Shown here: positions 1 through 64,000 of the stretch, in pieces
Numbering within the stretch: position 1 is the first letter of the stretch
Layout of the letters: each line of letters opens with the position of its first letter
Assembly (NCBI GenBank): GCA_024229395.1
Contig: JAAESM010000045.1
Span: 62,001-126,000, forward strand
Direction of reading: 5' to 3'
DNA length: 64,000 bases
From: Planctomycetota bacterium
Lineage (GTDB): Bacteria > Planctomycetota > UBA1135
The notes under the pieces: model-generated
What the model saw: only the letters and a program-made list of their open reading frames with translations
Databases searched by the model: none
Told to the model about the DNA's origin: nothing
Position numbers and translations under genes: made by a program

Positions 1-1092
1 CAGAATCCGCAAGCTGTGCAGGACACTGTTGCGCAAACGCTCGGCCTTTCGAAGAAGGCCGTGACTGCGCATGTCACCTTGCTCGGTGGCGGTTTCGGGC
101 GTAAGTCCAAGCCAGATTACACCGCCGAGGCCGCATTGCTGGCGCGCGAAACCGGTCGCCCGGTACAAGTCCTCTGGACCCGTGCCGATGACCTGCAGCA
201 TGACTACTACCACGCCGTTTCCGCTCAACGCATGGAAGCCGGTTTGGATGATCAAGGCATGCCAGTGGCATGGTTGCAACGCGCCGCTTACCCAAGCATC
301 GCTTCGACCTTCGGCGCCGGTTCCACCGGACCTGCTGGCTTTGAGCTCGGCATGGGCTTCCACAACATGCCTGTTGCGGCACCAGCCATGCGTACCGAGA
401 CCGGCATCGCCAAACCGCATGTACGCATCGGTTGGTTGCGTTCGGTGGCCAACATTCAGCATGCCTTCGCTGTCAGCAGCTTTGCCGACGAAATCGCAGC
501 CGCAGGCAAGCATGATTCCTACCAGGCCTGGACCAAGATGTTGATCGGTAAGAAGACCAGCGGTCCGAGCAAGCATATCCAGCGTTTGCTGGATGTCTCT
601 GAAGCCGCTGCGTCGGCAGGGGAGTGGGGCAAGGAATTGCCGCGCGGGCGTGGATTAGGATTCGCCGCACACCATAGTTTCGATGCCTACATCGCCGTAG
701 TAGTGGAAGTCGAGATCAGCAAGGCGGGGGAACTGCGCATTCCACGTGTGGATATCGCCGCCGACGTCGGCACGGTAGTTCACCCGGATCGTGTACGTGC
801 CCAGATGGAAGGTTCGGTCAACTTTGGACTGAGTCAGGCCCTATTCGGCAAACTGACCGCTTTGAACGGCGTCATTGAGCAGACCAACTTCGACGGCTTT
901 CGCTTGTTGCGCCTCCATGAGGCACCACCGCAAATCAATGTGCACCTGACCGCTAGCGATGGCACGCCCACCGGAGTCGGGGAACCTGGTGTTCCTCCGA
1001 TTGCACCGGCCTTGTGCAATGCAATCTTCGCTGCGATCGGCAAGCGTGTTCGTGACCTTCCGGTCGATCCGCATGACCTGAGTTGGTCCTGA
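1..1092 (+). CDS. Molybdopterin-binding subunit of a xanthine dehydrogenase-family oxidoreductase (IorB-like), 3' part
   Basis: The reading frame is open from base 1, so the gene begins upstream; about 363 C-terminal residues are visible of a family usually near 700-750. It resembles the large beta subunit of isoquinoline 1-oxidoreductase and aldehyde dehydrogenase types, which hold the molybdenum cofactor and hydroxylate N-heterocycles or aldehydes. Visible signatures are the cofactor-binding loop [18 protein letters not shown] near the start and, near the end, [17 protein letters not shown], whose Glu is the position of the catalytic base in the family. The partner 2Fe-2S alpha subunit is expected upstream, outside the window. 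The substrate cannot be predicted. The ATG/GTG at base 16 is internal and is not the start. Confidence 0.88.
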
Positions 1093-1193
1093 ATCTAAAA
1101 CTTCAATGATTCAGTGACGTCAGACCCCCTCTGTTCGGCGCGCTTTTCAAGCATCACCCAGACTCAATTCTGTTCATTGAGGGCGATCGCTTT

Positions 1194-2657
1194 GTGGATT
1201 GCAACGCAGCTACAGTCAAGACTCTTGGGTTCAAGAATCGCGCCCAACTGAACGAGAAGTTCGCTGACGATGACGGCGTGTTGCGCGCTCATCCGGGGGA
1301 TTTCTCACCACCAAATCAACCCGATGGCCGCGATTCCTATCAGAAGGCCAACGATATGATCGCTATCGCCTTCCGTGATGGTGTGCATCGATTCGAATGG
1401 GACCATCAACGCCAAAACGGCGAGGTCTTCCCGGTCGAGGTCTTGCTAATCGCCGATAGCGAAGCCAAGCCGCCACGACTGACGGTGATTTGGAAAGAGA
1501 TCGGTGAATTACGCAGGCTGCAGGGCAAGCTGATGCAATCGCAGCGCATGGAAACCTTGGGACGATTCGTCGGCGGCGTGGCCCATGACTTTAATAACTT
1601 GTTGCTGGTGATCACCGGGCATCTGGAACTGATGCGCACTGAGACTGCCGATCGCAAGGTGCATGGACGCATCGAGCAGATGGTGCAAGCCACCGACCGA
1701 GCCACTGCCATTACCCAGGAACTGTTGGCCGTCGGCCGCAGCAAGTCCATGCCGGAAGAGGTGGTCGACCTGCTCGCGGTGACTCACCGCCTTCTCGCTT
1801 TGATGAAGCGCATGATCGGTGAAGATGTGCAGATCGACAGTCAGTTCGGTGAGAAACCACTTCCGGTCAAGGTCGATTTCGGCCGCCTCGAGCGGAGTAT
1901 CCTCAGCCTGGCCAAGAACGCTTCCGACGCCATGCCAACGGGCGGTAAGTTGTCGTTGTCCCTCAAGGCACAGCAAATTGAGGAGAGCGACCGGCGTTTC
2001 GATGTGCCGCCGGGCGATTATGCGGTGATGTCCTTCCTCGACAACGGTTGCGGCATGACCCAAGAGGAGCAGCTGCATTGCTTCGAGCCTTTCTTCACCA
2101 CCACGGGTGAGGGGGTCGGCACTGGCTTGGGTTTGGCTTCGCTGCATGGTTTCGTCGAGCAATCTGGTGGGGCGGTCCACCTGGTATCGCAAGAGGGCCA
2201 AGGCACGCAGATCTCCTTCTGCTTACCGTTGTCGGGAGCGCCAATGAGCAGCTCCGCGGGGCGCGCACGGGTCTCCAAGTTCGTCGGTGGCGCGGAGACG
2301 ATCTTGCTGGTGGAAGATGAGCGGGCAATCCGTGAGATGGTTTCCGGAGCGCTGCGTAAGCAGGGCTACCAAGTGATCGTGGCCGAGCATGGCCTTGATG
2401 CACTGGAACAAGCCGAGTCTTTCGATGGCGATATCGACCTGCTGTTCACCGATGTGGTCATGCCGCATCTCGGTGGCATGGATTTGGCGCGTAAGTTGCG
2501 CCCGATCTGTCCGGAAATGAAGGTGATCTTTACATCCGGTTATATACAAGGCGGTATGGGTGAGCTTTCCGAATTCGGCTCGGACGTGCAGGTGGTGGCC
2601 AAGCCCTATACGCCGGTCGAGATCCTTGCCGCTACGCGCGAGTTCCTCGACCGCTAA
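1194..2657 (+). CDS. PAS-containing hybrid sensor histidine kinase / response regulator
   Basis: Cytoplasmic hybrid kinase without membrane segments. Counting from GTG 1194, a PAS domain (about 1-100) is followed by a dimerisation/phosphoacceptor helix with phospho-His 131 in GGVAHDFNNLL. Next comes an HATPase_c domain with N box LAKNASDAMPTGG, G1 box DNGCGM and G2 box GTGLGLASLHG, then a receiver domain with phospho-Asp 420 in LLFTDVVMP and the conserved Lys in VAKPYTP. PAS-like sequence (LFKHHPDSILFIEGDRF) continues upstream of 1194 in the same frame as far as a stop at 1107, so 1194 is only the first standard start codon, probably not the true one. A lost C in the C5 run at 1125-1129 would connect a GTG at 1114 to this frame. 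No cognate output gene is evident nearby. Confidence 0.85.
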   Translation: MDCNAATVKTLGFKNRAQLNEKFADDDGVLRAHPGDFSPPNQPDGRDSYQKANDMIAIAFRDGVHRFEWDHQRQNGEVFPVEVLLIADSEAKPPRLTVIWKEIGELRRLQGKLMQSQRMETLGRFVGGVAHDFNNLLLVITGHLELMRTETADRKVHGRIEQMVQATDRATAITQELLAVGRSKSMPEEVVDLLAVTHRLLALMKRMIGEDVQIDSQFGEKPLPVKVDFGRLERSILSLAKNASDAMPTGGKLSLSLKAQQIEESDRRFDVPPGDYAVMSFLDNGCGMTQEEQLHCFEPFFTTTGEGVGTGLGLASLHGFVEQSGGAVHLVSQEGQGTQISFCLPLSGAPMSSSAGRARVSKFVGGAETILLVEDERAIREMVSGALRKQGYQVIVAEHGLDALEQAESFDGDIDLLFTDVVMPHLGGMDLARKLRPICPEMKVIFTSGYIQGGMGELSEFGSDVQVVAKPYTPVEILAATREFLDR

Positions 2658-2660
2658 AAT
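2655..2660 (+). promoter_or_regulatory. -10 box TAAAAT, 6 nt before ATG 2667
   Basis: TAAAAT overlaps the 3' end and stop of the kinase gene and ends exactly 6 nt before the ATG of the small monooxygenase. No Shine-Dalgarno fits between, so a leaderless transcript is predicted. The box sits in a short inverted repeat (CCGCT-AAAAT-AGCGG, 2651-2665). No clear -35 is seen. Confidence 0.55.
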
Positions 2661-2666
2661 AGCGGC

Positions 2667-2960
2667 ATGCGAATCATCGTTGCCGAGATGGAGGCCGTGC
2701 CTGAGCGCCGTGCAGACCTACTGGAAGTCCTGAATGGCTTGTTGGAGCCATCGCGCGCTGAACCTGGTTGCGTCAGCTACCGCTACTTCTTCGATTCTGA
2801 GAATCCCAACATCATCCATTTCTTCGAGCTGTGGAAGGATCAGGCTGCGGTGGATTTCCACTTCGCCACGCCACACTTCCAGGCTTTGGGTGAGAAGCTA
2901 CCGGACCTCATCGTTGGCGGGCCGGACCTGCGCATCTACGAGGCCGCTGCCACCAGCTAG
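2667..2960 (+). CDS. Antibiotic biosynthesis monooxygenase (ABM) domain protein, YgiN-like
   Basis: A 97-residue protein of the dimeric alpha-beta ABM fold. The family includes cofactor-independent monooxygenases that oxidise quinols or polyketide aromatics, and also stress proteins of unknown substrate. It shows the usual features: an opening strand RIIVAEMEAVPERRADLLEVL, a central EPGCVSYRYF with residues typical of the active pocket, and FFELWKDQAAVDFH. Length matches the family (90-110). It starts 9 nt after the kinase stop but has its own -10 box (TAAAAT, 2655-2660), so it may be expressed separately as a leaderless message. Its last 63 nt overlap the 3' end of the convergent hydrolase gene. 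Substrate is unknown. Confidence 0.85.
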   Translation: MRIIVAEMEAVPERRADLLEVLNGLLEPSRAEPGCVSYRYFFDSENPNIIHFFELWKDQAAVDFHFATPHFQALGEKLPDLIVGGPDLRIYEAAATS

Positions 2961-3932
2961 AAAGCGAATCGTTGCGCGCACGCTGGCTGGATCGTTCATC
3001 AAGAAAGTATGAATGTTGTCCACCACCAAGTGCTCGGCTTCGCCTCTCAGGTGGGTCTCTTCCACGCGCACCACGCCATCATTGGGGCCATCCAACCAAG
3101 GGTTGAAGGCGCCACCGGAACCGCGTGCGCCGGCAATGATTAGCATGGGAATCTGTGGCACATAGACCGTAGCCATGGCTTGCGGAGTGAGTGCCAAACC
3201 GGTCTCACCGAAGATCCAACTGTAGGCCGTATAGTCCTCGACCGCCTGAGCAAAGGAGGAGCCTTGGTTCGGTGGTGCCAACATGACCACGCGCTCGGCT
3301 TGGATGTGGTTGCGCCAATATCCATGCGGGTGCTCGGCAGAGGCACGTCGCGGCGCCAACAACTCACGCACGACGACGCCCCCCAAGCTATGGGTGACGA
3401 AACTGATCTGATCGTAGCCTTGCAGATTGTTCAGGACCGCTTCGAACTGGACCACATGATTGCTGATCGAACGACGCGTGCTCGGATAAGAGACGGCCGC
3501 TACATCCCAATCCTGACCGGCCAGCGCGGCTTGCATATCACTCAAAGCCCGACGTGATCGCCCCATGCCATGCAACAGCATGACCAGATGACGTTTGTCC
3601 GCGCGCTCGACCTGTGGCGCCTTGCGCTCGAACTCGGCCAAGCAAGCTTCCCAGCTGCCCCAAGCCTGACGTCGATCATTCGGATCCAAGACCCGGTGAT
3701 GCCCAGTCAAGACATTCTCTTGGATGCGCCAACCCTCGCGCCAGCGCCAATCAGCCCAAAACTGCTTACCGCCAAAGGTAGGTAGTTGCAGGTTCAGGCG
3801 CGACTTCGGGGCGTCGGCCGAATCGCTGAGAGGGTCGTGTGCGGTCATGGGCTGAGCACAAGAGTATGCCACTACAAACGGCAAGGCGGCAAGGCAGTGT
3901 TTGATGCCGCCCAGATGGGGCAAGCGCTTCAT
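2898..3932 (-). CDS. Exported alpha/beta-hydrolase (lipase/esterase-like)
   Basis: 344 residues starting at MKRLPHLGG. The ATG (3932-3930) overlaps the permease stop in an ATGA, which is why I prefer it to the longer frame beginning at 3977. The N-terminus looks like a signal peptide ending around VAYSC, possibly a lipobox. The hydrolase core shows the strand HLVMLLHGMGRS with an oxyanion HGMG, the nucleophile elbow THSLGG, and a late DGPNDGVV / NIHTFL stretch that could supply Asp and His. This is the pattern of PGAP1-like and triacylglycerol-lipase-like enzymes. It is translationally coupled to a Lol-type ABC transporter, suggesting a role in envelope lipid or lipoprotein handling, which is inference. 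It is convergent with, and overlaps, the ABM gene. Confidence 0.82.
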   Translation of the reverse strand: MKRLPHLGGIKHCLAALPFVVAYSCAQPMTAHDPLSDSADAPKSRLNLQLPTFGGKQFWADWRWREGWRIQENVLTGHHRVLDPNDRRQAWGSWEACLAEFERKAPQVERADKRHLVMLLHGMGRSRRALSDMQAALAGQDWDVAAVSYPSTRRSISNHVVQFEAVLNNLQGYDQISFVTHSLGGVVVRELLAPRRASAEHPHGYWRNHIQAERVVMLAPPNQGSSFAQAVEDYTAYSWIFGETGLALTPQAMATVYVPQIPMLIIAGARGSGGAFNPWLDGPNDGVVRVEETHLRGEAEHLVVDNIHTFLMNDPASVRATIRFLAGGSGLVDAQVRPANDEVR

Positions 3933-5146
3933 CGCCTGCGCAGGGTCCGAACGATGCGCGTGCGCGATGCGCGCCACGCTGGCAGCAGGCTGAACAGCGT
4001 AGCGGTGATCAAGGTGACCACGATCATCAAACCGACCATGGTGGCGTCGACCGCCACCGGAATATGATCGAATTTATAGATCTCCTCGCGGAAGATCGGT
4101 TCACCGCCACCTAGCCAGGATTCCACCATGGTGAGATTACGGATCAGCCACCAACCTAATAGCAAACCAAGGCAGATGCCGATGCTCGAGATCACCAAGC
4201 TGAGGCCAACAAAGAAACCAGAGATGCGTTTCGGAGAGGCGCCAAGTGCGGCAAGGATGCCAATGTCGTGGCGTTTCTCGGCGACCGTCAGCAGCAGGGT
4301 GGCAATTAGTTGATAGGCGGCTACCAATACGATGAAGCCGAACACCACCGTCAGGATGCCTTTCTGATTCTCCGCAGCGCGCAGGAAGTTGCCACCGATC
4401 GAGCGCCAGGTGCGAATCTTGGGAAAATCGAAGCGGTTCAGCTGCAGGTTTTCGAAATGGGTGTCAACTGATGCCGCCAGGTTTTCGGCGCTGATGCCGT
4501 CTTTGGAATGCAAAATCCAATGACTGAACTCAGGGTTGGTGCCACTGATGCTGGCCAGGTCGGCGCGGCGTACGAAGACGCGGTTCAAGTCCTGGTCGAA
4601 GCGGCCGGTGGAGTATTCGGCGCTGAAACGGAAACTGCGACGGGTGGGAACCGGTTGGCCACGGCTAGATCGGTGCGTCACGATCTCTACGACATCGCCA
4701 ATGCTTAAGCCAAGCTTCTTGGCCAAGGGCGCGCCCACTTGCATCGGTGGCAGTTCACCATTAATCTCGCCGAAATCTAGCTCGGTGGAATCCACGCCGA
4801 CCAGCATGATGCCGCTGAGGTCGGAGGTGCGTGGATCATCCACGGCGCGACTGCCACGGCGTCCGATTAAGCCGAACCATTGCAGTTGGGGAACCGCTTT
4901 CTCCACGCCTTCGATTTGCGTGAACCACTTGCGGTATTGCTCCTCGGTCTGCGGCGATTCGCGTGGGACTTCCACGTTGACGTCGCCGGAGACGTTGCGG
5001 ATGCTGGATTCCATCTCATGCAGGAATCCGTTGAAGACCGCGAAGACGGTGAACAAGACGCCGATGCCCAATGCAATGCCCAACGACGCCATGGGCAGAA
5101 TAATCCGCTGGCAGAAGTAGGACCATGCAAGGCGAAGCAGGCTCAT
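3929..5146 (-). CDS. ABC transporter permease, FtsX/LolC-LolE type
   Basis: 405-residue inner-membrane permease with the MacB/FtsX layout: an N-terminal transmembrane helix (about 15-40, PMASLGIALGIGVLFTVFAV), a large periplasmic domain (about 45-275), and three C-terminal helices (TVVFGFIVLVAAYQLIATLL, then the SLVISSIGICLGLLLGWWLI region, then the MVGLMIVVTLITATLFSLLP region). The family extracts lipoproteins from the inner membrane (LolCE) or drives mechanical work on envelope substrates. The start overlaps the ATPase stop as ATGA (5143-5146), and its own stop overlaps the hydrolase start. With the second permease and the ATPase it forms a Lol-like C-D-E set. The exact substrate is inferred only from family and context. 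Confidence 0.88.
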   Translation of the reverse strand: MSLLRLAWSYFCQRIILPMASLGIALGIGVLFTVFAVFNGFLHEMESSIRNVSGDVNVEVPRESPQTEEQYRKWFTQIEGVEKAVPQLQWFGLIGRRGSRAVDDPRTSDLSGIMLVGVDSTELDFGEINGELPPMQVGAPLAKKLGLSIGDVVEIVTHRSSRGQPVPTRRSFRFSAEYSTGRFDQDLNRVFVRRADLASISGTNPEFSHWILHSKDGISAENLAASVDTHFENLQLNRFDFPKIRTWRSIGGNFLRAAENQKGILTVVFGFIVLVAAYQLIATLLLTVAEKRHDIGILAALGASPKRISGFFVGLSLVISSIGICLGLLLGWWLIRNLTMVESWLGGGEPIFREEIYKFDHIPVAVDATMVGLMIVVTLITATLFSLLPAWRASRTRIVRTLRRR

Positions 5147-5916
5147 GGAGTGGGTGCCGTGGCTTCGGGTGGTGGTTCGGGAGAGTCGAGCGAGTCTGCA
5201 GGCCCTGGCGTGACCAAACAGCCATCTTCAAGCCGCAAGATGCGTTCGCAGGAATCGGCAATCGCCTGATCATGGGTGGCGAGCAAGATCGCAGTGCCGC
5301 GTTCGCGTGCCATGCGCAACAACAACTCCAAGACTTCATCGCCGGTCTGACGATCGAGGTTGCCGGTAGGCTCATCGGCTAACAGCACTGGTGGCATCGA
5401 GATCAAGGCGCGCGCGATCGCAACCCGTTGTTGTTCACCACCGGACAGTTGATTCGGGCGGTGCTTCAAGCGCGCACCCAAGCCCACATCCGTGAGCAGC
5501 TGCGCGGCCTTGCGTTTCTCCTCGCCACGCACCGAGAACCATGACATGCCGCGTGCGATGCGCCGTGGCAACAACACGTTCTCCAAGGCCGATAGCTCTT
5601 GGATCAACTGGAACTGTTGGAATACGAAACCGATCTCGGTGGCGCGGATGCGTGCCGATGCACCAGCACTGCGGCCATCGATACGTCGGCCGCGCAACAA
5701 GACGGAGCCTTGATCGCAGCTGTCCATTAAGCCAAGCAGTTGCAACAGCGTGGATTTGCCGGAACCGGAGGAACCCATCAAGGCGGCGACTTCGCCGACA
5801 TGCAGTTCCATGGAGACGTCGCGCAGGACCTCGAGCTTGCCTGAACCCATGCGGTAACTCTTGCTCAGGTTCTTGGCGAGCAAGACGGGGTGCATGGTGG
5901 AGGTGGAATCATTCAT
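5143..5916 (-). CDS. ABC transporter ATP-binding protein, LolD/MacB type
   Basis: 257-residue cytoplasmic ATPase with a full set of motifs: Walker [10 protein letters not shown], a Q-loop in [10 protein letters not shown], signature [15 protein letters not shown], Walker [13 protein letters not shown], and switch His in [10 protein letters not shown]. The sequence class is the lipoprotein-releasing/MacB ATPase group, which pairs with FtsX-fold permeases. The C-terminus carries an acidic, Pro-rich tail (about 235-257) beyond the normal end. It sits between the two permease genes with overlaps of 8 nt upstream and 4 nt downstream, so the three proteins should be made together in fixed ratio. 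Confidence 0.92.
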
Positions 5917-7243
5917 AGCGCAATGCCTTGACTGGAGAGAACAACGCCGCGCGGATGGCGGGGACTGCAGTGAACAGGATGCCGACCAGGAAAGTGGCCA
6001 AGGTCAGGCCGAGTGCCTTTTCTGAATCCCATTGCGCTGGCAAGCTGTCGACCACATAGAGGTTTGGATCGAAGACGCGCACTTGGAAATTCCCGTAGAC
6101 CCAATCCTCGATGGCGACGCGATTGGCGACCAGATAACTGGCGCCGGCGTAGCCCAAAACGCAACCCAGTGCACTGGCGATGGCACCGGTACTGAGCAAC
6201 AGCAAGCCACGGCGTAACGGACTGAAGCCGATCGCGGCGAGCACACCCAGGTCGCGGATCTTCTCGCGCACCAAGGCAGAGATGGTGGTGAACAGACCGA
6301 ATGCGGCGACCACCACGATGAAGAACAACACCAAGGTCACGATGCGTCGTTCATTCTCGATCGCACTCAGAAGCGAACCGGAACGTTCTTCCCAAGTCTG
6401 CAAGGAACCTCCTTGATCACCACCAACCGACGGTAGCTTGGCGTTGGCAAGTGCAGCAAGCACGGCGCTCTTGCCTTGCTCATGACTGACTCCTTCCTTC
6501 AACTGGATCAAGATCTCCGTGAAGTCGGCGGCCTTCGATCCGAGCAAGTCATAGTGCAAGCTGTTGCGCCCGGTGCGACGCATGTAGACACGGTCCAATG
6601 CGGCGCGGAAGTCGCGCCCGGCGTAGGTGGCGGCGACTTGAACTTCGGTGTTGTGCGGCCGCAGTTCCTCACCAGCTGGTGGCAGAATCGCTGGCAGCGA
6701 ACCGAGTTTCATGACGGGAGTGCGGCGGTCGGAGAATCCACCCAACAACTTCATGAAGTCATCACTGACCACCACGCCTGGCGGGGCGAAGATGTCGTCG
6801 CCAACCGAAAAGGGATCCTTGAGTGCTTCAAGCCCGTCAATCGGTATCACCTTGCCGTCGGCAAGATTTTGACCGAAATCATTGACCTGCATTTCCAGTT
6901 CCGGATCGATGCCAATGATCTGGATGCCGCTGTACTTATTGGCGACCTTGGCATAGTCCTGTGAGAACATGGCATAGGCCACCAGATGCGGCGCGAAGGC
7001 CTGGATCTCATCCACGTCAGCAAGTGCGGTCTGGTAATCCTTCCAGCGTGGCAACTCGGTGGTGACCGCCGGGATCAGCAGCAGGTCGCTGAGCGGCCCG
7101 CGGATCGATGCACGGTTCATGTCGATCAGGCCGTTCATCACTGCTAGCACCGACAACAGCGCCATCAAACCCACCGCCACACCAAGTACAGCCAAGAGCT
7201 GGACCGGGCGTTTGAACAGGTAGGAGAGGGCGAGACGCGCCAA
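5909..7243 (-). CDS. ABC transporter permease, FtsX/LolC-LolE type (TTG start)
   Basis: 444-residue partner of the permease at 3929-5146, with the same plan: helix 1 at about 12-37 (PVQLLAVLGVAVGLMALLSV), a periplasmic domain to about 300, and three C-terminal helices (VTLVLFFIVVVAAFGLFTTI; a Gly/Ala-rich pair; LGLTLATFLVGILFTAVPAI). The only start that keeps the first helix is a TTG at 7243-7241. It lacks a Shine-Dalgarno sequence but has TAAACT ending exactly 6 nt upstream, predicting a leaderless TTG-initiated message. It heads the four-gene operon permease-ATPase-permease-hydrolase. Whether it is the LolC or LolE equivalent cannot be told from sequence alone. Confidence 0.88.
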   Translation of the reverse strand: MARLALSYLFKRPVQLLAVLGVAVGLMALLSVLAVMNGLIDMNRASIRGPLSDLLLIPAVTTELPRWKDYQTALADVDEIQAFAPHLVAYAMFSQDYAKVANKYSGIQIIGIDPELEMQVNDFGQNLADGKVIPIDGLEALKDPFSVGDDIFAPPGVVVSDDFMKLLGGFSDRRTPVMKLGSLPAILPPAGEELRPHNTEVQVAATYAGRDFRAALDRVYMRRTGRNSLHYDLLGSKAADFTEILIQLKEGVSHEQGKSAVLAALANAKLPSVGGDQGGSLQTWEERSGSLLSAIENERRIVTLVLFFIVVVAAFGLFTTISALVREKIRDLGVLAAIGFSPLRRGLLLLSTGAIASALGCVLGYAGASYLVANRVAIEDWVYGNFQVRVFDPNLYVVDSLPAQWDSEKALGLTLATFLVGILFTAVPAIRAALFSPVKALRYE

Positions 7244-7249
7244 GCTAGG

Positions 7250-7255
7250 AGTTTA
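7250..7255 (-). promoter_or_regulatory. -10 box TAAACT, 6 nt before TTG start at 7243
   Basis: On the minus strand TAAACT is followed by CCTAGC and then the TTG start of the first permease. The spacing is identical to other heads in this window and supports a leaderless transcript for the Lol-like operon. Confidence 0.5.
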
Positions 7256-7313
7256 GTCGGCCAGCGAGGCTGATGCGACGCTTAGCCGGACTGCTTAAGA
7301 AAGCAGCGCTTGC

Positions 7314-8873
7314 TCAGCAGGCCGAGTCGTCAGCTTGAGACTCGTTGGCATCTTCATTGGTTGCGCCGAAGTCCTTTTCAGGACGCATATGCGGGAACAG
7401 TAGGACATCGCGGATGGTGTCCTTGCCGAGCAGCACCATAATCAAACGATCGACACCAATGCCACAGCCACCTGCAGGTGGTAGACCGTATGCCAAGGCA
7501 CGCACGTAATCCAGATCCACCTGGTTGGGGGATTCGGGATCTTTATCCACGACCTGCTCCTCAAACTTGGCAAGTTGCAGCTGCGGATCGTTCAGCTCAC
7601 TGAAAGCGTTGGCCAGTTCCATGCCGCCTAAGAAGAACTCGAAACGACCAGCCCATTCTGGGTTGTCAGCCAATGGCTTGGCCAGTGGACAGATCGCGGC
7701 TGGGTAATCATGCACGAAGATCGGGCCACGCAGTTTCGGCTCGACCAATTCTTCGAACAGATCGTTGACTGCCTTCCACCAGGCGTACTCGGAGTCGTCA
7801 GCGACTTCGACGCCATGCTCCTTCATCTTGGCGGGCAAGGCCTCGCGATCGGTGGCCTTGCAGCCGACGTACTCTTCGAAGGCATCCGCATAAGCCACGC
7901 GTGCGAACGGTGGCGTGAGGTTAAACTCCTCTTCACGGAAGGTGGTCTTCAAGGAACCGTCTTCCTGTTCACAACCAGCAGCGCGTGCGCCGGCCACGAC
8001 CAACTGCTCAGTGAGTTCCATCATGCCGAATACATCCGAGTAGGCCTCGTAGAACTCGACCATGGTGAACTCGGGATTGTGGCGCATCGACAAGCCTTCA
8101 TTGCGGAAGACGCGCGCGAACTCAAAGACACGTTCCATGCCGCCGACCACTAGGCGCTTCAGGTAAAGCTCCGGTGCAATGCGCAGGAACAACTGCATGT
8201 CGAGCGCATTATGGTGGGTGGAAAACGGCTTGGCGTTGGCACCACCGTAGATCGGGTGCAGCACTGGCGTATCGACCTCGGTGTAGGCGCGTTGCAGGAA
8301 CACCTCCCTCATGGCCTGGATGATGGCCGAACGCTTGAAGAAGCCATCGCGGACTTCTTGATTGGCGAACAGATCGACATAACGACGTCGGGCGCGCAGT
8401 TCGGCATCGGCTAAGCCATGGAACTTCTCCGGTGGGTTCTCCAGCGCCTTGGTCAAGATGCGGAAACGCGTACCGAATACGGTGGGCTCACCGACCTTGG
8501 TCTTGCTGAGTTCACCCTCGACGGCAACGATGTCGCCCAAGTTCATCTGCTTCAGTTGCGCGAACTCCTCAGGCACGACCAAGTCTTTCTGCAGGCAGGC
8601 CTGGATACGACCGCTTTGATCGCAGACATCGAGGAAGGCCAACTTGCCGTAACCGCGACGGCCAAGCACGCGGCCATAGATCAGCACGGTCTCGCCTTGA
8701 CGTTCCTCGGATTTATCGAGGATGTCGGTGGCCAGTTCGCGCTCAGGGCCATCCGCGCCAGTGGGGGCGCCAGCAATTGGGGCAAATCCGGTCTGGGCCG
8801 GGTATGGGTCGGCGCCGGAGGCCTTTAGATCCTCCAGTTTCTGCAGCCGGTCGGGATGGAAGAAGTCAGCCAT
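7314..8873 (-). CDS. lysS: Lysyl-tRNA synthetase, class II
   Basis: 519-residue cytoplasmic enzyme charging tRNA-Lys. The N-terminal OB-fold anticodon-binding domain (about 50-170) carries GRVLGRRGYGKLAFLDV. The class II catalytic domain follows with motif 2, FEFARVFRNEGLSMRHNPEF, and motif 3, GCGIGVDRLIMVLLG. Length is normal for bacterial LysRS-II, with a short extension (about 20 aa) at each end. It lies 60 nt downstream of tRNA-Ala in the same direction, so the two are probably co-transcribed. The ATG at 8873 gives the usual start position before the OB fold. Confidence 0.97.
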   Translation of the reverse strand: MADFFHPDRLQKLEDLKASGADPYPAQTGFAPIAGAPTGADGPERELATDILDKSEERQGETVLIYGRVLGRRGYGKLAFLDVCDQSGRIQACLQKDLVVPEEFAQLKQMNLGDIVAVEGELSKTKVGEPTVFGTRFRILTKALENPPEKFHGLADAELRARRRYVDLFANQEVRDGFFKRSAIIQAMREVFLQRAYTEVDTPVLHPIYGGANAKPFSTHHNALDMQLFLRIAPELYLKRLVVGGMERVFEFARVFRNEGLSMRHNPEFTMVEFYEAYSDVFGMMELTEQLVVAGARAAGCEQEDGSLKTTFREEEFNLTPPFARVAYADAFEEYVGCKATDREALPAKMKEHGVEVADDSEYAWWKAVNDLFEELVEPKLRGPIFVHDYPAAICPLAKPLADNPEWAGRFEFFLGGMELANAFSELNDPQLQLAKFEEQVVDKDPESPNQVDLDYVRALAYGLPPAGGCGIGVDRLIMVLLGKDTIRDVLLFPHMRPEKDFGATNEDANESQADDSAC

Positions 8874-8933
8874 CTACGGATCGGGGTGTGGTGCGGGTGA
8901 AGCCACCTACACGCGGGTCGGAGGAGAAAAGGA

Positions 8934-9009
8934 TGGTGGAGCTAAGGGGATTTGAACCCCTGACCTCTACACTGCCAGTGTAGCGCTCTCCCAGCTGAGC
9001 TATAGCCCC
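8934..9009 (-). tRNA. tRNA-Ala (anticodon GGC)
   Basis: The reverse complement folds as a complete tRNA: acceptor stem GGGGCTA/TAGCTCC, D arm GCTC..GAGC, anticodon stem CTACA/TGTAG around loop CTGGCAG (anticodon GGC, reading GCC/GCU), T arm with GGTTCAAAT, discriminator A and an encoded CCA (8936-8934). It is 76 nt with CCA. It lies upstream of lysS and divergent from leuS. Confidence 0.97.
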
Positions 9010-9101
9010 ACGTCATCCTGATGGGTTAAACGGCGAACCGTCATACCCGGGGCGGAAAAGTGTAACGGCGCTAGGCGTATCGTCCAACCCAAAATCGCGG
9101 A

Positions 9102-9107
9102 TAGAAT
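9102..9107 (+). promoter_or_regulatory. -10 box TAGAAT for leuS
   Basis: TAGAAT matches the hexamer recurring in this window, but here it lies 50 nt before the chosen leuS start (9158). The message would have a leader of about 40 nt. Confidence 0.4.
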
Positions 9108-9157
9108 CTCCCTTCTGCTTTCCGCCCCATGACGGTCAGGAAATGCGCTGGAAACCG

Positions 9158-11680
9158 ATGTCTGACTACGATTTCAAAGCAATCGAAGCCCGCTGGCAAG
9201 CCGCCTGGCGGGAAAACAACACTTTTGCCACTCCTGGACCGGGTGATGAGGGTTTTGATGCCTCCAAGCCCAAGTACTACGTGCTGGATATGTTCCCGTA
9301 TCCATCCGGCGCTGGCTTGCATGTGGGCCACCCCAAGGGCTACACCGCCACCGACATCACCGCGCGCTACAAGCGCCATCGCGGTTTCAACGTGCTGCAC
9401 CCAATGGGTTGGGATGCTTTCGGCTTGCCGGCCGAGCAATACGCGATCCAGACCGGCACGCACCCGGCGGTCACCACTGAGGCGAATGTGAACAACTTCC
9501 GCAGTCAGTTGCAGGCCTTGGGCTTCAGCTATGACTGGAATCGTGAAGTCAACACCACCGATCCAAACTACTACAAGTGGACTCAATGGATCTTCAAGCA
9601 GTTGTACAACAAAGGCTTGGCTTATCAGTCCGAGGTGCCGGTGTGGTGGTGTGAAGAGTTGGGCACCGTGTTGGCCAACGAGGAAGTGATCGATGGGCGT
9701 TCCGAACGCGGCAGTTATCCCTGCGTGAAGAAGCCGTTGCGTCAATGGATGTTCAAGATCACCGAGTACGCCGATCGTTTGTTGGCCGACTTGGATGGTT
9801 TGGATTGGCCAGATTCGGTCAAGGCCATGCAGCGTGAGTGGATCGGTCGTTCCGAAGGCGCCGAGTTGCACTTCCAGCCCGCTAACGCCGACGGCACCGA
9901 AGTGGGGGATGCCTTCACCGTCTTCACCACACGCCCGGACACCTTGTTCGGTGCAACCTTCTGCGTGTTGTCGCCGGAGCATCCTTTGGTGGATGTGATT
10001 ACCGCTCCTGAGCAGAAGCAGGCGATCGCGGAATACCGTGAGCAAGCCACGCGTAAGTCCGAGTTGGAACGCGCTGAGTTGCAGAAGGATAAGACCGGTG
10101 TGTTCACCGGCGCTTATGCCTTGAACCCGATCTTTCCCGAAGGCGATCCGCGCCGCTTGATCCCGATCTGGACTGCCGATTATGTGCTGATGAGCTACGG
10201 CACCGGCGCGATCATGTGCGTGCCCGATGGCGATGAACGTGATCACGAGTTCGCCGAGAAGTATGAGTTGGAGATTCGTCAGATCTTGGATGGTGACAAG
10301 ATGGTCAACTCCGACTTCTTGGATGGCATGACCAAGGAAGATTCCATCCCGGCGATGATCAAATGGCTGGAAGATAAGGGTTTAGGCACCGGCAAGGTCA
10401 ACTTCCGTTTGCGCGATTGGTTGTTCAGCCGTCAGCGCTACTGGGGCGAGCCTTTCCCGATCTTGCACGAGATCGGTGCCACGGGAGAACGTACCGGCGA
10501 GATCAAGTTGGCCGCCGATGAAGACTTGCCCGTGTCCTTGCCGGAATTGGAAGACTTCACACCCGCTGCTGGCGGCGAGCCGCCATTGGCACGCGCCACC
10601 GATTGGGTGACGGTGGTCGATAAGGATGGCAAGACCTGGAAACGCGAAGTCAACTCAATGCCACAGTGGGCCGGTTCCTGCTGGTATTACTTGCGCTTCT
10701 TGGATCCGCATAACACTGGTGCCGCTTGGGACCGTGAGAAAGAAGACTACTGGATGCCGGTCGACCTGTATGTCGGTGGTGCCGAGCATGCGGTGTTGCA
10801 CTTGTTGTACGCACGTTTCTGGCACAAGGTCTTGTTCGATTGTGGGCTGGTTACGCATGCGGAACCATTCCAGAAGTTGGTCAACCAAGGCATGGTGCAA
10901 TCTTATGCCTTCAAGAACTCGGTGGGTGTCTTGGTACCGATCGATGAAGTCACCGAAAACGAAGACGGCAGCTTCACCGCAGACAAGACTGGTGAATCGG
11001 TCGAGCGATTGACCGCCAAGATGTCAAAGTCCTTGCGCAACGTCATCAACCCCGATGATGTGATCATTCAGTACGGCGCCGACACCATGCGCTTGTACGA
11101 GGCCTTCATGGGCCCTGTGACCGCCAGTGCACCATGGAACCCACGTGACTTGCCTGGCGTATTCCGCTTCCTGCAGCGCACTTGGCGAGTCTTCGAGATG
11201 GGCATCGGCAGCGACAGCAACAACGATGTCGAGCGCGCCATGCATCAGGCGATCAAGAAGGTCGGCAATGACTTGGAGCAAATGGGCTACAACACTGCGA
11301 TTGCCGGCATGATGGAGTTCATCAATGCCGCAACCAAGGCCAAGACTCCGTTGACTTCCGAACAGGCTGCGAACTTCAGCATCTTGCTGGAGCCTTTTGC
11401 TCCGCACTTGGCTGAAGAGCTATGGGCCCTGACCGGTCAGTCCGGTGAGTTGGCTTATGCGGCTTGGCCTGAGTTTGATGAATCCAAGCTGGTCGCTGAC
11501 ACCATTGAAGTCCCTGTGCAGATCAACGGTAAGTTGCGTGCACGTGCAGTAGTTGCTCCAGGTGTTTCCAAGGATGACTTGGAAGCTGCCGCCCGTGAAG
11601 TGATCGCCGAGCACTTACAGGGCGAGATCCGCAAGGTCATCGTGGTTCCTGGGCGAATGGTCAACTTCGTGGTTGGCTAG
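9158..11680 (+). CDS. leuS: Leucyl-tRNA synthetase
   Basis: About 840-residue class I synthetase. I chose the ATG at 9158 ([13 protein letters not shown]), which matches the usual LeuRS beginning; an in-frame ATG at 9143 would add five residues. It shows the HIGH-type motif [16 protein letters not shown], the [12 protein letters not shown] element, a CP1 editing insertion (about 220-420) with the threonine-rich [12 protein letters not shown] stretch, and KMSKS in [15 protein letters not shown]. The anticodon-binding and C-terminal domains follow, ending in ...[12 protein letters not shown]. Length is slightly shorter than E. coli LeuRS (860) and within the family range. It stands alone, divergent from tRNA-Ala/lysS. 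Confidence 0.97.
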
Positions 11681-11797
11681 CCGATGGCTGAGGGGATGGG
11701 GTAACGCTAGGGCGCGCGTCAGAGTCGATACTCCGACTATGTTCAAGCGCACTGCGTTGGTCCCATCTCTCTCAGCAACAACTACTGAACTAGCGAG

Positions 11798-12221
11798 TTA
11801 AGCCCAAGTACCCGTAGCTGCGGTGGATTTGCAGTAATCACGGAAGTCACGAGCGGGGCGTCCTAGGGCTCGTTGAACGCCATCGCCGATGGACTCGTTG
11901 CGACCGTCAAGGATCTCGGTCATCAGGTCGGTGAGCATGTTGGCGAAGTCAGCGCCGACCTCGGCAGTTGCCGCAGCGCGGTAGTCGTCGGAAGAGATTG
12001 GCGGGTAGGTGACTTGACGATTGGTGACAGAATTGATTTCGTCGGTGACTTCGTCGAAGGAGAGCAGGCGGGGGCCCAGGTGGAGGGTTTTCCCAGTCGA
12101 AGGCCGGATTGGATTGGCGTGAACCGTGGCGCACGGCTTGGTTTTGAGCTTCGAAGCGTTGCACGATGCGTCGTCCGATTTTGCCGGTGGAGCCAATGAT
12201 GAGGGTTTTGCTTTGTTTCAT
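11798..12221 (-). pseudogene. Remnant of an NmrA-type NAD(P)H-dependent oxidoreductase (internal deletion and frame change)
   Basis: The front codes for a Rossmann nucleotide-binding start (MKQSKTLIIGSTGKIGRRI, ATG 12221). The back, in a different frame, codes for the typical family end: GPRLLSFDEVTDEINSVTNR, then DGRNESIGDGVQRALGR and PRDFRDYCKSTAATGTW. The two join near 12075-12085. Together they cover only about 140 residues of a family near 280, so the middle half is missing and the joint is out of frame. TATCCT lies 8 nt before the ATG, so the old promoter may persist. It is divergent from an intact AraC-type regulator, a common pairing for this oxidoreductase family. It is unlikely to yield an active enzyme. 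Confidence 0.78.
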
Positions 12222-12335
12222 GTTGACCAAGGATATGGGGAGTTCTGGGACGAACAATGGTGTTAAGTCTGTAATGATTGATGATTCGTCCAGATATTGC
12301 GTGACCAAGCGCCCTGGGGCTGCCAAGCTGGGTCC

Positions 12336-13298
12336 ATGACGCCAATCACGACCCTGCCCGCCTATGTGGACCCTCTGGGTGAGATCCTGCATGTGTTGCG
12401 TCTCAATGGCACCCTGTATTGCCGCTCGGAGTTGACCGCGCCGTGGGGCATTGAATTGCCGCCACTGGAGGACTGCATGATGTTCCATGTGGTTACCCAA
12501 GGCCAGTGCTGGCTAGAGGTCGATGGCGAAGAAGCGGTGCTGTTGGAGCAGGGCAGTCTGGCCTTGGTACCGCATGGCAAAGGACACATCATGCGCAGCG
12601 ATTTACAGGCGCAAGCACAGCCGTTGTTCGACTTACCGGTGGAGAAATTCAGTGAGCGTTATGAAGTGCTTCATCACGGCGATGGTGGTGCCTATTGCCA
12701 AACCATCTGCGTAGTCGTGCGTTTCCAACAAGCGGCAAGCGATCGCTTGATGGACTTGCTGCCGTCGGTGTTGTGCTTGGAGCCGAAGGATGACGAAGAA
12801 GGAACTTGGTTGAAGAGCACTTTGAACTTCATCTCACGTGAGGCGCAGCAACTACAACCTGGTGGCGAAACAGTGATCACACGCTTGGCTGATGTACTCG
12901 TGATTCAAATGATCCGTTCGTGGATCGATTCGGAACCGAGTGCCGATCGAGGGTGGTTCGCCGCCATTCGAGATCAGCAGATCGGGCGCGCCTTGAGCGC
13001 CATCCATCGAGACCCAGTGCGCCAATGGACGGTAGAGACCTTGGCCAAGCAAGCGAGCATGTCGCGCTCCGCCTTTTCAGCGCGATTCACTGAACTGGTC
13101 GGTGAATCCGCCATGCGCTATCTGACATGGTGGCGCATGCAACTTGCCCACATGCAACTGCGCGAATCCTCCGAACCGTTGTTCACCTTGGCATCACGCT
13201 TGGGTTATCAATCCGAAGCCGCCTTCTGCCGCGCCTTCAAACGTGTCTTCGGTGTGCCGACGGGTAGCGTGCGCCGTGCCGCCAACATCAATCCATGA
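12336..13298 (+). CDS. AraC-family transcriptional regulator with N-terminal cupin (Cupin_6)
   Basis: 320 residues from the ATG at 12336 (MTPITTLPAYVDPLGEILH). The N-terminal cupin sensor (about 10-190) shows MMFHVVTQGQCWLEVDG and LEQGSLALVPHGKGH. The C-terminal pair of helix-turn-helix units (about 215-315) includes WTVETLAKQASMSRSAFSAR and LASRLGYQSEAAFCRAFKR. Cupin_6 AraC proteins usually sit next to, and control, NAD(P)-dependent oxidoreductases. Here the divergent neighbour is such a gene but is destroyed, leaving the regulator as an orphan or as a regulator of other targets. The 114-nt divergent gap would hold its operator; I see no clear -10 box at the usual short distance. Confidence 0.88.
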   Translation: MTPITTLPAYVDPLGEILHVLRLNGTLYCRSELTAPWGIELPPLEDCMMFHVVTQGQCWLEVDGEEAVLLEQGSLALVPHGKGHIMRSDLQAQAQPLFDLPVEKFSERYEVLHHGDGGAYCQTICVVVRFQQAASDRLMDLLPSVLCLEPKDDEEGTWLKSTLNFISREAQQLQPGGETVITRLADVLVIQMIRSWIDSEPSADRGWFAAIRDQQIGRALSAIHRDPVRQWTVETLAKQASMSRSAFSARFTELVGESAMRYLTWWRMQLAHMQLRESSEPLFTLASRLGYQSEAAFCRAFKRVFGVPTGSVRRAANINP

Positions 13299-13314
13299 TT
13301 TTGCAGTCGCTCGA

Positions 13315-13320
13315 GATTAT
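13315..13320 (+). promoter_or_regulatory. Candidate -10 box GATTAT, 6 nt before ATG 13327
   Basis: GATTAT is followed by GCAATC and then the ATG of the ABC ATPase. It keeps A2 and T6 of a -10 box and the 6-nt spacing, but lacks the first T, so it is weaker than the other cases. Confidence 0.35.
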
Positions 13321-13326
13321 GCAATC

Positions 13327-14112
13327 ATGAACCGCAACCAAATGGATATCGCCATTCAAACCACTTGGCTCTCACGCCGCTTCGGCGCATTCCGTGCCGT
13401 AGATCAAGTCGACCTGAAGGTCGAACGCGGCACCTTCTATGGCTTCCTCGGCCCAAACGGCGCGGGCAAATCGACCACCATCAAGATGCTGACCGGACTG
13501 CTTGCACCAAGCGCTGGCACCATATCCGTACTTGGTCAGGATCCCTTGGATAAGGATGAAGCGCTGGTGATGAAGAGTCGCATCGGCGTGGTGCCGGAAG
13601 ATCTTGCTTTGTTCGATAACTTGAAGGCAGCCGAGTATTTGACCTTTCTCGGGCGCATGCATTCCATGCCCAAAGAGACCTTGCGTTCGCGCATTGAGGA
13701 GCTGCTGGCTTTGCTGGATCTTGAGAAGGATGCCGACAAACTCACCATCGAATACTCGCATGGCATGAAGAAGAAGCTGGCCTTGGCAGCGGCGATATTG
13801 CCGGACCCTGACTTGCTATTCCTGGATGAACCCTTCGAAGGCATCGATGCGGTCTCATCGCGCATCATCCGCAAGCTGCTGACCAACTTCATGCAGCGTG
13901 GCTCGACCATCTTCTTAACCTCGCATGTGCTGGAAATCGTCGAACGCTTGTGCACGCACGTCGGCATCATCGTCGGCGGCAAGTTGGTCGAGCAGACATC
14001 CCTTGGTGAGCTCGGTAGCGGTGGTTCGCTGGAGCAACGTTTTCTGGAAGTGGTCGGCACCGACGTCGAGCATGAGCCGCACCTTAGTTGGCTCGGTGAG
14101 GGCGGTCGTTGA
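13327..14112 (+). CDS. ABC-2 type transporter ATP-binding protein
   Basis: 261-residue ATPase of the CcmA/DrrA-like ABC-2 group. Walker A is GPNGAGKST. The signature region reads YSHGMKKKLALAAAI: the usual LSGGQ is replaced by YSHGM, a known variant in this exporter group. Walker B is LLFLDEPFEGID and the switch His is in FLTSHVLE. I chose the ATG at 13327 because a frame open from 13144 would run back into the AraC gene. The stop overlaps the start of the permease gene (14109-14112), so the pair is translationally coupled. The substrate is unknown. Confidence 0.9.
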   Translation: MNRNQMDIAIQTTWLSRRFGAFRAVDQVDLKVERGTFYGFLGPNGAGKSTTIKMLTGLLAPSAGTISVLGQDPLDKDEALVMKSRIGVVPEDLALFDNLKAAEYLTFLGRMHSMPKETLRSRIEELLALLDLEKDADKLTIEYSHGMKKKLALAAAILPDPDLLFLDEPFEGIDAVSSRIIRKLLTNFMQRGSTIFLTSHVLEIVERLCTHVGIIVGGKLVEQTSLGELGSGGSLEQRFLEVVGTDVEHEPHLSWLGEGGR

Positions 14113-15917
14113 ACGCAAGTCAGTTACGTACCATGCTGTGGATGCGTTATCGCATCCTGATGAACCGATTCCAGAAGGTCGGCAAGGTCAGCAAGTTTTT
14201 CTTGGCTTTGCTGCTGATCCTCAGCGTGGTGGTTGCGGTCGGCGGATTCGTCGGCACGCTTATGCTTGGCTTGGCGAAGTTGGAAGGTGCAGAAGCCAAA
14301 CACATCTTGTGGATCTGGTTAGGTGCGACCATCATCTTCTTGTTCTTCTGGATGGTCGGGCTGATGACGGAACTTCAGCGTTCCGACAGCATGTCGTTCA
14401 AGAACCTGCTGCACTTGCCGGTGTCCTTGGAATGGGTCTTCCTCTACAACTACATCGGTTCCTTTATTAGTTTGAGCATCCTGGTGTTCCTGCCTCCAAT
14501 GCTCGGTTTCGCTCTGGCATTGGTCTTGGTGTTCGGCGTGAAGATGCTGCTGGGGATGTTGTTGGTGTTGGGATTCTTCACCATGGTGACTGCCTTGACC
14601 TATCAGTTACGCGGTTGGCTGGCGCGCTTGATGGAAGATAAGAGGCGTGGCCGCAATATCGTGATGGGGATCACCTTCTGTTTCGTGATGATCATGCAGT
14701 TGCCGAACCTGATCAACCTCAGTGGTGGTTGGGATGACTCCGAGGCACGTAGCAAGCGTTTTGAACTGATGCTCGCTGCCGAACGCGAAGGGCCAGCTCA
14801 GGCCAAGGCGCAGGACGCCCTCGAGGCTTTCCTGATGGAGCAGAAGGAAGCCAGCGAGCAGGTCGAAAGATACGTCTCGATTGGTGCCGTGGTTGTTCCC
14901 TTCGGCTGGTTGCCTTATGGCATGAGCGCAGTCTTCGATGGCCGGTGGCTAGCTGGCTTGCTTTGCGCTGTCGGTTTGTTCGCGATCGCGACTTGGAGCT
15001 TGGCGAAATCCTATCGCGCCACCATGACCTCGATCGTTCAAGGTGGTCCCGTGCGCGATGAAGCCAGTGCATTGGCAGCGCAAGCCAAGCAAGAGAGCAA
15101 AGACGCAAGAAGGAAAAATGGCAAGCTGCCTCTGATTGAGAAGCGGATTCACGGCTTCAGTGAACAGACTTCCGCAATCGCCACTGCCGGCATTCAATCG
15201 CTGATTCGTGCACCCGAAGCCAAGATGATGTTACTGAGCCCAATCATCATGGTCGGCCTGTTCGTGATCATGTTGCTGAAGAACCCTGATCGCGCTGGAT
15301 TGGCTGATTACGGTCCCGGTATCAGCCTCGGTGCCATCGCAATGGCTATGCTCAGCCTGCAACAGCTATTGCAAAACCAATTCGGTCTGGACCGTGCAGG
15401 TTTCCGTGCTTACCTGTTGTCGCCGATCCCAAGGTATCGGATTCTGCTCGGCAAGAACTTGGCCTTGGCGCCGATCGCCTTCTGCATTGGCATGGTCGCA
15501 TTGCTGGCCTTGCAGGTCCTGGTCGGCCTGAACCTAGAGCACATGCTTGGTGCCAACTTGCAACTGCTGTCGGCTTTTCTGATCCTCAGCATGATCGGCA
15601 ATCAGATTTCGATCCTCGGGCCGATGCGCCTGAAAGAAGTCGGCATGAAGGCTTCCGGTGCCAAACTGCGGATCATCCTGCTGCAGATGCTGTCTTTCTT
15701 CTTGATCCCGATTTCCTTGGCACCATTGCTGCTGCCATGGGCCATCGAATATGGTTTCCGAGACCACGCATGGGCGACCTGGGTGCCGATCTACTTATTG
15801 CTCCAGGCCATGGAGTTGCTGGCGTTGCTGTCGATTTATCAATGGACCTTGAAACAACAAGGCGATCTACTCCAACAACGCGAGCAACAGATCCTAGAGA
15901 CCTTAACGCGAAACTGA
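14109..15917 (+). CDS. ABC-2 type transporter permease, large (602 aa)
   Basis: Polytopic inner-membrane protein. Hydrophobic segments include FFLALLLILSVVVAVGGFVG, ILWIWLGATIIFLFFWMVGL, LGMLLVLGFFTMVTALTY, GLFVIMLL and several in the last 200 residues. Between them lies a long hydrophilic middle (about 215-350). The start is the TTG at 14109, overlapping the ATPase stop, with GAGG about 7 nt upstream; the ATG at 14133 is an alternative. The size and the split into two membrane halves fit the approximately 550-600-aa ABC exporter permeases that work as one long subunit or homodimer. With the preceding ATPase it forms an exporter of unknown substrate. Confidence 0.85.
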   Translation: MNASQLRTMLWMRYRILMNRFQKVGKVSKFFLALLLILSVVVAVGGFVGTLMLGLAKLEGAEAKHILWIWLGATIIFLFFWMVGLMTELQRSDSMSFKNLLHLPVSLEWVFLYNYIGSFISLSILVFLPPMLGFALALVLVFGVKMLLGMLLVLGFFTMVTALTYQLRGWLARLMEDKRRGRNIVMGITFCFVMIMQLPNLINLSGGWDDSEARSKRFELMLAAEREGPAQAKAQDALEAFLMEQKEASEQVERYVSIGAVVVPFGWLPYGMSAVFDGRWLAGLLCAVGLFAIATWSLAKSYRATMTSIVQGGPVRDEASALAAQAKQESKDARRKNGKLPLIEKRIHGFSEQTSAIATAGIQSLIRAPEAKMMLLSPIIMVGLFVIMLLKNPDRAGLADYGPGISLGAIAMAMLSLQQLLQNQFGLDRAGFRAYLLSPIPRYRILLGKNLALAPIAFCIGMVALLALQVLVGLNLEHMLGANLQLLSAFLILSMIGNQISILGPMRLKEVGMKASGAKLRIILLQMLSFFLIPISLAPLLLPWAIEYGFRDHAWATWVPIYLLLQAMELLALLSIYQWTLKQQGDLLQQREQQILETLTRN

Positions 15918-15924
15918 TTCGCGT

Positions 15925-16569
15925 TCAGGCCTTGGTTTCGACGGCAATGACGAATTCACAAGGGCCGTGGAAGCCGTCGGCGGTTTGGTAATCACCAAGA
16001 CGTTCTTCGATCTCTTGCCAAGCTTGATCCTTCTCTTCTTCTGAGAGACCACCGAGCATCTGGTGCAAGGTGCCGAAGGATTCCTTTTCGAACTGCAAGC
16101 ATTCCTTGTCGGTGTCGAGCAGCACTGGCGCATTGATTACCCTCACTTGCACATCCTTGAAACCAGCATCCACGAAGGCTTTCTCAGGAACACCTTCGCC
16201 ACCAAGGCTGAAGGGGCCAGGCTGACCTGCGAGGGGCGGTGGCAACTGCGCGCGCCGGCGAATGATCGAGACTGGCACCGAGAAGAACTCATTCTTGTCA
16301 GCGGTGGAGTAAACCATGGCTGCCACCTTGCCACCGGGCTTCAAGGTATGAGCCATGCCGGCCAAGGCGCGTTGTTGATCCGGGAAGTAGATCATGCCGA
16401 CGCGTGAAATCACCGCATCGAAGGATGCCACTGGCAAGTCGGTCAAGCGTTCGCCATCCAAGGCCAAGGTCTCGACATTGTTGAATCCAGCTTGTTCGGA
16501 ACGTGCTGCAGCGAACTCAAGAATGCTGGGGGAGAGATCGGTTGCCAACACGCGGCCTTGTTTGCCGAT
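15925..16569 (-). pseudogene. Class I SAM-dependent methyltransferase lacking its N-terminus
   Basis: The sequence RVLATDLSPSILEFAAARSE onward is the second strand and later part of a UbiE/Methyltransf_11-type domain, with SFDAVISRVGMIYFPDQQRAL and LKPGGKVAAMVYS. Everything before it is absent: the first helices and motif I (the DxGxGxG SAM-binding loop), about 50-70 residues. In-frame sequence upstream hits a stop within about 15 codons, where the DNA becomes AT-rich. A start at GTG/TTG near 16551-16554 would give about 208 aa that cannot bind SAM normally. I read it as a 5'-truncated gene beside a rearrangement point; a new small protein from a late start cannot be excluded. Confidence 0.72.
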
Positions 16570-16728
16570 TCTACAAAAACGAATTCGAGTTAATTTTCAA
16601 GACCAATTTCTCCTTCACAACTCTCAAATCAAATCATCAACTTCAAATATCGCCTATTCCTCCCAATCGAAATCTGACTTCGGGTCGATTTCATCTTGGT
16701 CTTTGGTTACTTGGATTCGTGGGGAACC
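16570..16728. other. AT-rich non-coding segment
   Basis: Clearly more AT-rich than the flanking genes and without a convincing gene on either strand. It begins exactly where homology of the truncated methyltransferase ends and runs to the nested hairpin. It is probably the junction of a deletion or insertion. Confidence 0.5.
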
Positions 16729-16828
16729 CCGTTTGCCAGAGCAGGCGGTTCGCCAGTGGGGCCGCGTCTGAGGCGTATTCTGCCTCTGTTCAAGCCCCCG
16801 GCGTGACCGCCTGCCCAACGGCAAACGG
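16729..16828. repeat. 100-nt nested inverted repeat (multi-part hairpin)
   Basis: The arms pair in order: CCGTTTGCC/GGCAAACGG (outermost, 9 bp), GCAGGCGGT/ACCGCCTGC (9 bp), CGCC/GGCG, GGGGC/GCCCC, and an inner GAGGC/GCCTC around GTATTCT. That is about 32 pairs in 100 nt. It lies 35 nt past the stop of the 991-aa gene (minus strand), where a terminator would sit, but no T-run follows on either strand. It could be a terminator without a U-tract, a folded small RNA, or a MITE-like element. Confidence 0.7.
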
Positions 16829-16863
16829 TCACAAACCACGAACCCAACAACAACCAAAACCAA

Positions 16864-19839
16864 CTACTGAATCGTCACTTGAACCCAGTTCGTACTATGC
16901 CCAGCCTCTGCAGCCTGAACCCAAACTGTCCGACCGGCGTAGGCTGGCGGAATGAACTGAGCCAAGGTGGCGTTGCCGGCGGCGTCGGCCAAGCGGGAAC
17001 CTGCCAAGTTCGGTGACTCGATACTAAAGGTTGTGTTCAGCGCAGGCGTTTCCGAAAGCGCAGTACCGATGGTGCTGTAAGCGAAGTAGACGCGACCGTT
17101 CGGCGTTGCACCAGTAACTGATATGTTGTTCGCCGAACCAGCGTTGAGCGTGAACGGCGCCAGCAGGAATGGGTTATCGCGCATCACGAACTTGGCAACC
17201 CAAGTGCGCCACGAAGAGGTTCCACCGATGTTGTACTCATGGTGGCCCCAGAAGGTACCGACGATTCCCGGATCGACTTGGGTGCCGCTGTAGTCTCCCC
17301 AACGCCCAGAAGTGTGCGCGTTGTTGGAAGTCTGCACGACTTGGCCAGGACGCATGGTGCCAGAGGGATCCGTGGCAGCGCGAATCGAACGGCCCATGGA
17401 GATGTACTCATTCGAAGCCGAACGTGCGTAGGTGATCGCCACGTTCGAATCAGCGTCGACGTGGATACTTGGGAAGTAGGTGTAGATGCCACTGCCCAAA
17501 TCGATCTCGCCATCTTGCGCCAAGCTTGGCGAACCGGAGGTTGGCCAGTTGTTCATATCGATCTCATACCAACGCACACGCGAGCGCGAGCTGTTGACAT
17601 GGTGCACCGCCCACAAGGAACCGTTGCGTTGCGCGCAGCTCCAGAAGCGTGGCTCGAACAAGTACGGACGCGAAGAGGAACCCTTCTGCGGTGGATGCGC
17701 AGGGTAGCGGTAAGTCGGCACGGTCAGCGTGGCGACGGTGCGGTTGTATGCCGTGAATGGGTTACTGATGGCGTGCAGCTTGACCGTGGTGTTGGAGCTG
17801 TATTCGGTCGACTGCATGATGTAAAGGTTCGGGTCGTTGTCATAAACGACCGGAACGCCCATCGATTGTTGACCACTACCGGTGATCAACTCATGCGTGG
17901 TCACGGCACTTCCACCGTTCAGCACCGAGGTCTTGTCCAGGATGTAGACCAAGTACTTATCCGGGCCGAAGAAGTCGGCAGTCAGCAGGATCGAATCAGG
18001 ACCGACCGCCATGTTGGGGGAGTCGATGTCGCCACCAGAGATCGTCGTCACGTCGAGGCGATATTTGTACCAATCGTTCTTGTCGCCAGGCGAGCTGTCC
18101 TTCGAGATCGCGAACAGGAAGTAGCTGCGACCATTGGTGCGCTCACAAGCCATGGCCAGGAAACGCTGTGCATGTGGATCCCAGGTACATTCCGGATCGA
18201 ACACGAAGCTACCGGCATTCAGCGAACCCCAGAAGCCGAAGCTGTTCTCGATCTCATCGCTCCAAACAAGGTTGCCGGACTTCGACAGGTTCGAGATGTT
18301 GCCGTTGGTCATGACGATGATGTCACTTGGGCCGACGGCAATCTCTGGGTCTGGAGGAGTCCAACCAGTGCCAGGAACACCTTCGAAACCGAAGTCTCCA
18401 CTGGCGGCCATGGTGGTCATCAGGCGTTGTTGAGGAACCCAGTTCGGATCCCAGATTGGTGGGTTAGCGGCGAGCATATCAGCATCGGAGATGCTTGGTG
18501 CCGCAGCGTTGGCGGAGCCAGGACGCTGTTGCTGAGCAATGGTCTTACCCGCTGGCATCAGTACTGCGAGGTTGGCTGCGGAACCATCGCCATGACCGCT
18601 GTTGCCGTCGAAGCTGGCGATCAAGCGGCCGTCCTTGCTTGTGGCCAGGCGCGTAGCCGCACTGGTGCGTGCCATCAGGCCATTGTCGCTCAGGAGAATG
18701 GCTTGTTTGTCCAAGCACTTCGCTTGTGCGTCGAAACGCTTGGCCAAGACCAAACGCTCTTCCTCTTGCGAGGTCTCGCCGCTGGTAGGCAACCAACGAT
18801 CACTGTTGTAAGCCACGGTAAAACCGCCGTCGTTGCTAGCGCAGATCGCCACGCCAGACTTCCAACCGTCTTGTGGGCTGGCAAGAACCTGCACTTCCTG
18901 GAGTGCCACGGCCTTGGCGTCAAAACTTTGGGTCACGACTTCATAACCGTTTGCACAGCTACGCATCCAAGCAGCAACCAAAGTGCCATTGGCGGTAGTG
19001 GTCACGACAGGTTCGACGTGATCGCGTGTGGCATCGTTGACCAATTCGAAAGCGGAACCTTGTGGCTGACCGTCTCCATTCAAGAACATGGCCATCACGG
19101 TGGTGCGATTCTCATCCGCCACATCGCGTGTCCAAGTCAAGAAGAACTGCCCATCGGCCAAGCTGCACAAGGCAGGGCGTCGGTCGCCGGCGGATTCGCT
19201 GAGAAGAATCTCGCAACCCGTGTTGGAATCGGCGTTCAGCAAACGTGCGCGCAAACCGGCAACCGTAGTACCATCGGCTGCATCAAAGCGGCTAGCCCAA
19301 ACGGCCAGCATGTCGTCTTTTGGATTGGCGGCCAAGACCACTTGGCTTTGATCGCCATCGCGGTTCTGGTTGACGGCGAACTCGCTACCGAAAGGCATAC
19401 CGTTGGCATCGAAGCGACGCGCGACCAGACCTGCACCGGAACCATCTTGCCCGAAGGACTCCCAGGCGATCCACAAACTGGAATCCGCCGCAAAGGCAGC
19501 GGCAGGTTGCCACTGGGCTTGCGGTAGGTATTCGTTGATATGAAGCTCAGAGGTGAGCGGTTGTCCCTGGTCGTCGAAGAGGCGTGCGAACACACCAAAG
19601 GTGCCGCGCTCTTGACGCTTACTGTTCCACACCAGGGCAGTGCGGCCATCTTCGGCCACGGCCAAGCTGGAGTCACCTTGGCTGCTGGATGTGAAAACGT
19701 TGCCCTGCACTTGAAGCAATTGCTGAGCAGGGGAACTGGTAGACAAGGATGAGGAATCAGCTTGCGGAGCACTGCAGGAGGCCAGTAGGGCCGCCACAGC
19801 GAAACCGTGAAGCAGTTTTTTTGAGCTGGAAGGGTGCAT
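16864..19839 (-). CDS. Large secreted beta-propeller lipoprotein (991 aa) of unknown function
   Basis: The N-terminus is a lipoprotein signal with lipobox LLASC (Cys about 22), followed by a Ser-rich linker. Residues about 45-430 hold repeated propeller blades of the type ...RRFDANGMPFGSEFAVNQN..., each about 50-60 aa. Residues about 490-880 form a second domain with repeated VGPDSILL / AVGPSDIIVMTNGN motifs and many aromatic residues. The last 100 residues (ending TVWVQAAEAGHSTNWVQVTIQ) resemble the C-terminal beta-sandwich of other exported proteins in this window. No catalytic motif is recognised. It is divergent from the M36-like protease gene with only 51 nt between starts. Confidence 0.8.
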   Translation of the reverse strand: MHPSSSKKLLHGFAVAALLASCSAPQADSSSLSTSSPAQQLLQVQGNVFTSSSQGDSSLAVAEDGRTALVWNSKRQERGTFGVFARLFDDQGQPLTSELHINEYLPQAQWQPAAAFAADSSLWIAWESFGQDGSGAGLVARRFDANGMPFGSEFAVNQNRDGDQSQVVLAANPKDDMLAVWASRFDAADGTTVAGLRARLLNADSNTGCEILLSESAGDRRPALCSLADGQFFLTWTRDVADENRTTVMAMFLNGDGQPQGSAFELVNDATRDHVEPVVTTTANGTLVAAWMRSCANGYEVVTQSFDAKAVALQEVQVLASPQDGWKSGVAICASNDGGFTVAYNSDRWLPTSGETSQEEERLVLAKRFDAQAKCLDKQAILLSDNGLMARTSAATRLATSKDGRLIASFDGNSGHGDGSAANLAVLMPAGKTIAQQQRPGSANAAAPSISDADMLAANPPIWDPNWVPQQRLMTTMAASGDFGFEGVPGTGWTPPDPEIAVGPSDIIVMTNGNISNLSKSGNLVWSDEIENSFGFWGSLNAGSFVFDPECTWDPHAQRFLAMACERTNGRSYFLFAISKDSSPGDKNDWYKYRLDVTTISGGDIDSPNMAVGPDSILLTADFFGPDKYLVYILDKTSVLNGGSAVTTHELITGSGQQSMGVPVVYDNDPNLYIMQSTEYSSNTTVKLHAISNPFTAYNRTVATLTVPTYRYPAHPPQKGSSSRPYLFEPRFWSCAQRNGSLWAVHHVNSSRSRVRWYEIDMNNWPTSGSPSLAQDGEIDLGSGIYTYFPSIHVDADSNVAITYARSASNEYISMGRSIRAATDPSGTMRPGQVVQTSNNAHTSGRWGDYSGTQVDPGIVGTFWGHHEYNIGGTSSWRTWVAKFVMRDNPFLLAPFTLNAGSANNISVTGATPNGRVYFAYSTIGTALSETPALNTTFSIESPNLAGSRLADAAGNATLAQFIPPAYAGRTVWVQAAEAGHSTNWVQVTIQ

Positions 19840-19877
19840 TCGAAGGGTGGTTGGGGGTATTTTCGGGAGAAATCCCT

Positions 19878-19883
19878 TATAAC
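19878..19883 (+). promoter_or_regulatory. -10 box TATAAC, 7 nt before ATG 19891
   Basis: TATAAC (or TTATAA one base earlier) precedes the ATG of the M36-like protease by 7 nt, with no Shine-Dalgarno. It sits in the 51-nt gap between two divergent starts, so both promoters must share or overlap their upstream parts. Confidence 0.5.
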
Positions 19884-19890
19884 AGATGAT

Positions 19891-21783
19891 ATGGCGCGGT
19901 CACCCAACGTTCCCATCATTCCCGGCCTATTTCTTGCTCTGAGCCCGCTGGCATTAGCGCAACAGACCCTAAGCCCCCCTCAGCCGGTCCTGCCGCAGAC
20001 CGTGGCTGCTGAGATTCAACTATTGGAAGATCATCTGCTGCGTTTGGGAGCTTGGCCGCTGCAGACCGAGCCACAGCAGATTGCCGCCACCAGCCTTGGT
20101 GGCCCCTTCCAATTGTGGAAAGAGCAAGCGCCGAGTTTGATCAACCTGCGCCGCACAATGGTCGAGCGTCACATGGATGGCTATCCGCTGACCGATGAAG
20201 TCGTGCGCGTGAACTGGCTTAGCGATGGCACGGTGTTGGTGCACGGTGCGGTCAGTCGTGCGCGTACTTGGAGTGGCAGCAATCAGATCGGCGGAACTTA
20301 CGCTGGTGCCTTGGCCAAACAGATCTTCACGGCGGAGTGGCCGGTGGAGATTCATGCAAGCCGACTGGAGATTCTGCCTTTGGCCGACGGCGCCCGTCTT
20401 TGCCATCGTGTTGACTTGACCAGCAGTGCTTCGACTTCGATCGCTTATCGCGTTTGGGTTGATGCGGAACATGGTCACCTTTGGCAGGTCAAGAACCGCA
20501 GCATTCATAGCACCGGTCAAGCCTCGGTGTTCATGCCGAATCCGGTCGAGACTTTGGACAACCCGAACCTCACTGACCAAAACGATTCGGGAACCGCAAT
20601 TCCTGCCGCAGCTTACTTCCCGGTCACTCTCGAGGACCTTGATGGCAGCGGCTACATGACTGGCACCTGGGCAACCACCGCGCCCACACCGAACCGTAGC
20701 TTTCGTGCCAATCTTGACTTCACCCATAACCGTCAAGGCCGCATCTTCGAGGAAACCCTTTCCTATTACCACGTCACCACCATGCAGCACTACTTGCAGG
20801 GCTTGGGGTTGACCGCGCGCCAAAGCGTGCAGCCAATCAATGTGGTGGACTTGCTGTTCGGCTTCCCATATGCCAACGCTTCCTATAATCCCAACACCGG
20901 CGTGATCTCCTTCGGTACACGCGGCGTGGACTTCGCCGAAGACGCCGACGTCGTCATCCACGAATATGGCCACGCTATTCATGATGATGTGCAGGGCGGG
21001 ATTGGTAACGGTGAGAATGGCGCCATGTCGGAAGGTTACGGCGATTGGGTGGCGGCAGTTCATTCCAACGATGCCCTCGTCGGTGAATGGGTTGGGACTA
21101 CCCTTGGTGGCGGAAGCGGTTTTCCCGCCGTGCGCCGCGTCGATGGCATGAAGCATTACCCCGAGGACATCGTCGGCCTCGTCCATGATGATGGCGAGAT
21201 TTGGTCGTCGACCTTGTGGGAGATTGGCTTGATGATTGGCCCCGATGCCGTCACCCAATTGGTGATTGAAGCGATGTCGACCATGACCAGTGGCACCAGC
21301 ATGTCACGTGCTGGCGAGTTGCTGGTGATTGCCGAAAGCTTGCTGACAAGTGGTAGCAACCTGCCTTACGTGGCGGGTCCGCTGGCACGCACGGGCTTAA
21401 TCAACCTGCCTCCCGGAACTCCAATGCTTGAGGCAAGTCGTCGCGGTCTACGCGCTGGCGACGTCCTGACTTTCCGCCTGTCCTCAGCCACACACGCCGG
21501 CAGCAACTTCCAGACGGTGTTGTCGCAGATTGCTAGTCCGTCTGTGAGTGGCCCGCCGTTCAACACCACTTTCGACATTGGAACCGAGATGTTCGGCTGG
21601 TCCTTGTCGATCCAGGCCTTGAGTGGTCAACTCGACGCCAACGGTAAGTCCGTGTTCCAACTGACCATTCCGCCAGGTTTGACTTGGAAGGACCATTACT
21701 TTGCTCAGGCGATGATCCTCGATGGCAGTCAGCAAGCGATTGCTCTGAGCCCGCCGATTGCTTTCCGCGCCGAGCGTCATTAA
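19891..21783 (+). CDS. Secreted zinc metallopeptidase, M36/fungalysin-like
   Basis: 630 residues from the ATG at 19891; the longer frame from 19834 overlaps the divergent gene. The signal peptide ends near LALAQQ. A propeptide-like region (about 30-250) precedes the catalytic domain. Zinc ligands His357 and His361 with Glu358 lie in VVIHEYGHAIHDD, and the third ligand, Glu381, lies in SEGYGDWVA. This spacing is that of gluzincins, closest to the fungalysin family. The last 110 residues carry the beta-sandwich pattern (FDIGTEMFGW, then GQLDANGKSVFQLTIPPGL and YFAQAMIL) found on other exported proteins here. It probably degrades extracellular protein. Confidence 0.82.
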   Translation: MARSPNVPIIPGLFLALSPLALAQQTLSPPQPVLPQTVAAEIQLLEDHLLRLGAWPLQTEPQQIAATSLGGPFQLWKEQAPSLINLRRTMVERHMDGYPLTDEVVRVNWLSDGTVLVHGAVSRARTWSGSNQIGGTYAGALAKQIFTAEWPVEIHASRLEILPLADGARLCHRVDLTSSASTSIAYRVWVDAEHGHLWQVKNRSIHSTGQASVFMPNPVETLDNPNLTDQNDSGTAIPAAAYFPVTLEDLDGSGYMTGTWATTAPTPNRSFRANLDFTHNRQGRIFEETLSYYHVTTMQHYLQGLGLTARQSVQPINVVDLLFGFPYANASYNPNTGVISFGTRGVDFAEDADVVIHEYGHAIHDDVQGGIGNGENGAMSEGYGDWVAAVHSNDALVGEWVGTTLGGGSGFPAVRRVDGMKHYPEDIVGLVHDDGEIWSSTLWEIGLMIGPDAVTQLVIEAMSTMTSGTSMSRAGELLVIAESLLTSGSNLPYVAGPLARTGLINLPPGTPMLEASRRGLRAGDVLTFRLSSATHAGSNFQTVLSQIASPSVSGPPFNTTFDIGTEMFGWSLSIQALSGQLDANGKSVFQLTIPPGLTWKDHYFAQAMILDGSQQAIALSPPIAFRAERH

Positions 21784-21785
21784 AC

Positions 21786-21817
21786 CGCAAGCTTGCGTGT
21801 AATTCCGCGTTGGCGGA
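21786..21817. repeat. 12-bp palindrome and small hairpin after the M36 protease
   Basis: CGCAAGCTTGCG (21786-21797) is a perfect palindrome 2 nt after the stop, followed by TCCGC-GTTG-GCGGA (21804-21817). They could help end transcription of the protease gene, but no T-run follows. Confidence 0.35.
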
Positions 21818-21868
21818 GCTCCCGTCCAGTGTGCTTGCTGCTGGCCTGTGCAGGCCATGTCGCGGAGT

Positions 21869-21874
21869 TAGAAT
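21869..21874 (+). promoter_or_regulatory. -10 box TAGAAT, 6 nt before ATG 21881
   Basis: TAGAAT is followed by AATCCG and the ATG of the UbiD-family gene; there is no Shine-Dalgarno. A CGGA/TCCG pair flanks the box, with the right arm flush against the ATG. Confidence 0.55.
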
Positions 21875-21880
21875 AATCCG

Positions 21881-23329
21881 ATGGACAGCCTACGGGACTG
21901 GATAAAAGTGCTTGAAGATGCAGGCGAACTCACGCGAATCAGCGCCGAGGTCGACCCGCACCTTGAGATCTCCGAAATCACCGACCGCGTCAGTAAGGAA
22001 CAGGGCACCAGTAACAAGGCCTTGTTGTTCGAGAACGTCAAAGGCAGTGCCATGCCGGTGTTCATCAACGGTTTCGGCTCGCGCGAACGTTGCGCGATCT
22101 CGTTGGGCAAGGCCAGCATCGATGAGCATGCACAGCGCTTGCGCGATGTGCTCGATCAAGCACCGCCGGAAGGCATTCTGGATAAGCTGAAGATGCTGCC
22201 AAAGTTGGCGAGCATGGCCAAGTGGATGCCGAAGAAGGTCGGCACTGCGCCATGTCAAGAAGTGGTCATCCAAGGCGATGATGTCGACCTGAGCAAGCTG
22301 CCGGTCTTGACTACCTGGCCCGATGATGCAGGTCCATTCGTGACCTTCCCGCTATGCGTCACTCAAGACCCAGACAATGGCCGACGCAACCTCGGTACTT
22401 ATCGCCTGCAAGTGATGAGCAAGACCACGACTGGCTTTCACAGTCATCTGCATAAGGATGCGCGCCGGCATTTGGGGAAAGCTGCCGAGCGTGGCGAAAG
22501 GATTCCGGTCGCGGTAGTGATCGGTGCTGATCCTTACACTTGTTTCGCCAGCGTGATCCCAGCACCTCCGGATCTGGATGAACTACTGATCGCCGGTTTC
22601 CTGCGCGACAAGGGCGTGCCTTTAGTGAAGTGCAAGACCGTGCCGCTGGAAGTGCCAGCCACCGCCGAGATCGTGCTCGAAGGTTGGGTGGATCCGAAGG
22701 AGTTGGTGACCGAGGGGCCATTTGGTGACCACACCGGCTTCTATAGTCTTGCCGATTTGTATCCGATCTTCCATGTTGAGTGCATCACGCACCGCAAGGA
22801 CCCGATCTACCACACGACCTTGGTCGGCCGTCCACCGCAAGAAGATTGCTGGATGACCGAGGGCATCGAGCGTTTGCTGTTGCCGATTCTGCAGAAGCAA
22901 TTCCCCGAGGTGTTGGATTACCGTATGCCTTTTGAAGGCGTAGCGCATAACTTGATGTACCTGCGTATCAAGAAGTCTTATCCCGGACACGCGCGCAAGA
23001 TCATGAACGCGATCTGGGGCTTGGGCCAAGCCATGTTCACCAAAGTGATCGTGGTGGTGGATGAAGATGTCGACATCCACAGCGACTCTGAGGTCGCATG
23101 GCAGGTGTTGAATCACATCGATCCGCAGCGCGACTTGGAGTTCACCCTAGGCCCAATCGAAGTACTCGATCATGCCAGCCGCGCCGCTTGTTACGGCTCC
23201 AAGGTCGGTATTGATGCCACGCGTAAATGGCCCGAGGAGGGCTTCACGCGCGATTGGCCGGAAGCGATCGTGATGTCTCCCGAGGTCAAGCAGTCTGTGG
23301 ATAAGCGCTGGAAGGAATTTGGTTTTTAA
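21881..23329 (+). CDS. UbiD-family (prenylated-FMN-dependent) decarboxylase
   Basis: 482-residue cytoplasmic enzyme. The family uses prenylated FMN, supplied by UbiX, for reversible decarboxylation of aromatic or alpha,beta-unsaturated acids. Visible features are the N-terminal MDSLRDWIKVLEDAGELTRI, a cofactor-binding core with TYRLQVMSKTTTGFHSHLH, and the acidic catalytic region VTEGPFGDHTGFYS, which holds the conserved Glu and metal/phosphate ligands of the family. Length fits UbiD/menaquinone-type members (480-500). No ubiX or quinone gene is nearby, so the substrate (a quinone precursor or another aromatic acid) is not set by context. It is expressed from its own short promoter. Confidence 0.9.
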   Translation: MDSLRDWIKVLEDAGELTRISAEVDPHLEISEITDRVSKEQGTSNKALLFENVKGSAMPVFINGFGSRERCAISLGKASIDEHAQRLRDVLDQAPPEGILDKLKMLPKLASMAKWMPKKVGTAPCQEVVIQGDDVDLSKLPVLTTWPDDAGPFVTFPLCVTQDPDNGRRNLGTYRLQVMSKTTTGFHSHLHKDARRHLGKAAERGERIPVAVVIGADPYTCFASVIPAPPDLDELLIAGFLRDKGVPLVKCKTVPLEVPATAEIVLEGWVDPKELVTEGPFGDHTGFYSLADLYPIFHVECITHRKDPIYHTTLVGRPPQEDCWMTEGIERLLLPILQKQFPEVLDYRMPFEGVAHNLMYLRIKKSYPGHARKIMNAIWGLGQAMFTKVIVVVDEDVDIHSDSEVAWQVLNHIDPQRDLEFTLGPIEVLDHASRAACYGSKVGIDATRKWPEEGFTRDWPEAIVMSPEVKQSVDKRWKEFGF

Positions 23330-23448
23330 ACCAGCAGCTTTCTAGCGAGTTTCGTGGCCAATCGAAGTTTAAGTGATAGCTTAGGTGGGTTCGGTCCTTG
23401 GCAGGACCAAGGGATGAATTTCCATTTCTTCAGCTTTTGGTGTTTGCC

Positions 23449-24970
23449 ATGAAACGGTTCGCGTTTGTCATTTCCTGTGCGCTGATTCACTTCAGCGCTG
23501 CCACTGCAGCTCAGGTTGGCGGTGAAGAAATCCTTCATCACCAGTTCCTGGGAGGCGGCGGATTCAATGTCCAACTGGGTTTTGTCGTGGACAAGGCTGG
23601 TGATGTCAATGGCGATGGCTTCGCGGACATCCTCATCGGTTGCAAGTACGAAGATGTTGGAGGATTGAGTGACGTCGGAGTTGCCTTTGTCTTCTCCGGT
23701 GCGGATGGCTCTCAGCTTTACCGATTCGAGGGCGCCAATCGATCCGACTATCTTGGCAGTTCTCTTGCAGGGGGCAGGTGATATCAATAGCGATGGCTTT
23801 GATGATTTCCTCATCGGAGCCCCCGGTTACGATGTTGGCACCCTGGTCAATGGTGCCGTTTATGTGTACTCGGGTGTAGATGGATCGCTACTGCATCTAC
23901 TCCTCGGGCATGCAACTGTGGGCCATTCCGCGGCGGGCTTCGCTCATTCCATCGATGGGCAGGCGATGTGGATAGCGATGGCTATGCGGACATCATCGTT
24001 GGTGCTCCTGGAGACCTTTCCGTTGGATCCGCCACCGTGTTATCGGGAGCTACTGGCGCAGAGATCGCTAAATACCTTGGCGGGGGGGGGGTGACCAACT
24101 CCAGTTTCGGCTATTGCGTTTCCGGCGCAGGTGACGTCAATCACGATGGCTATGCCGACGTCATCATTGGAGCTCCCATGCATAGTCCCGGTGGCGGACG
24201 GGAATTCGCCGGTGAAGTTAGGGTTTATTCGGGTGCCACGAATTCCCTACTTTATTCCTACACCGGCCCGTTCCAAGGATTTGGCCTTGGCGTCGCGGTA
24301 TCCGGAGCAGGCGATGTGAACAAGGATGGCTTTGGTGATTTCCGGTTCGTTTGCTATTCCACGGACAACACCGGTTAGGAGATTCTGGGTGCGGTATTCC
24401 TTCATTCTGGCGTTGATGGCACTTTGCTGCATCGCTTTGAGGACGGACTTGAGAATACTCACTATGGCTATGCCGTTTCGGATGCGGGCGATGTGGACAA
24501 CGACGGCCGTGATGACATCATCGTTGGTGCGCCATGGTCTAGCTCCTCATGGGACGGTGCGGCTATTCCATCCCTTCCTCGACGTCGATGGCTACACCGT
24601 CTCGGCAGTCGGAGGAGGATCGATTCAGCTTGACCTAGACTTCCCGTTGAATGCGGCAGGCTTCGACTACAAAACCCTGATTACGATGAGCGGCACAGGT
24701 GGCATGCTTTTGGGCATTCGCATTCCATTGGCGGAGGATGTCTTGGTCCATCACACCTTCAAAGGCAACTACCCATTCGCTTCCTGCTCGAATCTGCAAG
24801 GTAGCTTGGATGCTTCCGGTGATGCCACAGCAAGCATCTCGATAGCACCATCGGAGTTGTCGACTTCCCTGATTGGTCGTACTTTCCACATTGCAGTTGT
24901 GAGTAGCCTCAACAGGGCAATGGCCGCGGACTACAGTTCGGTCGCGATTCCAATTGAAATCACGCCGTGA
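23449..24970 (+). pseudogene. FG-GAP (integrin alpha-type) repeat secreted protein, broken by frameshifts
   Basis: It starts with a clear signal peptide (MKRFAFVISCALIHFSAATA). It then shows successive FG-GAP units with the Ca-binding D-x-N-x-D-G-x-x-D pattern: DVNGDGFADILIG, DINSDGFDDFLIG, DSDGYADIIVG, DVNHDGYADVIIG, DVNKDGFGD, DVDNDGRDDIIVG. The units lie in different frames. Breaks are near a G5 run (23770-23774), a G3 run (23957-23959) and about 24545-24570, plus an in-frame TAG at 24376-24378. A G10 tract (24082-24091) is read in frame. The C-terminal beta-sandwich (GSLDASGDATASISIAPSE) resembles that of other exported proteins here. It may be decay, phase variation or homopolymer sequencing error. 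Confidence 0.8.
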
Positions 24971-24993
24971 GCATGATTGTGAAGATACAATTG

Positions 24994-25015
24994 ATTAGGT
25001 CTGCAATGACCTAAT
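24994..25015. repeat. 7-bp inverted repeat directly before ATG 25016 (operator-like)
   Basis: ATTAGGT-8 nt-ACCTAAT, with the right arm touching the start codon. TACAAT at 24986-24991 could be the -10 box, placing the transcription start inside the left arm. It may be a repressor site or a start-masking hairpin in the RNA. Confidence 0.45.
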
Positions 25016-25546
25016 ATGGCCGCATCCTCCTCAAATGATGGCTCGCGTCAACTCGCACGTCGGCCCTTGAAGCCGTGGCAGTTGCGTTTGATTCTGAATT
25101 GGTTTCCGCCACTTCTCTTTCAGCGCATCAAGGTCCTGGCGATCAGCGAGGACTTCCTGCATGTGCATATGCGCGCGCGCAAGTCGATTTGGAACCGCAA
25201 CCTGAACGGCACCATTTTCGGCGGCACCATCTCGACCGCCGCCGATCCAGTCTTCCCGGTGATGTATTGGCAGGCCTTGGAGCATCGTGGTCTTCCGTTG
25301 CAATCCTGGCTGATGGCGGCCAATGCGCGCTTCCTGAAACCGGGTGCTACGCATTTGGATTTTCACTTTCGCCTCAGCGCAGAAGACATCGATAGTGCCG
25401 CCGAGGAATTGCAGCGCCGCGGCAAGGCGGTGCGCACGCACACCGCCCAAGCGTTGGACCGAGATGGCCAAGTTTGTGCGGAATTCGAGTTAGTTACTTA
25501 CTTGCGTCTGCTGCGCGCTGGCGACAAGGATTTGAGTGGATTCTAG
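25016..25546 (+). CDS. DUF4442 hot-dog-fold thioesterase-like protein
   Basis: 176 residues of the DUF4442/PaaI-like hot-dog superfamily, whose members are thought to act on acyl-CoA thioesters or bind acyl chains. Typical pieces are RLILNWFPPLLFQRIKV, the strand LHVHMRARKSIWNRNLNGT, the helix with GGTISTAADPVFPVMYW, and a C-terminal strand set ending EFELVTYLRLL. Length matches the family (150-180). It is a single gene between the broken FG-GAP gene and the M28 protease, preceded by an inverted repeat that abuts its ATG. Substrate is unknown. Confidence 0.82.
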   Translation: MAASSSNDGSRQLARRPLKPWQLRLILNWFPPLLFQRIKVLAISEDFLHVHMRARKSIWNRNLNGTIFGGTISTAADPVFPVMYWQALEHRGLPLQSWLMAANARFLKPGATHLDFHFRLSAEDIDSAAEELQRRGKAVRTHTAQALDRDGQVCAEFELVTYLRLLRAGDKDLSGF

Positions 25547-25583
25547 GTTGTTTCGGAGGGGGACAAGCGTGTCTCCATGGCGA

Positions 25584-25589
25584 TAGAAT
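25584..25589 (+). promoter_or_regulatory. -10 box TAGAAT for the M28 peptidase
   Basis: TAGAAT ends 19 nt before ATG 25609. The predicted transcript starts near 25596, leaving a leader of about 13 nt that contains AAGGA as a possible Shine-Dalgarno. This contrasts with the leaderless heads. Confidence 0.45.
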
Positions 25590-25608
25590 GGCGGCAAGGA
25601 TTTTCGCC

Positions 25609-27294
25609 ATGAAACATCTACTCGCACTAATTTCATTTTCTCTTTTTTGGACCGCGTGCTCGGCTCCAACCGTCCCTGAGATCGATGACCACGAGTTAGC
25701 TTGGCATGTGCGCTGGCTTTCCAATGATGACCGTGAAGGTCGCATGACCGGATCGGTGCAGATGGTCAAAGCGTCGCACTACATCCGCGAGGACTTCCGC
25801 GATGCTGGCTTGGTGCCAATGGGCGATAACGGTGGTTGGTTTCAATTTTTCGAAGTGGAGATGCCACCGGTCGAAGGCGATTCCACCTTGCAGATCGGCA
25901 GCACTCGTTACAGCCAAGTGGGTACCGTCGCGGCTAGTGCAGATGAAACCATCAGCGCAAAATTGGTAGGGGCCACGAGTGACAGCATCGACGGCCAGTT
26001 CGTCTTGCTGCGTTATCAAGCGGGTGGTACCAAGCTGCGCGGTCTGATCCGTGAAGCCACCGATCAAGGTGCTATTGGGGTCATCGTCGGTACGCATCCG
26101 AATGATGTGACCGAACACTTCGATGGCAAGATCGCATTCAAGGCTGCTCAAGGAAGCCTGTCCGTGCCGGTCATCACGGTGTCGCCACAGTTACTGGTTG
26201 CCCTTGAAGAGCAAGTGGCGGCGGCGGCTGATTTTGGTGGACTAGATGGCGTGACCCTGATGCCGCAGGTCATTCGCGAAAAACGGACCGCGCGAAACGT
26301 CATGGCCTTGGCGCCAGGTAGCAGCGATGAAGTCATCGTGGTCGGCGCGCATTACGACCACCTCGGATTCGGTGGCGACAGTTCGCTCGCTCCAGGCGTG
26401 CACGCGATCCACAACGGCGCCGACGACAACGCATCCGGTACTGCAATGGTGTTGGAACTGGCGGAGATGTGGGGCCTCAGTGACGTCGGCCCGCAGCCAC
26501 GGGAACGTGGCATCTTGTTCTGCTTGTGGAGTGGCGAGGAAATGGGCCTGCTCGGTTCTTCCTACTGGGTTGCGAACCCAACCATCCCGCTGGAGAACGT
26601 GGTCTGCAATGTTAACTTGGACATGGTCGGTCGCATGGAGAGCGGCAAGGTCACCGTGGCGAGTGCTTCGACCGCAGCGGCTTTCGGCCCGGCGCTCGAC
26701 CACGCACAGCAGTTCATTTACGACCAAGGTTTCGACCTCGAGTTGATGGTCATGCAGAACGACATGCCTGGCGGTGGCGGTTCCGATCACATGAGTTTTC
26801 ATAAGGTCGGCATTCCAGCGGTGTTCTTCTTCTCGGGAATGCACAGTGATTATCACCGTCCTTCCGATGACTGGCAGAAGATCACCTTCGGCCGCATGGC
26901 TGAGCTAGGTACCGGTCTTGCCGACATGTTGGTGCGTCTGCAAATCGCACCGCGCAGCGACTTTGAATACAACAAGCCTGAGCCGCAGACTTCTGCCCAT
27001 GGTGGTGGTTCGCGTCGCGGTGGTGGCCTGTGGTTCGGTTCGGTGCCTGACTACGGCAACGAGCCGGAAAGTGGTGGCATGGCCCTGGCGGGTACTTCGC
27101 CAGGCAGTCCCGCCGAGAAGGCTGGCTTGCTTGCCGGCGACGTCCTGAAGAAGGTCGGCGATGTCGTCGTTGGTGACATCTATGACTTCATGGATGCACT
27201 CGGCAAGTTCAAGACTGGTGACACCATTACCGTAGAGTTCTTACGCGAAGGCAAGCTCGAGGCTACCGAGTTGACCTTCTTCCCACGCCCTTGA
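25609..27294 (+). CDS. M28-family zinc aminopeptidase lipoprotein with C-terminal PDZ domain
   Basis: 561 residues from the ATG at 25609 (MKHLLALISFSLFWTAC); the Cys at 17 is a likely lipid anchor. An inserted PA-like domain (about 90-230) precedes the M28 core. Two-zinc ligands are visible in VGAHYDHLGFG, NGADDNASG, LWSGEEMGLLG (catalytic Glu), NLDMVGRM and SDYHRPSDDW. Residues about 480-555 form a PDZ domain (SPAEKAGLLAGDVLKKVGD) that may bind peptide ends or partners. It is predicted to trim peptides in the periplasm or outside the cell. A second M28 gene starts at 63517. Confidence 0.92.
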   Translation: MKHLLALISFSLFWTACSAPTVPEIDDHELAWHVRWLSNDDREGRMTGSVQMVKASHYIREDFRDAGLVPMGDNGGWFQFFEVEMPPVEGDSTLQIGSTRYSQVGTVAASADETISAKLVGATSDSIDGQFVLLRYQAGGTKLRGLIREATDQGAIGVIVGTHPNDVTEHFDGKIAFKAAQGSLSVPVITVSPQLLVALEEQVAAAADFGGLDGVTLMPQVIREKRTARNVMALAPGSSDEVIVVGAHYDHLGFGGDSSLAPGVHAIHNGADDNASGTAMVLELAEMWGLSDVGPQPRERGILFCLWSGEEMGLLGSSYWVANPTIPLENVVCNVNLDMVGRMESGKVTVASASTAAAFGPALDHAQQFIYDQGFDLELMVMQNDMPGGGGSDHMSFHKVGIPAVFFFSGMHSDYHRPSDDWQKITFGRMAELGTGLADMLVRLQIAPRSDFEYNKPEPQTSAHGGGSRRGGGLWFGSVPDYGNEPESGGMALAGTSPGSPAEKAGLLAGDVLKKVGDVVVGDIYDFMDALGKFKTGDTITVEFLREGKLEATELTFFPRP

Positions 27295-27318
27295 TTAAGT
27301 AGTCTTCCGCTTGAGGCG

Positions 27319-27966
27319 CTAACCGCCAGCACCTTGGAGCACGGCTTCGGCTGGCTGCCAATCCACAGGAATGCGATCTAGCATTTCCTGAACGGCATCG
27401 CGATTCACAAGCTCCCCAGGACCTTGGAATAGGAGAACGACCGTCATCTCACCAATCGGGACTAGCCCAGCAATATTGCGTTGGACTTCAGCGTCGTCTT
27501 CGTCGGCGTAGCCTTCCCACAGCCGAACCGGGATTTCCTGATCGCGCCAACTAGCGGTGTAGTCTTCAGGTTCGCCGATTTCAGCATATAACTTGACCTT
27601 CATGCCTTCGTTGCCATCATCAAGGTCCTTGAAGGCGCTTTCCAGGTCATGCACACCAATCCTGGAGAAAATGGTCAGAGTAATTTGCGCGCCACGCTCT
27701 TCTTCGCTGGAATAGATGATGACGGCTTCACGCAGCTCCTTGTCGGGATTCTCCTCGGACTTCTCCGTAGCGAAAACGCCAAACAGGGGGGTGAACTCAG
27801 GTGGAGGGGTCGTGCCAATCATCTCAACTGACCAAGCGTTGATCTTGGCGTCGTCTGTGGTCAGGCCGAAGTGGTCTTTGACCCATTTGTAACCCAGAAA
27901 ACCAGCCAAGCTGATGGCTAGGATGATGACGCCGCAGCCAATGGCAATATTCCTTCCTGCACTCAT
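27319..27966 (-). CDS. Membrane-anchored protein of unknown function
   Basis: 215 residues from the ATG at 27966 (MSAGRNIAIGCGVIILAISL). One N-terminal membrane helix (about 7-28, IAIGCGVIILAISLAGFLGY) is followed by an acidic soluble domain of about 185 aa facing the periplasm or cell surface. No known motif is recognised. The soluble part alternates strands and acidic loops (AVIIYSSEEERGAQITLTIF; PIGEMTVVLLFQGPGEL). The promoter box TACACT lies 6 nt before the ATG and overlaps the thiC promoter on the other strand. It is convergent with the M28 gene. Confidence 0.75.
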   Translation of the reverse strand: MSAGRNIAIGCGVIILAISLAGFLGYKWVKDHFGLTTDDAKINAWSVEMIGTTPPPEFTPLFGVFATEKSEENPDKELREAVIIYSSEEERGAQITLTIFSRIGVHDLESAFKDLDDGNEGMKVKLYAEIGEPEDYTASWRDQEIPVRLWEGYADEDDAEVQRNIAGLVPIGEMTVVLLFQGPGELVNRDAVQEMLDRIPVDWQPAEAVLQGAGG

Positions 27967-27972
27967 GGGCAC

Positions 27973-27978
27973 AGTGTA
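27973..27978 (-). promoter_or_regulatory. -10 box TACACT, 6 nt before ATG 27966
   Basis: TACACT-GTGCCC-ATG on the minus strand, with no Shine-Dalgarno. It is the same hexamer and spacing as at clpX. It overlaps by 2 nt the plus-strand TAGAGT box of thiC, so the two promoters probably compete. Confidence 0.55.
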
Positions 27979-27982
27979 GAGT
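27977..27982 (+). promoter_or_regulatory. -10 box TAGAGT for the thiC transcript
   Basis: TAGAGT ends about 14 nt before the TPP riboswitch begins, placing the start of transcription near 27989, just ahead of the aptamer. Confidence 0.4.
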
Positions 27983-27995
27983 ATCGACCATCTGA

Positions 27996-29707
<1,712 letters not shown>

Positions 29708-29728
29708 TCGGCAACGAAACGCTGGAGC

Positions 29729-30514
29729 CTAGCGCTCCAACTCGACCGCCTGACGCCTTAGGTTTGTCAGGCGGTTTTCCGTGAGTGGGTGAGTATGCGC
29801 CCATGACTGCACGCCTTCGACCAAGCTGGTGCCATCTTCGCCTTCCAGTAGATGAATATCCTCGAAGAACTCGAAGGCACCTTCGGTGGTGCCGTATTTG
29901 GCGTAGATCAAATTCAGGCCGAAGGTGTCGGATTCCTCCTCTTGGCTGCGTGAGTGTTTCATCTCGGCCAGGAAGGAACTCTGCTTCAACAGCGCGCTGG
30001 AATCCAAGCCAACCATTGACATGCCTACGGCCAACAGCAGGGAGCGGCCTAATCGCTTGAGACCATGGCGATGTTCCAAATGCCCGAGCTCATGGCTCAA
30101 CACCATGGCGCGGCCGATTTCGGTCTCGACCAAATCCAACAGGCCAGTGGTCACCGTGACCGTGCCACCAGGCAGAGCGAAGGCGTTGGGCATGGGGTCG
30201 ACCAATACGAATAAGCGATACTCAAAAGGGCGCAGGTCGCTATCGGCGATCAGCTGGTCGAAGATGGCCTGCAGCTCGGGCGATGGTTCTTGAGCACCGA
30301 CCAACACTACGTCATCGACCCAAGCGAACCATTCCGATTCGCTCTCCTCAGAGACCAAGTTGACGCTGATGTCGGCAATGAATCCAAGGATCACATAGAA
30401 GATGCTGAGGATGATGGCCGCCGACAGGATGCCCTTCAGACGGCTGCGCCAGCCTTCCTTACCACCTTTGGAATTGTCGGCAGCGTCACCGAGTTGTCGC
30501 GGTACGAACTTCAA
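29729..30514 (-). CDS. Membrane-anchored M48-family zinc metalloprotease
   Basis: 261 residues. One N-terminal membrane helix (about 30-52) places the catalytic domain in the periplasm. The zinc motif HELGH is at 141-145 and the third ligand lies in the acidic stretch QEEESDTFG (about 191-199), as in M48 Ste24/HtpX/BepA-like peptidases. The family performs protein quality control in membranes. Its start overlaps the stop of the YbjQ-type gene as ATGA (30511-30514), and the pair follows a second YbjQ gene, so the three form one operon. Its 3' end contains the thiC terminator. Confidence 0.88.
   Translation of the reverse strand: MKFVPRQLGDAADNSKGGKEGWRSRLKGILSAAIILSIFYVILGFIADISVNLVSEESESEWFAWVDDVVLVGAQEPSPELQAIFDQLIADSDLRPFEYRLFVLVDPMPNAFALPGGTVTVTTGLLDLVETEIGRAMVLSHELGHLEHRHGLKRLGRSLLLAVGMSMVGLDSSALLKQSSFLAEMKHSRSQEEESDTFGLNLIYAKYGTTEGAFEFFEDIHLLEGEDGTSLVEGVQSWAHTHPLTENRLTNLRRQAVELER
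29745..29778 (+). terminator. Rho-independent terminator after thiC
   Basis: Stem ACCGCCTGAC/GTCAGGCGGT (10 bp) with an 11-nt loop followed by TTT. A smaller hairpin, TGGAGC/GCTCCA (29723-29739), precedes it. Both lie in the 3' coding end of the convergent M48 gene. Confidence 0.75.
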
Positions 30515-30996
30515 CGATCCAAGGGAGTAGGGATCGCATGCGAGGAATCTGCGCGATACCAGATGGCGGTTGCGAAGGCGAGGACCTCCACCGAACCAAT
30601 TCGCGAGTTGTTGCCGCTGGAGATGGTTGAGGTTTCGAAACGCACGTTGATGAACAGGTCGGCGTCGGCGAAATTCTCTTTCATGCGCAGCAGGGCTTCG
30701 CGACGCGCACGATCCAATAGCGTGGAATAGGAGTGGATCTCGCCGCCGAACAGTTGCTTCAAGCTGGCCGCAAAGCGCTTGAAGTAATCGACCGAGATTA
30801 CCGCACTGCCGAGTGCCAGTTGCGAACGCAGGACTTCATGTTCATCGACTATGGTGCGCGAACTCACCGCCGGCAAGGTGATGAAGCCCATCTCGCGTTT
30901 CCGGATCCGATGGTAGTGACGCCTTTCGACCACGGTGCCGGCAACCAGGCCGAGCACCAGCAAGAAGAGACCAGTGTAGATCTGAATGAAATCCAT
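30511..30996 (-). CDS. YbjQ-family (UPF0145) protein with membrane anchor
   Basis: 161 residues. The N-terminal hydrophobic segment (about 5-24, IYTGLFLLVLGLVAGTVVE) is followed by a YbjQ-like domain with the family pattern YSTLLDRARREALLRMKENF and INVRFETSTI. The Asn-Val/Phe core strand and Gly-rich end IGSVEVLAFATAIWY are typical. The fold forms pentamers and is often called a heavy-metal-binding domain, but function is unproven. It starts at a TAATG overlap with the upstream YbjQ gene and overlaps the M48 protease start downstream. Confidence 0.8.
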   Translation of the reverse strand: MDFIQIYTGLFLLVLGLVAGTVVERRHYHRIRKREMGFITLPAVSSRTIVDEHEVLRSQLALGSAVISVDYFKRFAASLKQLFGGEIHSYSTLLDRARREALLRMKENFADADLFINVRFETSTISSGNNSRIGSVEVLAFATAIWYRADSSHAIPTPLDR

Positions 30997-31397
30997 TACA
31001 CGCCGTAGTCCTGTTGGGCACCCGGGGTGCCGTAACCATCGCTGGGGGAGTCGTAGTCATGTTGACTGCCAGGCTCCTCGACCAGGACTGCCGTGCCATA
31101 GCAGAGAATCTCGGCGGAACCAGCGGCGATGGACGAGGTGGAGAAACGCAAGTTGATCACGGCGTTGGCACCGAGGGCCTCGGCTTGTTCGGTCATTCGT
31201 TTCAGTGCCTGGTCACGCGATTCCTGCAACAGCTCGGTGTATCCGCGGAGTTCGCCGCCGACCAGGTTCTTCATGCCGGCCATAAAGTCGCGGCCGATGC
31301 TCTTGGCTCGAATCGTGCTGCCTTGGACCAAGCCAAAATGAGCTACGACCTTGAGGCCCGGTACGGTTTCGGTGTTGGTGAGAATCATCGAGGTCAT
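30996..31397 (-). CDS. YbjQ-family (UPF0145) protein, soluble
   Basis: 133 residues from the ATG at 31397 (MTSMILTNTETVPG). A TTG at 31409 would add four residues but lacks support. The sequence follows the family closely: GLVQGSTIRAKSIGRDFMAG, LVGGELRGYTELLQESRDQAL and GANAVINLRFSTSSIAAGSAEILCYGTAV. An extra acidic, Tyr/Gly-rich tail of about 25 residues is added (SQHDYDSPSDGYGTPGAQQD). It is the first gene of a three-gene operon with the membrane-anchored paralogue and the M48 protease. Confidence 0.86.
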   Translation of the reverse strand: MTSMILTNTETVPGLKVVAHFGLVQGSTIRAKSIGRDFMAGMKNLVGGELRGYTELLQESRDQALKRMTEQAEALGANAVINLRFSTSSIAAGSAEILCYGTAVLVEEPGSQHDYDSPSDGYGTPGAQQDYGV

Positions 31398-31442
31398 TGT
31401 AACGCTCAAGAATCCAGCAATCGGTAGGCCGCGGCGCGGTCC

Positions 31443-31448
31443 TAGAAT
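31443..31448 (+). promoter_or_regulatory. -10 box TAGAAT, 6 nt before ATG 31455
   Basis: TAGAAT is directly followed by an ATG (31449) and, 6 nt after the box, by an in-frame ATG (31455). By analogy with the other heads, the second ATG would be the first codon of a leaderless message. Confidence 0.55.
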
Positions 31449-31454
31449 ATGTCG

Positions 31455-31865
31455 ATGGCTGTAGAGATCAATCTAGTGTACGAAGGGGAGTTGCGGTGCA
31501 ACGCCACCCATGGACCCTCTGGCGTGAAAGTATGCACCGATGCGCCGGTGGATAACTGCGGCAAGGGTGAGAGTTTCTCGCCTACGGACCTGGTCGCGAC
31601 CGCTTTGGGTGCTTGCATCATGACCATCCTGGGGATCGTTGCCGATCGCCACCAACTGGACCTAAGCGGTACCAAGGTGCGCGTTGAGAAGCATATGGTC
31701 GCGGACCCTGTGCGCCGCATCGGCCGCTTGCCAGTGGAGATTGAGATGGCGACCACCGTCAGCGAGGATATGCAGAAGCGCTTGGAGAACTCGGCCGCCA
31801 CCTGCCCGGTGGTCCAGAGCCTGCACCCAGAAATCGACAAGGCGATTTCCTTCCTTTGGAAGTGA
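31455..31865 (+). CDS. OsmC-family peroxide-reducing protein
   Basis: 136 residues from ATG 31455; an ATG two codons earlier (31449) abuts the -10 box and would lie upstream of the expected transcript start. OsmC/Ohr proteins reduce organic hydroperoxides with two Cys. Here the peroxidatic Cys lies in TALGACIMTILG and the resolving one in SAATCPVVQSLHPE. The helix ESFSPTDLVATALGAC is diagnostic. The closest subgroup appears to be the YhfA-like OsmC. It is 13 nt upstream of trpS on the same strand, but trpS has its own possible -10 box. Confidence 0.9.
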   Translation: MAVEINLVYEGELRCNATHGPSGVKVCTDAPVDNCGKGESFSPTDLVATALGACIMTILGIVADRHQLDLSGTKVRVEKHMVADPVRRIGRLPVEIEMATTVSEDMQKRLENSAATCPVVQSLHPEIDKAISFLWK

Positions 31866-31871
31866 TATCCT
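31866..31871 (+). promoter_or_regulatory. Candidate -10 box TATCCT, 7 nt before ATG 31879
   Basis: TATCCT follows the OsmC stop directly and ends 7 nt before the trpS ATG. No Shine-Dalgarno is present. It is weaker than the TAGAAT boxes. Confidence 0.35.
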
Positions 31872-31878
31872 TTGCGCC

Positions 31879-32862
31879 ATGCCCACCGTCCTCAGCGGAA
31901 TCCAGCCTAGCGGGCTGCTGCACATCGGAAACTACTTCGGTGCCATTCGCCAGCATGTCGCCCTGCAGGAAGAGCCAGGCGAGCATTTCTACTTCATTGC
32001 CGATTACCATTCGCTGACCACTTTGCGCGATGCTGACCGCATGCGCGAGTTGGTACGCGAAACCGCCATCACTTATTTGGCCTGCGGCTTGGACCCGGAC
32101 AAGGCCGTGCTGTGGCGTCAATCGGATGTGCCAGAGGTGACTGAGATCGCGTGGTTGTTGTCCACCGTGACTGGTATGGGTTTGCTCGAACGCGCCCATT
32201 CCTTCAAGGACAAGTTGGCCAACAAGATCAAGCCTTCGGTTGGTCTGTTCACTTACCCGATCCTGATGGCGGCCGATATTTTGGCCTACGATTCCAATGT
32301 GGTGCCGGTGGGTAAGGATCAGGTACAGCATGTCGAGATGACCCAAGACATGGCCGGTTACTTCAACAACACCTATGGCGACGTCTTCGTGCGCCCCGAG
32401 ATGCGTTTGGAGAAAGCCGCGAACATGCAGAAGGTGCCAGGACTGGATGGGCAGAAGATGTCCAAGAGTTATGGCAATGACATCTGGATCTTCGAGTCTG
32501 GCAAGAAACTGAAGAAGTTGTGTGGCAAAATTGTCACCGATTCACGTCCGCCAGAGGAACCGAAGGATCCGAAGGATATCTTCGTCTTCGATCTTCTGGC
32601 CCTATTCCTGTCTGCCGACGAGCTGCAAGATTGGAAAACCAAGGTCGCTGCCGGTGGACCTGATGCCCCTGGTTATGGTCACTTGAAGATGCGTCTGAAA
32701 GATGCCCTTGAGGAGTACTTCGCGGAAGCCCGCGAGAAGCGCGAGTACTACTTAGCCAATCCGAAGATGGTCGATGAAATCCTTGCTGCTGGCGCAGACA
32801 AGGCTCGGGCCCGGGCTCGCGAAGTTCGCGACCGCGCCTTGTTGGCTTGCGGTCTGCGATGA
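31879..32862 (+). CDS. trpS: Tryptophanyl-tRNA synthetase
   Basis: 327-residue class I synthetase, normal length for bacterial TrpRS. The HIGH-type motif is GIQPSGLLHIGNYFGAI and the KMSKS motif is DGQKMSKSYGND. The dimer/tryptophan-binding region has AWLLSTVTGMGLLERAHSFKDK and VGKDQVQHVEMTQDMA. The ATG at 31879 gives the standard start MPTVLSGIQPSG. Its stop overlaps the start of the LTA-synthase-like gene (ATGA, 32859-32862), an unusual translational link between tRNA charging and envelope synthesis. Confidence 0.97.
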   Translation: MPTVLSGIQPSGLLHIGNYFGAIRQHVALQEEPGEHFYFIADYHSLTTLRDADRMRELVRETAITYLACGLDPDKAVLWRQSDVPEVTEIAWLLSTVTGMGLLERAHSFKDKLANKIKPSVGLFTYPILMAADILAYDSNVVPVGKDQVQHVEMTQDMAGYFNNTYGDVFVRPEMRLEKAANMQKVPGLDGQKMSKSYGNDIWIFESGKKLKKLCGKIVTDSRPPEEPKDPKDIFVFDLLALFLSADELQDWKTKVAAGGPDAPGYGHLKMRLKDALEEYFAEAREKREYYLANPKMVDEILAAGADKARARAREVRDRALLACGLR

Positions 32863-34880
32863 ATTCCGATTGGAAGACATGGTTGGCGCCGTATCGCAAG
32901 GACTTGCGATTGTGGCTGCTGGTCATGTTGCTCCTGTCGGTCTTTCGTGTTGCCTTGATCGCGCTCTTCCACGACCGCATGGCTGCCGACAGTGGCTTCG
33001 CCGAGATCCTGCAGGTGGTGGTCTATGGCATGCGCTTCGATTGCCAAGTCGCCGGTTATCTAGTGGCCTTGCCGGTGCTGACCAGTCTGCTGATCGGCTT
33101 GCGCCCAGTGGCGTGGTTGAGCAGTTGGATCCGTGTATTCCTTGGTGGTGTCTTTTTGCTTGCGGCGCTGTGGATCTTCATCGTCAGCTTCAACTTCTTC
33201 CAGGAGTTCGATAACCAGTTCAACCATTTCATCTTCATTGGTATGCAAGATGACACCGATGCAATCCTGCAGACGGTGTGGAAGGAATATCACCCGATCC
33301 GCTCGTTGCTGATCTTCTTGGTGATCTTCCTGCCCATGACACGCTTGTTACGGCAGTTGCGTTTGCCGATGCTAACGCCAGCGAAGGAACCGAATCCGGG
33401 AGATCCTTCCTTTGGTTATCAAACGGCACCCATCAGACTTGCCCTGTGGAAAGTCGTCGGCGTGCGCCTGTTAATGGTGGTGCTGGTGGTGTTGAGTATT
33501 CGCGGTTCGCTAGGCACGCGGCCGGCGCAACGGGTGGATGCCTCGATCAGCAAGGATGTGTTCCTGAACAAGACGGTGCTGAACCCAATCGTAGCCTTGA
33601 ACTATGCTTTCAAGGATCATGCACGTTTGAACAGTACCGCTGGTCTTGGCGTGTTCCTGCCGGACCATGACTTGGATGGCGCCTTGACGCGCATGTTCCC
33701 GGATGCAACGCCGAGCGACAACTTGGATGATTACTTCAAGACCAGCGCACTCGGACCGGCCGCTGCACCACCTCGTCATGTCTTCATCCTGATGATGGAA
33801 AGCTATGACTCGTGGCCGATGCTCGAGGAATACGCCGACTTTCAACTTACCGAAGGCCTGAAGGGCTTGGCTGCCGAAGGCTTGCAGTTGAAGCCATTCC
33901 TTTCCAGTTCGCCCGGCACTATGGCGTCGGTGGCGGGAGTGTTAACGGGGTTGCCCGATGCAGGCTTACAAACCGACCTGCAACCTCAGACCCGCACGGC
34001 CTATCCGACCGCAGTGGCAGAGATCTTCAAGCGCCTCGGTTATCGCACGCGTTTCTTCTACGGCGGCAAGCTCGGCTGGCGCAACATCGATCAGTTCGCC
34101 TTGGCGCAAGGATTCGATGAGGTCTTCGGCGGCTCGCATATGGGTTCGTGGCAAGATGCCAACGAATGGGGCGTCGATGATGAATACATGTTTGAGTTCA
34201 TCAGCGAAACGCTCAACGATGAGCAACCCACCTTCAACTTCATCCTCAGCACCACTTATCATCCGCCGTACGACGTCGACATTTTCGGCAAGGGTTATGC
34301 GGTGACGGAAATACCGGCTCATTTACAAGACAAGTACGACGGCACCATCGATCTGAAGATGTGGGGGCATTTGTGGTACTCCGATCGTGAGATGACTAAG
34401 TTCATCCGCGCGACCGAGCAGCGGCTGCCGCAGTCACTGTTCGCCATCAGTGGTGATCATTTCGCACGTAAATTCATCAACGCCATGCCGAACTCCTTTG
34501 AAAAGACATCTGTGCCGTTGGTGCTCTACGGCCCAGAGGTGCTGCATGGCAAGTCTTTCCCGGCCATGGCCGCAGGCAGTCATATCGACATTGGCCCGAC
34601 CTTGATCGAGTTGGCGGCGCCCACTGGATTCGAATATCACGCCTTTGGTCGTGACTTATTGAACCCTGCTCAGGTGCGCCCTGGCTTCGGCAGAGAGTTC
34701 GTGATCGGTCCGGATTACATCGCGCAACTGAAGCCGAACTACAAGCTTGAGGCTATTCCGGAAACGCCGCTGGTAACTCAGCCACCGAAACCGGAAGTGT
34801 TGCGGCAGCTCTACAACGATGCCCATGGCATTGCGTGGTGGCGCATCCGTAATGGCGCGGCTAAGTCTGCGAAGGACTAA
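32859..34880 (+). CDS. LTA-synthase-like membrane sulfatase/phosphoglycerol transferase
   Basis: 673 residues: four to five N-terminal membrane helices (to about 210), then a large extracytoplasmic alkaline-phosphatase-superfamily domain. Metal and catalytic positions appear as FILMMESYDSWP (metal Glu), the nucleophile Thr354 in SSSPGTMASVAGVLTGLP, and ISGDHFARKF (Asp-His). This is the layout of LtaS/OpgB-type transferases that move glycerol-phosphate or ethanolamine-phosphate onto envelope polymers. In a Gram-negative the acceptor may be a periplasmic glucan or lipid; that is inference. It is translationally coupled to trpS by ATGA and its 3' end overlaps the convergent lipoprotein gene by 4 nt. 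Confidence 0.87.
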   Translation: MNSDWKTWLAPYRKDLRLWLLVMLLLSVFRVALIALFHDRMAADSGFAEILQVVVYGMRFDCQVAGYLVALPVLTSLLIGLRPVAWLSSWIRVFLGGVFLLAALWIFIVSFNFFQEFDNQFNHFIFIGMQDDTDAILQTVWKEYHPIRSLLIFLVIFLPMTRLLRQLRLPMLTPAKEPNPGDPSFGYQTAPIRLALWKVVGVRLLMVVLVVLSIRGSLGTRPAQRVDASISKDVFLNKTVLNPIVALNYAFKDHARLNSTAGLGVFLPDHDLDGALTRMFPDATPSDNLDDYFKTSALGPAAAPPRHVFILMMESYDSWPMLEEYADFQLTEGLKGLAAEGLQLKPFLSSSPGTMASVAGVLTGLPDAGLQTDLQPQTRTAYPTAVAEIFKRLGYRTRFFYGGKLGWRNIDQFALAQGFDEVFGGSHMGSWQDANEWGVDDEYMFEFISETLNDEQPTFNFILSTTYHPPYDVDIFGKGYAVTEIPAHLQDKYDGTIDLKMWGHLWYSDREMTKFIRATEQRLPQSLFAISGDHFARKFINAMPNSFEKTSVPLVLYGPEVLHGKSFPAMAAGSHIDIGPTLIELAAPTGFEYHAFGRDLLNPAQVRPGFGREFVIGPDYIAQLKPNYKLEAIPETPLVTQPPKPEVLRQLYNDAHGIAWWRIRNGAAKSAKD

Positions 34881-35840
34881 GGCCCAACGAAGACCGGGCG
34901 GATTCCTTCGCCCAGGTCCTGAGACTCACCGGTCTCTACATCGATCACGATGACGCGGCGTTGGCGCTCCTCGTTGCGATCGGTGAAGCACAACCAACGG
35001 CCGTCGGCCGACCAGTTCAAATCACTGATGGAGCGGGTGCTTTGCCACAGGACGGTTTCCGAAACTTGGCCAGCCTGCTCGTTGCGTAGAACCAAGGCCT
35101 TGTCACTATGACGCGCATACGCGAAATCCCGACTGTGTGGGCGCGGGACCACCGCATCGGTGTACATCAAATCCTGATGTAACGGCTCGGTGCGGAATTG
35201 ACCGGGCAAGATGGAGGAGAGATGAAAATGACTCTGCAGCAAACGACGCGCGCCATAATGCTCGCGTGGCTTAGATATGGAATGGAGCAGAGTTTGGGAA
35301 TCCAATACACAGAGCATATGCCCCTGCAGAAAGCCAAGGTACATCGGTTCTCCTTCAAAAGGATACTCCCAAACACCAGCCTTCAAACCATCTTCCTTGT
35401 AGTTGAAAATCTGCACCAAGAAGGAATCGCTGTTGGGCAACCACAAGGCTTGACTGACTTGGGCGGGGCCTGCCAAGCTGCATGAGCGGTTCCGCGTGCT
35501 GCAAGTCCTCACCTTCAAGGTCCCATAAGTCCAGTTGAAAGTTGTTCCATGCCAGCAGCTTGGAACCATCGGGGCTGGCGGCGTCGAAGCAATAAAGCAA
35601 TGGCTGCAGCACAGTACGCGCTTCTACCTGGCCGTCTTCAAGCAGCATCAAGCGCCGGCTGACCAAAGGAAAATCATCTTGGTCCACCAACCACAGCAAG
35701 CTTGGTCGCTGTGCCGAAAGCGAAGGTTCCGATCTGGCAGTCGTGGAATCCTGCTGTGCTGCTGGGCCAGCACAACTTGCGCCCAGCAGCAATAAGCCCA
35801 GCAGGTGGCAGAACAGCCTACTCCGCAGGCTGAGCATCAT
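34877..35840 (-). pseudogene. Propeller-type lipoprotein interrupted by a single frameshift
   Basis: The first frame (from ATG 35840) gives a lipoprotein signal with LLLGASC and about 120 residues ending EPLMQLG. The rest (VSQALWLPNSDSFLVQIFNY to the stop at 34877) continues in the next frame. The switch lies around 35460-35475 in a G/C-rich stretch with GGG and GGGG runs. Joined, it would be about 320 aa with TolB-like blades (SISDLNWSADGRWLCFTDR). It follows the PD40 gene with a 23-nt overlap. Because the rest of both halves is clean, either a recent mutation or a homopolymer base-calling error is plausible. Confidence 0.75.
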
Positions 35841-36918
35841 GCAGCCATTCCGCCATGAACAAGTTGGTGTCGCCTTCCTTGGCGTTCATGCGGTTACTGG
35901 CGAAAATCAAGTTCTTGCCATCATGCGAGAACATCGGGAACCCATCGAAGGTTGGGCAGTAGGTGATGCGCTCGTTGTTGGAGCCATCATCTTGAACCAT
36001 GAACAGGTCGAACTCGCGACCGGTTTCGGAAGCCTGGTTGCTGCAGTAGATGATGTTCTTATTATCCGGGTGGAAGTAAGGACCGAAGTTGGCAGCGCCG
36101 TTGTCGGTCACTTGCACCTTGTTGCTGCCATCGATATCCATCACGTACAACTGCAAGGCCATCGGCTCGATGGTGTCTTGGTCGAGCAAGGTCAGGTAAC
36201 GATCGGTCTCTTCCTTGGTCTGTGGGTAGAAGGAACGATAGACGATGCGCTTGGAATCCGGCGAGAAGAACGGGCCGCCGTCGTAACCGAGCTTGTCGGT
36301 CAACTTGGTGAGGCCAGTGCCGTCGGTGTTCATGATGTAGATGTCCAGGTCACCTTCACGACGCGAGGTGTAGACGATCTTCTTGCCATCGGGTGAGACC
36401 ACTGCTTCGGCGTCGTAACCGGGCGACGGTGCCAACGGCTTCAACTCCCAAGTATCCAAGTCGCGCACGTATAGATCGAACTCGGGGTAGATCTTCCACA
36501 CATAACCCATCGAGTAATCCGGTGGCTCAAGGCAATCATCACTGGCGGCGTGGGTGCTGCCGAAGATCACCGCGTTGTCGCCTGGCATGAAGAAGCTGCA
36601 GGTGGTGCGGCCGGTGCCGGTGGAGACCAACTTGCGAGCGCCACTGAGCAGATCCAAGGTGTAGATCTGATCGCATTCGCGGCCGCCGAACTTGGCCTGG
36701 TAAGTAATCTGCTTGCCACCCCAGCTGAAGTAACCCTCGGCGTTCTCACCGGAGTTGGTCAGGCGTCGGATTGCGCCGAAATGGACCTCGCCCTCGTAAC
36801 GCAGGTCCTCTTGCACGGGTAGGCCAGCCATCTGTTTGGCGGGAAGCGGTTCCACTTGAGGCTCTTGCGAGGCATGTGGATTCTGCAGGAAGTGAGCAAG
36901 GCAAAGGCTGAGAATCAT
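35818..36918 (-). CDS. Exported TolB-like PD40 beta-propeller protein
   Basis: 366 residues from the ATG at 36918, which overlaps the yidD stop (ATGA). The N-terminus MILSLCLAHFLQNPHASQ is a short signal peptide. At least six PD40 blades are visible (AEAVVSPDGKKIVYTSRR, GGPFFSPDSKRIVYRSF, FGPYFHPDNKNIIYCSN, GFPMFSHDGKNLIFASNR), the hallmark of TolB-type propellers that bind partner proteins in the periplasm. It is the third gene of rnpA-yidD-PD40-lipoprotein, an unusual neighbourhood for rnpA/yidD. Confidence 0.88.
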   Translation of the reverse strand: MILSLCLAHFLQNPHASQEPQVEPLPAKQMAGLPVQEDLRYEGEVHFGAIRRLTNSGENAEGYFSWGGKQITYQAKFGGRECDQIYTLDLLSGARKLVSTGTGRTTCSFFMPGDNAVIFGSTHAASDDCLEPPDYSMGYVWKIYPEFDLYVRDLDTWELKPLAPSPGYDAEAVVSPDGKKIVYTSRREGDLDIYIMNTDGTGLTKLTDKLGYDGGPFFSPDSKRIVYRSFYPQTKEETDRYLTLLDQDTIEPMALQLYVMDIDGSNKVQVTDNGAANFGPYFHPDNKNIIYCSNQASETGREFDLFMVQDDGSNNERITYCPTFDGFPMFSHDGKNLIFASNRMNAKEGDTNLFMAEWLHDAQPAE

Positions 36919-37145
36919 TTTTGTTTCCGAGCAGGGGGGACTGGATCGAAGCCGCCGCGGCACAGCGGCTGGCAACGCAGAATGCGCCAGATTGTAAGGC
37001 CGAGGCCCTTGATACTCCCGTGACTTTGGATGGCTTCTATGCCGTATTGCGAGCACGTAGGGGTGAAGCGGCATTTGCCGTAGCCGAGCAGCGCGCTGAA
37101 CATGTAGCGATAGAGCCGAATGAAGCCGATCAGCAGGGTTTTCAT
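36915..37145 (-). CDS. yidD: Membrane protein insertion efficiency factor YidD
   Basis: 76-residue membrane-associated protein that assists YidC-dependent insertion. The full family signature is present: amphipathic N-terminal helix LLIGFIRLYRYMFSALLG, then GKCRFTPTCSQYGIEAIQSHG and GLTIWRILRCQPLCRGGFDPVP, with three conserved Cys. It is coupled to rnpA upstream (37142-37145 ATGA) and to the PD40 gene downstream (36915-36918 ATGA). yidC, which normally follows, is absent here. Confidence 0.95.
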   Translation of the reverse strand: MKTLLIGFIRLYRYMFSALLGYGKCRFTPTCSQYGIEAIQSHGSIKGLGLTIWRILRCQPLCRGGFDPVPPARKQK

Positions 37146-37567
37146 GCTTCCGACGTGCTTTCCAGGCGTTTTTCGATCTTTTTCACCAGCCTACGCAGTT
37201 CTGGAGCCACCTCAGTGGTCTTGAAGTGCTTTTGGCGGGCTACAGGAATCAGGATCAGGTCCAGCTTGGGCAGGCGTGCACGTTCCAGGCGGAAGGCCTC
37301 GCGCATCACACGGCGCGCGCGGTTGCGAATAACCGCTGATTTGTTGAATTTGCGGCCGACGGACAGCCCCATGCGTGCGGTCAGGGGGTTATCAGCAGGT
37401 GCCGCAATGACTAGAATGAGGCTGCCCCGAGCGCGCACCCCGTGTGCATAAACACGGGAATAGTCCTTCTTTCGGCGCATCTGACAAGCACGTGGCAAGC
37501 GCCGACTCGCCGCTTTCGCATCTTTCTCCATTGGATCAGAGTGATCTTGATTGGTCGCCCTCGTCAT
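37142..37567 (-). CDS. rnpA: Ribonuclease P protein component
   Basis: 141 residues, slightly long for RnpA because of an N-terminal extension. The family RNR signature is clear: SVGRKFNKSAVIRNRARRVM (about 71-90). The protein binds the RNase P RNA and the 5' leader of pre-tRNA. The ATG at 37567 is preceded by AGGGG at good spacing; a later ATG at 37531 is possible. Its start codon physically overlaps the start codon of the plus-strand gene at 37566, so at most one of the two is likely right. rpmH, usually directly upstream, is not present. Confidence 0.92.
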   Translation of the reverse strand: MTRATNQDHSDPMEKDAKAASRRLPRACQMRRKKDYSRVYAHGVRARGSLILVIAAPADNPLTARMGLSVGRKFNKSAVIRNRARRVMREAFRLERARLPKLDLILIPVARQKHFKTTEVAPELRRLVKKIEKRLESTSEA

Positions 37568-38060
37568 GAATACCCCTAACCATACGTCCTACTGCAGCTC
37601 GACGGAATCCCTTCCTGTGAACAAGAAGGCTCCTGTCTACCTCTGCGGCCCCGGTCAGCCGGTCGCTTCGGTGGCCGAGTGGGTGATGGCTAGCTGGTTG
37701 GATAGCTATCAGCAGCAGCCTGTGGCCATGGTGATGGTCGGTCAGGCAGAGATGTCGGCTTTCGTCAGCGCCTTGCGCGCACGCTTCCTGAACTGTGAGG
37801 GGCAGCCAACCAATACCAAGGCAGATCAGAGTCTGCCCGCTGCCGTGCAAGTGGCCACCGATCGCGGTGCCTGCCTGATTGCCGGTGGCCAAGATGGCTT
37901 GCCTAGCTTGGTAAGCAACACGCTCCTTTCGGGGAGCCTGCTGGATGCGCTCCAAGCCCCAGCACCTCTGCTCTTGGTTTGTTGCCAAGAGGAGAACCAC
38001 AGCGCGGTAGAAGGCCTCGCTGAGCGCTTGCGGCTCTTTCCTTTTCCGCCGCAAGCTTGA
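37566..38060 (+). CDS. Hypothetical protein upstream of lysine 6-transaminase
   Basis: 164 residues if begun at the ATG at 37566; GTGs at 37551 or 37617 are alternatives, and the last would remove the clash with rnpA. No domain is recognised. The sequence reads like a small alpha/beta protein with buried strands (VAMVMVGQ; GACLIAGGQDG; APLLLVCCQ). It ends 27 nt before the transaminase ATG on the same strand, so co-transcription is likely. An opposite-strand frame covers the same DNA but has a less protein-like composition. Confidence 0.6.
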   Translation: MNTPNHTSYCSSTESLPVNKKAPVYLCGPGQPVASVAEWVMASWLDSYQQQPVAMVMVGQAEMSAFVSALRARFLNCEGQPTNTKADQSLPAAVQVATDRGACLIAGGQDGLPSLVSNTLLSGSLLDALQAPAPLLLVCCQEENHSAVEGLAERLRLFPFPPQA

Positions 38061-38087
38061 TCGACATCCCAAAGCATCTTTACGTAC

Positions 38088-39422
38088 ATGACCACCACAA
38101 CCTCCCAGCACACTGATCCGCAGAATGTCCATGCCTCTTTGGGCGATTACATTCTGGCCGATGGCTACTCCTTCGTCTTGGATTTGGAACGCTCGAAAGG
38201 CGCCAACCTATACGACAGCCGTAACGGCCGCGAATACCTGGATTTCTTCGGTTGCTTCGGTTCCACGCCTATCGGTTGGAATCACCCGGCGCTGACTGAT
38301 CCAGCGTGGTTGCAGAGTGTTGGCCACGTGGTCGCGAACCGTCCAGCGAACTCCGACCTCTACACTACCGAGATGGCTGATTATGTCGCTCGCATGGGTG
38401 AGGTTGCCGCACCGGAAGGCTACAAGCACATGTTCTTCGTTGAAGGCGGTGCTTTGGCTGTGGAAAACGCCTTGAAGGTGGCCTTCGATTGGAAGGTGCG
38501 TCGTAACCGCGCCAAGGGCGTGGATGCGGATGTAGGTACCAAGATTCTGCACTTCGAGAAGGCCTTCCATGGTCGCTCGGGCTACACCTTGTCGCTGACC
38601 AACACCCTGCCCGACAAGATCGATTACTTCCCTAAGTTCGAGGACTGGCCGCGCGTTTTCGCGCCACAGGTTAAGTTCCCTTGCGAAGGTGAGGAACTGG
38701 TCAAGCACATCGCTGCTGAGCAGGTCTGCTTCGATGCCATCGATGCGGCTTTCGCCCAACACGGCGACGACATCGCTGCCATCCTGATCGAGACCATGCA
38801 GTGCGAAGGTGGTGACCGCTACTTCCGCGCCGAGTTCATGCAGGGGCTGCAGGCTCGTTGCGAGAAGTACGATTGCCTGTTCATCTGTGATGAAGTGCAG
38901 ACTGGTTACTTCGGTAGCGGCAAGCCTTGGATGTTCCAGCAGTACGGCATCACGCCCGACGTCTTTGCTTTCGGCAAGAAGTCGCAGCAGTGCGGCATCA
39001 TGGCTGGTCCACGCATCGATCAGGTGCCGGACAATGTCTTTGAGAAGTCGAGCCGCATCAACTCCACTTGGGGTGGCAACTTGGTCGACATGGTGCGTGC
39101 AACGCGCGTATTGGAAGTCGTCCGCGACGACAAGCTGTGCGACAACGCAGCTGCTCGTGGCACCCAATGGTTGGAAGGTATGAAGGCGATGGCTTCAACC
39201 TTCGAGCAGATCGGTAACCCACGTGGCATGGGGCTGTTGATGGCCTTCGATATGCCGAATGGCGATCAGCGCAATGGTCTACTGGGTGCCATGATGGACA
39301 ACGGCATGATCGGTCTCGGTTCCGGCGATCGCACCGTGCGCTTCCGTCCGCACCTGGCAATCACCAGCGATGATGTGGCACGCGCCTTGGAGCTGACTGA
39401 GAAGTCGCTCAAGTCGATGTAA
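38088..39422 (+). CDS. lat: L-lysine 6-transaminase
   Basis: 444-residue PLP enzyme of class III aminotransferases. It matches the lysine epsilon-aminotransferase subgroup, which moves the epsilon-amino group of lysine to 2-oxoglutarate, giving allysine (cyclising to P6C). Marks are YLDFFGCFGSTPIGWNHPAL, FVEGGALAVENALKVAFDWK, CDEVQTGYFGSGKPWMFQQ and the PLP lysine region FAFGKKSQQCG (Lys 297-298), the last very close to the mycobacterial enzyme (Lys300). No allysine dehydrogenase or regulator is adjacent, so whether it serves lysine breakdown, stress metabolism or a product pathway is open. Confidence 0.92.
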   Translation: MTTTTSQHTDPQNVHASLGDYILADGYSFVLDLERSKGANLYDSRNGREYLDFFGCFGSTPIGWNHPALTDPAWLQSVGHVVANRPANSDLYTTEMADYVARMGEVAAPEGYKHMFFVEGGALAVENALKVAFDWKVRRNRAKGVDADVGTKILHFEKAFHGRSGYTLSLTNTLPDKIDYFPKFEDWPRVFAPQVKFPCEGEELVKHIAAEQVCFDAIDAAFAQHGDDIAAILIETMQCEGGDRYFRAEFMQGLQARCEKYDCLFICDEVQTGYFGSGKPWMFQQYGITPDVFAFGKKSQQCGIMAGPRIDQVPDNVFEKSSRINSTWGGNLVDMVRATRVLEVVRDDKLCDNAAARGTQWLEGMKAMASTFEQIGNPRGMGLLMAFDMPNGDQRNGLLGAMMDNGMIGLGSGDRTVRFRPHLAITSDDVARALELTEKSLKSM

Positions 39423-39444
39423 GTTTCCGTCATCACCAAATAAG

Positions 39445-39484
39445 AATGGAGCAGCAGGCCTTGGCTTGCTGCTCCATTTACTTT
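39445..39484. terminator. Bidirectional rho-independent terminator
   Basis: A 12-bp perfect stem, AATGGAGCAGCA/TGCTGCTCCATT (39445-39456 and 39467-39478), with a 10-nt loop, followed by TTACTTTT on plus and preceded by A-rich sequence (T-rich on minus). It separates the transaminase from the convergent 1209-aa gene. Confidence 0.88.
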
Positions 39485-39513
39485 TGAATCAGTCGTTAAC
39501 TTGGCGGCGCTTT

Positions 39514-42500
39514 TTATTGCTTCGCTGCAATTCCAATCGGCTGCAACTCGGGCCACGCTTCAGCGATTGCTGCCGGACCTTCCTTAGCCAGCAACGCTCG
39601 CATCTTGGTCACGGCTTCGGTGACTTCAATACTGGTGTTGCCATCCATAGCCTTATCCAAGCTGGCATGAATATTCGCGGCCTCACGACCACGCTCAGCA
39701 TCCTTGGCGGCGCGTTCGACATACTTCCAAGCCTTGCTGGCGCTGCGGTAAGCCGGATCACGTTGCAACTTGCGCCGACGTGATTGCGATAGATCGGCCA
39801 CGCCGGTCTTCGGGAACTCCTCGATCGCACGGGTCAACAATGCAAACGCCAACAGTGGGCGGCCATCGTCGACGGCTTCTCCAGCACTGACTGGGAGAGC
39901 GGCACCGATCGCCTCAATGGTGTCGCGCAGGTGCCGTGCCTCACGCACGCGTGCATCAAAATCAGCCTCCAGGTCAGCGAGCTTGGCGATGCGTTGTAGG
40001 GCGTCGCGCAACTTGCCACGCTCAAACAAGGAGGTTGCTGCAAGTAGGTCAGGCGCCAGTTCATCAAGTTCGACCAACTGACGTTTGCGGACCAATCCCT
40101 TGATGGCGATATCCAACGGCGTGTCTGCCGGGGCATCTTTGAGCCAACCGATATCCAAGCGCAGGTTGGGATCACCTTCCCAGAAGACCGTGCCATCCAC
40201 GTCAATCAACAACAGGCGTGGCAGTTCCCAGCCACCATTGCCAACGTTATAGGCCGGGTAGATCTTGAAGGCTTGGTCGAACAGCACGCGTACGCCCGGC
40301 ATCGGGTGGCTCTTGAGCCACTCGGTGACTTGGTTGGGGGAGTAAGTGTTGGTGCAGATAGCAACAACTTCCATCTCGTACTTCTCCCAGGTCTCGACCA
40401 GATGCGCGTAGTAATCCGCAGTCGGGATGACCTTGTCCTGGTTCGGCGTCCAGAAGGCCAGCACCATTGGGTGGCCAAGGCGGTCATCAAGCTTCAAGGC
40501 TTCACCTTGCAACCATCGGCCATTGAGTGATGCCAATGCCGGTGGCTTGATGCCCTGGAAGACGCCCGCTGCACGGGAGGTCGGGTCATCCAATCGTGCC
40601 TGCAGAGCCAACTCGCGTTCGATGCGTGCGGCTGGGTCATGCGGGTCGCGCTTGAGGATGCGAATGTTGCGATACTCGCCGCCACCGGTGCCAGTGATCA
40701 GGCCAAAGCTACCGCGTACGCTGTCACGTGGCATCTCCAAGCTGCGCAGATAGAGATCGTCGAAGTAGATGTCGACTGCCGCATCCGGACCGGATTGGGT
40801 GACCACATCAATGCGCAACTTATGCCAGCCATCCTGCAGGCTGACCTGTTGGTGGTCGCGCACGATCCAGTTACCACCGGACTTGGTGCTGATGTCCAAG
40901 GAACCTTTCGGGTGCAGTCCAAGCGCGTGAGTGTTGCGTCCATCCTTGCGGCCGAAACACAAACCCATGAAACCGGCATCGTTACTGAAACGCATCTCCG
41001 CTTCGAGGGAGTAGTCGGCATCGAAGGAGACGTCGGCAGCGAGCTCCTGGGTCTGGAACATGCCTTCCGGGGTATCGATCTCTGGATCGTTCTCGACGAA
41101 GGCCTGAATCATCTTGCCGTAAGCTTGATAAGCCTTGTTCGGCTGCCAGCCATCCAAAGTCAGTTCGTTGTAGGCGATCTTCCAGCGCGCCAAACTGATG
41201 CCGCTTTCGCGTGCGACTTGGGTGTAAAACTCAAGCGCTTCCGGTAGCGACCAACTTGCCGACATGCGTCGTGCGATCTCCATCGCCATGCGTGGCATGG
41301 CACGGTCGCGGTAAGAACGGGCCAACACCAAACCATCTTCGCCAAGCTTGACCTTGAGTTTCTTGTGGCGCTTGAACAGCGGATCCAACTCTTCCATCAA
41401 GCGGCGCGCGGTCTCAAAGCGCGTGTCTTCGGTCTCGCCACGCAATGCTAACTCTCCTGCAAAGGAACGGTACAAGGCTGCGGCACGATCATCCTCGCCG
41501 AGGTCCTCAAGTAGCTTGGCCAGTTCCCATTGGATTTCGGGGTTGTCCGGCGCATACAGCAGCGCCTCTTCGAGCAGCGTCAGGGCCAGTTCGGTGTCGT
41601 CGCGATCCAGGGCCAAGCTGGCGTAATGCAGCAAGTCTTCTTCTGGCTCACCTTGACCGATCTGGCGATCACGCAAGTCCAACAACCATTCCGCCCAGAT
41701 TTCCGACAGTTCATCCACGGTCTTGGCGGGGGACTTGTCGCCCGACAACACCATCTCCTCGAAGTGCGTCACGCGATTGTCGGCTGCGACATGGCGCGCG
41801 CCGGAGAGGTAATACTCATGCAAAGGATCACGCAACACCGGAATGCCGGTCTCGGGATCGCGATAGTTATAAAGGAAGTACACCACGCCCCAAGTCGGCG
41901 CGTACCAAGGTGGACCCCATTGATAACGGTTCTCGATCAGGATGCGCAAGGATGGTGCGCGTTCGGGCGACCCCCAATCGCCATCGGCACCACGGATGCC
42001 ATCCTTGTGGTCCTTCATCCAGCCAGCTTCGAGCCGCGGAGCAATCGCGAATAGGCGACCGTTGTTCACGCGGTTCCAACGCACCGTGCCGTTCGACAAG
42101 ATGGTGGTGCCTTCAAAGAACGATGCGTAAGCCTCATTCAACCAACCCGGCACGCCGCCTTTACCGGTTAAGGAAACGAACTGGTGTGCTGCCTCGTGAA
42201 ACAAGGTGCTGTACATCTCCTTGATGCCGTCGGTGCCTTCGGTACCACCGATGTAGGTCTCCACCGCACTGCCGGTGAAGTGCCCAGCGGACCATTCCAC
42301 CGGCGGACCCTGGCCGAGCTTCAGGTATTCATCGCGGTCCTTGAACACATGCACATTGATGCGCGGTGTGGCACTGCCGTCTTCCTTGTAATGGAAGAAA
42401 CGGCGATAGGCCATGTTCATCTGATCCATCGCGATGCCAGCGGTCTGCAACACCATATAGCCTGCGTTAGTGCGCACGTTGTAGTGTTCGCTCTCCTTGC

Positions 42501-43143
42501 GCCAGGCGTTCGCCCATTCACTGTGCTTGGCATCCTCTTCGGCAATCCATTCCGGATCCACCCCAGAAGTCGGATCGGCACCGGCATAGAGGTCTTCGGT
42601 CGCGACATCCGCACCGCCTTCGCGTTGGATTTCCTTGCGGCGCTTACGTGCGGCTGGATTGACCGGATCGATATGCAGCACCTCATCAAGAATCGCCAAG
42701 GCCGAGTGGAAGCGGCCTTTCTTTGTATGCTCCTTCTCGAGCTTCATCAATTCCTTGATGTAGGAATCAGTCAGCTTGCGAAAGCTCTTGGCGTCGGCGT
42801 CCATCTCGAGCAGACGCTCTTCGACTTCCTTGACTTCTTTGCGTGAGACCGGCGATTCTTCGGCGGCACGCACGATCTCCAGCCACGAATGCATGGCGAA
42901 GACTGCGGTATCGAAATCACTGGCCTTGCCGGCGACTTCCGACAGCATCAACAACGCACCAAGGTGTTGGTCGTCGCGTTCCAGTGCGCGCTCGACCTCC
43001 AAGCGTGCTTCGGCATTTTTACCGGCGTCGATCAGACGCCGCGCTGCCGACATATGCTTCTCGATGAAGGGATTCTCGCCGCCGCTGAACAGGATGCCAG
43101 AGATCAGGAGCAGTGGCAGGAATAGGAGAGGCAGCAGGCGCAT
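39514..43143 (-). CDS. Exported multidomain protein: TPR, gluzincin-type peptidase, LamG-like and thioredoxin-like domains
   Basis: 1209 residues from the ATG at 43143 (MRLLPLLFLPLLLISGILFS), which gives a clean signal or anchor. In order: TPR-like helices (about 25-190); a DUF1570-like metallopeptidase domain with His316-Glu317-x-x-His320 in FHEAAHQFVSLTGKGG and a possible third ligand, Glu337, in WLNEAYASFFEG; more TPRs (about 500-590); a jelly-roll/LamG-like domain (about 700-850, WHKLRIDVVTQSG, DDLYLRSLEM, GGGEYRNIRILKR); a thioredoxin/TlpA-like domain (about 870-1010, MVLAFWTPNQDKVIPTADYY) with no CxxC; and a helical tail. It starts 7 nt after rlmN ends, so it is probably in that operon. 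Confidence 0.85.
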   Translation of the reverse strand: MRLLPLLFLPLLLISGILFSGGENPFIEKHMSAARRLIDAGKNAEARLEVERALERDDQHLGALLMLSEVAGKASDFDTAVFAMHSWLEIVRAAEESPVSRKEVKEVEERLLEMDADAKSFRKLTDSYIKELMKLEKEHTKKGRFHSALAILDEVLHIDPVNPAARKRRKEIQREGGADVATEDLYAGADPTSGVDPEWIAEEDAKHSEWANAWRKESEHYNVRTNAGYMVLQTAGIAMDQMNMAYRRFFHYKEDGSATPRINVHVFKDRDEYLKLGQGPPVEWSAGHFTGSAVETYIGGTEGTDGIKEMYSTLFHEAAHQFVSLTGKGGVPGWLNEAYASFFEGTTILSNGTVRWNRVNNGRLFAIAPRLEAGWMKDHKDGIRGADGDWGSPERAPSLRILIENRYQWGPPWYAPTWGVVYFLYNYRDPETGIPVLRDPLHEYYLSGARHVAADNRVTHFEEMVLSGDKSPAKTVDELSEIWAEWLLDLRDRQIGQGEPEEDLLHYASLALDRDDTELALTLLEEALLYAPDNPEIQWELAKLLEDLGEDDRAAALYRSFAGELALRGETEDTRFETARRLMEELDPLFKRHKKLKVKLGEDGLVLARSYRDRAMPRMAMEIARRMSASWSLPEALEFYTQVARESGISLARWKIAYNELTLDGWQPNKAYQAYGKMIQAFVENDPEIDTPEGMFQTQELAADVSFDADYSLEAEMRFSNDAGFMGLCFGRKDGRNTHALGLHPKGSLDISTKSGGNWIVRDHQQVSLQDGWHKLRIDVVTQSGPDAAVDIYFDDLYLRSLEMPRDSVRGSFGLITGTGGGEYRNIRILKRDPHDPAARIERELALQARLDDPTSRAAGVFQGIKPPALASLNGRWLQGEALKLDDRLGHPMVLAFWTPNQDKVIPTADYYAHLVETWEKYEMEVVAICTNTYSPNQVTEWLKSHPMPGVRVLFDQAFKIYPAYNVGNGGWELPRLLLIDVDGTVFWEGDPNLRLDIGWLKDAPADTPLDIAIKGLVRKRQLVELDELAPDLLAATSLFERGKLRDALQRIAKLADLEADFDARVREARHLRDTIEAIGAALPVSAGEAVDDGRPLLAFALLTRAIEEFPKTGVADLSQSRRRKLQRDPAYRSASKAWKYVERAAKDAERGREAANIHASLDKAMDGNTSIEVTEAVTKMRALLAKEGPAAIAEAWPELQPIGIAAKQ

Positions 43144-43150
43144 TCTGGAA

Positions 43151-44194
43151 TTAGACTTCAGTTGCAGGGCGAGAGGGCGGGCGTTGACGACGTCGGAGTT
43201 GTCCGCAGGCAGCATCCGCTTGGCGGCCGAGACTGCGTCGCAATGTTACCGATAACCCGCGGTCTTGTAGGCGTTTCGCGAAGCTCTCCATCGAATAATC
43301 GCTGGGGCGGTCGAATTCGGTCTCCTCAACAGGGTTGTAGGGGATCAAATTGACATGGCAACGCCGTTGAAACAGTAAATCTGCCAGGGCGGTGGCTTGG
43401 TCTGGTGAATCATTGACCCCAGCTAACAACACATATTCGACTGTATATTCACGGCCATTGGCGGCAAACAGCTCATCGACCTCGGTCAGCGTTTCCTCGA
43501 TGGTGCGCTTGGCCACGCCGGGCACCAACTCGTGACGCAGCGCATCATCAGGTGCATGCAGAGATAGCGCCAAAGTCACTGGGCGACCCCACTCGGCGAT
43601 GCGCGGCAAGGCACCCTTGGGCCCAACGGTACTCAAAGTGATGCGGCGTGCCGACATGCCAAAGCCTTCCGGGTCCATCAGCACATCTAAGGCTCCCAGG
43701 ACCGCATCCAGGTTAAAACCGGCCTCGCCCATGCCCATGATGACGACGCGCTGGAAGGGGCCCTGTGCGCGCCTGAGCCACAGCGCTTGTTCGAGGATTT
43801 CACCTTGGCTCAGATTGCGTCCCAGACCTTCCAGACCACTGGCGCAGAAGGCACATCGCACCGGGCAACCCACTTGGGTACTCAAGCACACCGTGCGCCC
43901 GGCGGTGCCAGGCATGCCGACGGCCTCCACGGTGGCACTATCTTCCAGTTCCAGCAGCACCTTCTCGGCGCCATCCTTGGCACCAGAGCTGGTCAACAAC
44001 TTGGCACAGCCCAATGGCGCTTCCGCTTGCAGCTGCTCGCGTAAGTTCGCCGGCAGGTCGGTCATTTCCGTCCAACTATGCGCGCCACGTTGGAACACCC
44101 AGCGCGCGGCATTGCGGCCATGAAACTTGGCCACACCCATCTGCGCAAAGATCTCCGGCCAGGCGGAAGGGTGGTGGTTGAGCAAGTCTTTCAT
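43151..44194 (-). CDS. rlmN: Dual-specificity 23S rRNA/tRNA adenine-C2 methyltransferase RlmN
   Basis: 347-residue radical-SAM enzyme methylating A2503 of 23S rRNA (and A37 in some tRNAs). The cluster motif is CPVRCAFC and the acceptor Cys lies in DAACGQLR near the end. SAM-binding GMGEAGFNLDAVL departs from the usual GMGEP(L)xN: Pro is replaced by Ala and the next residues differ. The N-terminal HhH-like domain includes AQMGVAKFHGRNAARWVFQ. The C-terminus carries about 15 extra residues rich in Arg/Pro. It lies between the DHH gene and the 1209-aa gene in the minus-strand cluster. Confidence 0.93.
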   Translation of the reverse strand: MKDLLNHHPSAWPEIFAQMGVAKFHGRNAARWVFQRGAHSWTEMTDLPANLREQLQAEAPLGCAKLLTSSGAKDGAEKVLLELEDSATVEAVGMPGTAGRTVCLSTQVGCPVRCAFCASGLEGLGRNLSQGEILEQALWLRRAQGPFQRVVIMGMGEAGFNLDAVLGALDVLMDPEGFGMSARRITLSTVGPKGALPRIAEWGRPVTLALSLHAPDDALRHELVPGVAKRTIEETLTEVDELFAANGREYTVEYVLLAGVNDSPDQATALADLLFQRRCHVNLIPYNPVEETEFDRPSDYSMESFAKRLQDRGLSVTLRRSLGRQADAACGQLRRRQRPPSRPATEV

Positions 44195-44214
44195 GAGGAG
44201 CGCAGCTTAAACGC

Positions 44215-45144
44215 TTAGTGCAGGTTCTCGATCTTGTTAAAGATCTCGTGCGCCCACATCACTGCAGTCTGTTCATCGGGCGGGTTGCAGCCGCCGACGC
44301 CAATGTGACCGCCGCCACTGTATTCCTTCATCATCTCACCGATATGGAAATCACTCTTGGGGCGGTTCCATGGATTGGATGCCACCGTAATGTGCACGCC
44401 AGCGCGGGTGGGTAGCAGCGTGATCGCGTAATGGATCTCTGGATGCAGGTAGAAGGGCGCGAAACGCTCGCGACGAATCTTCTTGGAGCGAAGGTCGGCC
44501 ATCAACGCCGTGGCCGAACGTAGCTGGATGTTCTTGGTGAAATTCTCCAGCGCATTCTCGCGGTTGCGGCAAGAACGTTGGTAACACTTCTCCACGGTGG
44601 GGTCGTTGGCGACCTGCAACATGGCCTTGTTACGCATCATCTTCACCACCTTGTCGTGGAAGCTCAAATCCGGCGCACAAGTCAAGGCGCGGCTGATGCG
44701 AATGGCGGCTTCCTTGCCGAACAGGGATTGATCGGCCGAACCGAAGCTCGCCGAATCGATAATGTCGGACCACTTCGCCAAGTCCTCGTAATGCGCGCGC
44801 GGCTCATAACCCCATTTCTCAATCGCGTGCTTGAGGATGATCGGCGGACAGCTCTTGGCGGTGGGATCAAAGCTGTGCGTTTGATTCTCCGTGTAACTGG
44901 CTTCGTCGTCGGGGGTCAGGAAGGTGGTGGGGTGGTGATCGAACCAGTACTTGGCGCGCGGGTGATAATGAAAATCCACCACGGCGAAGAACTGCCCCAT
45001 GGCAAAGCCTTCCCAGTTCAAGGTCTTGTCGAAGTTGACGCCGGCCCAGTTGACCTCTTTCTCCAGGCCGCAGCTCTCGAGGGCGTCGGCGAGGATGGCT
45101 GCCGAAGCCATGCCGTCAAAGTCACGATGGTAGTAGATACGCAT
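44215..45144 (-). CDS. DHH-family phosphoesterase
   Basis: 309 residues from the ATG at 45144 (MRIYYHRDFDGMASA). DHH-superfamily metal motifs appear: HRDFDGMASAAI (motif I), VVDFHYH, the name-giving FDHHPTTF, and a C-terminal DHHA1-type substrate loop SGGGHIGVGGCNPP. The superfamily includes nanoRNases, cyclic-dinucleotide phosphodiesterases and RecJ. This single-module type without a sensor is usually called an exopolyphosphatase-like or DHH phosphoesterase. It follows the 581-aa exported protein by 11 nt and precedes rlmN by 20 nt. Substrate is unproven. Confidence 0.88.
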   Translation of the reverse strand: MRIYYHRDFDGMASAAILADALESCGLEKEVNWAGVNFDKTLNWEGFAMGQFFAVVDFHYHPRAKYWFDHHPTTFLTPDDEASYTENQTHSFDPTAKSCPPIILKHAIEKWGYEPRAHYEDLAKWSDIIDSASFGSADQSLFGKEAAIRISRALTCAPDLSFHDKVVKMMRNKAMLQVANDPTVEKCYQRSCRNRENALENFTKNIQLRSATALMADLRSKKIRRERFAPFYLHPEIHYAITLLPTRAGVHITVASNPWNRPKSDFHIGEMMKEYSGGGHIGVGGCNPPDEQTAVMWAHEIFNKIENLH

Positions 45145-45155
45145 GGTGTTCGGAT

Positions 45156-46901
45156 CTAGTCGTTGGCGGGCAGGTTGCGCCCGTAGACATGCTTGCGCAG
45201 GAAGGTGGCCCAATCCACATCCGGCTGACGCTTTTTCAGGAGCTCTTCCAGGTCGAGTGTCGACCACCTACGTGGCGACGTCAGCAAGCCTTGCAACATG
45301 GCATCCATGCTTTCACGGCCGAGCTTCTGCTCAATGCTGACCCAAACCAATGGACCGAAGCTCAACAGGCGTTGTGCGCCGAATAGGTCACTGGTGTCCA
45401 GCAGCGATAACGGCATGGGCAAATTGCCCAGCAGTTGCTCGCGTGCGTTCCACCAGGCAAGGAGTTCTTCGGCGTCTCGCTGGTTGTCGCTTTGCTGCAA
45501 CAAGCGCCAGGTGGCGTACTCCGCCAACGAGGCATCGAGGAATTGCTTGGCGGTGCCGAGTCCTTGCAGGCGCGTACCGAAACGTTCTTGGCACAACAAA
45601 CGCGCCAAGGTCACACGCCGCGACAAGTCCTGTAACTTGGCATCGACAGGGGCTTGGAACCATTGCTTGTCTTCATCCAGCACCAGCAGGTTCGGCAGCA
45701 CGCGATCGCCAGTGAAGTTGTAGGAAGTTACGGTCCAATCCTTGGAAGCACCGGGTAGCCATTGATCCAGCACGCCACGTAAGCGCACCAACTCTTGCAC
45801 AGAGTCATGGGTGAGCTTGGCTTTGGAATCAAGGCGTAGATGCCAGTTCAAACCTTTGGTTTGTTCACGTTTATAACTGCCGACCAGGAAGTAAGGCCAA
45901 GCCAGGCCGGCGTCGACCTTCTTGAAACTGGTGATGCGTTTGCCGAGCCGCTCGGAGAACTGCACCGCTTCCTGTACCGGACCCAGGCTCAACACGTGCG
46001 GCGGGTGGATCACTTCCAAAGTCCAAGCAGGTGGCTGGTAGCCAGCCTTGGATTCGGTCAAGAAGCTAGGCACAGCTAACCACAGGGCATCTAAGGCGCT
46101 GAAGGAATCACGGCTGATGCGGATTAAACCATGGTCACCTTGGCCGGTGATTGGCAGGCTGTAGAGCGTGCGTCGGCCGCCGAGATCTTCATCTACTGGC
46201 AGGGCACGCGCACCAGGTGGCAGCTGCCAAAGGAACTCGCCATTGGCAACTGGCGTGACATCGGGAACATAGGTCAGGTCAATTTCCAAGCGCAGGTCAT
46301 CGCTGTTCTCTTCTGATACGACACTGGCGTTGATCTGGAAACTGCCAGGGAATGGCAAAGCAGTGCCATTCGGTCCCAAGCCACGATAGATATCGACTTC
46401 TGGCGGCGGCGTGGAGATCCATGCCTGTGGCATCACAAAGGAATCCAGCGTCTTGCGCGCGTCTTCGTCGGCGGCGGCCAGACCTTCCCACAACAGCACG
46501 GTCATGCTGTCGCCTTCAATGGCAATGCGCTCGATGATCATCATCGGCGTGGGGCCTTGGTTGTAACGGATCTCTGTGCCTGCGCCCTCAAGCGTGTCGA
46601 GCGTGCCGGTCCACGCATCCATGGTGTGTTCGCGCTGGCCAAGCAGCGGCAGCCATTGGCCTTCACGTTGAGTGACGGCGACTGATTCGGCGATGGCGCC
46701 AACAGAGCCAAGCCACTGATGCATGACCTGGAAGTTCGCCTGGCCATCCTTGCGGCTTGCGACCCAGACTTCCACGCCACTGCTTTGGCCGTTATCGGTC
46801 TGAGTGAATTCGTTGAAACCAACCGGCAGGCTCATTTCAAACGGTGCGGCTACGGGCTGCTGCGCCCAGGCCAACAGGGTCAGGGATAGGATTCCAAGCA
46901 C
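45156..46901 (-). CDS. Exported protein of unknown function (581 aa)
   Basis: The frame is open back to 46958, but the first 19 residues would overlap clpX. GTG 46901, 7 nt after the clpX stop, gives a good signal peptide (VLGILSLTLLAWAQQPVAA). The mature protein has an N-terminal strand-rich region (about 25-330) and a helical C-terminal part (about 400-580) that recalls the helical end of M1-type peptidases, but no HEXXH zinc motif is present anywhere. It may be a non-catalytic relative. It lies between clpX and the DHH gene in one direction and may be co-transcribed with clpX. Confidence 0.75.
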   Translation of the reverse strand: MLGILSLTLLAWAQQPVAAPFEMSLPVGFNEFTQTDNGQSSGVEVWVASRKDGQANFQVMHQWLGSVGAIAESVAVTQREGQWLPLLGQREHTMDAWTGTLDTLEGAGTEIRYNQGPTPMMIIERIAIEGDSMTVLLWEGLAAADEDARKTLDSFVMPQAWISTPPPEVDIYRGLGPNGTALPFPGSFQINASVVSEENSDDLRLEIDLTYVPDVTPVANGEFLWQLPPGARALPVDEDLGGRRTLYSLPITGQGDHGLIRISRDSFSALDALWLAVPSFLTESKAGYQPPAWTLEVIHPPHVLSLGPVQEAVQFSERLGKRITSFKKVDAGLAWPYFLVGSYKREQTKGLNWHLRLDSKAKLTHDSVQELVRLRGVLDQWLPGASKDWTVTSYNFTGDRVLPNLLVLDEDKQWFQAPVDAKLQDLSRRVTLARLLCQERFGTRLQGLGTAKQFLDASLAEYATWRLLQQSDNQRDAEELLAWWNAREQLLGNLPMPLSLLDTSDLFGAQRLLSFGPLVWVSIEQKLGRESMDAMLQGLLTSPRRWSTLDLEELLKKRQPDVDWATFLRKHVYGRNLPAND

Positions 46902-46908
46902 AGGCTTA

Positions 46909-48237
46909 CTAGGCGCTTTCGCGGCGCGGGTTATCTTCTCCGCCTTCGAGCAGCACATTCGCGTTGCCCTTGCGGATCATTTCGCCGCTAATCACGAAGC
47001 TACGCGCCGGGGTGCCGTATTCGGGCAGTTGGAACATCAGATCGTGAAGTACGCCTTCCAGAATCGAGCGCAGGGCTCGCACACCGGTTTCGCGCTCACA
47101 GGCGAGGTTTGCGATCTCTTGCAGGGCTTCCTCGGTGAAGGAAAGTTCGTGGCCTTCCATCGCGAAGTAAGTCTGGTACTGACGAATCAGCGCGTTCTTT
47201 GGCTCGGTCAGGATGTGCACTAAGTCATCGGCAAGCAGTCCCTTCAGATGCACGTGGATCGGCAAACGACCGACGAACTCAGGGATCAGGCCGAAGTCGA
47301 CCAGGTCTTTGGTATCCAGCAACGGCACCAAACGCTCACGGTCGGTGAGGTTGGCGACATCGATTTCTTCTTCCGATTCCGGACCATGGAAGCCAATTGC
47401 GCCTTCGCCGACGCGTCGCCCGATGATCTCTTCGATACCGGAGAAGGTTCCGCCACAGATGAACAGGATGCCAGTGGTGTCCATTTGGATGCACTGCTGT
47501 TCCGGATGCTTGCGACCACCTTGTGGCGGCACGTTGGCAACCGATCCTTCGAGAATCTTCAGCAACGATTGCTGCACGCCTTCGCCAGAGACATCGCGCG
47601 TAATGCTGACGTTCTGGGTGGTGCGGCTGATCTTGTCGATCTCATCGATGTAGATGATGCCGCGCTGGGCACGCTCCAGATCGAAATCGCAAGACTGCAA
47701 TAGCTTCAGCAGGATGTTCTCGACATCTTCACCCACATAACCGGCTTCGGTCAGTGTGGTGGCATCGGCGATTGCGAAGGGCACGTTGAGGATGCGTGCC
47801 AGGGTGCGGGCGAGCAAGGTCTTACCCGAACCGGTAGGGCCGATCAGCAGGACATTACTCTTCTCGAGTTCTACATCTGCCCAATCGGGGTTCTCGTCTT
47901 CTTTGACCAGGCGCTGCTTGGCTTCAAGGCGCTTGTAGTGGTTGTGCACGGCCACGGCCAAAACCCGCTTGGCGGAATCTTGGCTGTAAACATACTCATC
48001 CAGCTTGGCGACGATCTCACGCGGTGTGAAGAACTTCTCCTGCTCTGGTTCTGTTACCGAAGTGGAGACTTGGCGCAAGCGGCGATCCTCTTCATGGAGG
48101 ATGCTATTGCAAATCTCGACACATTCGTTGCAAATATAAATCCCAGGAGGACCCGCAATCAGCGACTCCACCTGGGCACGTACTTTCTCACAGAAAGTGC
48201 AGCGTTCAATCTCGGTCCTATCCTGGCCTCTTGCCAT
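46909..48237 (-). CDS. clpX: ATP-dependent Clp protease ATP-binding subunit ClpX
   Basis: 442-residue AAA+ unfoldase that feeds ClpP. The N-terminal zinc-binding domain uses Cys13, Cys16, Cys36 and Cys39 (CTFC...CNEC). The AAA module has Walker [16 protein letters not shown], Walker [12 protein letters not shown], a GYVG pore loop ([14 protein letters not shown]), and an RKH-like pore region. The ClpP-docking loop region is around GAIGFHG. The ATG is preceded immediately by AGGTGG, too close to serve as a Shine-Dalgarno, and by TACACT 6 nt upstream. It lies 78 nt after clpP, so it can be expressed both with clpP and from its own promoter. Confidence 0.97.
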
Positions 48238-48243
48238 CCACCT

Positions 48244-48249
48244 AGTGTA
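48244..48249 (-). promoter_or_regulatory. -10 box TACACT, 6 nt before the clpX ATG
   Basis: TACACT-AGGTGG-ATG on the minus strand. Just upstream lies an inverted repeat, CCTAAA-9 nt-TTTAGG (48251-48271), over the spacer to the -35 region. It could be an operator, or part of the end of the clpP transcript. Confidence 0.55.
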
Positions 48250-48315
48250 CCCTAAAGAACGCGAGTTTAGGATGAAGCAGAGCTTCCTTTAAGTGAATGG
48301 CGAAGGCAGAAGGGA

Positions 48316-48927
48316 TCAGACTGCGCCGATGATCTGGTCAACCAGACCGAAATCGACAGACTCTTGGGCCGACAGGAAGTTATCCCGGTCGGTGGCCTTC
48401 TCGACCTGCTTGATGGTCTTGCCGCTGTGGTGGCCAAGAATGCCGTTCAGGCGCTTCTTCAAGTGCAGGATTTCCTGAACCTGGATCTCCATGTCGGAAG
48501 CTGTACCTTGCGTACCGCCCCAAGGCTGGTGAATCATCACGCGCGAGTTCGGCAGGATGAAACGCTTGTCCTTGGCGCCGCCAGCAAGCAACACAGCACC
48601 CATCGATGCGCATTGGCCAATGCAGTAAGTGGCTACATCGCAATCGATGTACTGCATGGTGTCGTAGATCGCCAAGCCAGCGGTTACGGAACCGCCCGGC
48701 GAGTTGATGTACATTTGAATGTCCTGAGTCTTGTTTTGCTTAAACAAGAACAGCAATTGCGCCACGATGACGTTGGCGACCATGTCATCCACGCCGGTAC
48801 CGAGGAACACGATGCGGTCCTCAAGTAGGCGGGAGTAGAGGTCGTAGGTGCGTTCCCCACGGCCAGTCTTCTCGATGACGTAGGGAATGGAGAAGCCCTG
48901 CTCGGACTGGTGCTCAGACGAGTTCAT
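48316..48927 (-). CDS. clpP: ATP-dependent Clp protease proteolytic subunit ClpP
   Basis: 203-residue serine protease forming the tetradecameric barrel. The catalytic triad is Ser108 (GQCASMGA, with Cys in place of the usual Ala), His133 (MIHQPWGG) and Asp182 (TDRDNFLSA). The N-terminal axial loop and the [10 protein letters not shown] and INSPGGSV stretches are standard. It lies between tig and clpX, the widespread tig-clpP-clpX order. The gap to tig is 18 nt, yet a TATTTT box lies 6 nt before its ATG inside the tig end, suggesting a separate leaderless transcript. Confidence 0.97.
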
Positions 48928-48933
48928 GGCGTG

Positions 48934-48939
48934 AAAATA
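48934..48939 (-). promoter_or_regulatory. -10 box TATTTT, 6 nt before the clpP ATG
   Basis: TATTTT-CACGCC-ATG on the minus strand; there is no Shine-Dalgarno before clpP. The box lies between the tig stop and the clpP start. Confidence 0.5.
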
Positions 48940-48945
48940 GCGTTC

Positions 48946-50274
48946 CTACTCGGCAGATGCAACGGCCTTCTCGCGTTGGGCCGCAATCGTGTCGACCAAA
49001 AACGCCCGTGCCTTGGATTCCATGATGTCCGAACGCAAGCCGTCGACCATCTTGTTCTCCTTGTAGTACTGCTTGACCATCTTGACGTCGACGCCCTGCT
49101 GAGCGCCCAACTGGCGGTAAGCCATGTCCAAATCCTTCTTCGAGACGCGGATCTTCTCGGTCTGAGCGATCTTGCGCAGCACGAACCAGTTCTTAAGGCG
49201 ACGTTCGCAGTCTTCCTTGACCTCGTCTTCGTGCTTGGCGGCCTCTTCCTTGGCCTGCTCCTCGGTAGCGCCCTGCTGCTGCATGCGCTCCATGTTGCTC
49301 TTGATGGTGGAGACGGCTTCCTCTTCGATCATGCGCTGAGGCATCTCGAAGGGGCGCAGGCGCACCACGCTGTCCAATAGCTCAGCAGCCTGGCGATCAC
49401 GCTCGCGCTGCTGGTTATCGAAACCAAGGCGCTCCATGACGCGCTCGCGCAGTTCCTCGGCACTTTCAATGCCCAGGGCTTCAGCGAGCTCTTCCTCGGT
49501 GGCCACGCGTGGCTGCACCACTTTGTTGACCTTGATCTTGGCCTGGCCGGTCTTGCCGACCCAGTCCTCGATCGAGAAGCCTTCGTTGAACTCAACGTCC
49601 AACTCGAACTCGCTTCCAGCCTTGGTGCCGCGTAGGGCTTCGTCGTATTTGTCTGCGTCCGCCCCGTAAAGCGGGGAACCCAGACCGAACTTCAAGCCAG
49701 CTGCTTCTGGACCGGCCTCGCCGTCCAGCTCGTAAACCAGGTCGATGTCGGCAAGCAGCTCTTCATCGACGGCACCGTCTTCGACATCGTCGAACTTCTG
49801 GTGGTTGGCACCGAGGCTACCCAGGGTCTCCTGGTACTGCTCGTCGGTGGCCTCCATATCTTGTGGCTCGACATCCAGCTCGCTCCACTCAGGAAGCTCA
49901 ACGATCGGCAGGGTCTCGAGCTCAAAGGTGAATTCCAGGTCTTCGCCTTCGGTCACCTCGTAAGGTTCCGGATCGAAGTCCAAGATGCGCAGGACATCGC
50001 CGCGCAGGCCAAGTGCCTCGATGGCATCGCCGGAGCAATGCTCGAAAATGTGCTCCTTGGCGTGCTCCTTGACGCCGTCGCCCATCATCTGGCGCAGGAC
50101 CGAAACAGGCGCTTTACCTGGGCGGAAGCCAGGAATCTTGACTCCTTGGGCAGCAGCCTTGTAGGCGTGGTCGAACTCCTGAGTGACACGGTCGCCAGGG
50201 ACCTTCACGGTTACGGAGTAGTGGCAAGGACCGACTTCGGTCTTTTCAGCTTCGATTGGAATGTTCTTTGACAC
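48946..50274 (-). CDS. tig: Trigger factor
   Basis: 442-residue ribosome-bound chaperone and peptidyl-prolyl isomerase. The N-terminal ribosome-binding domain ends with the signature VKIPGFRPGKAPVSVLRQ (GFRxGxxP). The middle region (about 150-240) replaces a clear FKBP domain with a divergent acidic sequence (DLVYELDGEAGPEAAGLKFG), so isomerase activity is uncertain. The C-terminal chaperone arms are helical. The start is GTG 50274. A 6-bp inverted repeat, CGATTC-TTGAT-GAATCG (50285-50301), lies 10 nt upstream and may be an operator or structured leader. It is first in tig-clpP-clpX. Confidence 0.95.
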   Translation of the reverse strand: MSKNIPIEAEKTEVGPCHYSVTVKVPGDRVTQEFDHAYKAAAQGVKIPGFRPGKAPVSVLRQMMGDGVKEHAKEHIFEHCSGDAIEALGLRGDVLRILDFDPEPYEVTEGEDLEFTFELETLPIVELPEWSELDVEPQDMEATDEQYQETLGSLGANHQKFDDVEDGAVDEELLADIDLVYELDGEAGPEAAGLKFGLGSPLYGADADKYDEALRGTKAGSEFELDVEFNEGFSIEDWVGKTGQAKIKVNKVVQPRVATEEELAEALGIESAEELRERVMERLGFDNQQRERDRQAAELLDSVVRLRPFEMPQRMIEEEAVSTIKSNMERMQQQGATEEQAKEEAAKHEDEVKEDCERRLKNWFVLRKIAQTEKIRVSKKDLDMAYRQLGAQQGVDVKMVKQYYKENKMVDGLRSDIMESKARAFLVDTIAAQREKAVASAE

Positions 50275-50284
50275 GGCTTTATGG

Positions 50285-50301
50285 CGATTCTTGATGAATC
50301 G
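50285..50301. repeat. 6-bp inverted repeat before tig
   Basis: CGATTC-TTGAT-GAATCG, 10 nt from the tig GTG. The right half on the minus strand contains AAGAAT, a weak -10 candidate, so the repeat may overlap the promoter. Confidence 0.35.
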
Positions 50302-50327
50302 AGCCGGACATTCTCGCCTATCCGAGC

Positions 50328-51608
50328 CTAATCGGCAACCGGGAACAGGTGGTTGAAGGGTGCCTTTTTCAGGTACTGCTGAAACTCGGGCAAATCGCGG
50401 TACGGCGCCAGCTCAATCGGCGAGTAACGCGTGGCCGTCAGCCAGCGACCTGATTCCTTCGGTCTGCGCGCTCCAGCAGCTGCTCTTGCGGCATACAGGT
50501 AGTCATCTGGCGACAGCCGACGCCCTGCTGGGGTGCCGTCGATCTCTTCGAAGGTGTTCTTGATGGTCTTGTAGGCCGAGTTGAACTCGCCCACATCAAC
50601 CTGCATGCGGCCGAGCACCATCTGCGTGCGCCAATCATCTGGATTGGCCTTGGCGCGCTCCTCGGGGCCAGCGAGCAAATGCTTGCGGCCAGATTTCTCA
50701 CCGAGGCGGTGCAGGGTCCAGGCCACTGCATAGGTGGCTTCGCCGGGATTTTCGTCTTTCAGGAAGCGCGTCATCTGACGCGTGCCGGCGCGCCAACGGA
50801 AGGCGGCCGAACCACTCTCATAAGCGCCGAGGGCACTTTTGCGCGCTTCGATCGACAGACCTTCGTTGCGTGGTAGCAAGGCCCGCTCCACCAGGTAGTC
50901 CTCGGTGTCAGGCTGCGGGTAGCGGCCCATGAAGCTGACTAGACCGTTAATGAAATCGAGTCCCTTCTGTTCATAGAAGGACTTTGGCAGCAACACGCCT
51001 TCGGGCAGTTCGCGTTGTGCGACCAACTCCAAAATGGCACCGAAGCTCTCCAAATCGACATGGCCTGGGTCGACGTTGGCCAGAAGGCCGGGGACCAGAC
51101 GTTCATCTTGATGGAGCAACAGCGTTTCCAGCGCCGACTGACGTACGTCGGCTTGCTGGCTGCTCAGATAAGTATGCGCACTGCGACGAGTACGCACTCC
51201 GCCTTGTTCGATGGCGTAACGCAGTGCGGTGGCGCGATGCTCTTTCGGCAGCTCGGGCAATAAGGGCAGCAGACGTGCGGCGCCGCCACGGTTCATGCAA
51301 CGACCAAGCAGCTGCAGCAAATCACCAATCTGGGCAGGATTGCTGCCAGTAGTGCGCAGATTGCTTTCGAGACTGTCGAGCACCGGCTCCTGAATGTACG
51401 GAGCAAAATCCAGCAGCGTGCTCATGGTGCCGCGCGATGGCTGGGTCAGGTAAATCTTGCCCTGGGTTTTCCAGGCAGTTTCGGCGGCGCTGCGACGCTC
51501 GAGCGTTTGTTGCTCCAGGGTGGAGACGAGCTGCTCCAAGCCACCGGCAGGCGCTTGTGGCGCTGCGGCGGGGCAGAAGCAAAGGAAGAGGGCGGATACA
51601 GAAAGCAT
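50328..51608 (-). CDS. Exported HEAT/TPR-like repeat protein
   Basis: 426 residues from the ATG at 51608 (the codon before is TTG). The signal peptide MLSVSALFLCFCPAAAPQAPA is followed by alpha-helical repeats throughout. HEAT-like units occur in the first part (GDLLQLLGRCMNRGGAARLLPLLPEL; DVRQSALETLLLHQDERLVPGLL) and TPR-like units near the end (DDWRTQMVLGRMQVDVGEFN; DDYLYAARAAAGARR). No catalytic motif is seen. It probably scaffolds envelope proteins. It is upstream of tig by 53 nt and divergent from mnmG. Confidence 0.78.
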   Translation of the reverse strand: MLSVSALFLCFCPAAAPQAPAGGLEQLVSTLEQQTLERRSAAETAWKTQGKIYLTQPSRGTMSTLLDFAPYIQEPVLDSLESNLRTTGSNPAQIGDLLQLLGRCMNRGGAARLLPLLPELPKEHRATALRYAIEQGGVRTRRSAHTYLSSQQADVRQSALETLLLHQDERLVPGLLANVDPGHVDLESFGAILELVAQRELPEGVLLPKSFYEQKGLDFINGLVSFMGRYPQPDTEDYLVERALLPRNEGLSIEARKSALGAYESGSAAFRWRAGTRQMTRFLKDENPGEATYAVAWTLHRLGEKSGRKHLLAGPEERAKANPDDWRTQMVLGRMQVDVGEFNSAYKTIKNTFEEIDGTPAGRRLSPDDYLYAARAAAGARRPKESGRWLTATRYSPIELAPYRDLPEFQQYLKKAPFNHLFPVAD

Positions 51609-51618
51609 CAACTTGGCC

Positions 51619-51624
51619 TAGAAT
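51619..51624 (+). promoter_or_regulatory. -10 box TAGAAT for mnmG, overlapping a minus-strand TATTCT
   Basis: TAGAAT ends 36 nt before the mnmG ATG. The same bases read on the minus strand give TATTCT, 11 nt before ATG 51608, so one symmetrical sequence may serve two divergent genes. The mnmG leader holds a GACCGG/CCGGTC hairpin (51634-51653). Confidence 0.4.
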
Positions 51625-51660
51625 ACCGAGCTCGACCGGTTAAGTCGCCGGTCTAAACAG

Positions 51661-53532
51661 ATGTCGGCGAAATCTTACGACGTAGTGGTGGTCGGTGGCG
51701 GCCACGCCGGTTTGGAAGCGGCTGCAGCAGCAGCACGTTTAGGGATGTCGGTTGCCATGGTCACGCTGGAAGCATCGGCAATCGGGCGGATGTCGTGCAA
51801 TCCGGCCATCGGCGGCATCGGCAAGGGCCAGTTGGCGCGTGAAATCGACGCCATGGGCGGCTGGATGGGCCAGATCACCGACCGCGCCGGCATCCAGTTC
51901 CGCATGCTGAACACATCCAAAGGCCGTGCCGTGCAATCGCCGCGTGCCCAATGTGACCGTCCGCTTTATGAGCAGATCGCTCAAGAGATGGTCGCCGCCC
52001 AGCCCGGGTTGGATGTGGTCGAAGGCGAGGCGGTCGAGTTGTTGATGACTCCGTATGAGAGTTGCGCCGGTCCAGGTCCAATGGTCTGCGCTGGCGTAGC
52101 CTTGGCCGACGGCCGCCCGTTGATGGCACATGCGGTAATCCTGACCACCGGCACCTTCCTGGAAGGTTTGTTGCACACTGGCTTGGAAAAAGTTCCAGGT
52201 GGTCGTGCTGGAGAAGCCGGTGCTGGCAAGTTGGGGGAGTCGTTGCGCGCTTTGGGTCTCCCGATGGCAACCATGAAGACCGGCACACCACCACGCTTGG
52301 CGGCCGATAGTGTCGACTACTCGGTGATGGTCGAGCAACCTGGCGATGAAGCGCCGGTGCCGTTTTCCTTCATGACCGACAGCTTGCCGCAGCAACAGAT
52401 CTCTTGCTGGCAGACCAACACGCGACCGCGCACCCAAGAGATCGTGCGTGAGAACCTTCATCAAGCGCCCATGTACGCCGGGCGGATTGATGGCAAAGGT
52501 CCACGTTACTGCCCATCGTTGGAAGACAAGGTGGTGCGCTTTGCCAATCGTGACAAGCACAACATCTTCTTGGAGCCGGAAGGTTATGGCTCGGACTTGC
52601 TGTACGCCAATGGCATCTCCACTTCCTTGCCGGTCGAAATCCAACAGGAGTTCGTGCGTACTTGTGTAGGCATGGAAGAAGCGGTCATCGTGCAACCTGG
52701 TTACGCCGTCGAGTACAGCCATGTTGCGCCGCGCTGTTTGGAGCGCACTTTGCAGCTGCGTGATTTCCCCGGTCTGTATTTGGCGGGGCAGATCTGCGGT
52801 ACTTCCGGTTATGAAGAAGCTGCAGCACAGGGCTTAATGGCCGGATTGAACGCTGCCTTGGCCATTCAAGGAAAGAAGCCAATTGTGTTGGGCCGTCATC
52901 AGGCTTATATCGGTGTATTGATTGATGACTTGGTGGTCAGTGATCCAAGTGAGCCTTATCGCATGTTCACTTCGCGCGCCGAGCATCGCTTGTTGCTGCG
53001 TCATGACAACGCCGATATCCGACTGACTGCATTGGCGTCGGCGGTGGGTGCATCGACTCCCGAACGTGATGCGCGCTTGCAGCAGCGTGTGGATGCCATG
53101 GCCAAGATGCGCGCTGTGTTGGAGTCGATGGCGATTCCGGGTGAGCCACAACGAGGTGGACCGAAACGCACCATGTTGGATGTGTTGAAGCGACCGCAAG
53201 ATGGCGGTTGGCAGAAAGCCTTGGAGTTGTGCCCGGAGCTTGCCGAGCAAAATATGGCACAACGCGATTGGGAGACCTTGGAGGCCGATGTGATGTATGC
53301 CGGCTATGCCAAACGTCAGCAATCGTGGGTGGAGCGCAGTGCTTCACGTGAACAAACCGAGATCCCAGCCGACTTTGATCCGAAGGAGCTGCGTGGGTTG
53401 CGCGGCGAGGCGGTCATTGCCCTTTCCGAGGCGCGCCCGGCCACCTTGGGTGCTGCAGGGCGCCTTGCTGGAGTTACGCCAGCGGATTTGGCGCTGCTCG
53501 AGATCGCATTGGTTAAATCCACACGGAATTGA
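51661..53532 (+). CDS. mnmG: tRNA uridine-5-carboxymethylaminomethyl(34) synthesis enzyme MnmG
   Basis: 623-residue FAD enzyme that with MnmE modifies U34 of tRNAs reading split codon boxes. The N-terminal dinucleotide motif is VVVVGGGHAGLEAAAAAARL, followed by the signatures GRMSCNPAIGGIGKGQLARE and RAVQSPRAQCDRPLY. The mid-protein GLYLAGQICGTSGYEEAAAQG and RMFTSRAEHRLLLRHDNAD are family-specific. The C-terminal helical domain is complete. mnmE and the usual rsmG/parA neighbours are not here. The leader of about 30 nt contains a 6-bp inverted repeat but only a weak ribosome site. Confidence 0.97.
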   Translation: MSAKSYDVVVVGGGHAGLEAAAAAARLGMSVAMVTLEASAIGRMSCNPAIGGIGKGQLAREIDAMGGWMGQITDRAGIQFRMLNTSKGRAVQSPRAQCDRPLYEQIAQEMVAAQPGLDVVEGEAVELLMTPYESCAGPGPMVCAGVALADGRPLMAHAVILTTGTFLEGLLHTGLEKVPGGRAGEAGAGKLGESLRALGLPMATMKTGTPPRLAADSVDYSVMVEQPGDEAPVPFSFMTDSLPQQQISCWQTNTRPRTQEIVRENLHQAPMYAGRIDGKGPRYCPSLEDKVVRFANRDKHNIFLEPEGYGSDLLYANGISTSLPVEIQQEFVRTCVGMEEAVIVQPGYAVEYSHVAPRCLERTLQLRDFPGLYLAGQICGTSGYEEAAAQGLMAGLNAALAIQGKKPIVLGRHQAYIGVLIDDLVVSDPSEPYRMFTSRAEHRLLLRHDNADIRLTALASAVGASTPERDARLQQRVDAMAKMRAVLESMAIPGEPQRGGPKRTMLDVLKRPQDGGWQKALELCPELAEQNMAQRDWETLEADVMYAGYAKRQQSWVERSASREQTEIPADFDPKELRGLRGEAVIALSEARPATLGAAGRLAGVTPADLALLEIALVKSTRN

Positions 53533-53595
53533 CCACTTTGTTCCATTTCTGGTGTTAGCCTGAAGTCCCTTCAAGACTCCAACTAAGGTTGCCAG

Positions 53596-55209
53596 ATGAG
53601 ACTCGGCCCCACCCTACTTTTCCTCATCCTCTGTGCGCCTTTGGCAGCGCAGAATACTCAGCGCGTGAGCGTTGATTCCTCAGGCATTCAAGCCAATGCC
53701 GCTTCTGGGTATGCGTCGATCAGTGCTGATGGTCGCTTCGTCGCGTTCCCGAGCTCGGCCACGAATCTGGTTCCCGGTGACCTGAACCATGAATGGGATA
53801 TCTTCGTGCGTGACCGCCTGCTTGGCATTACAGAGCGTGTCAGTGTCGATAGTCTTGGCGTGGAAAGTAACGACTATTGCACGGATGCCATGATCTCAGC
53901 CAATGGCCGTTTCGTCGTCTTTGAATCGGAAGCGAACAACCTTGTCGTAGGAGACACGAACCTGCGTACCGACATCTTCGTGCACGATCGCCAGACTGGA
54001 ATTACCGAACGCGTCAGCGTCGATTCCTTGGGTGTGCAAGGCAACGATTACAGTGATACTGCATCGATCTCCGCCGACGGACGTTACGTGGTCTTCGAGA
54101 GCGAGTCCACCAACCTGGTCATCGGTGACACCAATGGGGTAGAGGATATCTTCCTTCATGACCGACAGACTGGAATCACCGAACGGATTAGTGTCGACAG
54201 TTCCGGCGTACAAGCTGACGACATGTGCTATGGATCAATGGTCTCGCGCGACGGCCGTTACGTAGCTTTCGATAGCGATGCCACTAACCTAGTGGCGGGG
54301 GATAGCAATGGCGCTCGTGACGTCTTCCTCCGCGACCGTCTTACTGGGCTGACGAGCCTCATCAGTGTGGACAGCTTCGGCGTGCAAGGTTCCAACATGA
54401 GCCGGAATCCATCGATTTCTGCCGACGGAACACAGGTCTGCTTCGAGAGTACGGCAACTAACCTCGTGCTGAATGACAACAACTCCAATTTGGATGTCTT
54501 CGTGCACAATCTGTCTAGCGGCTTGACTACGCGCGTCAGCGTGAAGACCGGTGGCGCGGAGTGCAACGGATCCAGCCACCAATCCAGCCTTTCCGCCGAT
54601 GGCCGGATTGTCGCGTTCACCAGTTGGGCTACGGATCTCGTGCCTGGTGATACCAATGGTTGGGGTGACGTCTTCGTGCATGATCGCCAGACCGGCGTGA
54701 CGAATCGCATCAGCGTGAGTCCTGGTGGTGTGCAAGGCAATAAGCAGACCTTCAGCTATTACTCGTCCTGCAGCGCAGATGGCAAGTACATATCCTTCGC
54801 CGGTTACGCCAACAACCTAGTGCCGAATGACACCAACAACGTCGGCGATGCATTCGTGCGCAATCGTTCCTATGGCTCGGACATCAACACCGTCGTGCTG
54901 GTCGGGCCGTACACAGCGCCGGTCGGTAATGCGGTCGACTTCGAGTGGTTCGCAGCACCACCATCCTCGAAGTACTACATGCACTCCTCCTTGAACATCA
55001 ACGGTACGGTCTTCGCTGGTCATCAGTTCGATATCGGTAGTCCGGCCACGCTGCTAGGCAGTGGTCTCCATAGCCCTGACGGCACGGCTACCTACACCAC
55101 CAGTCCAGTGCCATCAGCTGCGGCTGGCTACACGGTCTATTTCGAGGTCGCCGTCCGCTCCGGCGGCCAGTTCTTCGACAGTACCGTGCAGCCGATCCTG
55201 TTCTATTGA
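53596..55209 (+). CDS. Secreted PD40 beta-propeller protein (537 aa), copy 1
   Basis: The signal peptide MRLGPTLLFLILCAPLAAQ is followed by about eight near-identical blades of about 50 residues. Each follows TERVSVDSLGVQGND...SADGRYVVFESEATNLV.GDTNG..DIFVHDRQTG, resembling TolB/WD40-like PD40 repeats. The last 105 residues form a separate strand-rich domain with FDIGSPATLLGSGL, a DG turn, then SAAAGYTVYFEVAVRSGGQFF. The gene at 56482 has the same length, order and C-terminal domain. No enzyme motif is present; a surface or extracellular binding role is likely. It may start from TTGACC (53530) with a weak -10 (TTAGCC). Confidence 0.87.
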   Translation: MRLGPTLLFLILCAPLAAQNTQRVSVDSSGIQANAASGYASISADGRFVAFPSSATNLVPGDLNHEWDIFVRDRLLGITERVSVDSLGVESNDYCTDAMISANGRFVVFESEANNLVVGDTNLRTDIFVHDRQTGITERVSVDSLGVQGNDYSDTASISADGRYVVFESESTNLVIGDTNGVEDIFLHDRQTGITERISVDSSGVQADDMCYGSMVSRDGRYVAFDSDATNLVAGDSNGARDVFLRDRLTGLTSLISVDSFGVQGSNMSRNPSISADGTQVCFESTATNLVLNDNNSNLDVFVHNLSSGLTTRVSVKTGGAECNGSSHQSSLSADGRIVAFTSWATDLVPGDTNGWGDVFVHDRQTGVTNRISVSPGGVQGNKQTFSYYSSCSADGKYISFAGYANNLVPNDTNNVGDAFVRNRSYGSDINTVVLVGPYTAPVGNAVDFEWFAAPPSSKYYMHSSLNINGTVFAGHQFDIGSPATLLGSGLHSPDGTATYTTSPVPSAAAGYTVYFEVAVRSGGQFFDSTVQPILFY

Positions 55210-55227
55210 ACAAGACTTTCATGACCA

Positions 55228-55262
55228 CCGCGGCATCCTGCTAACATTGCGGGATGCCGCGG
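55228..55262. repeat. 11-bp inverted repeat enclosing a -10 box and covering ATG 55254
   Basis: CCGCGGCATCC (55228-55238) and GGATGCCGCGG (55252-55262) pair perfectly around a 13-nt loop that contains TAACAT. The right arm includes the start codon. In RNA read through from the upstream gene, the hairpin would hide the start codon; in RNA started at the local promoter it could not form. Confidence 0.7.
55242..55247 (+). promoter_or_regulatory. -10 box TAACAT, 6 nt before ATG 55254
   Basis: TAACAT-TGCGGG-ATG. It is in the loop of an 11-bp inverted repeat and fits the leaderless pattern. Confidence 0.55.
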
Positions 55263-56414
55263 CTCTTCAGCTTCCTACTCGTTCTCCTTGCGCTTTGCAG
55301 TCCTGTACTTGGGGCTCAAGGCAAATCCGTGACCACCAAGAAGGCAGCAACGCCCAATCTTGATTTGGTCTTGGCCAGTGGTTTCAACCATCTATTGGGA
55401 GGTCAGGAGTCGGTCGGCAAGTCAGAGGAGAAGTGGGAATGGCCCTATGAAGGTGTCTATCGTGAGCGTGGCAAGATTCCAATTGGTTATCGCGTCGGTG
55501 GTACTTCGATTTGTGCTTGGGCGATGCTCGAGTCCTCCAGCGCACTGAAGACCGAGGAATCAGTCGCTGCTATGGAGCGTGCGATCCGCTTCGTCCTGGC
55601 TGGGCTGGAGCAACCGCGCATGCAACCTGGTTTCAACAGCACTTACGACGTCCGCGATTGGGGCTCGATCTATGCGCTGAACTTCTTCCTGCGCTTGGAA
55701 AAACTGGAGGCGATTCCTGAACAACATCGGGAAGCGGTCAAGGCCAAAATCGATTGGTTGGTCGCGACCTTGCAGAGCAATGCCATTCCGAAGACTGGCG
55801 GTTGGAACTATTCGCGTGGTGGTGGCCAAGGTAAGCCTGCAGCAAGTTCGCCGTTCATGACTGCGCCCGCGATCTTGGCCCTGTGGCAAGCACAAGCTCA
55901 GGGCTATGCGATCGAGCAAGAGATCATTGACCTTGCTTTAAAATCATTGGTCGCAGCGCAAGTCGATAACGGCGTTTATTCCTATACCTCACGCGGGGGA
56001 TTGGGCAAGATCCCAGGCACCATCGGTCGTAGCCCGTCGGTCGAAATCGTCTTGAATATGGCAGGCCTGAGTAAGCCTGAGCACATGCGGATTGCCGTGG
56101 ATCATTTCCTCGAGCATTGGGGCGAGCTGGAGAAGCGTCGGCAGAAGACTGGTACCCATGAGGGCGATTACGGCATCGCGCCGTACTACTTCTATTATGC
56201 TCACTACTACGCCGCCTTGGCGATTGAACAGTTGCCGGAAGAGTTGCGCGAGGACCTGCGTTCGCAATACCGCGACCGCCTGTTTGCCAGCATGGATACC
56301 GACTCGATGACCTTCAACGACCGGGTCTTCCCGCGTAGTTCGCACTTCGGCACCGCCATGAGCTTGCTGTCGTTGATGCAGCCATCGATGCCGTCGCCAG
56401 CAATGCCGAAATAG
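55254..56414 (+). CDS. Exported alpha/alpha-toroid (prenyltransferase/squalene-oxidase repeat) protein
   Basis: 386 residues with signal peptide [22 protein letters not shown]. The mature part is helical and matches the terpenoid-cyclase/prenyltransferase toroid repeat family: RAIRFVLAGLEQPRMQPGF, IYALNFFLRLEKLEAIP, KTGGWNYSRGGGQGKPAASS and YFYYAHYYAALAIEQLP. No DXDD or DxDTT cyclisation motif is seen, so it is probably not a cyclase; such exported toroids may bind ligands or polysaccharide. It lies between two paralogous PD40 genes, which suggests a shared surface function, but this is context only. Confidence 0.82.
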   Translation: MPRLFSFLLVLLALCSPVLGAQGKSVTTKKAATPNLDLVLASGFNHLLGGQESVGKSEEKWEWPYEGVYRERGKIPIGYRVGGTSICAWAMLESSSALKTEESVAAMERAIRFVLAGLEQPRMQPGFNSTYDVRDWGSIYALNFFLRLEKLEAIPEQHREAVKAKIDWLVATLQSNAIPKTGGWNYSRGGGQGKPAASSPFMTAPAILALWQAQAQGYAIEQEIIDLALKSLVAAQVDNGVYSYTSRGGLGKIPGTIGRSPSVEIVLNMAGLSKPEHMRIAVDHFLEHWGELEKRRQKTGTHEGDYGIAPYYFYYAHYYAALAIEQLPEELREDLRSQYRDRLFASMDTDSMTFNDRVFPRSSHFGTAMSLLSLMQPSMPSPAMPK

Positions 56415-56481
56415 TCTGTTCGAAGGTATTTCTAGTGTGGTACCCTGGAATCCTCAGTCGGACTCCAGCCAGGTGGATATC

Positions 56482-58095
56482 ATGCGTTTTCACGTACTAG
56501 TTTTCTTTCTCATCCTGAGCGCATCCGCCTTCGCTCAGACAACCGAACGGGTGAGCTTGACTCACCTTGGATTAGAGCCTTCTTCCGGAGGAGGTAGCCA
56601 TACGGCAACCTTGTCTGCGGATGGCAACAGCTTTGCTTTTTTGGCTAGTGCTTCTGATTTGGTGCCCAATGACACGAATGGCGAACGAGATGCCTTTGTG
56701 CGGAATATTCAAACGGGCGTCGTAACTCGCGTTAGTGTGAGTTCTGCTGGCGTTGAGGGTGTGGGCTACACCTCTGAAGTGGTGATTTCTGCAGACGGTA
56801 AGTGGACTGCCTTCGTCGACGAATCCGACAACCTTGTAACTGGTGATTCCGGTTGGGGCCGTGATGTGTTTTTACATGAGTTAAGTAGCGGGATCACCAC
56901 CCGAGTGAGTGTTGATTCCTTTGGTGTCGCAGGTGATGACAGATCGGAAGGCGTCGCGATTTCCGCCGACGGACGCTATGTGGTTTTTCATAGTCGCGCT
57001 ACCAACTTAGTCGCAGGTGACACCAATGGGGTGGAAGATATTTTCCTTCATGACCGAATTGCCGGAACCACGGAACGGATTAGCAATGGCCTGTTTGGTG
57101 CGGAGTCCGATGGGGTATCCACCAGGCCATGCATTAGCCCGGATGGACGCTTTATTGCTTATGGCAGCGGTGCGACGAATTTGGTAGCGAATGATTTGAA
57201 CGGCTATGGCGACGCCTTCCTTTTTGACCGCCTGTCCGGAGAAACGGCACTGATCAGTACTTCCTCTGCCGGAGTTCAAGGCGATAGTTATTCAACTCCC
57301 GATGCAATTTCTGCTGATGCCCGCTACGTCGTATTCCGTGGCACTGCTAGCAATCTAATCACTGGTACCCCGACCAGTGGCTATCACGTTTTTTTGCGCG
57401 ATGTGAAGCTCGGCTTGACGACTTTTATCAGCATGAACTCCGCTGGTGTCCCCGCGAACAATTTATGTCTGGAGTCTTCGGTTTCGACCACTGGCCGATT
57501 CGTGATGTTCGAAAGTTTTGCAGACAACTTGGTGGTTGGAGACAATAACGATAAACCAGATGTTTTCCTGCATGACCGGGAGACTGGTGAAACCACAATG
57601 ATTTCGGTCAACAATCTGGGGGCCTATGGCAACAAGGCTAGCTACGCTCCACAGATGTCCTCAAATGGCCGCTATATCATTTTTTATAGCTACTCCTGGA
57701 ATCTCGTGCCTAACGATACGAATGGCAGGATTGATGTTTTCCTGCGTGATCGCGAGGCCACTGCCAGTACAGACCACATTCTCCTGTGGGGACCATTCAC
57801 AGCGCCCACCGGAGCACCAGTGCAACTTACTTGGTGTGCCGCACCTCCCAATTCACCCTACTACTTGCACTACTCGTTGAACCTCAATGGCACCATTTTG
57901 GGTGGTCATAGTTTTGACATAGGGGCGCCTGCAACTTTGCTTAATGCTGGGCTCACAGCGGTTGATGGGCAAGGCTCATTCACCACTCCAAATGTGCCGT
58001 CGGCAGCAGCTGGATTCACCGTGTACTTTGAGCAAGTAGTGCGCAGCGGCGGCCAGTTTTACGAGAGCATCGTGCAGCCCATTCAGTTTTACTAA
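56482..58095 (+). CDS. Secreted PD40 beta-propeller protein (537 aa), copy 2
   Basis: It starts at the ATG at 56482 (MRFHVLVFFLILSASAFAQ) with AGGTGG as Shine-Dalgarno; earlier in-frame codons lack a signal. It has eight propeller blades with the same spacing as copy 1 (for example SADGRYVVFHSRATNLVAGD, NGVEDIFLHDR) and the same C-terminal domain ending SAAAGFTVYFEQVVRSGGQF. The gene is exactly as long as copy 1 (537 codons) but the blades have diverged, so this is an old duplication. Codon use looks slightly richer in AT than copy 1. Function is unknown. Confidence 0.87.
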   Translation: MRFHVLVFFLILSASAFAQTTERVSLTHLGLEPSSGGGSHTATLSADGNSFAFLASASDLVPNDTNGERDAFVRNIQTGVVTRVSVSSAGVEGVGYTSEVVISADGKWTAFVDESDNLVTGDSGWGRDVFLHELSSGITTRVSVDSFGVAGDDRSEGVAISADGRYVVFHSRATNLVAGDTNGVEDIFLHDRIAGTTERISNGLFGAESDGVSTRPCISPDGRFIAYGSGATNLVANDLNGYGDAFLFDRLSGETALISTSSAGVQGDSYSTPDAISADARYVVFRGTASNLITGTPTSGYHVFLRDVKLGLTTFISMNSAGVPANNLCLESSVSTTGRFVMFESFADNLVVGDNNDKPDVFLHDRETGETTMISVNNLGAYGNKASYAPQMSSNGRYIIFYSYSWNLVPNDTNGRIDVFLRDREATASTDHILLWGPFTAPTGAPVQLTWCAAPPNSPYYLHYSLNLNGTILGGHSFDIGAPATLLNAGLTAVDGQGSFTTPNVPSAAAGFTVYFEQVVRSGGQFYESIVQPIQFY

Positions 58096-58100
58096 TGGGC

Positions 58101-59141
58101 TCAGGAAACCACCACAGCCAGTGGTGTGCTCCATCCGCTGACACCGCCTTCACTGCGTTCCAAGGCTTGGCAATAGATCGTATGCCCAGCTAAGGATGGA
58201 GGCAGCGTCAGTGAAAGGTCGAAATCACTGCTGTCCCCGTGGGTGAACGTCGGCGTGATCATCCATGGCGTGGAGACTTGGCAGGGGCCGAAAGGCGTCT
58301 GCGTGGGGCCATTTCCGGAAAGGGACAAGATCAGGTTGAGTCGGCTTTGCTTCAACAGATAGGCGAAGTGCAACTCCAGCAAGCCGCCGGCGTTGGCTGC
58401 GGTGGAACTCAACAGCGCACGGCCTTGACCGGAAACACGCGATAGTGCGTTGGCCATCAGCAGGGCGCCATCGGTGTTGGCACGCCACATCTCCGGATAG
58501 ACATCGTTGGAAGGTGGCATGAAGTTCAAGTCGATGCGTGGAGTACGCATCTGCATGTTCTCAGCCACCAAGACGCTGCCATCGCTCCAGTTCGCCACGC
58601 GATAACTTCCAGGCGACAAGGTGGCATTCATGCTGCGCGCCGACGCCGTGCCGCCGTGGAAATCGTTCACGCCTTGCAAGGTTGGGTGCTGCGGATCGAA
58701 CTGCGAGCCCATGGTGGCGCCGCCATAAAGGAAGTCACCATCAGGAATCAGCACTTGATAACTGCTGGTCAGCCAACGGCCAGTCAACCAGGTATTGGTG
58801 AAGCCACTGGCTTGGCCGGTTGCGAGAGCCGCGATCACCACGCCGCCACCGGAATCGACATAGTCAGCCAACAGATTGCCGTACTCGTAGGCATCGTGCA
58901 GCGGGTAGTTCGACCACAGCAAGACGCCGTGATAACGCTCGAGGAATTGGGCCTCAGGGATGCCGGTAAAGGCATTGAACTTGTCGACCGCCGCGAAGTG
59001 CTGGGTGGCCTCGAGCTTCTGCTCGACATCCGCAAGATTGTCCTCGGCGTCGGCGCCTAACACCAACACGCGCGGTTTTTGAGCTGAGGCCGATGAGAGC
59101 GGCCCCAGCAGCACGAAGAGGACAATGAGGAGGACTCTGAT
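58101..59141 (-). CDS. Exported protein with ThuA-like/GATase-like N-terminal domain; non-standard start
   Basis: A perfect signal peptide (RVLLIVLFVLLGPLSSASAQ) requires a start at or before 59138. The only codon there is ATC (59141) directly after an in-frame TAA; the first standard start, GTG 59114, would cut into the signal. The mature protein begins KPRVLVLGADAEDNLADVEQKL and has LLWSNYPLHDAYEYGNLLADYVDSGGGVVIAA, like the flavodoxin-like fold of ThuA/GATase1-like proteins with the catalytic Cys absent. The last 90 residues (PTQTPFGPCQVSTPWM ... AGHTIYCQALERSEGG) resemble the shared C-terminal beta-sandwich. It follows purC by 8 nt. Confidence 0.75.
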   Translation of the reverse strand: MRVLLIVLFVLLGPLSSASAQKPRVLVLGADAEDNLADVEQKLEATQHFAAVDKFNAFTGIPEAQFLERYHGVLLWSNYPLHDAYEYGNLLADYVDSGGGVVIAALATGQASGFTNTWLTGRWLTSSYQVLIPDGDFLYGGATMGSQFDPQHPTLQGVNDFHGGTASARSMNATLSPGSYRVANWSDGSVLVAENMQMRTPRIDLNFMPPSNDVYPEMWRANTDGALLMANALSRVSGQGRALLSSTAANAGGLLELHFAYLLKQSRLNLILSLSGNGPTQTPFGPCQVSTPWMITPTFTHGDSSDFDLSLTLPPSLAGHTIYCQALERSEGGVSGWSTPLAVVVS

Positions 59142-59149
59142 TTATTTCT

Positions 59150-60091
59150 TTAGCGGGAGACGCAATCTGGCAGAGATCCGGTCAGGATCTCGCAGATGTC
59201 CAAGTAACGCTCGCGAGTCTTGGCGATGACATCGGCGGGAACGGTGGGTGGTGGTGCCTTACGGTCCCACTCGGTGATAGACCGAAGGTAAGCGCGAACG
59301 ATTTCCTTGTCAAAGCTTGGCGGCTCCTTGCCGGCCTCAATCTGGTCAGCAGGCCAGTAGCGCGAGCTGTCTGGGGTCATGACCTCGTCGATCAGCACCA
59401 GTTGGCCGTCGATGCGACCGAACTCGAACTTGGTGTCGGCCAGTACGACATTCTTGGTAGCGGCGCGCTCGGCGGCGCCGTTAAAGATGCGCAGCGCAAG
59501 CTGGTGGATTTTGGCAGCCTCTTCCTTGCAACCAATCAGCTCTTCGGCCTCGGCCCAAGTGATCGGCTCATCGACTTCAGCCTTGGTGGTTGGGGTGTGC
59601 AAGACCTCTGGCAACTGGGAAGAGTTCTGCAAGCCTTCCGGCAACTCGTGATCCCACAAGCGACCCGTGGCCTTGTACTCGCGGAAACCGGAACCTGCCA
59701 AGTAGGCGCGCAGGACGACTTCTACATTCACGCGATCGGCTTCGCGCGTCCAGGTCAAACGACCGCGCAGGGCATCGTGCATTTCTTCCGGCAGGTCAGG
59801 CACCTGCGTTGGATCACAAGTCACGCGTGCGGCCGGCATCCAATCGGAGAACTCTTGGAGCCAATACTCGGTGATATGAGTCAGCACACGACCACGATCA
59901 GGGATGGTCTCGTTCATCACCACATCGAAGGCGCTGAGGCGGTCGGTCGCGACCATCAGCATGAAGCCTGGATGTGCAGGGTGGCGGTAAAGATCGCGCA
60001 CCTTGCCGGTGTAGAAATGGTCCCAGCCAGGGATCTCAATACCGCCACGGTAACCCTCGGTGGCAGAAGCAGACGAAGAGGAACTTGCCAT
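59150..60091 (-). CDS. purC: Phosphoribosylaminoimidazole-succinocarboxamide synthase
   Basis: 313-residue purine-pathway enzyme joining CAIR and aspartate. It is of the longer (approximately 300 aa) SAICAR synthetase type. Signatures are the ATP-lid HFYTGKVRDLY, VATDRLSAFDVVMNETIPDRG, the family motif VLADTKFEFGRIDG, and LIDEVMTPDSSRYWP. A Ser-rich start of about 12 residues precedes the core. TAGAAT lies 7 nt before the ATG on the minus strand, and aroA starts 39 nt away in the other direction, so the two share a divergent promoter. Confidence 0.96.
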   Translation of the reverse strand: MASSSSSASATEGYRGGIEIPGWDHFYTGKVRDLYRHPAHPGFMLMVATDRLSAFDVVMNETIPDRGRVLTHITEYWLQEFSDWMPAARVTCDPTQVPDLPEEMHDALRGRLTWTREADRVNVEVVLRAYLAGSGFREYKATGRLWDHELPEGLQNSSQLPEVLHTPTTKAEVDEPITWAEAEELIGCKEEAAKIHQLALRIFNGAAERAATKNVVLADTKFEFGRIDGQLVLIDEVMTPDSSRYWPADQIEAGKEPPSFDKEIVRAYLRSITEWDRKAPPPTVPADVIAKTRERYLDICEILTGSLPDCVSR

Positions 60092-60098
60092 GGGGCGG

Positions 60099-60104
60099 AT
60101 TCTA
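60099..60104 (-). promoter_or_regulatory. -10 box TAGAAT, 7 nt before the purC ATG
   Basis: TAGAAT-CCGCCCC-ATG on the minus strand. It is only 14 nt from the aroA box on the other strand, so each polymerase would cover the other's promoter. Confidence 0.55.
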
Positions 60105-60118
60105 GCGTCGCGGCCGCT

Positions 60119-60124
60119 TAGAAT
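60119..60124 (+). promoter_or_regulatory. -10 box TAGAAT, 6 nt before the aroA ATG
   Basis: TAGAAT-CGCGGC-ATG, with no Shine-Dalgarno. A GCCGC/GCGGC pair (60113-60117, 60126-60130) flanks the box, with the right arm flush to the ATG. Confidence 0.6.
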
Positions 60125-60130
60125 CGCGGC

Positions 60131-61351
60131 ATGGAAGCGGTCACCATCGACCTGCCAGGCTGCAAATCGGCTTCGCAGCGCGCTCTGCTGTTGGCGGGCT
60201 TGGCAGCGGGTCCCAGCAGCTTGCAGGGCCTCGGAGACGGCGCTGACAGCAAGGAATTAGCTGCGGCATTGGCCGTTTTAGGGGTTCAACAGCAGATTCA
60301 GGCCGATGGCAGCTTGCACCTAGAGGGCCTTGGCGGTGCTCCCAGATTGAGCGGCCAAGAGCTCGACATCGGCGAGGGCGGCTCCACCTTGCGTTTCTTA
60401 CTGCCCTTGGCTGCACGTTGTACAGGTCAGCTTCGCATGAAGGCGGCCGCTGGGCTGCTGGCTAGGCCGCATGGACCGCTGCTGGAGTTATTGCAGCAAA
60501 ATGATGCCAAGATCGAGGTCTTAGAAGATGGATTCTTGATCGAAGGCACGGCGCAACCGTTGGCATCTCCCACGGTTGTACCAGTGGCTTTGAGCAGTCA
60601 GTTCTTTAGCGGTTTGTTGATGACGTCCGGGGCTCACACCCAGCACTGGCGTTTGGATCAACAACCGGTGTCGGTCGGTTATCTGAACATGACCGTTGCC
60701 ATGATGAAGCAGTTCCGCGGCACCGAATGTTTGCAGGTCCACGACTTGGATTGGCAGCAGCAAATCGGTTATGGACAAGGACAAGATTTTCAAGTGCCAG
60801 CGGATGCGTCGGCAGCGTTGTTTTTTGCAGTAGCGGCAGTGGTGTCGCAGCAAGCCATCGCTTTGAAGAGACCAATCTCGGAACAGCATCCAGATTTCTA
60901 CGCCTTGCAGTTCCTTACCAAGGCCGGCTTCTTGACTTTCGACGGTCATGTCTTCACGCCAACCGGCCAAGGCCATGCTGAACAAGCCTTCGATCTTTCG
61001 CGCAGTCCTGATAGTGGACCCGCCTTGGCGGTGTTGGCAGCCTGCTCTGAGAAAGGCTTGCGTTTCGATGATGCCGAGCGCCTGCGCCATAAAGAGTCCG
61101 ACCGCATCGATGGCATGGCGCGCTTGGCGACCACTTGTGGTGCAGAAATGAGCCAAGATGGCGAGAAGTTGACGATTCGCTCTTCGACTCACACGCCGTC
61201 GGCCACTCTCTTCAATCCCAGTGCTGACCATCGCCTTGCCATGGCCGCCGGCGTCGCGGCGTTACGCTGGCAGGGCATCGAGATCACCAACCCTGCCTGC
61301 GTGGCCAAATCCTTTCCCACCTTCTGGCAACAACTCGATTTGCTGCGATGA
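60131..61351 (+). CDS. aroA: 3-phosphoshikimate 1-carboxyvinyltransferase (EPSP synthase)
   Basis: 406-residue shikimate-pathway enzyme, a little short for the family (420-450). Substrate-binding motifs are LPGCKSASQRALLLAGLAAG (usually LPGSKS), GEGGSTLRFLLPLAA in place of the common GNAGT(T/A)xR, RHKESDRIDGMA, and DHRLAMAAGVAAL near the end. The ESGSTLRF-like form of the second motif occurs in some anaerobe and environmental groups. The variant at the glyphosate/PEP-binding loop could change inhibitor sensitivity, which is inference. Its stop overlaps the start of the lipoprotein gene by ATGA (61348-61351). It is divergent from purC. Confidence 0.95.
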   Translation: MEAVTIDLPGCKSASQRALLLAGLAAGPSSLQGLGDGADSKELAAALAVLGVQQQIQADGSLHLEGLGGAPRLSGQELDIGEGGSTLRFLLPLAARCTGQLRMKAAAGLLARPHGPLLELLQQNDAKIEVLEDGFLIEGTAQPLASPTVVPVALSSQFFSGLLMTSGAHTQHWRLDQQPVSVGYLNMTVAMMKQFRGTECLQVHDLDWQQQIGYGQGQDFQVPADASAALFFAVAAVVSQQAIALKRPISEQHPDFYALQFLTKAGFLTFDGHVFTPTGQGHAEQAFDLSRSPDSGPALAVLAACSEKGLRFDDAERLRHKESDRIDGMARLATTCGAEMSQDGEKLTIRSSTHTPSATLFNPSADHRLAMAAGVAALRWQGIEITNPACVAKSFPTFWQQLDLLR

Positions 61352-62532
61352 ACCTCACTGCCTTTTTTCGACTTGCTCTTGCCGCACCGCTGGCCGCCAC
61401 ACTTTGTGCTGCGTGCTCGGTGACCTCCGATCCATTCCCACTGGATACGCCGCTGGCTTATTCGGATCGGATCGCCAATCAAGATGCATTGTTGCGTGCC
61501 GATGAAGCCGAGACACGCGGCAACTTTCGCGAGGCAGGCATGTGGATGGATCGTTACGCGCTGCAAGACGATGCCATCCTCGATGAAGTCTATTGGTTCC
61601 AGCGCGCATCGATCGCCGACCGCGGCGCCGACATTCATAAGGCGATTGAAGTCCGCGAGCACCTGCTCGAGTTGCGTCCACAAGATGTAAAGCTACGCCT
61701 TGAGCTCGCCGACGGCTTCCAACAAGTCGGCCGTGATCTGGAAGCGATCGATGTCTTGGACGTCAGCTTCGACAACGCAGAGGATCAGCTGTTCGCTTCG
61801 CAAGCCTTGGTCGAGTTGTTCGTTCGTTTCGAGAGTTATGCTCAAGCCGCAGAAGTTTCTGAGCGCATCGCGGCAGGCTTCACCCAGAGCGGCGAGGATC
61901 ACGCCGCCAAGATGTGGTGGCAACGGGCGTCAAGTCTGCACGAACAAAATGGTGATTTGCGGGCTGCAACCATCGCCATGGAAAACGCCTTGAAGGGTGT
62001 TGAGTTGGCGGAAGAAGAACGTTTGGCTTTGGCTCGCTTACGTGCCTTCGAGTTGGGGGAGCCTGAGACGGTCGCCGATGCCGTCGGCCTGCTGCGTTAT
62101 CACCCCGATGCCGATACTCGCCTGGCTGGCGCGCGTTATCTGGCCAAGGAGAGTTTCACCAGCAATGTCGCCACCTTTGAAATGGCGCTGCTGGATCCTG
62201 ATTCCCGCGTGCAGCGCATCGCCCTGGCTGAGCTGGCCAAGCGCTCCGAACGCGGCAAGGTTCAGCCGGTGCTGCCGTTGTTGGAGTCGGAATCCGCCGA
62301 GATTCGCATCGCCGCGCTGCGGGCTGTGGCCGCCCTCGGCACCCTTGAGAATCTGCCGGCCTTGCGCGCTGCCTTGGTTCCAGAGGACCGAGCCCAGTTC
62401 CGAGCCGCTCGAAATGCGCTGCAAGAGGTCACGAAAAAGCGTTTGAGCGAAGAAATGGACCCAGAACTGGAAGAACGTCGGAAACTCCGCGAACTGTGGC
62501 TTGCATGGGAACCCTCCCAGCTGCCAAACTAG
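61348..62532 (+). CDS. TPR/HEAT-repeat lipoprotein
   Basis: 394 residues. A lipoprotein signal ends in LCAAC (Cys at about 23). Residues about 45-225 are TPR-like helix pairs (KAIEVREHLLELRPQDVKLRLELADGF; EAIDVLDVSFDNAEDQLFAS), and residues about 245-360 are HEAT-like (VATFEMALLDPDSRVQRIALAELAKRS; LPLLESESAEIRIAALRAVAAL). Such proteins act as scaffolds on the inner face of the outer membrane. It is translationally coupled to aroA and followed by galE 4 nt later, so the operon is aroA-lipoprotein-galE-M28 peptidase. Confidence 0.83.
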   Translation: MNLTAFFRLALAAPLAATLCAACSVTSDPFPLDTPLAYSDRIANQDALLRADEAETRGNFREAGMWMDRYALQDDAILDEVYWFQRASIADRGADIHKAIEVREHLLELRPQDVKLRLELADGFQQVGRDLEAIDVLDVSFDNAEDQLFASQALVELFVRFESYAQAAEVSERIAAGFTQSGEDHAAKMWWQRASSLHEQNGDLRAATIAMENALKGVELAEEERLALARLRAFELGEPETVADAVGLLRYHPDADTRLAGARYLAKESFTSNVATFEMALLDPDSRVQRIALAELAKRSERGKVQPVLPLLESESAEIRIAALRAVAALGTLENLPALRAALVPEDRAQFRAARNALQEVTKKRLSEEMDPELEERRKLRELWLAWEPSQLPN

Positions 62533-62536
62533 CCGA

Positions 62537-63520
62537 ATGCGGATTCTCGTGACTGGCGGTTGTGGCTACATTGGCTCAACGACCGCGCGCCTGCTGGCGA
62601 AATCGGACCACGATGTGGTGGTGATAGATGATTTTTCCGAGGGCCATCGCGGTGCTTGGGATGGAGAAATCCATCAGATGGATTTACGCGACCTTGGTAA
62701 GGTCAGCACATTCGCCGAGAGCAACGCTATTGATGGCATCGTGCATTTTGCAGCCCGCGCCTATGTGGGGGAGAGCATGGTGCAGCCGCTGCGTTACTGG
62801 CGCGCCAATCTGGCGCCGGTGATGAACCTTTGCGACGCCTTCGCCGGCGTACCTTTCGTGTTCTCATCGACCTGCGCCACTTATGGTGAGCCGGATGTCG
62901 CTCGTTTGGATGAAAGCCTGGACCTGAATCCGGTCAATCCTTATGGCGCCACCAAAGCCGCCGCCGAGCGCTTGTTGAGCGATCGCGCCGATGCCGATCA
63001 AGGCGCCTACCTAGCTTTGCGATACTTCAACGCTGCTGGCGCCGACGCCTTCGCCGCAGGTCAACATGGCGAACATCACGATCCCGAAAACCACCTGATC
63101 CCGCGCGCCATCCTCAATGGACTGGGGCTGCTGCAGGAAGAGTTACAGGTCTTCGGCACCGATTGGAGCACTGCCGACGGCACTTGCATCCGCGATTACA
63201 TCCATGTCAGCGACCTCGCCGAAGCGCATGTCTTGGCCTTGGATCATCTCTTCGATGGCAAGCCATCAACGGTGCTGAATCTCGGTACCGGCCGCGGTTA
63301 TTCGGTACTAGAGATTCTCGGTGCCGTCGAGGCCGCCACCGAGCAAAAACTCAACTGGAAGGCCGCGCCACGTCGGGCTGGTGATCCTGCCGAGCTTGTT
63401 GCCGACGCCACCCGCGCCTTCGAAGTCCTCGGTTGGCAAGCGGAGCACTCCTCCTTGCAGAACATCGTCGAGACCGCCGTCACCTGGCACCGTCAAAACC
63501 CACAAGGGTATACCTCATGA
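62537..63520 (+). CDS. galE: UDP-glucose 4-epimerase
   Basis: 327 residues from the ATG at 62537 (MRILVTGGCGYIGS). It is an extended SDR with NAD motif GGCGYIG, Ser/Tyr/Lys catalytic set FSSTCATYG and YGATK, FNAAGA, and the sugar-binding IRDYIHVSDLAEAHVLAL. It interconverts UDP-glucose and UDP-galactose (or the GlcNAc pair) for envelope sugars. Length is normal. It overlaps the next gene as ATGA (63517-63520). Confidence 0.93.
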   Translation: MRILVTGGCGYIGSTTARLLAKSDHDVVVIDDFSEGHRGAWDGEIHQMDLRDLGKVSTFAESNAIDGIVHFAARAYVGESMVQPLRYWRANLAPVMNLCDAFAGVPFVFSSTCATYGEPDVARLDESLDLNPVNPYGATKAAAERLLSDRADADQGAYLALRYFNAAGADAFAAGQHGEHHDPENHLIPRAILNGLGLLQEELQVFGTDWSTADGTCIRDYIHVSDLAEAHVLALDHLFDGKPSTVLNLGTGRGYSVLEILGAVEAATEQKLNWKAAPRRAGDPAELVADATRAFEVLGWQAEHSSLQNIVETAVTWHRQNPQGYTS

Positions 63521-64000
63521 ACAAATTGAACCGAAGCCTGTTGTTGGTCTTGGCTAGCTACTGTCTCGTAGCCAGCGTGAGCGCTCAGAAGTTGTCCAAG
63601 CCGGAAGGCACGACCGCCGAGAGTGCTGGCGTCGCCTCGATGGAGGCGGCCGTCGCCACCATTTCCGAAAAGGAGTGTTATGACCATGTGCAAGTGCTTG
63701 CCAGTCCAGAGATGTCCGGCCGCGGCACTATGAGTGCTGGCTTTGATCTTGCCGCTGAATACGTCGAAGCGCATCTCGAATCGCTCGGTTACCAACCTGC
63801 AGCCGGTGAAAGTTACCGCGTGCCGATTAGCTTGAACTGCATCGTTGCCGGCGAGAACTGTGGCTTCATGATTTCCGGTCTGAAGAAGAAGGAAGATGCC
63901 CCGCCACTGGTGGTCGAGCAAGACTTCGTACCGGTGTTGGGTAGTCAAGAGTTGATGGCAAAAGGTGAGCCGGTGTTCATTGGTTATGCGATCGATTCCA
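63517..64000 (+). CDS. Secreted M28-family peptidase, 5' part
   Basis: The first 161 residues are visible; the gene runs out of the window. The signal peptide MNKLNRSLLLVLASYCLVASVSAQ has no lipobox. The sequence CYDHVQVLASPEMSGRGTMSAGFDLAAEYVEAHLESLG is the typical start of M28 aminopeptidases with a PA domain, comparable with the gene at 25609. Zinc ligands would come later. It is coupled to galE by ATGA. Function as a metallopeptidase is inferred from this front end only. Confidence 0.8.
   Translation, partial: MNKLNRSLLLVLASYCLVASVSAQKLSKPEGTTAESAGVASMEAAVATISEKECYDHVQVLASPEMSGRGTMSAGFDLAAEYVEAHLESLGYQPAAGESYRVPISLNCIVAGENCGFMISGLKKKEDAPPLVVEQDFVPVLGSQELMAKGEPVFIGYAIDS

Follow-up and report, generated by a model that had tools for sequence, protein, structure and literature searches.

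A broken FG-GAP gene between ubiD and DUF4442

The locus lies in a 64,000-nucleotide stretch of planctomycete DNA, hereafter the window, from a 3.13-Mb draft genome of 93 contigs that is 87% complete. Here a gene for an FG-GAP repeat protein, interrupted at several points, sits between a ubiD-family gene, whose nearest named relatives are draft genomes of uncultured Planctomycetota, and a DUF4442 gene. Its parts and neighbors, in window coordinates, are as follows.

21881–23329, + strand: ubiD-family gene, intact, the anchor upstream of the FG-GAP locus
23449–24970, + strand: FG-GAP repeat protein gene, very probably a pseudogene; the complete remnant, from a signal-peptide-like start through six FG-GAP repeats to a C-terminal beta-sandwich domain
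23449–23781, + strand: first open piece, with the signal-peptide-like start and repeat 1, then a stop (110 aa; FG-GAP E 1.3e-5)
23760–23960, + strand: repeat 2 stretch in the +1 frame, between frame changes 1 and 2 (bounds approximate)
24082–24091, + strand: G10 tract, both flanks in one frame
24376–24378, + strand: TAG in the ATG frame, between repeats 5 and 6
24540–24970, + strand: third frame change (near 24540–24570) and C-terminal domain in the +1 frame, with its stop at 24968–24970
25016–25546, + strand: DUF4442 gene, intact, the downstream anchor

The calcium-loop motifs of the six repeats begin at 23602, 23780, 23965, 24133, 24313 and 24490, a spacing of 168–185 bases that corresponds to ~60 residues per repeat, and the C-terminal domain adds ~130 residues. 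When the five fragments of the gene were scanned separately in a profile search, four exceeded the cut-off of PF01839 (FG-GAP), the fifth being the C-terminal piece; with repeats above the Pfam cut-off, this is an FG-GAP repeat protein gene. Its product was probably secreted, and the signal-peptide-like start was judged by eye. The first-pass annotation, made by a model from the letters alone, had called the gene adhesin-like: the FG-GAP repeats are borne out by the profile matches, and the adhesion label is a loose one.

Three frame changes and a nonsense codon separate the parts of this gene. The frame that starts with the ATG at 23449 holds motifs 1, 3, 4, 5 and 6, and the +1 frame holds motif 2 and the C-terminal domain, which places one frame change between motifs 1 and 2, one between motifs 2 and 3, and one after motif 6, ahead of the tail. 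Read from the ATG, translation stops at 23781 after 110 residues. These motif frames and the TAG agree with the three frame changes and one in-frame stop counted in the first pass. Homologues in the same genome have stop-to-stop frames of 445–607 residues; relative to them the reading frame is disrupted, and therefore translation by the standard code cannot yield a complete repeat protein. Repeat 5 may carry a further local lesion, because the usual hydrophobic-Gly-Ala-Pro stretch is absent after its loop. Despite at least four lesions, all six loop motifs are well kept.

The G10 tract is the longest homopolymer of the window, the next-longest run of G or C being six bases. Shuffling the window gives an expectation of 0.14 for such runs, and at least one appeared in 9 of 100 shuffles, so the tract by itself is only mildly unusual. 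Across the whole genome G10 or C10 occurs in five places: three adjoin or separate genes, one lies in the FG-GAP gene, and one lies in an intact ORF that resembles, by eye, DNA polymerase III alpha. The first pass had placed the tract in frame, as we also find, and since its two flanks share one reading frame, the tract does not count among the breaks. No G run longer than five lies near the frame changes. The tract is incidental, a homopolymer in what is very probably a dead gene, and it may have grown after inactivation.

Several features of the surroundings deserve mention. A short hairpin falls within the 45 bases that separate the FG-GAP gene from DUF4442 (24971–25015); 4 of 200 shuffles fold equally well. 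Upstream, the divergent 5' ends of two large ORFs, 16864–19839 (−) and 19834–21783 (+), share a few bases. One of the pair matches M36 peptidase; for the other, of 991 aa, Pfam and NCBIfam gave no match at E up to 0.01. Rfam and tRNA scans returned a single tRNA-Ala, distant from the FG-GAP gene.

The same site in a sister species and other relatives

A congener of the host species (G005) carries the same ubiD and DUF4442 neighbors at a locus colinear with the window, with protein identities of 96% for UbiD and 86% for DUF4442. Almost the entire FG-GAP gene is missing there, as two features show.

23379–24808, + strand: span absent from the sister species, 1,430 bp, replaced by 21 unmatched bases
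24809–24970, + strand: sole part of the gene kept in the sister species, the last 162 bp, 83% identical

The deletion in the sister removed the start region, all repeats and part of the C-terminal domain. The first-pass annotation had proposed comparing the locus in related strains as a check; the comparison made here, with a sister species, favors decay. The 45 bases just 3' of the gene differ between the two species at only three positions.

We placed this pair in a wider set by comparing 15 of the 26 planctomycete ubiD loci found, the 11 distant ones (L105–L108 and L110–L116) being left aside. An FG-GAP tail between ubiD and DUF4442 is present at only one of the 15 (L091; JASMKM010000006.1, Arabian9_MAG_16), which corresponds to the sister species. 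At five loci (L093, L094, L099, L100 and L109) DUF4442 directly follows ubiD, within about 60 bases or overlapping it; five others have an M28 gene directly after ubiD and no DUF4442; three have neither gene. The remaining locus (L092) has a 1.4-kb spacer between ubiD and DUF4442, within which an open MscS-like gene runs on the opposite strand (6534–7844 of that locus). Because ubiD is followed directly by DUF4442 in five more distant relatives, the FG-GAP gene was probably inserted in this lineage, to judge from gene order. The MscS-like gene lies at the same junction, which therefore has taken more than one insertion. In a nucleotide search of 41 genomes, matches to the gene other than the window itself and the sister's tail were short only. 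The most economical account has the gene inserted before the host species and its sister diverged and lost afterwards in both.

The surviving tail also bears on when the gene was lost. Between the window and the sister, positions 24809–24970 differ at 4, 6 and 17 sites for codon positions 1, 2 and 3 respectively, with 54 sites each; 17 of the 27 differences thus fall at third positions (Fisher p = 0.0005 against positions 1 and 2). The ratio of changes at positions 1–2 to those at position 3 is 0.29, the same value as in the neighboring secreted-type M36 protease gene (0.29), and compares with 0.23 for both M28 and DUF4442, 0.10 for ubiD and 0.12 for a gene that, by eye, we take to be ThiC. 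This test covers 162 bp only and reads a joint pattern in which the two branches are not separated. Over the whole divergence of the two species the tail shows constraint, and either inactivation was recent or the test is too short. Because the differences fall mostly at third codon positions, selection would have acted on the gene for most of the time since the two species separated, with inactivation coming recently, as far as a small sample with pooled branches suggests.

Accounts of the broken frame

Taken together, these observations make it very probable that the FG-GAP gene is a pseudogene in stepwise decay. The case is supported by three frame changes and one stop within 1.5 kb, and by the sister species, which retains only the last 162 bp of the same gene. 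Decay was among the options raised in the first pass, and the sister supports it independently.

A different reading is that the organism carries an intact gene and that the breaks exist only in the assembled sequence, produced by sequencing or assembly errors or by merging mixed strains into one consensus. The draft is fragmented, repeats of ~60 residues could confuse assembly, and the motifs on either side of each break are well preserved, as sequencing errors would also leave them. We assessed this by comparing the window with the sister's contig C6, on which 21 of the 22 ORFs of at least 100 residues match the window, over 26.6 kb. None of these 21 is split in the window. Two are partly covered: one extends past the window start, and the other is short of only 34 stop-to-stop residues at its beginning. 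Conversely, of the 52 window ORFs, 21 had matches in C6, and five were flagged: the FG-GAP tail, one ORF that runs past the end of the contig, one without its first 22 residues, one with no match exceeding 50% identity, and one in which the first 51 residues match in a second frame, a stretch taken to lie before the start codon, at the upstream end of the stop-to-stop ORF. If errors were spread evenly over the 26.6 kb and the gene, the chance that all three frame changes would fall in the gene is 1.6e-4. Since the breaks are local and this probability is low, the evidence speaks against general error, and poor quality across the window is rejected; the first pass, too, had seen intact neighbors and no general poor quality. 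Error specific to this gene is less constrained. Against it, the site hardest to read, G10, is in frame, no G run longer than five lies near the breaks, and the sister independently lost nearly the whole gene. With 21 homologous genes around it unbroken, we consider an error improbable, here departing from the first-pass annotation, which had kept that option.

Phase variation was likewise among the options of the first pass; as considered here, slippage in G10 or in some other short run of G would turn the surface protein on and off. A ten-base G tract in a repeat-protein gene invites this view, and the part of the literature on Campylobacter used here describes genes switched by G/C tracts (PMC8355987); the window gene resembles these in having a long tract in the gene of a probably exported protein, and differs in that its frame is set by other lesions rather than by the tract. 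The flanks of G10 share one frame, so that any length change other than a multiple of three adds a break, and the three frame changes and the TAG persist at every tract length. No length of the tract toggles this gene between open and broken. Nor does the genome show signs of a tract-based switching repertoire, since G10 and C10 are rare and mostly outside genes. With the tract in frame, the breaks elsewhere and the other lesions remaining, G10 phase variation is rejected as a candidate, and switching in any G run is extremely unlikely.

We give equally little credence to useful expression of the fragments, whether the 110 residues serve as a short secreted protein or programmed frameshifting yields the full one. 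The first piece does retain one repeat and what looks by eye like the start of a signal peptide-bearing protein. A full product, however, needs all three frame changes and the stop to be bypassed, and the sister has deleted the start region and all repeats. No second copy of the frame-change sites was found in which conservation of a programmed shift could be seen.

Decay by small lesions and deletion has precedents. In the part of the Salmonella study drawn on here (Kuo and Ochman 2010, PMC2916853), pseudogenes are removed fast by deletion, and close relatives can differ in the lesions of the same gene. The window gene resembles them in its short frame-breaking indels, premature stop and conserved flanks, and in the different lesions of one gene, including a deletion, in close relatives. 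It is unlike most of them in carrying at least four lesions, since 346 of the 378 Salmonella pseudogenes have a single lesion and multi-lesion cases are rare, which counts somewhat against decay; it also comes from an uncultured planctomycete with only a draft genome. A survey of prokaryotic frame transitions (PMC3711429), in the portion consulted, uses cluster features to tell pseudogenes from phase variation, recoding and error, and treats a singleton with a broken frame as a likely indel mutation or error. Set against that survey, the FG-GAP case fits decay.

Stepwise decay would have run as follows. In the ancestor of the host species and its sister, a member of a large secreted FG-GAP family, absent from this site elsewhere, would have inserted between ubiD and DUF4442. 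For most of the time since the two species split, the gene would have been translated, with purifying selection acting on it, before becoming dispensable. The host lineage presumably acquired a nonsense codon and several short indels that break the frame, and in the sister a 1.4-kb deletion would have removed the start region and every repeat and cut into the C-terminal domain. Observed are the lesions, the position common to both species, the sister deletion and the codon pattern; from them we infer the order of events, the loss of function and the lack of a useful product.

In the two sister species the locus very probably presents successive stages in the loss of one secreted-protein gene, and in more distant relatives the site is empty. 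What a tempting reading made of the G tract, a switch, falls away, and the remainder is routine: the ordinary birth and death of an expanded secreted-protein family, with what is very probably a pseudogene caught between inactivation and deletion. A broader proposal, which we regard as speculative and rather doubtful, is that the ubiD–DUF4442 junction is a landing site of repeated gene gain and loss in the genus, and that the family sharing the tail turns over fast by birth and death and so stores surface variation between species. It rests on the FG-GAP gene in two species and the MscS-like gene in a third.

The gene family and its C-terminal domain

Used as a protein query, the C-terminal piece found 14 places in its own genome; 26 of 31 genomes contained matches, up to 62 of them in one relative. 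Four of the 14 places (L074, L076, L077 and L078) have repeats in frame within the open frames of 445 to 607 residues noted above, and these relatives combine several repeats with the same C-terminal domain. The window gene shares PF01839 matches and this domain with its open relatives; its broken frame sets it apart from intact FG-GAP repeat proteins (PF01839, PF13517). In one relative (G002), 12 of the 13 matches listed, of 16, have frames of more than 560 residues. A recent donor copy was considered and rejected, the nearest other tails in the genome being only 48–51% identical.

Three more family members in the host genome look like remnants, judged by their reading frames. One (L073) has an early in-frame stop between the signal-peptide-like start and the repeats, and another (L075) is a tail without repeats. 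The third (L083, at 3392–3823 of that locus, on contig C74 of the host genome, G000) is a 143-residue open frame that joins an FG-GAP-like start to a C-terminal part, probably an internal deletion that kept the frame by chance. Loss within this family therefore extends beyond the window gene. Literature searches for FG-GAP pseudogenes in Planctomycetes, and for FG-GAP, Planctomycetes, C-terminal domain and secreted, found no reports.

The C-terminal domain (24560–24967) has no Pfam or NCBIfam match. Across its 14 places in the host genome it is common to unrelated, probably secreted proteins, FG-GAP proteins among them; other proteins with the same tail are arylsulfotransferase-like or resemble glycosyl hydrolase 18. 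It may be this lineage's sorting or surface-attachment domain. AlphaFold models it as a confident beta-sandwich (mean pLDDT 93.7), and against the PDB the model finds only weak Ig-like matches (best E 6.7e-4, TM about 0.5).
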